Virus record (IMG/VR): IMGVR_UViG_3300033388_001694
Coordinates: 1 to 24,687 of that record
From: a virus
Direction: 5' to 3' (one strand)
Length of the DNA stretch: 24,687 nucleotides
Under the pieces are notes generated by a model that was not told where the DNA came from, searched no databases, and saw only the letters and a program-made list of their open reading frames with translations. Of the stretch, positions 1-24,687 are shown piece after piece. A program made the position numbers and the translations under genes. The number at the start of each line of letters is the position of its first letter. Positions within the stretch are counted from its first letter, which is position 1.

Positions 1-1146
1 ACTTACAGGCATATACTCACAACATCTAAGCTTACCAGAATCTGCATAAGGACAACTTACTACATTCATTGGATTAATCAATATAGCAAGACCAGTACTA
101 CCAAAGTAACCACCATCTAACCATTGAGAGTTAGCAGCATGCAATCCTCTTGAGCATGTAGCACTAGGATTAGAATCACATTGATTTCTTGGTATACTAA
201 CAGGCTCTCCTATAGTAATTGCCATCTTTCCTGACCATCCGTCAGTATAAATAGTAGTATCTTCAGCATCTTGATTACTTAAATTATTATATAAATCTGC
301 CAAATTTCCTATATATACTTCTCCAAAATGAGGATCTTCTGATTCAGAAAGATTACCATAAGTCTTTACAGGAATAGTAACCCCATCAGGAGTTATAGGA
401 ATATTCTTAGTTTTATAATCAGAACCAACAGAACTTTCAAAAGACTCATCTACTTTCATAATAGAATACTTAGTCTTATCAGTTACATATACTCCATAAT
501 TCTTAGGAGACTTTTTCCACTTTTTAACTTGAGCCCATTGTTTAGAAATAAACTCAGTGAGTTTCTTATTCCCTTCCTTCTTAATATTAACATTCCTATA
601 TGCTATAAAACATCCACTAGGAGTTATTGTCATTTTATTTTTAGAAAGAAAACCATATAAATCTTCTCTACAACGAGTACTCGGATTAAGAGCACATAAT
701 CTCCAGAAATTCTTCAGAGCAGTTCTCTCATCTTCTGCTGCTTCAGTTATAGTTGTATAAGTGTGTAATTGAGCAATTTTTCTGCCTAAGAACTCAGGAA
801 TAGGAGCATTTATACCTTTCATAAAAAGTTGTTGATCTTTTACCTCATAAGAAGCATCTGGAAACTCAAAAGCCTCTAATCTTTCCATAAAATTAATTAG
901 AACTTCATTAGCCTCTGCCGCCTCTTTCTTCTCTTCAAATTCTTCCTCTAATTTAATCTCTCCCTCAGTTTTAGGAGGAGTAAGAAGCTCTATAAGCGTC
1001 TTGATCTCTTCTGGTTCATACTCATTAGTATTCATAATTGTCTCATAAACACTAATTAATTCTTCATCAGTATCAAAGTTTCTCTGATACATTTTGTTTT
1101 CTAAGAAACAAACTACTGTGTTTCCAACTCTTGTTGTTTTAATCAT
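1..1146 (-). CDS. rIIB: rIIB-like protein (partial, runs off left edge)
   Basis: The frame is open from ATG at 1146 to the first base, 382 codons with no stop, so the C-terminus is missing. Residues 172-186 contain TPSGCFIAYRNV, and near residue 330 there is CSRGLHAANS. Both resemble blocks I associate with the C-terminal domain of T4 rIIB and its relatives (a substrate-like 'GxxxAY' block and a 'C.xGLH' block). The middle, about residues 60-80, is very acidic and Lys/Glu rich. The start overlaps the stop of the 79-aa gene upstream by 8 bases, and rIIA-like lies one gene further upstream, the classical rIIA-rIIB pairing. In T4 the pair is membrane associated and counters Rex exclusion. The role in this phage is not known. 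Assignment rests on two motifs and gene order. Confidence 0.72.
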   Translation of the reverse strand, partial: MIKTTRVGNTVVCFLENKMYQRNFDTDEELISVYETIMNTNEYEPEEIKTLIELLTPPKTEGEIKLEEEFEEKKEAAEANEVLINFMERLEAFEFPDASYEVKDQQLFMKGINAPIPEFLGRKIAQLHTYTTITEAAEDERTALKNFWRLCALNPSTRCREDLYGFLSKNKMTITPSGCFIAYRNVNIKKEGNKKLTEFISKQWAQVKKWKKSPKNYGVYVTDKTKYSIMKVDESFESSVGSDYKTKNIPITPDGVTIPVKTYGNLSESEDPHFGEVYIGNLADLYNNLSNQDAEDTTIYTDGWSGKMAITIGEPVSIPRNQCDSNPSATCSRGLHAANSQWLDGGYFGSTGLAILINPMNVVSCPYADSGKLRCCEYMPVS

Positions 1147-1378
1147 TGCTGTCTTTTTTTAATTTAATTATATTTTTTTCAGTGCTCCACCAATTGTTTA
1201 TACTTACTCTTAAAGGACCTAATCCTCGTTTTATACTCCATTGATCTGTTCTCTCAAAGAATATAGCTTTTGGTGTTAATTTTGCTACTGTTTCTACTTG
1301 AAGTTCAGAATACATCGCTCTGAGAACCTTATCGCCTGGTTCTATAACTTCTTGAAAATAATCTTTATGTTCTATCAT
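1139..1378 (-). CDS. 79-aa hypothetical protein between rIIA-like and rIIB-like genes
   Basis: Starts with ATG at 1378, directly after the stop of the rIIA-like gene, and its stop overlaps the rIIB-like start by 8 bases, so the three genes are almost certainly co-translated. The sequence has a beta-rich pattern (VIEPGDKVLRAMY, then VAKLTPKAIFFE) that could be a small SH3-like barrel, followed by a basic C-terminal tail. It has no signal peptide, membrane segment or cysteine motif. I do not recognise the family. Its position suggests a partner or regulator of the rII pair, which is inference from context only. Confidence 0.75.
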   Translation of the reverse strand: MIEHKDYFQEVIEPGDKVLRAMYSELQVETVAKLTPKAIFFERTDQWSIKRGLGPLRVSINNWWSTEKNIIKLKKDSND

Positions 1379-1379
1379 T

Positions 1380-3878
1380 TTAACTTACTTTTTTTAATTC
1401 AACATTTGGCTTATCCTTCATAACAAATTCATATTCTTTCTCATTAGCTTTAAGCCACTCTAATTCTTGTTCATTGAACATTACATAATAATAAGGGTTA
1501 AGTCTCTTAAATCGCTTTATATTGCGACTAGACCTATTATAATCACGTATATACCTAGCTATAGCTAGAGTAGGAAAGCTCTCTCGCCTTAACTCTTTAT
1601 AATTCAGAATATATAACATATCTAAACCATCAAAATATTCCATAACCTCATTTACTCTTTTTAAAAAGTCATGATCAAACCAATCTTTCTCTTCTGCGAG
1701 AGGATAACAGACATCATCTATAAACCTATTACCTGACCAATTAAGATTTCTAGCACAATTATTAGTTAGTATATAATTATTAATGTATTCAAAATCATCA
1801 GCTATTTTCTGATAAATATTTGACCAGTCATCATATTTAGTATTAACAATAAATTTATAAAACTTACTATACTTCTCATCTGTCATTATTCTTTTACAAG
1901 TCATTACTCTTCTGAACACTTTATCATGCTCACTCATAAAACTTTCCATGGTTACTACATTATTTAGATTTTTAAAATATTTAACATTAGTAGGAGCTAC
2001 TACATAAGTTAGAACTTTACCTCTCTCCTCTGACACCCTTCTAGGAATTTTAAGTTTAGTCTGTTGCTCATATAAACAAGAGATGGCTCTTAACTCATCT
2101 CTTTCCTCATGGGTTCCAACTATCTTTAAATCATGTTTAAGATTTCCTAAATTTCCTCTAATCAACTCTCTTCTATGATAACTATAAGACTCGCCTGCTT
2201 GATAATGTTGAAGTAGCTTTTTTGCTACAATTATGCTTCTATCAAGTTTTTTCTTAACCCCATAATGATCCTTTATCCATTGCTTATCTACTAATACTCT
2301 ATCATAAGATTTAGTAGTAGCTATAAAAGACTTCATTATAGTATCCTGATAAAGCTTTATCTTTCTTCTCCAATTAGCTCTATCGTCCCACTTTAAATCA
2401 CAATACTTTACATAGTTAGAAAGTTTATAAAAATATTGAGACTTCTTTCTGATAAGGTATACATCAGAACTTTCAAGCTTATTTCTTATATACTTATTCT
2501 TTCTAGAATCATGATTATCTTTTATTCTATAGTAGACTTTTTCCTGCCTACTATCTTTTAATAACCAAGTAACACCTGCGCTTTGTTGTCTAAGACCGTT
2601 TGGACTAATGAACTTTTCACATTTATAATCAAAGAAAGGATCTTGAGGTAACTTAATACCTTCCTCTTCAAAAGGAGTAAAAGTAAACCAGGGAACATGA
2701 TTTCTAAAATTATCAGAACTGTTATAACCCATACTATCAGGATATAGATAACCTAAATTTATCTTAATATCTCCTTGATATTTCAGAACTGGATCATTAT
2801 CATAATTTTTCATATAATATAATAAATCATCAGTTTTTAAATCATTCTCTTTCTCCCATCTCTCATTAAACTCTTCTCTAACAGCTTCTATTTTATCAAT
2901 AATAGCTTTTTTAGTTCTAGGAGTATACTTCACATCCTCTCTTGTTTGAATAATATCTAACTCTCCAATTTCAAATTTTAAAGCTAAATCAAGAGGAATC
3001 TTTGTTTGGCCACCTAAATTATCCCAATCAATAGGATAAGCTACTTTACCAAGACACATATGCATCCCATCATAAGGAGAAGCCATATTATTTTTCAACC
3101 AATTATCTCCTCTAACGACAACATAATCATTTTCAATACCACATCCATCAAAATATACATTATCAAAATATGCTAATTGCTTTTGACACTCTTCTTTGAA
3201 TCTATGGGTATCTAAAACAAGATCATCATATCTATTTCTCTCACTTTTAAGATATAATTTAATCTGAGTACCATTTCTTTCAGTAGTAGCACATTCAGAT
3301 ACTTTATCTAATCTTGGTTGTTTCTCTCCTTTACGCAAAAAGTAACCATATTCTATCCCATTATATCTAGTTCTAATATATACTATATCAGTATAAGCTA
3401 GACCAGATTTAGAACCTATTCCAAAAGCACCAATAACATTATCAGTTTCTTCTTTAGTAGACTTTAAATAACTACAGAATACATCTTTTACTCTGCTAGG
3501 AGACAATCCTACACCAAAATCTTCAGTAGCCCAAAACCATCCTCCAGTATCTTTAGCTATTTTAACATGAACTGCGTCATTATTAAATATCTTAAGATAC
3601 TTTTTCAATTTGATTATATCTTCATCAGGCATATCATTGTAGATAGAATACTCATTTCTAATAGAACTAATATCATTATTTTTAATGAAGTCAGCTTCAG
3701 CATGAGCATCGAAAGAATTACTTACGTATTCTCTTACGACAGCACCAATTGGATTCTTATAAGGATTCTGTAATAAATCCCATAATTTATGTAAATCATC
3801 TTGGCTTATTTTAGCATCATAACCTTCCAAGGTCATGGTACTATCAAAGTTTATTTGTTTTTCTTTATTTAATTTCAT
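1380..3878 (-). CDS. rIIA: rIIA-like GHKL-fold ATPase
   Basis: 832 aa, somewhat longer than T4 rIIA (about 725 aa). The N-terminal 160 residues carry the Bergerat (GHKL) ATP-binding motifs: N box REYVSNSFDAH with E50, N54 and D57; G1 box DFGVGLS with D120, G122 and G124; G2 box GAFGIGSKSG at 150-159. This fold is shared by GyrB, Hsp90, MutL and rIIA-type phage proteins. The remaining ~670 residues are rich in Lys, Tyr, Asp and Asn and I recognise no further domain in them. The start overlaps the primase stop by 14 bases. An rIIB-like gene two positions downstream supports rIIA over Hsp90 or MutL. The expected role is a membrane-associated or exclusion-countering protein, but this is known only for T4. 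Confidence 0.8.
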   Translation of the reverse strand: MKLNKEKQINFDSTMTLEGYDAKISQDDLHKLWDLLQNPYKNPIGAVVREYVSNSFDAHAEADFIKNNDISSIRNEYSIYNDMPDEDIIKLKKYLKIFNNDAVHVKIAKDTGGWFWATEDFGVGLSPSRVKDVFCSYLKSTKEETDNVIGAFGIGSKSGLAYTDIVYIRTRYNGIEYGYFLRKGEKQPRLDKVSECATTERNGTQIKLYLKSERNRYDDLVLDTHRFKEECQKQLAYFDNVYFDGCGIENDYVVVRGDNWLKNNMASPYDGMHMCLGKVAYPIDWDNLGGQTKIPLDLALKFEIGELDIIQTREDVKYTPRTKKAIIDKIEAVREEFNERWEKENDLKTDDLLYYMKNYDNDPVLKYQGDIKINLGYLYPDSMGYNSSDNFRNHVPWFTFTPFEEEGIKLPQDPFFDYKCEKFISPNGLRQQSAGVTWLLKDSRQEKVYYRIKDNHDSRKNKYIRNKLESSDVYLIRKKSQYFYKLSNYVKYCDLKWDDRANWRRKIKLYQDTIMKSFIATTKSYDRVLVDKQWIKDHYGVKKKLDRSIIVAKKLLQHYQAGESYSYHRRELIRGNLGNLKHDLKIVGTHEERDELRAISCLYEQQTKLKIPRRVSEERGKVLTYVVAPTNVKYFKNLNNVVTMESFMSEHDKVFRRVMTCKRIMTDEKYSKFYKFIVNTKYDDWSNIYQKIADDFEYINNYILTNNCARNLNWSGNRFIDDVCYPLAEEKDWFDHDFLKRVNEVMEYFDGLDMLYILNYKELRRESFPTLAIARYIRDYNRSSRNIKRFKRLNPYYYVMFNEQELEWLKANEKEYEFVMKDKPNVELKKVS

Positions 3879-4872
3879 TTTCTATCAAAGTATTAAATTT
3901 TACTCTAGCTTTTTCTATACCTATAATTTTTACTAAATCAGAGAAATCTGTGACACCTTCCATTTCAGGCATGAAGAAATAAGGAACTTTATATTTACTA
4001 GAAAAACTCAAAGACAGGCTTTTACCTGCTTTATCATTATCAAATAAACATACTACCTTTTTAAATCTGGATTTATACTCCTTCATAACAGAACCTTTCA
4101 TCATTACAGATTCTGATTGTAAACCGATAGCAGATGTTCCTATAACATCATACAAACTCATTACATCCTTTAAGGATTTAGTAATGATTAGAAGGTCTCC
4201 ATTATCAGGCAATTGTGTATATCCTTGATGCACACTATAATTAGCATTGTTTATCCATTTAAACTGCTTATTATAAGGCTGATATATTTTATAAGAAATT
4301 CTATTGTCTTTATATTCTAAATAAGCATAACCATGCCTATCGACTTTTACTGCATTTCCATTAAAGAATATATATTCAATGGGTACTACATTAAATTTAA
4401 TTAAAGTAGATTTTTTTATCCCAAATCTAGACCAGAAACTACGGTCTAACTGTTTCCAGTTTCTTTTTTTAATACCTATATTAACAGGCTTTTTCTGAAT
4501 AACTCTTTTTACAGTACTTAGCTTTCTTTTATCAGCAGTAATTTTGATATTGGATAATCCAAAATCAAATACTATCTTTCGAAGTGCGTCTTTAAATTCT
4601 AAACCGAATAGTTTACACACAAATACCACATAATCTCCGCAGTCCTTAGTTGCAAAATCATAAAACATTAATGTACCTTCTCCATCTCTATGATAAAACA
4701 GACTAAAAGACGGAACATTATCATTACGAAGTGGACTACAAAATTTTTTATTACTAGAAACACTATCTCCTAAATAATAAGAGAATATTTCCTCTTGTGT
4801 AATATGTTTATTAATTTCTTCTTTTGTTAGTTTTTCGTTATAGATTATAGAGTTAAGATCTATTTTTCCCAT
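3865..4872 (-). CDS. DNA primase, TOPRIM type
   Basis: 335 aa. Residues 44-57 (FCSPLRNDNVPSFS) and 70-100 (DFATKDCGDYVVFV) match the CHC2-type N-terminal domain of DnaG-like phage primases, but of the metal ligands only C45 and C78 remain obvious, so the zinc site looks degenerate. A TOPRIM domain follows: residues 227-237 (LLIITKSLKDV) and the acidic pair in LFDNDKAGK with D278 and D280. The usual first TOPRIM glutamate is replaced by Lys in the TKSLKD form, which I know from other phage primases. It would make RNA primers for lagging-strand synthesis with the DnaB-type helicase encoded at 7103-8173. It is the first gene after the terminator at 4883-4920, so it probably has its own promoter or depends on readthrough. 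Confidence 0.87.
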   Translation of the reverse strand: MGKIDLNSIIYNEKLTKEEINKHITQEEIFSYYLGDSVSSNKKFCSPLRNDNVPSFSLFYHRDGEGTLMFYDFATKDCGDYVVFVCKLFGLEFKDALRKIVFDFGLSNIKITADKRKLSTVKRVIQKKPVNIGIKKRNWKQLDRSFWSRFGIKKSTLIKFNVVPIEYIFFNGNAVKVDRHGYAYLEYKDNRISYKIYQPYNKQFKWINNANYSVHQGYTQLPDNGDLLIITKSLKDVMSLYDVIGTSAIGLQSESVMMKGSVMKEYKSRFKKVVCLFDNDKAGKSLSLSFSSKYKVPYFFMPEMEGVTDFSDLVKIIGIEKARVKFNTLIENEIK

Positions 4873-4882
4873 AATCTAATAT

Positions 4883-4920
4883 AAAAAAAGAGGACATAAT
4901 CTATTTACGTCCTCTTTTAA
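4883..4920 (-). terminator. Rho-independent terminator after SSB-like gene
   Basis: Perfect 10-bp stem: 4886-4895 pairs with 4909-4918 (AAAAGAGGAC / GTCCTCTTTT), 13-nt loop. On the minus strand the stem runs into about nine T's. It lies between the SSB-like stop and the primase start. The stem core AAGAGGAC recurs in the terminator at 13741-13776. Confidence 0.9.
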
Positions 4921-4929
4921 TTTAACAAT

Positions 4930-5520
4930 CTACCAATCGTCTTCCGCTGTTACTGCTTCTTGACCATTACTAGTTACAGAAGCATCTTCGACTAATTGTG
5001 CCATAGCATCTAAATTGCCTGGTTTAAGACGAGATTCTCCTTCTGGTACTTCCATCTCTTCTATAAAAGGAACCCATGTACGAACCTGAATATATTGCTT
5101 AACACTATTATTAGTACCATAATTAGCAAATACTCTAAATTCTGCCTCGCCTTGTGCCAAAGCTTCATTTAAAAGTTTCATTATACCAGATAACATAGTC
5201 TTAGCATCTGCATAAGAAGGAAATTCATAAGTACTTCCATAAACAGCATGTACAAGATGCTTAAGCACCTTACCTTGCTTTTGGGTCTGTTCTGCCTTAG
5301 TTGCATATTGACTATCTGCTGTAACATACCAGAAAGCCATATTAGTATAAGCCCCAGCTTTATCAGTAAAAACTATCTTAAAGTCGGGAGCATTTTCTTT
5401 ATCATCTTTACCTTTTTTGGTAATAGATAAAGTTACGTGATCAACGATACCTGCCGTACCGTTATTGAAAATTGCCACATTTGAACTATCAAATGAGCTA
5501 TCATTTAAATTAATTGCCAT
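4930..5520 (-). CDS. Probable single-stranded DNA-binding protein
   Basis: 196 aa. The N-terminal ~150 residues are beta-rich with repeated aromatic and basic positions (VTLSITKKGK, FKIVFTDKAG, NMAFWYVTAD, FRVFANYG, KQYIQVRTWVPF), consistent with an OB fold. A linker follows and ends in the acidic aromatic tail AEDDW. Acidic tails ending in an aromatic residue are typical of SSB proteins, which use them to recruit replication partners. Its location among primase, RecA-fold ATPase and helicase genes supports the role. The gene has its own strong terminator, which suits an abundant product. I cannot name the family from sequence alone; another OB-fold DNA-binding protein is the main alternative. 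Confidence 0.62.
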   Translation of the reverse strand: MAINLNDSSFDSSNVAIFNNGTAGIVDHVTLSITKKGKDDKENAPDFKIVFTDKAGAYTNMAFWYVTADSQYATKAEQTQKQGKVLKHLVHAVYGSTYEFPSYADAKTMLSGIMKLLNEALAQGEAEFRVFANYGTNNSVKQYIQVRTWVPFIEEMEVPEGESRLKPGNLDAMAQLVEDASVTSNGQEAVTAEDDW

Positions 5521-5550
5521 TGATTAAATTTTTAAAAATTAATATTAATA

Positions 5551-6060
5551 TTACCACTGAGATTCTAAGTCCTCAGTTAACTCTTTAGCTTTTTCTTTTT
5601 TTTTAACAGGAGCCAATGTTACATCTTCATCTAGTTCTTCAACAACAACATAGTTAGTGTCTGCGTTTGTATAAGAAACATAATTAAGATAAACTTGACC
5701 TTCAGATTCTTCCTTATGAAAATGAAGCTCATTTTCTAATTTAGAATCCAACTCTAGAATTTTTGCAATATATTCAAAAGTTCTTTTGTCTCTCAGACCA
5801 AATCCTTTGTTAATAACAAAAGTATAAGCATCAGGCTTTTTAAAAGTCGAAATACAAATACTATTCTCTCCATTAAAACCAAAAGCTATATTGGTTTCAC
5901 CCCCTACTAAGTTAAGAGCCTCTCGAGCAGCTTTATTAAAACTTAGTTTTCTATTAGCTCCTTTTTTATTTAAAGCAGCCATAGTTACGACAGGAGTGTC
6001 GTATTTTTCAACCTTTTTGGCTTTCGCCTGGGACGGTACACCCCATTTTACATCTTCCAT
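5551..6060 (-). CDS. 169-aa hypothetical protein, likely DNA-metabolism accessory
   Basis: ATG at 6060, 30 bases upstream of the SSB-like gene and 31 bases after the ATPase gene. A charged N-terminus (WGVPSQAKAKKVEKYD) is followed by a mixed alpha/beta core (RKLSFNKAAREALNL, NIAFGFNGENSICIST, DAYTFVINKGFGL) and an acidic tail ending LESQW. The aromatic acidic end resembles the AEDDW end of the neighbouring SSB-like protein. There is no signal peptide, membrane segment or catalytic motif. I do not recognise it. The tail and the placement between the ATPase and SSB-like genes suggest a role in the same recombination or replication complex. Confidence 0.72.
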   Translation of the reverse strand: MEDVKWGVPSQAKAKKVEKYDTPVVTMAALNKKGANRKLSFNKAAREALNLVGGETNIAFGFNGENSICISTFKKPDAYTFVINKGFGLRDKRTFEYIAKILELDSKLENELHFHKEESEGQVYLNYVSYTNADTNYVVVEELDEDVTLAPVKKKEKAKELTEDLESQW

Positions 6061-6091
6061 ACTTATTTATTTTTTATGGTTTGGTTTATAA

Positions 6092-6766
6092 TTAAATCCC
6101 GTAATAATCTCTTATCGTTGTATCTACAATAGTTAAATCATTATCTATTATTTCTTCATCAAACATCTCCATAGGAGTCTTGCAAGTATCAGTTCCTGAG
6201 TTCACAGTTCTAAAGATGTGTCTATTAGGTTTTCCTGGTGCTTTGTCTATATCTGCATATAGCACTATAGAGCTGAAGCTTTCAGGACAAAATTTCTCTA
6301 GCTGTTTTCCTTGGACACTAATCCTTTCTCTTGCAAACCCATCCTCATTATAATGAGTTTCTGGATGACAAAGTACATAGACAATAATATCGTCTCGTAG
6401 TTTTTCATTGATAGTATTTATCAAGTCATATTGTGAAGCTGAAAATTTACCCCACTTTTCAAAACCTTTAGCGGCTCTAAAATTAGGATGCATTATAGCA
6501 TCAGTCATACATCTTGTCCATGTATCAAGAACGATAATTTTTATCTTGGAATTTTTGTGTGCTTCTTTCAGAGTAGCCATAATAGAAGGCATATCAGAAC
6601 TCTTTATATAGTTCCCTTTCTTCTCATTATACTTCTCTCTAAACTTTTTAAATGGTAACGCTTTTTGATCTGTATTTATCCAGAGCGTTTCTTCTGAATT
6701 TAAGTTTCTACCAGAGGTAGATTTCCCCATACCTGACTTTCCAGCCAGGAAACATAGTTGTGCCAT
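6092..6766 (-). CDS. RecA-fold NTP-binding protein (AAA_24 / Sak4-like)
   Basis: 224 aa, starting MAQLCFLAGKSGMGKST, with Walker A GKSGMGKST at residues 9-17 (K15). Walker B is IIVLDTW, ending at D81. A polar beta strand VYVLCHPETH follows, and the C-terminal part IVLYADIDKAPGKPNRHIFRT fits the RecA core of phage nucleotide-binding proteins. Its length matches the Sak4-like / AAA_24 group, some of which promote single-strand annealing or exchange together with an SSB. The SSB-like gene two positions downstream agrees with this. Annealing activity is inferred; the ATPase fold is clear. The start ATG is the only reasonable one because Walker A begins nine residues later. Confidence 0.82.
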   Translation of the reverse strand: MAQLCFLAGKSGMGKSTSGRNLNSEETLWINTDQKALPFKKFREKYNEKKGNYIKSSDMPSIMATLKEAHKNSKIKIIVLDTWTRCMTDAIMHPNFRAAKGFEKWGKFSASQYDLINTINEKLRDDIIVYVLCHPETHYNEDGFARERISVQGKQLEKFCPESFSSIVLYADIDKAPGKPNRHIFRTVNSGTDTCKTPMEMFDEEIIDNDLTIVDTTIRDYYGI

Positions 6767-6831
6767 AAATTGTTGATTTTTAAATGTTTAACCTCTATAT
6801 AAAGATACTAAATCCTAATGAATTTAACAAC

Positions 6832-7122
6832 TTACATAGTCTTTATTTCTTGCTTTATTTTAGTAGCTCGTTTCTTTCTTTTTCCCCATAATCTGCCTCT
6901 CAAAAGTGGATAATCTTCTTGTACTTTTCTACTAGCTCTTCCAAAAGAATCTAGATAAGGTATTCTCCTTTGTTCCATGTCTCTTAAAAATTGCTTAATA
7001 CTCTTTCCAGTGTCATATCCAGAATCCATCAAATAGTTATAATATAACCGTTCATTAGAATCTCTGAGCTTTGGGTAATTAGATAATTTATTTTTTACCC
7101 AATCATTTATTTCCTTGACCAT
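6832..7122 (-). CDS. Small basic conserved phage protein, possible DNA-binding
   Basis: 96 aa, alpha-helical and strongly basic at the C-terminus (LRGRLWGKRKKRATKIKQEIK). The pattern SFGRASRKVQEDYPLLRG resembles a small family seen in many tailed phages, of the form S-x-R-x-x-R-K-x-Q-x-x-x-P-x-L-R-G, whose function I do not know. The gene overlaps the end of the DnaB-type helicase gene by 20 bases, so translation is probably coupled. A DNA- or RNA-binding accessory of the replisome is plausible from charge and position. A 65-base AT-rich spacer separates it from the ATPase gene. Confidence 0.75.
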   Translation of the reverse strand: MVKEINDWVKNKLSNYPKLRDSNERLYYNYLMDSGYDTGKSIKQFLRDMEQRRIPYLDSFGRASRKVQEDYPLLRGRLWGKRKKRATKIKQEIKTM

Positions 7123-8173
7123 ACGCTAGTATTTTATTTATTAAAGAAGGATTTTCTAATAGTTGTTTAGCAGGAGGCAATTCTTTAAATTTACCTACTT
7201 CTCCTAAAAAATGCATGCCTACTACTAAATCAGCCATACCATCTCTATTTTTGAGTATATGGTTAGATCTATAGTTTCTTTGCAGTCTTATAATAGGATA
7301 ACCACGATGTCTCTCCATACCATATTTAAATGGATGGAACAATGCCATCACAGTATTTGCATCTTCTTGAGTAGCACCAGTATCTTTAAAATCAGATAGT
7401 TGAGGTTCCTGAGAATCATTTTCCTTACGGTCCATTCCGTCAATACCTCTATTAAACTGTGATACTACTACAGGAGAGAACTTACACATATTTCTAAAAT
7501 AAACAAGTATTTTAGAAGCTCTATCTATCATTTTCTTTTTATTACCCTGGTCTTCTTTATTTCCATCTATTAAACCTATATGGTCAATAACAACTAAAGT
7601 AATAAGATGTGAATTATTAGGAGTATATCCTACAACTATACCATCACTATTTCTGATAAACTTACCTCGTTTTTCTGCATAGCCCATAAGATCCTTATAT
7701 AAGTAATTAGGACTACAGCTACTTCTAAAAAATAAAGTCTTCTCTTGCATCTCATCAAAATAATCTTCATAAGAATCTAAAAGATCTACAACTTTTTTAG
7801 GTATTTTATATTTACCCTTACTATATATCTCATTTATATTAGTAAGTATCCCATGGTCCTCCCATACTTTCCTAGCAACAAACTTTGCTAACTTAACTGT
7901 GGGCTCTATCTCAAGAGAATAATAAATAATTTCGAGTTTATAAAAAGAACCAATAGTCCTTATATAATCATAAGGATGAAATACATAAGCAGAATCTACA
8001 AATGCAGTTTTACCTGTACCTGTAGCTCCTCCTATTGTATCGTATCTTCCTTGTTGAATATTGCAGATGTGAGTACTGAGTCTCTCAAATCCCATTGTTA
8101 AACCTACATTATATCCTTTTTGTCCTCTATTTATTTCCTCTTTAAGATTCTCCCAAACCTTAATTTTATTCAT
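7103..8173 (-). CDS. Replicative DNA helicase, DnaB-type (RecA-like domain only)
   Basis: 356 aa. Walker A is GGATGTGKT (residues 48-56, K55); Walker B is LVVIDHIG (D197); the sensor strand VVVSQFNRG has Q239; and the C-terminal KNRDG with the GKF end is the typical DnaB finish. It has only a short N-terminal extension, so the N-terminal collar domain of bacterial DnaB is missing, as in several phage SF4 helicases. It should unwind the fork as a hexamer, working with the primase at 3865-4872 and polymerase at 11133-13142. Its ATG overlaps the TGA of the upstream zinc-finger gene (ATGA), and its end overlaps the next gene by 20 bases. Another RecA-fold SF4 protein is the only alternative. Confidence 0.9.
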   Translation of the reverse strand: MNKIKVWENLKEEINRGQKGYNVGLTMGFERLSTHICNIQQGRYDTIGGATGTGKTAFVDSAYVFHPYDYIRTIGSFYKLEIIYYSLEIEPTVKLAKFVARKVWEDHGILTNINEIYSKGKYKIPKKVVDLLDSYEDYFDEMQEKTLFFRSSCSPNYLYKDLMGYAEKRGKFIRNSDGIVVGYTPNNSHLITLVVIDHIGLIDGNKEDQGNKKKMIDRASKILVYFRNMCKFSPVVVSQFNRGIDGMDRKENDSQEPQLSDFKDTGATQEDANTVMALFHPFKYGMERHRGYPIIRLQRNYRSNHILKNRDGMADLVVGMHFLGEVGKFKELPPAKQLLENPSLINKILAYGQGNK

Positions 8174-8385
8174 ACTGGAACTGGTTTACAAGTATGTCCA
8201 TCATTCCAATTAATACCAGGAGGCGGTTCTTCTTGTTTAGATTGATACTTAGTTTTACATTCTTCACATATAAAATGATTCATTTTATCTCTTTCTTTTT
8301 CTTTTATAAGACTTTTTAAAGACTCATCATTTACAGGCCATCCTCTATCTCGGATTTCCATCATTGCTCTTTTCATTTTTCCCAT
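8170..8385 (-). CDS. 71-aa small zinc-finger protein
   Basis: Potential metal ligands are C40, C43, H64 and C66 (CEEC, then HTC), a CCHC arrangement. The first 35 residues are basic and helical (KRAMMEIRDRGWPV), suggesting nucleic-acid contact. ATG at 8385 lies inside the end of the upstream gene (41-base overlap), and its stop overlaps the helicase ATG as ATGA. Shorter starts at Met4 or Met8 are possible and would shrink the overlap. I do not recognise the family. Its position just before the helicase suggests a replisome accessory. Confidence 0.7.
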   Translation of the reverse strand: MGKMKRAMMEIRDRGWPVNDESLKSLIKEKERDKMNHFICEECKTKYQSKQEEPPPGINWNDGHTCKPVPV

Positions 8386-8551
8386 TTTTTAAATTATTAT
8401 GAATTAGTAATTCTTTAGCAAACTTTGTCATATAAAAGCTTCCTTTAAAACTAAAAGATTCTTGGTTAGTCAGTAAAGCTTTTTTATAAGCTTCTTTAAA
8501 TAGTTTGTAATCTTCCTCTTCAAAGAGGTTTTCGGGGGATTGGGCAGCCAT
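8345..8551 (-). CDS. 68-aa hypothetical protein
   Basis: The frame can be extended to 8584 only with a TTG codon; ATG at 8551 gives MAAQSPENLFEEE and leaves a 16-base gap after the upstream gene, so I prefer it. The protein is helical with an acidic start and a Lys/Asn-rich end. It has the local pattern FSFKGSFYMTKFAKELL but no recognised domain, signal peptide or membrane segment. It overlaps the zinc-finger gene downstream by 41 bases, more than other overlaps in this block. Confidence 0.6.
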   Translation of the reverse strand: MAAQSPENLFEEEDYKLFKEAYKKALLTNQESFSFKGSFYMTKFAKELLIHNNLKNGKNEKSNDGNPR

Positions 8552-8567
8552 GTCTAAGGGGAGCTTT

Positions 8568-8759
8568 TCAAGATCCACAACCAATACATTCTATATTAGG
8601 ATCGTTAAAAGAATTTAGAGGTTTTACTCCTTTCATCTCCATTTCTAATTTATGGATTTTTTCTCTAATTTCCATATCTTCTAACATATTCCCAGTTAAT
8701 TTTCCGTGTTCTTGTATTATTTCTTTCATTAATACAGCTTCTTCTTCTAGTTGTGCCAT
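8568..8759 (-). CDS. 63-aa coiled-coil protein with C-terminal CxxC
   Basis: Residues 4-44 are a nearly continuous amphipathic acidic helix (LEEEAVLMKEIIQEH, MLEDMEIREKIHKLEMEM), likely a coiled coil. The last six residues include C58 and C61 (a CIGC pair), which could bind half a metal site in a dimer or form a disulfide. ATG at 8759 follows an AT-rich leader of the kind used throughout the block. I do not recognise the family; the helical, dimer-like form suggests a scaffold or adaptor in the replication operon. Confidence 0.68.
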   Translation of the reverse strand: MAQLEEEAVLMKEIIQEHGKLTGNMLEDMEIREKIHKLEMEMKGVKPLNSFNDPNIECIGCGS

Positions 8760-8780
8760 AGTTTTATTTTTAAATTATTA

Positions 8781-9344
8781 TTAAATAGTTGTTGTATTCC
8801 AATTTGCACCTTCTTCACCAACTGTTTCAACAAATTCTTCCCATTGCTCCCATAGAGAGTTATTAAGAACTGTTTCCATAGCAGGAAGATATTGTAGCTT
8901 ACCAGCTAGTCTCTGTTTAGCCACAAAAGCTTCAGTAGCTTGCACTACCTTATCATGATACTTTTTAGTTTTAATTCTGATGAGGTATTTCTTCTCATGT
9001 TTTAAAGCTAATTGACTATCAGGACTCGCAGCTCTAAGGATGCGGTTACCATGTTTCATAGGATAAGCAATATAAAATTCCCAAAAGTTAATTTTATCAG
9101 AACGTACTCCTATAAGTTTACTAACATTAGCTTTACTGACAATGGTATCTTTAAATCTTGTTTTCTTTTTGCTTAGTATATATTTTGTATCTACTAAACT
9201 ATCACGAAGAGACAAAGCTTCTTGAATACCAAATAGTTTTTTTATTCTGTCATGCTGGTTATAATAACACAAGCTTAACAAAACAAACTGATCAGGAGTT
9301 ATACCATTCCTAATCAGTTTATTAACATCAATATCTATTTTCAT
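8781..9344 (-). CDS. Possible replisome organiser / helicase-loader-like protein
   Basis: The longest frame begins with TTG; the first ATG, at 9344, overlaps the TGA of a small upstream gene as ATGA, so I use it (187 aa, MKIDIDVNKLIRNG). The N-terminal half looks like a winged-helix unit (GITPDQFVLLSLCYYNQ, KANVSKLIGVRSDK). The C-terminus, LQYLPAMETVLNNSLWEQW, resembles the 'P-A-T-W-L-N-x-x-x-W' ending of phage O-type and DnaD-like replication proteins that load DnaB. This similarity is weak and from memory. Placement between the SF2 helicase and the DnaB-type helicase fits. An unrelated winged-helix regulator is the alternative. Confidence 0.6.
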   Translation of the reverse strand: MKIDIDVNKLIRNGITPDQFVLLSLCYYNQHDRIKKLFGIQEALSLRDSLVDTKYILSKKKTRFKDTIVSKANVSKLIGVRSDKINFWEFYIAYPMKHGNRILRAASPDSQLALKHEKKYLIRIKTKKYHDKVVQATEAFVAKQRLAGKLQYLPAMETVLNNSLWEQWEEFVETVGEEGANWNTTTI

Positions 9345-9442
9345 GATTTCCAATGTTTATAAAGTATTACAATTGTTAACATCCAAATGGAAAATAACCA
9401 TAATCCATATTTTTCTATAAAATTTATTATTTTATTACGCAT
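9341..9442 (-). CDS. 33-aa single-span membrane peptide (hidden small gene)
   Basis: Reading from ATG at 9442 gives a peptide beginning MRNKIINFIEKYG, then a hydrophobic stretch LWLFSIWMLTIVILY (about residues 14-28) and a basic end KHWKS, stopping at TGA. The start lies inside the last codons of the SF2 helicase gene (16-base overlap) and the stop overlaps the next ATG as ATGA. Those two junctions match the coupling used by the neighbouring genes, and they are why I believe the frame is real. The positively charged ends and single span resemble small phage membrane peptides; function unknown. Confidence 0.55.
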   Translation of the reverse strand: MRNKIINFIEKYGLWLFSIWMLTIVILYKHWKS

Positions 9443-10620
9443 TCTTGATTAATATTAAACATTTGTATAAAACCTTCTAGATTTGTATTTGTAATCAAAG
9501 ATTGTTGTATCCCCAATAATCTCTTATTCATCCATTTTACCTCTTGGGTATCAGGAGTAAACAAGTTGATAATGATAGCATGTTTTCCTTCTTGAAAACG
9601 AACTATTCTTCCTAATTGTTGAATCATAGTTCTTTTAGTAGAGTTACTGCCTGCGATTATACCAACAGAACAATCAGGAACATTAAATCCCTCATTTAAA
9701 GCTTGTACAGAACTTAGGTATCTAACTTTAGTTCTACCATCCTTAAATTTCTTTATTACATCAGTCTGTTCCTTTTTACCCAGCTTACTATGAAAAGTCA
9801 TAGAGATATCTCCAAGTTTTTCTTGAAGAATATCCGCAAACTCCGTAGTTGCACTAAAAATAAGACCATTTCTTCCAGGAAATAAATCAACAATCTCTTT
9901 TACAGCATTTACTTTATTAACATTATTAAGACAGATTTTTCTTCTAGTCCTTAATGCATTATAATAAGCTCCTGCCATCCCTTGACGTTGTTTATCATTA
10001 GACTTAATCCATTCTTGAGCAGTTCGAAATGCTTCTGCTCCTCTTCCTAATTGAGCTGCAAAATGCTTAAAAGAGTTATCTGATTTAGTATATAATAGTC
10101 TATCTTGAGGACTAAGGTCAACAGCGATATTGTAAACTTTATAAGGACAAATCCAAGAATTTTCCAAAGCTTCGCTCACAGTAATCTCATCGATTACATC
10201 AAGATATTCTAATATGATAGCATGAAAACCATCTTCTCTTTCAAGAGTTGCAGTTAAACCCATTATATACTTATAATCTGCTTTCTGAAAAATCTTTCTG
10301 AAAGTATCAGCAGCATACCTATGAATTTCATCTAATATAAGAAAATCTACTTTATGATCGTATTTAATTGCAGTATTAATTACTAATACTCTACCTATTC
10401 TTATTTTATTTTTTATAAGCTCATTCTCCCATTGTTTTTTTAGTTCAATAGTGGGAACAACTACAAGAACAGATTGTATATTGTCCTTTTTAATCATTCC
10501 TCTAATTGCAAGAATAGCTGTATAAGTTTTGCCAAAACCAGTGGGATATTGAGCAATGCCTTCGTAGTCATTTGCTTTCCACTTTCTTAATCCGTCTAAT
10601 TGTCTTGCTGTTCTATCCAT
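9427..10620 (-). CDS. Superfamily 2 DNA helicase (UvsW-like)
   Basis: 397 aa with a full set of SF2 motifs: I, YPTGFGKT (K31); Ia, VVVPTIELKKQW; II, DEIH (D97-H100); III, GLTATLER; IV, GLIFSATTEFADIL; V, SVQALNEGFNVP; VI, QQLGRIVR (R338 and R341). The motif pattern and short length fit the UvsW / XPB-like branch of phage helicases, which remodel forks and recombination intermediates. The N-terminus is minimal (motif I begins at residue 25), so there is no extra DNA-binding domain. It follows a small gene after a 9-base gap and overlaps the hidden small gene at 9341-9442. The helicase class is certain; the UvsW-type role is inferred. Confidence 0.9.
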   Translation of the reverse strand: MDRTARQLDGLRKWKANDYEGIAQYPTGFGKTYTAILAIRGMIKKDNIQSVLVVVPTIELKKQWENELIKNKIRIGRVLVINTAIKYDHKVDFLILDEIHRYAADTFRKIFQKADYKYIMGLTATLEREDGFHAIILEYLDVIDEITVSEALENSWICPYKVYNIAVDLSPQDRLLYTKSDNSFKHFAAQLGRGAEAFRTAQEWIKSNDKQRQGMAGAYYNALRTRRKICLNNVNKVNAVKEIVDLFPGRNGLIFSATTEFADILQEKLGDISMTFHSKLGKKEQTDVIKKFKDGRTKVRYLSSVQALNEGFNVPDCSVGIIAGSNSTKRTMIQQLGRIVRFQEGKHAIIINLFTPDTQEVKWMNKRLLGIQQSLITNTNLEGFIQMFNINQECVIK

Positions 10621-10629
10621 ATTCTATTT

Positions 10630-10872
10630 TTATTCAATTGGTAAATCCATAGCTACCATTTCTATATGGCTTTCTGGAAGTTTGTGTATATCCATTAAGT
10701 GTATCATTTTTCCATTACTCATTTTAGTAAGTGTTGAACACTCATCAACTAATAGAATATCTTCCTCATTATCATCTGGTGTATCGAATACTTGAAAAAA
10801 GTATCCGAGAACATGGTCAAAACCATATGCCACCTCTTTTCCGCTTTCTAATCGTTTGGTGTATCTACTCAT
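10630..10872 (-). CDS. 80-aa hypothetical protein
   Basis: Mixed alpha/beta, acidic, with a basic start (SRYTKRLESGKEVAYGFD) and an acidic middle (DTPDDNEEDILLVDE). There is no membrane segment, signal peptide or cysteine pattern. It lies between the lipoprotein gene at 10897-11112 (25-base gap) and the SF2 helicase (9-base gap). The tightly packed leader has a run of T on the plus strand before ATG, as in other genes here. I do not recognise it. The sequence GYFFQVFDTPDD resembles no catalytic motif I know. Confidence 0.7.
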   Translation of the reverse strand: MSRYTKRLESGKEVAYGFDHVLGYFFQVFDTPDDNEEDILLVDECSTLTKMSNGKMIHLMDIHKLPESHIEMVAMDLPIE

Positions 10873-10896
10873 TTTTTTTAATTTATGATCTACATA

Positions 10897-11112
10897 TCAT
10901 TTTTCTATATTTTTTTTGTTAATATATAAATCTTCTTTTTTAGGTCTAATTATTTCTCCAGGCTCTAGTTTGATATCACTTAGGATTATAAGTACTTCTT
11001 TATTCCTTACTCCTTGTAAATGATAAACATTCTCTTGAACAGGCTGAATAACCTCATAGCGTGGTCTACAACTTATTAGCAATAGACACACAGATACTGT
11101 AATATATTTCAT
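10897..11112 (-). CDS. Small lipoprotein
   Basis: The longest frame begins with GTG inside the polymerase gene; ATG at 11112, 21 bases after the polymerase stop, gives a clean lipoprotein signal MKYITVSVCLLLISC with the lipobox ending at C15, so I use that start. The mature part is about 57 residues (RPRYEVIQPVQENVYHLQG onward), mostly beta with a basic C-terminus (INKKNIEK). It should be exported and lipid-anchored at the inner or outer membrane. Small phage lipoproteins can be outer-membrane spanins or superinfection-exclusion proteins. Nothing in the sequence decides between these, and its place among replication genes argues mildly for exclusion. Confidence 0.72.
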   Translation of the reverse strand: MKYITVSVCLLLISCRPRYEVIQPVQENVYHLQGVRNKEVLIILSDIKLEPGEIIRPKKEDLYINKKNIEK

Positions 11113-11132
11113 AATTTTTAAAATAAAGGGGA

Positions 11133-13142
11133 TTAATGTGCCCATACATTTGTTATGCACGGTTCAGCCCTCAATTTAATAATTTTACAGAATCTATCAC
11201 CTGCTTTTTCCATACATTTTTTAAGGACTTGAGATAATTCCTTCGCTATATCCGTATCACACTCTAAATGCAGCTCATCATGAACTACATTAGGCATAAA
11301 TACCTCAAATAACAAATCATTTTCTATTAAGTACCTAAACATATATATTCCAGCAAGTTTAGTTATATCAGCAGAAGAGCCTTGAATAGGATAATTTAAA
11401 GATATCCTTTCTATCTCTCCCTTCTTCGTAGAATATTCTCGAACTAAAGGCTTTAATTCCTCGTGAAATAATTTACTACCTATTTTTTTTTCTTTATTAT
11501 ACTTTATCCAGAAACCATTAGCATTTATAGATGATTCTAGTTTCTTGTATTCTTCAAAAAAAGGAATAAAGCATTTCCTTTTAGTCATTTCATTAAATTC
11601 TACATATCCATAAGTAAGCGCTTTAGCTTTTTCTCTTCTAAAGTATTGTTCCAATCCAGGAAACGCTTTAAAATATGCTTTATATACCTCTTCTCCTTTG
11701 CTTAGAGGCAATAACAGGTTCTGGGCTATGGTAATGCCCGTTCCGCCATAATTAATGGCAAAACCAGCCCCTTTAGCAATTTGTCTTTTACCCTTATGAT
11801 CAGACTTAATTTTATCTAAAGGAAGATCAGCTAATTCAGGAAATATCTTAGATGCTACAAATGAATGCATATCTCCAAGACCTTTATTATAAAAATTAAG
11901 CAAATCCTTATCTTTAGACTTATTAGCTAGAACAATTTGTTCTTGGCCACTATAATCTGCCACAATAAGAGTTCTATCCTCCTCCTGAGCTGTAAAACAA
12001 CTTCTTGTTCTATCATCAGCAGGAACATTTTGCATATTAGGCTTTTGAGGTATCCCTTTCTTTTTATTTCCCTTTTGACCAGAAGACAATCTACCTGTAT
12101 TCATTATTTGTCTATAGTTAGTGTGAATACGTTGAGTAATAGGATTTATATAACTAAACCAATTTTCCCCATAAGTACTCACCTCTTTCTGATATTCCTT
12201 GTATTTAAGATATATCTTTACTATTTCAAACTTATCTTTCTGAGATCCTAAAACCTTTTTATCTACAGAATCTTTGAATAAACCAGTATTTCTATCCTTT
12301 ATCTGAGTCTTAACTCCTATCTTTTTCATAAAAGGAACTACCTGTTTCTCACTATTCCAGTTTATATTACAGCTTACTCCTTCATCAAAAAGCGTAAGTT
12401 GTCTGTTTATAAATTCAGGATATTTATCCATATTCTCCATAATATGGCCATCCAAAAGATCTTTAATGGATTTCATATTAACCATGTCCTCTTCACACTT
12501 CTTTTTCCACATCTCTGTATCTAGGTACGACCCACTATACTCTATATATGCCAGAACTCTAACATATTTATTATCTAAAGAAACAGTCCTCTCCAGAGCT
12601 TTTCTTTCAATCTGTATTTCCTGTTTACGCTTAATTTCATGAAGATACATTACATCTTCAGCTGCGTATTTTATTACTCTTGTAGATAATCCTTCTTTAT
12701 GAATAACTCCTCTTACAGATTTATCCATATCTTTTTTACAATACTCATAACATACTGCATCCAGAGCTAATCTTCTTCTATGGTCTCCTGTATATAATAT
12801 TCTCTCTACTAGAAAAGTATCATATACTTTAGTGGGCACAATCTCTTGATGGTATAAAAATTGTAAATCGAATTTTGCATTATGCATTATAATCTCCTTA
12901 CTTTCTAGTAATTCTTTATACTTACAAATACAAACTGTCTTACAGTCGACGACATACTGGTTAGTCTCGTCTCCAAACTGAGCAGATATTAATCTCTTTG
13001 TATAAGGATCAAATCCCTCAGTTTCAGTATCAAATGCAACAACATCTAATTTACTCAGATAGTCTATAGATTCCTGAATGGTTGCTAAAGAATATCCAAA
13101 AGGAGTAAAAGCACTACGTTGGTTAGTCACTAAATATATCAT
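11133..13142 (-). CDS. Family A DNA polymerase with 3'-5' exonuclease
   Basis: 669 aa from ATG at 13142, which overlaps the TGA of the upstream gene (ATGA); the frame two codons longer would need TTG. Exonuclease motifs are intact: ExoI FDTETEG (D38, E40), ExoII NAKFD (D92), ExoIII YAAED (Y159, D163). Polymerase motifs: TGRLSS at 349-354; motif A VADYSGQE (D396), where the usual Q-I-E-L-R follow-on is changed; motif B RQIAKGAGFAINYG (R453, K457, F461, Y465); motif C VVHDE (H621-E623). There is no 5' nuclease domain. This is the replicative or main repair polymerase of the phage. A Phe at the motif B position corresponds to the nucleotide-selectivity site of family A enzymes. Confidence 0.95.
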   Translation of the reverse strand: MIYLVTNQRSAFTPFGYSLATIQESIDYLSKLDVVAFDTETEGFDPYTKRLISAQFGDETNQYVVDCKTVCICKYKELLESKEIIMHNAKFDLQFLYHQEIVPTKVYDTFLVERILYTGDHRRRLALDAVCYEYCKKDMDKSVRGVIHKEGLSTRVIKYAAEDVMYLHEIKRKQEIQIERKALERTVSLDNKYVRVLAYIEYSGSYLDTEMWKKKCEEDMVNMKSIKDLLDGHIMENMDKYPEFINRQLTLFDEGVSCNINWNSEKQVVPFMKKIGVKTQIKDRNTGLFKDSVDKKVLGSQKDKFEIVKIYLKYKEYQKEVSTYGENWFSYINPITQRIHTNYRQIMNTGRLSSGQKGNKKKGIPQKPNMQNVPADDRTRSCFTAQEEDRTLIVADYSGQEQIVLANKSKDKDLLNFYNKGLGDMHSFVASKIFPELADLPLDKIKSDHKGKRQIAKGAGFAINYGGTGITIAQNLLLPLSKGEEVYKAYFKAFPGLEQYFRREKAKALTYGYVEFNEMTKRKCFIPFFEEYKKLESSINANGFWIKYNKEKKIGSKLFHEELKPLVREYSTKKGEIERISLNYPIQGSSADITKLAGIYMFRYLIENDLLFEVFMPNVVHDELHLECDTDIAKELSQVLKKCMEKAGDRFCKIIKLRAEPCITNVWAH

Positions 13143-13390
13143 AACCAATTAATATAACTTTGTATAACATCTCCAGGAGTTCTATTTCCTTTACATATCC
13201 ATATACATGATTGTAAGATTACTACAGGTATTACTATTACTAATGCAACAGGTACTGATAGTACTTTAAGCAATCTTGTTTTCCTACTTCCTGAATTTTT
13301 AAATGGACCCAGTGCAGCAATATCGATAGGATCATTAGTAACTGTAAAGCCACTATCTAGTTTTTTTCCTTTTTTAATTTTTTTACCCAT
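13139..13390 (-). CDS. 83-aa single-span membrane protein
   Basis: A basic N-terminal ~40 residues (KKIKKGKKLDSG... GSRKTRLLKV) precede one hydrophobic span, VLSVPVALVIVIPVVILQS (about residues 43-61), then CIWICKGNR and a short tail. By the positive-inside rule the N-terminus is likely cytoplasmic. Its stop overlaps the polymerase start as ATGA, and only 5 bases separate it from the gene upstream. I do not recognise the family. It could anchor replication to the membrane, but that is speculation from position. Confidence 0.72.
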   Translation of the reverse strand: MGKKIKKGKKLDSGFTVTNDPIDIAALGPFKNSGSRKTRLLKVLSVPVALVIVIPVVILQSCIWICKGNRTPGDVIQSYINWL

Positions 13391-13395
13391 AATTT

Positions 13396-13653
13396 CTATT
13401 TATATTTTTCAAAAGGATTAATATTATATTCTACCTCTCTAGAAGCCCTTTCATAATCTTCTATTTGAGACATACATAGACCCTCATAGTGCTGAATGTC
13501 TACTAATTTACAACTTACTTTAAAATTTTCAGTTATTAGCTGTGCCAATTCCTCGTCTGTTTTAGGTTCATAGTCTCTTCTTATAACTTTGATATATAAA
13601 CCCATGTCTTCCATTTTTACAGATGGAAAAACCTTAATTTTTTCTTTTTTCAT
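13396..13653 (-). CDS. 85-aa hypothetical protein, HTH-like middle
   Basis: The first gene of the polymerase operon, downstream of the terminator at 13741-13776. A Lys-rich start (KKEKIKVFPSVKMEDM) is followed by the segment TDEELAQLITENFKVSCKLVDIQHYEGL, whose helix pattern resembles a helix-turn-helix with a recognition-like second helix. The tail is charged (RASREVEYNINPFEKYK). It could be a small regulator of the operon. The HTH reading is by eye and weak. Bases 13654-13740 upstream are AT-rich leader and promoter space where I see no clear TAnnTTTG. Confidence 0.65.
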   Translation of the reverse strand: MKKEKIKVFPSVKMEDMGLYIKVIRRDYEPKTDEELAQLITENFKVSCKLVDIQHYEGLCMSQIEDYERASREVEYNINPFEKYK

Positions 13654-13740
13654 AATCTACATATAAATTTATATAATCTACGTGTTCCCTTTTTCCTTTT
13701 GCCTTTTTCCTCAATACTATACCGCGTGTCGCAAAATTTT

Positions 13741-13776
13741 TTAAAAAAGTAAGAGGACACATATAGCGTCCTCTTA
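13741..13776 (-). terminator. Rho-independent terminator after the 186-aa gene
   Basis: Perfect 9-bp stem: 13750-13758 pairs with 13768-13776 (TAAGAGGAC / GTCCTCTTA), loop 9 nt. On the minus strand it is followed by C and six T's. It separates the 186-aa gene from the polymerase operon. The stem is nearly the same as at 4883-4920. Confidence 0.9.
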
Positions 13777-13798
13777 TTTCTTGAGTTATCTCTAGATA

Positions 13799-14359
13799 TT
13801 ATCCTTCTAAAGCATCAGCAATAGCGTCTTCGCTAGCTGATTGAGAAGAAGCATACTGAGAACTTCTTACAGTATTAGTGTAAAAGAAGTGATCAGCTTC
13901 ACCTGGAACAACAGTAGAGTGTACATAAATGTACTCTCCTTTGTCAGTCAGTATGAAGTCACCTTGAGGACCTGCTTTCTTAGCACGGTCTTCGTAGTTA
14001 GCTACTTCATAATCAGTACCGTTAGTTGTTTCAGTAATCTGAATGCTTAACGATTCTCCATTAAGAGTAGGATTTAACTTATTGATTTCCATTTCGTCTC
14101 CTATTTCTTTTAAAGAAGAGAAATCAAGACCTAACGCTTCAGAAGCATCTTTAGGCTCAACAGCTATCCAAGCATATCTTGGACCACCTGATTGACTAAA
14201 TCTATCATCTGATGCATTTAACACCCCTACAATAGACTGTGGTCTAACGTTAGGGTTTTTGATCTTTTGTGCAAAAGTTAACTGAACTTTTCCACCGTTT
14301 ACTTTTCTAGCAGATACTAATAGCATCTCGCCTTGTTCTAAATTTTCAATTGTTTTCAT
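13799..14359 (-). CDS. 186-aa probably abundant protein of unknown function
   Basis: A single-gene transcription unit: a long leader upstream, a strong terminator directly downstream. The protein is beta-rich and acidic (EQGEMLLVSARKVNGGKVQLTF near the start, FILTDKGEYIYVHSTVVPG later) and ends in an Ser/Ala/Glu tail (SQSASEDAIADALEG). It has no signal peptide, membrane span or cysteines. The isolated unit, with its own terminator of the SSB-gene type, suggests high expression. A nucleic-acid-binding OB or similar fold would fit the look, and the acidic tail would match an SSB, but it lacks the aromatic end. I do not recognise it. Next to the replication operon, a role in DNA metabolism is likely but unproven. 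Confidence 0.75.
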   Translation of the reverse strand: MKTIENLEQGEMLLVSARKVNGGKVQLTFAQKIKNPNVRPQSIVGVLNASDDRFSQSGGPRYAWIAVEPKDASEALGLDFSSLKEIGDEMEINKLNPTLNGESLSIQITETTNGTDYEVANYEDRAKKAGPQGDFILTDKGEYIYVHSTVVPGEADHFFYTNTVRSSQYASSQSASEDAIADALEG

Positions 14360-14538
14360 TTTTGTTATTTTTTAAATGATTATTGATTGTGATATAATTG
14401 CTCTTAAAACAGGACAGATTTATTTCATTGCAATACACAACAAGTCTAATGTCGCATTGTTTTACTCGAGGTAAAGGAATGAGGTAGAAATCTAACACCA
14501 GAGTAAGAGCATTCAACTCTGGTTCCTATAAGAATTTG
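14360..14538 (-). promoter_or_regulatory. Long leader of the 186-aa gene
   Basis: About 180 bases with no gene. On the minus strand it can form several hairpins: CCAGAGT / ACTCTGG (around 14500-14525), TTTAC / GTAAA (around 14463-14477), and an outer AGGAA / TTCCT pair. Immediately before ATG is an A/T-rich leader. No exact TAnnTTTG promoter was found. It is either a structured 5' UTR or a small RNA followed by a promoter; the sequence alone does not decide. Confidence 0.4.
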
Positions 14539-14571
14539 AAAAATGCGAGAGTGCCTAGTCGTCTCTCGCAA
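14539..14571 (-). terminator. Rho-independent terminator after the Cys-rich protein gene
   Basis: Perfect 8-bp stem: 14544-14551 pairs with 14563-14570 (TGCGAGAG / CTCTCGCA), 11-nt loop, followed on the minus strand by five T's. Two further hairpin-forming sites lie between it and the stop at 14624: a perfect 14-bp palindrome at 14604-14617 (GGCTCATATGAGCC) and CACTAT / ATAGTG just below it. Confidence 0.85.
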
Positions 14572-14623
14572 TATTTACACTATAATAGTGAAGGCATGTT
14601 GAGGGCTCATATGAGCCTATTTA

Positions 14624-15292
14624 TTATGGAACGGGGGAAGCATTACATATACTACAAGTTGACCATGGTCCACTATGAATAGTCAAAGTTATTGTAGATA
14701 CTGCACAAGAAGGCTTACCTACTTCCCAACATACTCCTGTATTATCCATAACTACCTGACCTTCAACGGCAGGCACTAATGAAAGATTAGTATCAGTTGA
14801 TAAAGTATCAAAAGGTTCTTGGCACCTTGTTATAAAAGTATTGTCTTTATATATACAACAATCACAAGCCGTTGTACTTGTTGGAGTGTCTCCTGGTCCA
14901 TAAGAGTTAATAACAACTACAGGAGCTGCTCCAGTACCATCTTCTGAATATACTACTTCATAACAAGTACCTCCAACATCTGCAACTGTATGACCCACTG
15001 TTTCTGGATTAGCTGAAAAATTTAAATCTGTATCCGTCTTAATAGTAACACCACCTCCACAAGGAGTTAAATCATAATAAGGAGTAGGAATATCTACTTC
15101 TTCTACTACTTTAACTATAAGAGTAACTCTCTCTTTATCAAGAGGGTCATCGCAGTCATTATCACATACCCCAGGTGTAGCAGACACTACTTCTACTGTT
15201 TTATACTTTATAAGAAATTCATTTAAATCTCTTTCCCAATCATTAGCATTCTGAAGTCTAACAATATATGAAGTAACATCTACTAAGGGCAT
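14624..15292 (-). CDS. Cys-rich protein with two internal repeats, possible virion or adhesin part
   Basis: 222 aa, no signal peptide. Two internal repeats can be aligned: about residues 77-113 (C-G-G-G-V-T-I-K-T-D-T-D-L-N-F-S ... G-G-T-C-Y-E-V) and about 155-192 (C-Q-E-P-F-D-T-L-S-T-D-T-N-L-S-L ... T-G-V-C-W-E-V). Each begins and ends near a Cys, with Gly/Thr-rich beta strands between, as in tail, fiber or adhesin domains. An extra cysteine cluster (CDCCIY) lies between them. The N-terminal ~45 residues are helical (LQNANDWERDLNEFLIKYK). It is the last gene of the lysis-like operon and starts 3 bases after the secreted-protein gene. The structural reading is inference from composition. Confidence 0.7.
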   Translation of the reverse strand: MPLVDVTSYIVRLQNANDWERDLNEFLIKYKTVEVVSATPGVCDNDCDDPLDKERVTLIVKVVEEVDIPTPYYDLTPCGGGVTIKTDTDLNFSANPETVGHTVADVGGTCYEVVYSEDGTGAAPVVVINSYGPGDTPTSTTACDCCIYKDNTFITRCQEPFDTLSTDTNLSLVPAVEGQVVMDNTGVCWEVGKPSCAVSTITLTIHSGPWSTCSICNASPVP

Positions 15293-15295
15293 ATT

Positions 15296-15766
15296 TTAAT
15301 TTATTGATTTAGATAATTTATTGTTTATTAACTCATCAAATTTATCTGTGTTAATAAAGATAGCTTGTTTAGTTATCCAAGGTCCTCCAGGACTCTCTGG
15401 TTCTTTCCAGGTCATATAATAAGCGTCATTATTCTCATTATTATATGCAAATTTAACTTCACAATCGGTTGATATACAATGGTATACTGTCCAATCATGT
15501 CCCTCTCTTCCTTTCCAATGACTTAATGATTCAGTATCAACTATTCTATAGCAATGATTCTCTTCATCATTCATTGCTGACCTACAAATAGCTTTCACTG
15601 TATCACCTTTATATAACATTAAACCTGGTCTTACCCAACCATTTGCATCTTCATCCATATCTGAAGCTTCTTCATTACTAGAATGATAAATGATCAAGTT
15701 ATAATCTAACTGTTGAGCATTAATATTAAATGCTAAAATACAAAATAAAAAAATTACTGTTTTCAT
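15296..15766 (-). CDS. Secreted protein with N-terminal signal peptide
   Basis: The longest frame needs TTG; ATG at 15766 gives the signal peptide MKTVIFLFCILAFNINAQ and is preceded by the AAAACTTCAA leader motif, so I use it (156 aa). Cleavage is expected after Q18, typical of Bacteroidota Sec signals. The mature part is a beta-rich domain with acidic and aromatic residues (NEEASDMDEDANGWVRPG, YKGDTVKAICRSAM) and several Cys (C-R-S, C-Y-R, C-I-S-T-D-C). A run like YKGDTVKAI recalls SH3-type or domain-binding beta sandwiches, but I do not recognise it. It lies downstream of the DUF1287 enzyme and may act in the periplasm during lysis. Confidence 0.75.
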   Translation of the reverse strand: MKTVIFLFCILAFNINAQQLDYNLIIYHSSNEEASDMDEDANGWVRPGLMLYKGDTVKAICRSAMNDEENHCYRIVDTESLSHWKGREGHDWTVYHCISTDCEVKFAYNNENNDAYYMTWKEPESPGGPWITKQAIFINTDKFDELINNKLSKSIN

Positions 15767-15770
15767 AATT

Positions 15771-15778
15771 GAAGTTTT
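15771..15778 (-). promoter_or_regulatory. Leader motif AAAACTTC before the secreted-protein gene
   Basis: Minus strand reads AAAACTTCAATTATG; spacing to ATG is 4 bases. This copy lies inside the stop region of the upstream gene, within an operon, which argues for a translation signal rather than a promoter. Confidence 0.5.
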
Positions 15779-15995
15779 AATTATTATTACTAGCAAAATC
15801 TAGCCTTTCAAGTCTATCTAGTTTTTGCAAAAATTTCTCACGTAACAACGTAGTTCTATAGTAGCTAGGGTATCTTGATTCATACATTTTTATAGCAAAA
15901 AGCATTTCCATTGCTGTCTCATTATCCCTAACGAATCCCATAGAATCTGAAAGCAAATAGTAATCTACATCTGCTTCTGTGAAGTGACCTTCCAT
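15777..15995 (-). CDS. 72-aa hypothetical protein
   Basis: Helical and acidic at first (MEGHFTEADVDYYLL), then Tyr-rich (MYESRYPSYYRTT) and a helical basic/acidic end (REKFLQKLDRLERLDF). There is no signal, span or cysteine. ATG lies 2 bases after the stop of the 55-aa gene upstream, and the downstream secreted-protein gene starts 11 bases later, so it belongs to the same transcript. I do not recognise it. Confidence 0.7.
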   Translation of the reverse strand: MEGHFTEADVDYYLLSDSMGFVRDNETAMEMLFAIKMYESRYPSYYRTTLLREKFLQKLDRLERLDFASNNN

Positions 15996-15997
15996 GA

Positions 15998-16165
15998 CTA
16001 AGTAATCTTTAATTTAGACTCTAATATAGCGATTTCTTTTGAGATTCGCTTTTCGTCCTTACTAGTCAATTTAGTTTTTTTACTAGTGGTTCCAGACTTT
16101 GTCTTCACTCCACTCTCAAGTTGAGCCTGTAATCTTTCCAAGGCTCGTCTTTGTCTCTGCTTCAT
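15998..16165 (-). CDS. 55-aa basic helical protein (hidden small gene)
   Basis: ATG at 16165 opens a frame of 55 codons ending in TAG at 15998-16000. The sequence begins MKQRQRRALERLQAQLESG, passes through a Lys/Ser/Thr linker, and ends in a second charged helix (EKRISKEIAILESKLKIT). It lies 4 bases after the lysin stop, and the next ATG is 2 bases after its stop, so the spacing supports a real gene. Basic helix, linker, leucine-spaced helix could be a small nucleic-acid-binding or adaptor protein. Function unknown. Confidence 0.65.
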   Translation of the reverse strand: MKQRQRRALERLQAQLESGVKTKSGTTSKKTKLTSKDEKRISKEIAILESKLKIT

Positions 16166-16169
16166 AGTT

Positions 16170-16745
16170 TTATTTTTTATTATATGAATAATGTCCTATA
16201 ATCTTAGCTCCAAACAAGAAGTCATCAATATTTTGACCTCCTCCTATGTTATGGACTACTAAATATCTTTTACCATCAAGAGATTTCTTATCTACAACCA
16301 TTCCTATATGGTTAAGACTACCGTTATTAGCTAAATTCCACCATATTATATCTCCTGGTTTATAATCATCAGGATTATCAGTAATAGGTAATACTTTTCC
16401 GTGTCTTTTAAAAAATGTAGCTAAATTAGGAACTCTCCTATGGTCAATATTAGGATCAGGCTTATCCACCCTCTTATATTTACTAAGATTCTTGACAATA
16501 TCTTCATGTAATTCCTTTTGTAAATCTATACCAACTTTTCGATATGCTCTAATGATAACATCAGTACATACTCCTATGTGAGGTGGTACATCCCCGTTAG
16601 GATAATCTATTCTTCTATATGACCCATCATAAACCACATAATCCTTTGATATTAGGATACCTGCGTCTGATAATTCATCCGAAAATGTCTGACCAGTTAT
16701 AATAGTTGATAGAAGTATAGATATAATTAAGATTAAGTTTTTCAT
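16170..16745 (-). CDS. Secreted DUF1287 cell-wall enzyme, probable endolysin
   Basis: 191 aa. A Sec signal peptide (MKNLILIISILLSTIITGQ) covers residues 1-19. The mature part carries the hallmarks of the DUF1287 (NlpC/P60-related) family: DYPNGDVPPHIGVCTDVIIRA with the likely nucleophile C60, DPNIDHRRVPNL (98-108), FFKRHG, DDYKPGDIIWW, LNHIGMVVD with the likely catalytic H146, and VVHNIGGG. It would cut peptidoglycan peptides in the periplasm. In a phage this suits an exported endolysin. The start overlaps the TGA of a 36-aa gene as ATGA. Its own signal peptide means lysis would not strictly need a holin to release it, only to trigger or complete it. A host-derived cell-wall hydrolase taken up as moron is the alternative. 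Confidence 0.87.
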   Translation of the reverse strand: MKNLILIISILLSTIITGQTFSDELSDAGILISKDYVVYDGSYRRIDYPNGDVPPHIGVCTDVIIRAYRKVGIDLQKELHEDIVKNLSKYKRVDKPDPNIDHRRVPNLATFFKRHGKVLPITDNPDDYKPGDIIWWNLANNGSLNHIGMVVDKKSLDGKRYLVVHNIGGGQNIDDFLFGAKIIGHYSYNKK

Positions 16746-16852
16746 AATTTTGATTTAATTATACATATTCTAAAATATAAGTCCATATTAAACGAACCTT
16801 CATTATTTCTAGTCCACCAGTGTATCTGGTCTCTTAATTGTATTTGATTCAT
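16742..16852 (-). CDS. 36-aa leader protein of the lysin operon (hidden small gene)
   Basis: ATG at 16852 is 4 bases from a copy of the AAAACTTCAA leader motif. The frame begins MNQIQLRDQIHWWTRNNEG and ends in TGA that overlaps the lysin ATG as ATGA. The overlap and leader are the evidence for translation; at this length chance cannot be excluded. The N-terminus is polar with two Trp; the end (MDLYFRICIIKSKL) is mildly hydrophobic but short for a span. It may serve only to couple translation to the lysin gene. Confidence 0.55.
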   Translation of the reverse strand: MNQIQLRDQIHWWTRNNEGSFNMDLYFRICIIKSKL

Positions 16853-16856
16853 TTTT

Positions 16857-16864
16857 GAAGTTTT
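16857..16864 (-). promoter_or_regulatory. Leader motif AAAACTTC before the 36-aa gene
   Basis: The minus strand reads AAAACTTCAAAAATG. The same core occurs 4-6 bases upstream of ATG in genes starting at 15766, 19577, 19809, 20489 and 22060. It is not complementary to the usual anti-Shine-Dalgarno sequence, so it is a candidate non-SD initiation signal or a conserved leader element. Confidence 0.5.
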
Positions 16865-16872
16865 AAATTAAT

Positions 16873-16902
16873 AAAAATGGGGACTGAACTAACAATCCCC
16901 AT
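16873..16902 (-). terminator. Rho-independent terminator upstream of the lysin operon
   Basis: 7-bp stem: 16877-16883 pairs with 16896-16902 (ATGGGGA / TCCCCAT), 12-nt loop. On the minus strand the U-tract is TTTT followed by ATT. It ends the transcript that contains the coiled-coil gene at 17053-17343 and the hairpin-rich stretch at 16903-17052, and precedes the lysin operon. Confidence 0.8.
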
Positions 16903-17052
16903 AAAAATAGTAGTTGGTGCTTCTACAGCCGTCTGACCGAGCATTGTCATATTATCCGTTTATAGAATCTAATGCTTCTTAACACCTCTCGATATGCTTT
17001 TGAGGGTGAGGTTTTCAACAGTTCCGCTCAACCTAGCTTTCTTAACCAAAGA
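16903..17052 (-). ncRNA. Candidate structured RNA or structured 3' UTR
   Basis: 150 bases with no gene, beginning just after the stop at 17053 and ending at the terminator. On the minus strand, AGCATT (about 16978) pairs with AATGCT (about 16943) around a 25-nt interior; GGTT / AACC closes an inner stem near 17025-17005; and CCTC / GAGG occurs near 17000. G+C is higher than in neighbouring genes. A 3'-UTR-derived small RNA with its own terminator is the best reading; a family was not recognised. Confidence 0.4.
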
Positions 17053-17343
17053 TCAAATATTATCTTCAGTTCTTGCTACATTTACACTATTGTTAAAGCC
17101 ATATTTCACTGACTCTCTCTTTTCAAACTCTCTGATTTTTTCCCAGAGCCATTGAATAGTTTCTTCTTTGTTCACAACTTGTTTTCTAACATAAGCTAAT
17201 TTCTTCTTTGTTAGATGCAATTCTTTACGATGCATTTGTGAGATATCCCATGATTTTCTATAATCCTTCTGAGTATCCTCATAATACTTCTCAAGTCTTT
17301 CTATCTTTTCTTTATTAGTTTCTTTATTCTCTTTCTTTTTCAT
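17053..17343 (-). CDS. 96-aa coiled-coil protein
   Basis: The longest frame needs TTG; ATG at 17343 gives MKKKENKETNKEKIERLEK and overlaps the end of the upstream 53-aa gene by 20 bases. Residues 12-90 are a nearly unbroken charged helix with heptad-like Leu/Ile/Val spacing (IERLEKYYEDTQKDYRKS, LTKKKLAYVRKQVVNKEETI), so a coiled coil is likely. The last 15 residues are polar. I do not recognise a family. An adaptor, chaperone or regulatory scaffold is possible. Confidence 0.68.
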   Translation of the reverse strand: MKKKENKETNKEKIERLEKYYEDTQKDYRKSWDISQMHRKELHLTKKKLAYVRKQVVNKEETIQWLWEKIREFEKRESVKYGFNNSVNVARTEDNI

Positions 17344-17485
17344 AAGGACTTTTTTTTCCAAGCATTCTACCTAAAAGGATATGTACATCTTTTAAAGAAT
17401 CTGCTATATCATCTATTTCTTTATTATGACCTTCTACAAAATCATCTATGGCTTTTTCTACTGGTTGTTTTTTCTTTTTACTCAT
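17324..17485 (-). CDS. 53-aa charged protein (hidden small gene)
   Basis: ATG at 17485 starts a 53-codon frame ending in TAA at 17324-17326. It begins MSKKKKQPVEKAIDDF, has an acidic amphipathic helix (KEIDDIADSLKDVHILLG) and a basic-acidic end. The stop falls 20 bases inside the next gene, as in other pairs here. Upstream is a copy of the TAAATCTTA leader element, which supports it as first gene of a two-gene unit with the coiled-coil protein. Function unknown. Confidence 0.65.
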   Translation of the reverse strand: MSKKKKQPVEKAIDDFVEGHNKEIDDIADSLKDVHILLGRMLGKKSPYEKERE

Positions 17486-17501
17486 AATTTCTAAGATTTT
17501 T

Positions 17502-17510
17502 TAAGATTTA
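17502..17510 (-). promoter_or_regulatory. Leader element TAAATCTTA before the 53-aa gene
   Basis: One of four exact copies of this 9-mer on the minus strand, each within about 30 bases of a start codon (others at 19591-19599, 19824-19832 and 20611-20619). Here it is followed by AAAAAATCTTAG rather than by the AAAACTTCAA core. Confidence 0.4.
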
Positions 17511-18292
17511 ACATAAGGATGAGAGTTTGACCTTTTCCATCAGCATTATTTACCATTTCTAGTACCAACCCACACATACATTACTGCATGTAACTGACAT
17601 ATTCACGAGTTCAAGTGCTCGCCACTATTACTATCAAGGACATAAATTCATTTTCTTGCCAAGCTCCTTGCGGGATAAACAGACGGCAATCTGTTACTTA
17701 GACAATACTCAATCCATTCACATTAGGCCTTGCGAGCTTTATCTGTGTCTACATATTACAGTAGAATAAGAACATTGTTAACCGACTTAACGGTAACTTG
17801 ATAGTCTCCATGTTATTTTGCTTTCTATTTGCTTTTTTATCTTGTTTTTAGCATACCGACTTAACGGCTTAATAGGATTCAGGGATTTGATAGAAGGCAC
17901 ATAGAGTTTATATAACCATGCTTCCTTTTGAGAAGTTTAGGCTATTACTCCTACCTACTTTCAAGCACCACTGCTTTACTCATTGTTCTTAACCGTATTG
18001 ACACAGTATTTCTACTAGCATCTAACTAAGTTCTAATTACAGCTTCCTGATTGGTGGTCAGTACTACCATAACTTATTACAATTCTTATTGCTATTTCTA
18101 GCTCAACAACTTGTCCTGTACAAGCCGTCTATACATCTAGGTCACCTCAAGAGGATTTTACCTGCCAACATATAGATATTGTAATACCTTTCAGTGAAAT
18201 GCAGTAAACTACATCGCAAGAGTTTTCCAAGAACTCATCGCTTTATACCATTGCTGGTTTATCCTTATGGTCACGAAGGCTGACCAATATGT
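17511..18292 (-). ncRNA. Long non-coding stretch with many hairpins, candidate large structured RNA
   Basis: About 780 bases with no convincing open frame on either strand, in an otherwise gene-dense genome. Read on the minus strand from the L7/L12-like gene, local stems include TGGTCA / TGACCA (18283-18265), GAGTT / AACTC, CTTGT / ACAAG, GCTA-GAAA-TAGC with a GNRA loop (18102-18091), AAGCA / TGCTT, two ACCG/CCG-TTAAGT-CGG hairpins with identical loops (17848-17863 and 17779-17795), AACAGA / TCTGTT, CGAG / CTCG and TACAT / ATGTA. No tRNA was recognised. The size fits phage large RNAs such as ROOL or GOLLD, but I cannot confirm a family by eye. Confidence 0.5.
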
Positions 18293-18589
18293 TTAAAGAT
18301 ACGTATTATTAAAAGATTCTTGCAAATCATTATATTTTTTTAATGCTGTATCAAAGTTAAATTTTAAATTTACACCCATACCCGCATCTACAATGTCTTT
18401 ACATATTCGAAGAGGAAGTTCTGTTCCCTCTTTTACTGCTTTAACAGCTTGAAGTAGTTGTCCTCTTTCTATCCAATAATTAGCTTCTGTTAGCCAATTA
18501 GGACATTTCTTAATTTCCTTAATAGGATTAGAAGGAGATTTACCAACAGGTATACCTCCTTTTAATTTTCTTTTATAAAACTTTCTCAT
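18293..18589 (-). CDS. 98-aa protein with ribosomal L7/L12 C-terminal-like motif
   Basis: Residues 42-69, GQLLQAVKAVKEGTELPLRICKDIVDAG, follow the L7/L12 C-terminal pattern (K-x-x-A-I-K-x-V-R-x-x-T-x-L-x-L-x-x-A-K-D-x-V-D) that contacts translation GTPases. The N-terminal 30 residues are basic (RKFYKRKLKGGIPVGK). Related single-domain proteins occur in phages, with unknown role; binding to host translation factors is one idea. The gene is isolated between a hairpin upstream (18648-18674) and the long non-coding stretch downstream. An AT dinucleotide run (18593-18606) sits directly before ATG. Confidence 0.7.
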   Translation of the reverse strand: MRKFYKRKLKGGIPVGKSPSNPIKEIKKCPNWLTEANYWIERGQLLQAVKAVKEGTELPLRICKDIVDAGMGVNLKFNFDTALKKYNDLQESFNNTYL

Positions 18590-18592
18590 GAT

Positions 18593-18606
18593 ATATATAT
18601 ATATTT
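18593..18606. repeat. AT dinucleotide run before the L7/L12-like gene
   Basis: Seven near-perfect AT units occupy the leader of the gene starting at 18589. Such runs melt easily and can keep the start free of structure. It could also vary in length and alter expression; nothing in one sequence shows that. Confidence 0.5.
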
Positions 18607-18647
18607 ATTAAATTTGAATATGAGACACTTAAAAAGATATATGCTAC

Positions 18648-18674
18648 AACCTGTCAGACGATGTAAGACAGGCT
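18648..18674 (-). terminator. Hairpin after the 142-aa membrane protein gene, probable terminator
   Basis: 8-bp stem 18648-18655 / 18667-18674 (on the minus strand AGCCTGTC / GACAGGTT, with one G-U), 11-nt loop. The following bases are TGTAGCATATATCTTTTT, so the T-tract is displaced and termination may be partial. It lies 11 bases after the stop at 18685. Confidence 0.6.
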
Positions 18675-18684
18675 GTTAGCTTCT

Positions 18685-19113
18685 TTAAAAATGCGTACAT
18701 GAGTAGCTTTTATGATATTTCTTATTTCTAAATTTATGATTAATAAGCAATTGTATACCTACTCCCACACCTGTTACAATTAATCCTGTAAGTAATATTT
18801 GACTATTACTTCTTTGTAATTGATTATATGAAGACAATTTATAGTCATTCATATAAGGTTCACGTGCTCCATACACATTCTTCCATTGATAATCTCTTAA
18901 AGAGACTGTCGCTAAAGCAACAGGCATTGCGCCTAAGCCTACAACTCCTGGTAGAACATGTATATGCTTATATTCATAATAGTTATTGTTCTGTGCGTTA
19001 ATATTAGGTGCACATATATACATAAATAGTATAAATAACATACTTACCCATAGGAATAACATTATATCCCAATACCAACCTTTTGTCCTGAGTTTATTTA
19101 GAAGCTTTCTCAT
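18685..19113 (-). CDS. 142-aa membrane protein
   Basis: Basic N-terminus (RKLLNKLRTKGWYWD), a hydrophobic segment at about residues 17-35 (IMLFLWVSMLFILFMYICA) ending PNINAQ, which could be a long cleaved signal, then a periplasmic-looking region and a second span near residues 107-125 (LLTGLIVTGVGVGIQLLI) with a basic tail (HKFRNKKYHKS). Its ATG overlaps the TGA of the upstream gene (ATGA). A two-protein set with that gene, such as a spanin or lysis pair, is possible but unproven. Confidence 0.72.
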   Translation of the reverse strand: MRKLLNKLRTKGWYWDIMLFLWVSMLFILFMYICAPNINAQNNNYYEYKHIHVLPGVVGLGAMPVALATVSLRDYQWKNVYGAREPYMNDYKLSSYNQLQRSNSQILLTGLIVTGVGVGIQLLINHKFRNKKYHKSYSCTHF

Positions 19114-19577
19114 TCTCTAACTTCATTTGGAGGTGTAGACTCATGTATAAGATAATCCTCATACATTACATCCCACAACATATCTCTAACAAGAGTTAAA
19201 TTATGAAGATATGTTTCTCCTATTTCAGGATCAACTGCTCCATTTTCGATATCGTATACCATATACTCATACATATCTTCAGTAGTATTTATAGCCTCAT
19301 TAAGATTCATGAAGTTTTTAGTTAAATAATTACTGTTAAGTTCTCTTGCCTCTACACATTCTACTTCTACTAATTTAACAGTCTCCTGTTCCATTTGTTC
19401 AGCAATGTTCTCACTCATAACCATAGGTAACATTCTAGTTGATGATTGTCCTTTATAAGAAGAACAACTAGTATGAATTAATATTATAGTTACCATTAAT
19501 ACGAACCATACTGAAAATGTTGCACCACATATTACTTGTGGCCATTTGTTTTTGATTTTTAAGATTATTGTTTTCAT
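19110..19577 (-). CDS. 155-aa membrane-anchored or lipid-anchored protein
   Basis: Starts with a basic segment (KTIILKIKNKW), then a hydrophobic stretch (ICGATFSVWFVLMVTIILIHT) ending SCSS, where C38 is a candidate lipobox cysteine though the -3 residue is His, so a plain membrane anchor is also possible. The exported part is acidic and helical (ENIAEQMEQETVKLVEVE, NLNEAINTTEDMYEYM). This topology would suit a spanin-like or periplasmic accessory protein. A copy of the leader motif precedes ATG, and the stop overlaps the next ATG. Confidence 0.68.
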   Translation of the reverse strand: MKTIILKIKNKWPQVICGATFSVWFVLMVTIILIHTSCSSYKGQSSTRMLPMVMSENIAEQMEQETVKLVEVECVEARELNSNYLTKNFMNLNEAINTTEDMYEYMVYDIENGAVDPEIGETYLHNLTLVRDMLWDVMYEDYLIHESTPPNEVRE

Positions 19578-19582
19578 TTTTT

Positions 19583-19599
19583 GAAGTTTTTAAGATTTA
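19583..19599 (-). promoter_or_regulatory. Full leader motif before the 155-aa gene
   Basis: Minus strand reads TAAATCTTAAAAACTTC, five bases from ATG. It is one of two places (with 19816-19832) where the TAAATCTTA element and the AAAACTTC core are joined into one 17-base unit. Confidence 0.55.
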
Positions 19600-19809
19600 A
19601 TTTATATTACAAAGTATTGGGTTATTAAGAGTTCCTATAACAACCTCAAAAGTATTTTTAGTGTTAGTAATAAAACAACTAAGCTCTATTCTGTCCACAG
19701 GATTTCTGCCGTAGATATATGCAAAAGTCATTATCATACTAGCAGTTTCATAAGCCTTCATAAGCTCGTAATAGCTATTTTCCAAGCTATCATTTTGATT
19801 TCCATCCAT
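19597..19809 (-). CDS. 70-aa hypothetical protein
   Basis: First gene of the 19809-18685 operon. It begins MDGNQNDSLENSYYELMKAYETAS, a helical acidic region, then a less polar part (MIMTFAYIYGRNP) and a beta-rich end (FEVVIGTLNNPILCN). Two cysteines, no clear span or signal. The stop at 19597 overlaps the next gene's leader motif, so the two may be coupled. I do not recognise it. Confidence 0.66.
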   Translation of the reverse strand: MDGNQNDSLENSYYELMKAYETASMIMTFAYIYGRNPVDRIELSCFITNTKNTFEVVIGTLNNPILCNIN

Positions 19810-19815
19810 GATATT

Positions 19816-19832
19816 GAAGTTTTTAAGATTTA
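19816..19832 (-). promoter_or_regulatory. Full leader motif before the 70-aa gene
   Basis: Minus strand reads TAAATCTTAAAAACTTC, six bases from ATG, identical to the copy at 19583-19599. It follows the terminator at 19858-19894, so here it could include promoter as well as initiation signals. Confidence 0.55.
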
Positions 19833-19857
19833 TAATATTAAGCTATAAGTAATAAAT

Positions 19858-19894
19858 AAAAGAGCTTGACTACTATACTTCATCAAGCTCTTTT
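19858..19894 (-). terminator. Rho-independent terminator after the holin-like gene
   Basis: Perfect 12-bp stem: 19858-19869 pairs with 19883-19894 (AAAAGAGCTTGA / TCAAGCTCTTTT), 13-nt loop, followed by TTATTTATT on the minus strand. A smaller hairpin, GATAGC / GCTATC, lies between it and the gene (about 19904-19923). Confidence 0.88.
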
Positions 19895-19935
19895 CGACAG
19901 AAATGATAGCTTTATACCGCTATCTGGTTGGCGAG

Positions 19936-20226
19936 TTAAACAAAGAATCTCATTAGGATTCCGTTGTAAGCTTTTACTTTCTTTTTATACTTATTCTTTT
20001 TATGAGGATTTAATCGTAGATCCTCTAATTTGTCTGCTAATTTCTTTTGTTGTACAGCTCTTATTTGCATATAAACTACATAAATAAATCCTAAGACTAC
20101 TGATATAACTGCTCCAAAGAACAGTGCAACAGGTCCTATTAAATAATCTATGAACTCTAGAGCAAATGTTGCTACTATTGCTATACCTAGTGTTAACAAT
20201 ATGAAGTTTTTTTTGGACTTTTTCAT
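19936..20226 (-). CDS. Two-span membrane protein, candidate holin
   Basis: 96 aa: a basic start (MKKSKKN), span 1 at about residues 8-26 (FILLTLGIAIVATFALEF), span 2 at about 31-55 (GPVALFFGAVISVVLGFIYVVY), then a charged helical tail (QQKKLADKLEDLRLN, KKNKYKKKVK). Two spans with both ends probably cytoplasmic match class II holins, and the lysin is 3 kb downstream on the same strand. The gene is the last of a three-gene unit with an UVR-motif protein. Many phage membrane proteins look alike, so holin is a guess. Confidence 0.7.
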   Translation of the reverse strand: MKKSKKNFILLTLGIAIVATFALEFIDYLIGPVALFFGAVISVVLGFIYVVYMQIRAVQQKKLADKLEDLRLNPHKKNKYKKKVKAYNGILMRFFV

Positions 20227-20489
20227 GACAACATTCCCTTTCTTTTCATTTCATCTCTTATTAGAGCAGCTTCATCATAATTTTTATTTCTAACTGCTTC
20301 TTGTTGTTTATTTTTTAATCTCTCTTTCTCAGCAGGTATTTTAATAGTTTCAATGTGGATACTTAAAAAAGGAATAAGTATGATGTATTCTCTCTTTATT
20401 TTACCATTTCCATATCGGAAATGATTAGTACCAATACCTACAGCTATTGCAGGCATTTTTTCGGTATAAATACGTCTTTTAGTTAGCAT
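20223..20489 (-). CDS. 88-aa protein with a UVR motif
   Basis: The C-terminal part, residues 53-84 (KERLKNKQQEAVRNKN followed by YDEAALIRDEMKR), matches the UVR motif (A-x-x-x-x-x-Y/F-E-x-A-A-x-x-R-D-x-I/M) found in UvrB, UvrC, McsA and ClpC, where it mediates protein-protein contacts. The N-terminal half is beta-rich (PAIAVGIGTNHFRYG, REYIILIPFLSIHIETIKIP). There are no nuclease residues. It may bind a host repair or protease component. Its ATG is six bases from a leader motif and overlaps the 42-aa gene; its TGA overlaps the next ATG. Confidence 0.72.
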   Translation of the reverse strand: MLTKRRIYTEKMPAIAVGIGTNHFRYGNGKIKREYIILIPFLSIHIETIKIPAEKERLKNKQQEAVRNKNYDEAALIRDEMKRKGMLS

Positions 20490-20611
20490 AATTTTGAAGT
20501 TTTTTTATGTTTATACTTTCTAGTGTATTTCTTTTTATTACGATGTACACTAGGTTTCATCGCATCATATATCTCTTTCATAGATACCTGAATAGTTTGA
20601 AGTTTTTTCAT
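20483..20611 (-). CDS. 42-aa very basic peptide (hidden small gene)
   Basis: ATG at 20611 gives MKKLQTIQVSMKEIYDAMK and a Lys/Arg/His-rich end, stopping at TAA inside the next gene's first codons (7-base overlap). The upstream TAAATCTTA element includes the T of the ATG. The AAAACTTCAA core falls inside codons 2-5 instead of before the ATG, so the true start could be the ATG at codon 11 or 18. The overlap and leader favour translation; a nucleic-acid-binding peptide is plausible from charge. Confidence 0.5.
   Translation of the reverse strand: MKKLQTIQVSMKEIYDAMKPSVHRNKKKYTRKYKHKKTSKLC
20496..20503 (-). promoter_or_regulatory. Leader motif before the UVR-motif gene
   Basis: Minus strand reads AAAACTTCAAAATTATG, spacing six bases. 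The motif lies inside the coding part of the upstream 42-aa frame, again pointing to translation initiation. Confidence 0.5.
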
Positions 20612-20626
20612 AAGATTTAATATTAG

Positions 20627-20693
20627 AGGCAAAGATGAGATTCGAACTCATTATCTGTTGGCAGATTCCTATCAGTTCACTCAGATTATTGCC
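20627..20693 (-). tRNA. tRNA-like element (possible decayed tRNA-Gly)
   Basis: The 3' side has a perfect T arm (ATGAG-TTCGAAT-CTCAT) with all conserved loop bases, followed by CTTTGCC and a T at the discriminator position. The 5' end GGCAA pairs with TTGCC. Between them are a weak ATC / GAT arm and a strong ATCTG-CCAA-CAGAT arm. T-GCC-A occurs where a glycine GCC anticodon would be, and T73 fits tRNA-Gly, but the anticodon stem does not form in the standard register and the D loop lacks GG. No CCA is encoded. So a pseudo-tRNA, or the tRNA-like end of a longer RNA. Confidence 0.4.
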
Positions 20694-21008
20694 TGAATGC
20701 TGCATTGCCTTATAAACTGAGCAGTTTGTCTTCATACTCAGGAATACGCTGTTGCAGTATCCTCATAAGATACTACTTTGTGTCAAGCACGTGTACAGCC
20801 TTTCTAGATTTAATTAGAGTGCTTATCTGTCTATGACAGCTGATACTATTTCAGAATAATCAGTGGTATTGCTTGACTCATTTCTCTAATTTAAAGAGGA
20901 ACTCAGGCTTAGCACTTAGGCTTTCCATTTTAATCTAAAACAGTATGCATCCTGTAATAGAACCACAAGATGTAAACATCTCTGTATTGTTCCTCTAATT
21001 TAATGTTT
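20694..21008 (-). ncRNA. Non-coding stretch next to the tRNA-like element
   Basis: About 315 bases without an open frame. On the minus strand AGAGGAAC (20996-20989) can pair with GTTCCTCT (20900-20893), enclosing an AGATG-TTTA-CATCT hairpin. TTAAATTAGAG is repeated at about 21003 and 20892. It may form one RNA with the tRNA-like element, about 370 nt, similar in size to tmRNA; however no tmRNA-type 5' acceptor half or tag frame was found. Confidence 0.4.
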
Positions 21009-21113
21009 TTATTCTTCTACTATACTACCACCATCTGAATGCATAGCACAGTAGTATGTACCAACAAGCATTAGTATTGCTGCTGGGATTTCCCATAATA
21101 AATGATATTCCAT
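21009..21113 (-). CDS. 34-aa single-span membrane peptide (hidden small gene)
   Basis: ATG at 21113 gives MEYHLLWEIPAAILMLVGTY followed by YCAMHSDGGSIVEE and a TAA stop. Residues 4-24 form one hydrophobic span with an acidic C-terminus outside it. It stands alone between non-coding stretches, with no overlapping partner. The regular span and in-frame length are the only support for it. It could be a small holin-like, antiholin or membrane-modulating peptide. Confidence 0.5.
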   Translation of the reverse strand: MEYHLLWEIPAAILMLVGTYYCAMHSDGGSIVEE

Positions 21114-21147
21114 ATGTTCTAAGTATTAAATGATTAATATAAAGTTA

Positions 21148-21174
21148 CCTACATCAGTAGCGAGCTGATGTAGG
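21148..21174 (-). terminator. Strong hairpin, end of the candidate 21.2-21.8 kb RNA
   Basis: Perfect 10-bp stem: 21148-21157 pairs with 21165-21174 (CCTACATCAG / CTGATGTAGG), 7-nt loop. On the minus strand it is followed by TAACTTTATATT, a poor U-tract, so it may be a terminator or a stable 3' end. Confidence 0.55.
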
Positions 21175-21805
21175 ATTACAGTTAATGCAGGCACCTACTA
21201 ATAGATGTTACAGGCATTGTTCCAGGACTGTTAACTCCTCAAGTTTAATCCCACAACTTTTAGTGAAGTGGGTCATTATGATTCCATAATGTATTCAGTT
21301 ATAAAGCATTTCACGCATTTGGTGATTCCGTCCTTATAACCTATAGTTACAATCTTTTCTTTACCTCCGTCTTATTCAGTATACTAAATAAGAGACCTTT
21401 GTTTTCGAGGGGTTATGTGGGTTCACGTCCTAACTGATTGTGACCACGCGTCCTGGGACTTGTAGTATTACTACTACCTTTATAAGTTTAAGCTATAATT
21501 AATTATAAGCCTTGCTAATCAACGTCCTCTTAGAACTGCTGATTAGCGTTGCTAACGGTTTGTAACAGAAGAAAGTTACACAACAATTAGCCTTTGAGCC
21601 ACGCATAAAGTCTATGCGTTAGGATTTACGGTCCACGAGCGTGGTGTCCGCACTCCATTATGAATGATGTAATCCATAACTTCACAGTGTTATGAGTCCT
21701 AATAGGACTCTGGTTAAACAATTAATACGAATAGAGTATGCACGCGACACACGTTTGGAGTATGCACGTAACACGCGACAAGGGCCGAGGCCCTAAGCCT
21801 CACTC
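21175..21805 (-). ncRNA. Large structured non-coding RNA candidate
   Basis: About 630 bases without an open frame, richer in G+C than nearby genes. Minus-strand stems, in order: AGGGCC / GGCCCT; GAGTCCT / AGGACTC; CATAAC / GTTATG; CCACG / CGTGG; ACGCATA / TATGCGT (5-nt loop); GTAAC / GTTAC; GCTAATCA / TGATTAGC; a TATAAT / ATTATA palindrome; GTAGTA-GTAA-TACTAC with a GNRA loop; TCTTATT / AATAAGA; CATTATG-GAAT-CATAATG; CCCAC / GTGGG; AATGC / GCATT enclosing CATCTA / TAGGTG; and the 10-bp hairpin at 21148-21174. That density supports an ordered RNA. A ROOL- or GOLLD-type large phage RNA is possible; no family could be verified. Confidence 0.55.
21734..21777. repeat. Two 20-bp direct repeats, 24-base period
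   Basis: GAGTATGCACGCGACACACG at 21734-21753 and GAGTATGCACGTAACACGCG at 21758-21777, identical at 17 of 20 positions. They lie just downstream of the 84-aa gene on the minus strand, in a G+C-rich setting, and may be protein-binding sites or paired elements of the candidate RNA. Confidence 0.7.
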
Positions 21806-22060
21806 CTAGAGTGAGAACTTAGCAGTCCCTGCCTTGTTAGTAACCCAGTAGATTACCTCGTCAGCGTCCACGCTGAAATCGTCTCCGTCTGTAGCCAAGT
21901 AAGCGTGAGCGGTAAGCTCAGGGTCAAAGTCTACTGTAGTGATGAAGATGATGCCTGTTGCGTCGTCTGATGCTACGTTACGTCCGCTCTCGTTAGTAGA
22001 TGCGAAGAAGTCTAGAGTAACGATTCCGTGCTGTGCTTTGATGTCTGATAAAAGTGCCAT
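21806..22060 (-). CDS. 84-aa protein with strongly biased codons, probably abundant
   Basis: First leftward gene after the divergent region. Codons end mostly in C (GAC, ATC, TTC, AAC, TAC) or in selected T/A forms, unlike the AT-ending codons of all other genes, which suggests very high expression or recent acquisition. The protein is acidic and beta-rich (GIVTLDFFASTNESGRN, ATGIIFITTVDFDPELT, DDFSVDADEVIYW). No domain recognised. Its stop codon sits in the loop of a hairpin (CTCACTC-TAG-GAGTGAG). ATG is six bases from the AAAACTTCAA motif. Confidence 0.75.
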   Translation of the reverse strand: MALLSDIKAQHGIVTLDFFASTNESGRNVASDDATGIIFITTVDFDPELTAHAYLATDGDDFSVDADEVIYWVTNKAGTAKFSL

Positions 22061-22066
22061 AATTTT

Positions 22067-22074
22067 GAAGTTTT
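22067..22074 (-). promoter_or_regulatory. Leader motif before the 84-aa gene
   Basis: Minus strand reads AAAACTTCAAAATTATG, spacing six bases, preceded by TTAAATC. It is the same arrangement as at 20496-20503. Confidence 0.5.
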
Positions 22075-22089
22075 GATTTAATGAATGCA

Positions 22090-22147
22090 GGGGACTAGTT
22101 CCCCCGCCAAGCTTTAGCGAGGGTCGTTGATGGTGTTGGTAACCATC
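22090..22147 (-). promoter_or_regulatory. Structured leader with mutually exclusive hairpins
   Basis: Three stems can form on the minus strand. GATGGT / ACCATC uses 22129-22134 and 22142-22147. CCCTCGC / GCGGGGG uses 22117-22123 and 22101-22107 and includes a U-G pair that exists only in the minus-strand RNA. GGGGA / TCCCC uses 22100-22104 and 22090-22094. The last two share 22101-22104, so they cannot form together. This is the architecture of an attenuator, riboswitch or protein-controlled leader of the 84-aa gene. No metabolite class was recognised. Confidence 0.5.
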
Positions 22148-22203
22148 TCTACATCCACAACAAAAAAAATATAATAGGGGGGATGTTTTTTAGAAATTTT
22201 GTA

Positions 22204-22346
22204 ATTTAAATAGAAAGACCTGGATGAAAAATAATAAAAAGGATAGGATCAATATTTATAAGAACTATATTAAGAAGTTAAAAGAGATAGCTTATTTAAA
22301 TAGAATATTCTGTAAATTAAAGAAGTATGATAGTTAAAAGAGATAG
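22204..22346. repeat. Short direct repeats in the divergent region
   Basis: ATTTAAATAGAA occurs at 22204-22215 and 22294-22305; AGTTAAAAGAGATAG occurs at 22276-22290 and 22332-22346, 56 bases apart. The interval 22148-22437 has no gene and is very AT-rich; it presumably holds the leftward promoter, but no exact TAnnTTTG was found on the minus strand. Confidence 0.6.
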
Positions 22347-22350
22347 TTTC

Positions 22351-22364
22351 TTACCTATAGGTAA
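22351..22364. promoter_or_regulatory. 14-bp perfect palindrome, candidate operator
   Basis: TTACCTATAGGTAA, followed by a half-site ACCTATA at 22367-22373. A dimeric regulator could bind here; the winged-helix protein encoded at 22706-22978 is a local candidate. Confidence 0.5.
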
Positions 22365-22437
22365 TACCTATATAAGAGTTTTTCACATTACTTTTATAAC
22401 CTAGAGTCCTGATACTAAAGGACTTAACCCAAAATGG

Positions 22438-22527
22438 ACTGTTACAAACGGTTGGCTACTACTGTTACATACGTAATAGTCCAACTGTTATGTTTAGTAT
22501 GATTACTACTATCATAAACGTAACAGT
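22438..22527. promoter_or_regulatory. Iteron-like array with terminal inverted copy, candidate origin or regulator site
   Basis: ACTGTTA begins at 22438, 22461 and 22484, exactly 23 bases apart, with consensus ACTGTTAC-A-W-ACG in the first two. An inverted copy ends at 22527. Copies three and four form a 13-bp inverted repeat (22484-22496 with 22515-22527, one wobble) around TGAT / ATCA. In addition TGGACT near 22435 is mirrored by AGTCCA near 22478. Iterons beside a RepL-like winged-helix gene in the divergent gap suggest a replication origin; a repressor-operator array is the alternative. Confidence 0.6.
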
Positions 22528-22637
22528 AAGCTTACATAGTGAAAATATTTGACATATGCAAGAACTTTACTTACTTTTACACTCTGCTATTAAATATGTA
22601 TATTCATACTATAAAATTTGTATAGTATTATATTTTT

Positions 22638-22670
22638 TTTGATATTTGTACTATAAACTTTGTATATTTG
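22638..22670 (+). promoter_or_regulatory. Bacteroidota-type promoter for the rightward operon
   Basis: TTTG at 22638-22641 and TATATTTG at 22663-22670, an exact TAnnTTTG, with a 21-base spacer. Transcription should begin around 22676-22680, leaving about 25-30 leader bases before ATG at 22706. A second TTTG at 22645-22648 would give a shorter spacer. Confidence 0.65.
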
Positions 22671-22705
22671 CAATGTATTATAATTGGAAGAGAAGAAAAA
22701 GAAAA

Positions 22706-22978
22706 ATGATAACAGTTTATTTAGATACAAAAGAAAGTGTTCTTCTTAAGTCTAAAGACGCCACTTTTCATGTACTGTATTATATCTTGAATCAAACAGA
22801 TATGGAAAGAAATACCTGGTACGCAGATAAGGAAAATAAACAGTATATAATGGGGAAGTTAGGGATAGCGCCAGTAACATTAGATAAACACATAGCTTCT
22901 CTAAAAAAGAGAAGATTAATATTGACAACAGAATCACGAGGTAAATATATGTTAAATATGAATATCTTTAGCACGTGA
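22706..22978 (+). CDS. Winged-helix DNA-binding protein (RepL-like or regulator)
   Basis: The frame can open at TTG 22646 or ATG 22673, but both precede or coincide with the predicted transcript start; ATG 22706 follows a purine-rich leader and gives 90 aa beginning MITVYLDTKESVLL. The pattern fits a winged helix: ATFHVLYYILNQTD (helix 1), IMGKLGIAPVTLDKHIASL (helix-turn-helix) and wing RRLILTTESRGKYMLN with an NMNIFS end. This layout resembles RepL-type replication proteins and MarR-like regulators. It is the first rightward gene and adjoins the iteron array, which makes it the likely binding partner. Confidence 0.75.
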   Translation: MITVYLDTKESVLLKSKDATFHVLYYILNQTDMERNTWYADKENKQYIMGKLGIAPVTLDKHIASLKKRRLILTTESRGKYMLNMNIFST

Positions 22979-23175
22979 TAAAAAGACCAAGGTTAAAACC
23001 AAAAGAGAAAAAAGAAATTTGTAAGCAATGCGATCAATGGAAACCAAAAACAAGACAATGCAAAGTATGTGGATGTTTTATGGATTTAAAAGCATTATTG
23101 AAAAAGAGATGTCCTCATCCAGATGGGGATAAATGGAAAATAAAGTATAAACAAAAAACAGAAAATAATGAGTGA
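22975..23175 (+). CDS. Phage zinc-ribbon protein
   Basis: 66 aa with a GTG start that overlaps the preceding TGA as GTGA, which supports the rare start codon; no ATG lies before the ligands. Ligands: C16 and C19, then C29 and C32, then C34 in GCFM, and C46 in RCPHPDGDKW. The form C-x2-C-x9-C-x2-C-G-C-F-M-x-x-K ... C-P-x-G-x-W is a common small phage family, usually at the start of the structural gene block; its function is not established. The rest is Lys-rich, consistent with nucleic-acid contact. Confidence 0.82.
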   Translation: MIKRPRLKPKEKKEICKQCDQWKPKTRQCKVCGCFMDLKALLKKRCPHPDGDKWKIKYKQKTENNE

Positions 23176-23395
23176 AGTAAAAACAAAAGAGGCTACTGAG
23201 GTTAAAAAAGAAGAGCTATCTCCAGAACAGTTAATAAAAGAAGCTGGGGAGAAAAGAGAAGGTATAAGGATGCAATGCGGAAAAGAAATAGATGAGGTCC
23301 TTAAGAAGTATAATTGTGAACTGACAGCACAGATGCTTATAAGTGAGAGAGGAGCAATTCCTCAAGTATTTATTGCAGATGCCCGTAGTACATAA
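23168..23395 (+). CDS. 75-aa hypothetical protein
   Basis: ATG overlaps the end of the zinc-ribbon gene by 8 bases. An acidic-basic start (SEVKTKEATEVKKEELSPEQ) is followed by a helical core (IKEAGEKREGIRMQ, EIDEVLKKYN) and the segment CELTAQMLISERGAIPQVF with a conserved look. There is no span or signal. It has Cys at about residues 37 and 50 but no metal motif. I do not recognise the family. Confidence 0.72.
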   Translation: MSEVKTKEATEVKKEELSPEQLIKEAGEKREGIRMQCGKEIDEVLKKYNCELTAQMLISERGAIPQVFIADARST

Positions 23396-23555
23396 ATATG
23401 AGAACTCAGAGTTAGATATTTTAATAGAAAAAGAACTGCTTATAAGAGAACAGTTTGATGAGTATCTACATACACATGAAGCAGAAATAAGTGTTCAGTA
23501 TTTTATAAATAATAAATCTGAATTAGTATTCATACTAGAAATAACAATAGACTAA
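23379..23555 (+). CDS. 58-aa hypothetical protein
   Basis: The longest frame begins with GTG deep inside the preceding gene; ATG at 23379 gives MPVVHKYENSELDILIEKEL and a 17-base overlap, more like its neighbours. The stop TAA overlaps the next ATG (TAATG). The protein is acidic with a helix then a beta-rich end (ISVQYFINNKSELVFILEI). Unknown family. Confidence 0.65.
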   Translation: MPVVHKYENSELDILIEKELLIREQFDEYLHTHEAEISVQYFINNKSELVFILEITID

Positions 23556-23914
23556 TGGGAACTAAACAAAAACTAAAAATTGCTAAAGAGATACTAGCCA
23601 CAATATTTTTAAGTGCGTCAGAACAATCTTTAGCATTGGGAGTACAGTTCAAATATGAAAGTTATCCTGTGGAAGAAAAAGACTTTAAAGGGTGGAAATT
23701 TGAAGTAATTGTGTCAGAAGCAGGATACCCTCCTAAAGCTGTTCAAGAATTTAGATTTACAAGACCAAATAATATTGATCCTGCAAATATGGAGTATAAT
23801 GTTATTTTAGCAGTATTATCTTCTTTAACACAAACAGCAATGTTGAGCTGGCTTCATTTAGGAAAAATGTTAATAACAGACAAAGAGTTACAAGAAGAAG
23901 TTAAAGATTTATGA
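23555..23914 (+). CDS. 119-aa hypothetical protein
   Basis: Starts within TAATG and ends with ATGA overlap, tightly coupled on both sides. A helical N-terminus (KQKLKIAKEILATIFLSASE) precedes a beta-rich segment (GWKFEVIVSEAGYPPKAV, QEFRFTRPNNIDPANM) and a C-terminal helix that is partly hydrophobic (NVILAVLSSLTQTAMLSWLHLGKML). That helix is not a clear membrane span because of polar residues. I do not recognise the family; a virion or head-assembly role is possible from its place in the rightward operon. Confidence 0.72.
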   Translation: MGTKQKLKIAKEILATIFLSASEQSLALGVQFKYESYPVEEKDFKGWKFEVIVSEAGYPPKAVQEFRFTRPNNIDPANMEYNVILAVLSSLTQTAMLSWLHLGKMLITDKELQEEVKDL

Positions 23915-24381
23915 TTAAAAAAATCATATCGTTACCAACGAATGACAGCAAAATCTACAGACAAATCCTCGCGTTTCTAAACTTCATGCTGGAGCTTACT
24001 CCACAAGAACGCGAGGTTTTAGCTGAATTAGTAAGACTGAATCATGAGTATGAAGCACTCCCTGCAGAAAAGAGAGCTAAGTTTATACTTAGTACTGATA
24101 TGCGTAAAGAAACCAGGGAACTATTAGATATAGAAGAAAAACAATTCAATGGAGTAGTAGCAAGACTTAAGAAGAAGACCTTTTTAGGAAAGCCTATTAT
24201 GAACAGTCAAAATATTATCCATAATGAATTGTTATTTAAACCTGATAAAGAAGGATATAGAATAGAGATTAATCTGGTAAACAAAAAGAATGCATCAAAC
24301 AAAAAAGTGGTTAGTATTAAACCAAAAGCAGAGAAAGAAGAGCCCGTTGAAGAAGCTGTTAAGATTAAAATCCCTAGCTAG
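23911..24381 (+). CDS. 156-aa HTH-like protein
   Basis: Residues 28-95 suggest a winged or sigma-like helix-turn-helix: LTPQEREVLAELVRLNHEYE, then FILSTDMRKETRELLDIEEKQ, FNGVVARLKKKTFLGKPI. The opening L-T-P-Q-E-R-E-V-L-A resembles region 4 or GerE-type starts, and the second helix pair would be the recognition unit. A charged tail (NKKNASNKKVVSIKPKAEK) follows. It could be a phage transcription regulator that controls late genes. The HTH reading is by eye. ATG overlaps the preceding stop as ATGA. Confidence 0.7.
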   Translation: MIKKIISLPTNDSKIYRQILAFLNFMLELTPQEREVLAELVRLNHEYEALPAEKRAKFILSTDMRKETRELLDIEEKQFNGVVARLKKKTFLGKPIMNSQNIIHNELLFKPDKEGYRIEINLVNKKNASNKKVVSIKPKAEKEEPVEEAVKIKIPS

Positions 24382-24386
24382 TTTAG

Positions 24387-24644
24387 ATGCAGGATCAAAA
24401 AAAGATATTAAATGAAATAGCAAAAACTCACGGCATTCCAATAATGGTTGCTGAAGAAGTCTTTTCTCTTTTCATTAAAAAGATAGTAGAAACAATAAGC
24501 GATCCTGATAAAAAGACAGAAGAATTATATGATGTAGAAAAGTTTAAAACTATCCATATAGATAATTTTGGTAAATTTAAACCTAATATCAGAAATATAA
24601 GACATGCAAATAGTTGTCTGGAGGCGAGAAAGAATAAGAAATGA
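24387..24644 (+). CDS. IHF/HU-like DNA-binding protein
   Basis: 85 aa. The N-terminal helices (KILNEIAKTHGIPIMVAEEV, FSLFIKKIVETI) and the beta hairpin start IHIDNFGKFKPNIRNIRHAN match the HU/IHF fold, where the G-F-G-x-F core becomes DNFGKFKP and the DNA-binding arm is short and basic (RNIRHAN). HU is usually about 90 aa. It should bend DNA at the origin, during packaging or in transcription. IHF-like proteins occur in many crAss-like phages, close to the structural genes, which fits this position. Confidence 0.78.
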   Translation: MQDQKKILNEIAKTHGIPIMVAEEVFSLFIKKIVETISDPDKKTEELYDVEKFKTIHIDNFGKFKPNIRNIRHANSCLEARKNKK

Positions 24645-24687
24645 GAATCAATTTTGAGAATAGCTTCTGGGATGAATATCCTGAACT
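24641..24687 (+). CDS. Start of a further rightward gene (partial)
   Basis: ATG overlaps the TGA of the IHF/HU-like gene (ATGA) and the frame is open to the end of the window: MRINFENSFWDEYPE. Too little is present to identify it. Confidence 0.6.
   Translation, partial: MRINFENSFWDEYPE

Follow-up and report, generated by a model that had tools for sequence, protein, structure and literature searches.

A patchwork of small pieces around a conserved 21-aa ORF, not one large RNA, near the head of a leftward operon in a crAss-like phage

What does a phage keep in 658 nt that hold no ORF of at least 60 aa? The question arises at positions 21148-21805 of a 24,687-nt stretch of viral DNA from IMG/VR (hereafter the window), where a first-pass annotation had proposed a large structured RNA of unknown class and pointed to ROOL and GOLLD. 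ROOL and GOLLD are large phage/prophage RNAs of unknown function that lie near tRNA islands (PMC12286853), and the interval resembles them in being phage-encoded, several hundred nt long, and close to tRNA-like elements. We find that the interval is instead a patchwork of small pieces, not one large conserved RNA.

The window comes from a virus record whose DNA polymerase, primase, helicase, and RIIB-like genes are most like those of crAss-like phages (Crassvirales, e.g., Bacteroides phage crAss001), the polymerase being 35-39% identical to crAss-like records. This likeness does not extend to the conserved leader and the micropeptide described below, neither of which was matched by any of 50,697 phage records at the search sensitivity applied. 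Genes point leftward below ~22.06 kb and rightward above ~22.65 kb, so the finding concerns the minus strand, on which the interval lies directly 3' of an 84-aa gene. It is part of an accessory island (~20.6-22.2 kb) with which the leftward operon opens in this crAss-like clade. The island combines a conserved leader at its 5' end with small first genes that replace one another, micro-ORFs, and small RNA elements that recur, some of them tRNA-like.

In the window, 1316 nt separate the first gene from the next ORF of at least 70 aa, and in related phages the same gap is mostly 400-1970 nt; the median gap in the operon is 24 nt. In crAss001, early, middle, and late modules track gene orientation, and the middle genes are largely replication genes (PMC8375218); by analogy, the island would be co-transcribed with the replication operon. 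Intrinsic terminators and sigma-70 promoters are not above chance frequency in the region. The leftward operon contains a second long stretch without ORFs of at least 60 aa (17491-18292, minus strand), ~95% identical in the related contig L005; a 658-nt segment from 17550 folds little better than its shuffles (z -0.75). The interval and the gene before it contain the following features, listed 5' to 3' on the minus strand.

21806-22060, minus strand: 84-aa GC-rich gene, first of the leftward operon (homologues 75-100% identical)
21694-21710, minus strand: hairpin GAGTCCT-ATT-AGGACTC, 5' of the micro-ORF (kept in L009 apart from one change in the loop)
21612-21677, minus strand: micro-ORF of 21 aa, MDYIIHNGVRTPRSWTVNPNA and stop (peptide HMM, frame-specific selection, start context)
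21601-21619, minus strand: stop-codon hairpin ACGCATAG-ACT-TTATGCGT, holding the micro-ORF's final codons and stop
21490-21591, minus strand: three stable consecutive hairpins (21551-21591, 21514-21547, and 21490-21512), the last ending in TATAGCTTAA
21183-21478, minus strand: 296-nt lineage-specific segment in which the GTAA and GAAT tetraloop hairpins lie (absent from L009/L004)
21148-21174, minus strand: 10-bp 3' hairpin CCTACATCAG-CTCGCTA-CTGATGTAGG (93% identity in L009, one A-U replaced by G-U)

The stems on which the large-RNA proposal was built do exist on the minus strand: GTAGTA-GTAA-TACTAC at 21462-21477, CATTATG-GAAT-CATAATG at 21274-21291, and the 10-bp hairpin at the 3' end. The interval is also G+C-richer than its surroundings, as had been said (0.407 vs 0.318 for the window), though the neighbouring 84-aa gene is richer still (0.486). 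Its minus strand folds better than dinucleotide shuffles (z -6.9, -7.8, and -6.6 in three runs, the last with 60 shuffles), and its plus strand does so more weakly (z -3.3). However, 34 minus-strand control windows, each as long as the interval, had a mean z of -2.6 (sd 1.6, 15 shuffles each), because minus-strand sequence of this phage generally folds better than shuffles. At 15 shuffles the interval (z -5.6) ranked third of 35, and at 60 shuffles its z of -6.6 beat the five strongest controls re-tested (best -5.2). Since the controls fold well too and the interval came third at 15 shuffles, folding energy alone is a modest argument. The local signal is concentrated in 21441-21840, above all in 21479-21600 (z -4.8, with 0/200 shuffles as good).

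Homologous contigs were gathered via the 84-aa protein and two neighbouring proteins, and several of the resulting loci are fragments. Aligning homologous regions, a check that the first-pass annotation had itself suggested, went against its reading. In four close relatives (L004, L005, L008, and L009) whose flanks are 96% identical to the window, 21479-22197 (the gene plus the region's 5' half) is kept at ~84% identity, 21183-21478 is missing with ~60 nt in its place, and the 3' hairpin then returns (21139-21182). Both quoted tetraloop hairpins fall within the missing 296 nt, for which blastn found no match in the other loci. Among more distant phages no RNA of the interval's length aligns, an outcome of the kind that the first-pass annotation had listed as refuting its idea; blastn beyond the close group gave short motifs only, and comparison of the region's DNA with 50,697 phage records yielded just two weak 44-nt matches. 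The suggested covariance search was unfavourable: neither the window nor 11 relatives reached the gathering score of any Rfam family, so membership in ROOL, GOLLD, OLE, or HEARO is rejected. At E<=10, positions 20400-22200 gave only SAM-III (21.2 bits vs a cut-off of 45) and Clostridiales-2, weak matches that are probably due to chance.

A single large ornate RNA is unsupported, because the best-conserved part is a coding micro-ORF that shares sequence with a hairpin, 296 nt are missing in L009, Rfam gives no match, and the rest is unalignable beyond the species group, with compensated changes only at the stop hairpin. Unlike ROOL and GOLLD, the region has neither an Rfam match nor a conserved fold across relatives, nearly half of its length is absent from a close relative, and it carries a conserved coding micro-ORF. 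One could still propose a new class of large structured RNA, specific to the species group and variable in length, that overlaps a short ORF by chance. Such an RNA would fit the rank of the interval as the strongest folder among the 658-nt stretches of the window that were re-tested, as well as the survival in L009 of the 3' hairpin and most of the 5' half, and GOLLD, too, is part conserved and part variable, with tRNA islands nearby (PMC12286853). However, only two variants are known, one of which dispenses with 296 nt, and neither the restriction of demonstrated covariation to the stop hairpin nor the failure to align the remainder beyond the group is what it would lead one to expect; we consider it improbable. 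What stands of the structured-RNA claim is the elements themselves, of which one hairpin has compensatory support.

The three hairpins of 21490-21591 are nearly unchanged in L009, and the one at 21490-21512 is similar to a hairpin that in other phages comes second after the micro-ORF. The sequence TATAGCTTAA is not over-represented in the window, and no intrinsic terminator was found at the hairpins. A 56-nt block over most of the micro-ORF and its hairpin (21598-21653, minus strand) is strongly different in L009 while both sides are nearly identical, a pattern that suggests local replacement or diversifying selection.

The interval had also been described as having no open frame, which is correct for ORFs of at least 60 aa but overlooks the conserved 21-aa ORF, noticed by reading related regions side by side. 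A peptide HMM places it in 24 of 40 distinct non-redundant leader-bearing contigs; several of the other 16 end before its position, and it is absent from some (e.g., L038, L040, L044, and L052). The peptide consensus is (M..)IVNGVVTxxxWLxNPNA followed by the stop, with a total length of 19-25 aa. The last 16 residues are gap-free across 20 members, the N-terminus is variable, and a W and an N-x-N-[AGS] motif are conserved at a fixed distance from the stop. Three members (L031, L032, and L035) keep the N-terminal half and have a different C-terminal half.

Selection on the micro-ORF is frame-specific: the in-frame pN/pS of 0.53 compares with 1.08 and 1.10 when the frame is shifted. Outside the hairpin the values are 0.63 vs 1.20 and 1.08, and inside the hairpin region the in-frame value of 0.41 is again below the other frames. 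These values are averaged over saturated comparisons, so the argument lies in the contrast between frames and not in the value. Start contexts score above background ATGs (p=6e-9, 22 members) and below those of long ORFs (p=3e-4). The micro-ORF shows purifying selection in one frame and keeps its start and stop across relatives, the signature of a protein-coding microgene. The micropeptide has no recognisable domain, and we found no description of it in the literature. Against phage records, tblastn of two micropeptides and of the 84-aa protein gave nothing or weak mycobacteriophage matches, and none of the small genes and RNAs of this clade could be matched to PHROGs, Pfam, or Rfam.

Compared with control ORF stops, the stops of the micro-ORFs sit in higher-scoring hairpins (p=1.5e-9). 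Among the 13 contigs whose peptide ends in Asn-Ala, the Ala wobble base pairs as A-U, G-C, C-G, or U-A and the Asn wobble base as C-G or U-A, neither pair ever being broken, as counted on hand-anchored arms with the best-pairing 3' arm chosen. Arms were anchored by hand because the multiple alignment was too gappy, and RNAalifold found no consensus pairs in a long alignment of 18 micro-ORF regions because loop lengths vary. For example, between the window and L009 the synonymous change from AAC-GCA-TAG to AAT-GCG-TAG is matched by changes in the 3' arm. At the level of sequence, such synonymous compensated changes indicate joint selection on the peptide and the RNA.

The sequences show the conserved ORF, its frame-specific selection, the compensated stop hairpin, and the presence and absence of pieces; the steps of transcription, translation, and processing, and any role in infection, are inferred. 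Our preferred reading, to which we give a probability of about 60%, is a patchwork whose core (~21490-21710) is a micropeptide gene with a stop-codon hairpin followed by more hairpins, these hairpins probably bounding the transcript. The micro-ORF would most likely be transcribed together with the 84-aa gene, and its 21-aa product would be translated. The stop hairpin and those that follow would set the unit's 3' boundary, either stabilising or processing the RNA or limiting expression beyond it. The segment 21183-21478 would be a lineage-specific structured insert, and 21148-21174 a capping hairpin.

A free micropeptide whose hairpin protects or bounds the transcript is thus ranked first, and a termination-sensing leader peptide second. 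TnaC and the Erm leader peptides are regulatory leader peptides, and the micro-ORF is like them in having ~20 codons, conserved residues at a fixed stop distance, and overlapping hairpins. C-terminal residues could slow or stall the terminating ribosome, whereupon the stop hairpin would stay open and downstream expression would change. Most members have the combination that marks arrest leaders (exceptions are L031, L032, and L035), and the gap-free C-terminus, the fixed W and N-x-N-[AGS], and a stop codon inside a conserved hairpin with a second hairpin behind it all suit this mechanism. However, those three members share the N-terminal half with another C-terminus, many phages have no large ORF for 600-1900 nt downstream, and the micro-ORF does not precede a known regulated gene as TnaC and Erm leaders do; no alternative pairing or terminator came to light. 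We regard a leader peptide as rather unlikely, and the free micropeptide remains our preferred reading.

The rest of the island is built of further small pieces, again listed 5' to 3' on the minus strand.

22082-22165, minus strand: conserved 5' leader of the 84-aa gene (..AACGACCCYRCTAAA..GGNGGGGGAA...CCCC..), found with nhmmer
21009-21113, minus strand: second micro-ORF, 34 aa, probably membrane-spanning (similar peptide in L013)
20889-20999, minus strand: RNA-like element of ~105 nt closed by AGAGGAAC/GTTCCTCT (93-94% identical in L013/L030 and L066)
20624-20709, minus strand: tRNA-like element with T-arm ATGAGTTCGAATCTCAT and acceptor-like ends (one mismatch) but lacking normal D and anticodon arms (read from the sequence)

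The leader is found in the related contigs that cover its position, and where the small first gene is present it stands in front of that gene. Genes behind it are often GC-rich and are interchangeable, other phages having other small protein families, mutually dissimilar, in the same slot. AlphaFold gave no usable model for the 84-aa protein (pLDDT 44) and a good one for the YGxPLY family (pLDDT 87) with no significant PDB match; profile comparison did not join the two. In ~40 related contigs the leader consists of a C-run, a T-rich stretch, GTGGTTA.CACC.., ACCCCYACTAAA.., and GG..GGGGAA.....CCCC. Its GGGG could base-pair with the CCCC on either side and so might act as a switch; RNAalifold found no covarying structure in the leader alignment. 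An exact-pattern scan of IMG/VR with the leader core returned 6 stretches, at least 3 of them already among the collected contigs. The start context of the 34-aa ORF scores 3.6 against a background mean of -2.9.

Proximity to tRNA-like genes, another part of the original claim, holds for the element at 20624-20709, but ARAGORN finds no tRNA or tmRNA in the window or 18 related loci. A 90% identical copy of this element occurs in L032; taken by itself, the element is predicted to fold no better than its shuffles (z -1.0). It is one of five such elements of 64-86 nt, the others being L065:1844-1907(-), L066:2097-2160(-), L072:516-586(-), and L056:844-925(-). All five have a canonical T-arm and acceptor stem without normal D/anticodon arms, and three end in CCA; they could be decoys for tRNA-targeting factors.

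Other modules recur as well, their order and content varying between phages. The 105-nt element is kept in L013 and L066 although the surrounding sequence differs. An RNA-like module of 75-160 nt, whose middle varies between constant ends (TACTCTCATCCAAGCAGG and CAAGGRTTGCAACCTTGTGAGAGTA), is carried by L046, L049, L055, L057, L059, L067, L070, L071, L072, L077, and L032, and its end stems covary in L049 (TACTTTCA/TGAAAGTA). At 20712-20760 (minus strand) the motif GTATACCTGAGCATGTAGACAAACTGCTC accompanies a short hairpin with covarying arms (AAGCA/TGCTT, GAGCA/TGCTC); about a dozen phages have it. A small hairpin around TTCCCAAGG (L046, L047, L059, L061, L070, and L071) has arms that vary yet stay complementary: CTAC/GTAG, CTATC/GATAG, and CTCAC/GTGAG.

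Phage tRNA clusters can also carry small stable RNAs, as in T4. The island resembles them as an operon region with small structured RNAs and tRNA-like elements whose content varies between related phages; it differs in having no detected functional tRNA, no normal D/anticodon arms, and micro-ORFs interspersed. A Ro/TROVE RNP, in which a TROVE protein binds a tRNA-like Y RNA, was an idea prompted by the crAss001 paper (PMC8375218); it was dropped because the TROVE domain, PF05731, was absent from 14 records, several of which are 84-91 kb and may be incomplete, in a search whose control matched 1/14 known genomes.

Pieces that are so rapidly gained and lost might be no more than degenerate intergenic DNA, gene relics and mobile fragments whose hairpins are merely recombination junctions, and the control windows, too, outfold their shuffles. 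However, the micro-ORF, the leader, and the 105-nt element are conserved across phages, and the synonymous compensated changes also speak against decay; we find this explanation very hard to credit. A bolder interpretation is an undescribed phage control element, in which a 19-25-aa peptide gene, its last sense codons and stop held in a hairpin through compensated synonymous change, would form a translation-termination switch heading the replication operon, within an exchangeable small-RNA island. We offer it tentatively and think it rather unlikely.

The exchangeable first gene behind a fixed leader would be a likely slot for host-takeover or counter-defence genes. For the interval itself, something testable takes the place of a vague giant-RNA call, namely a micropeptide gene conserved in an environmental crAss-like clade, its stop codon lying within a hairpin. 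If translated, the micropeptide adds a family of very small phage proteins hidden by length cut-offs, and if the hairpin unit controls termination, it would be a new phage means of setting operon expression.
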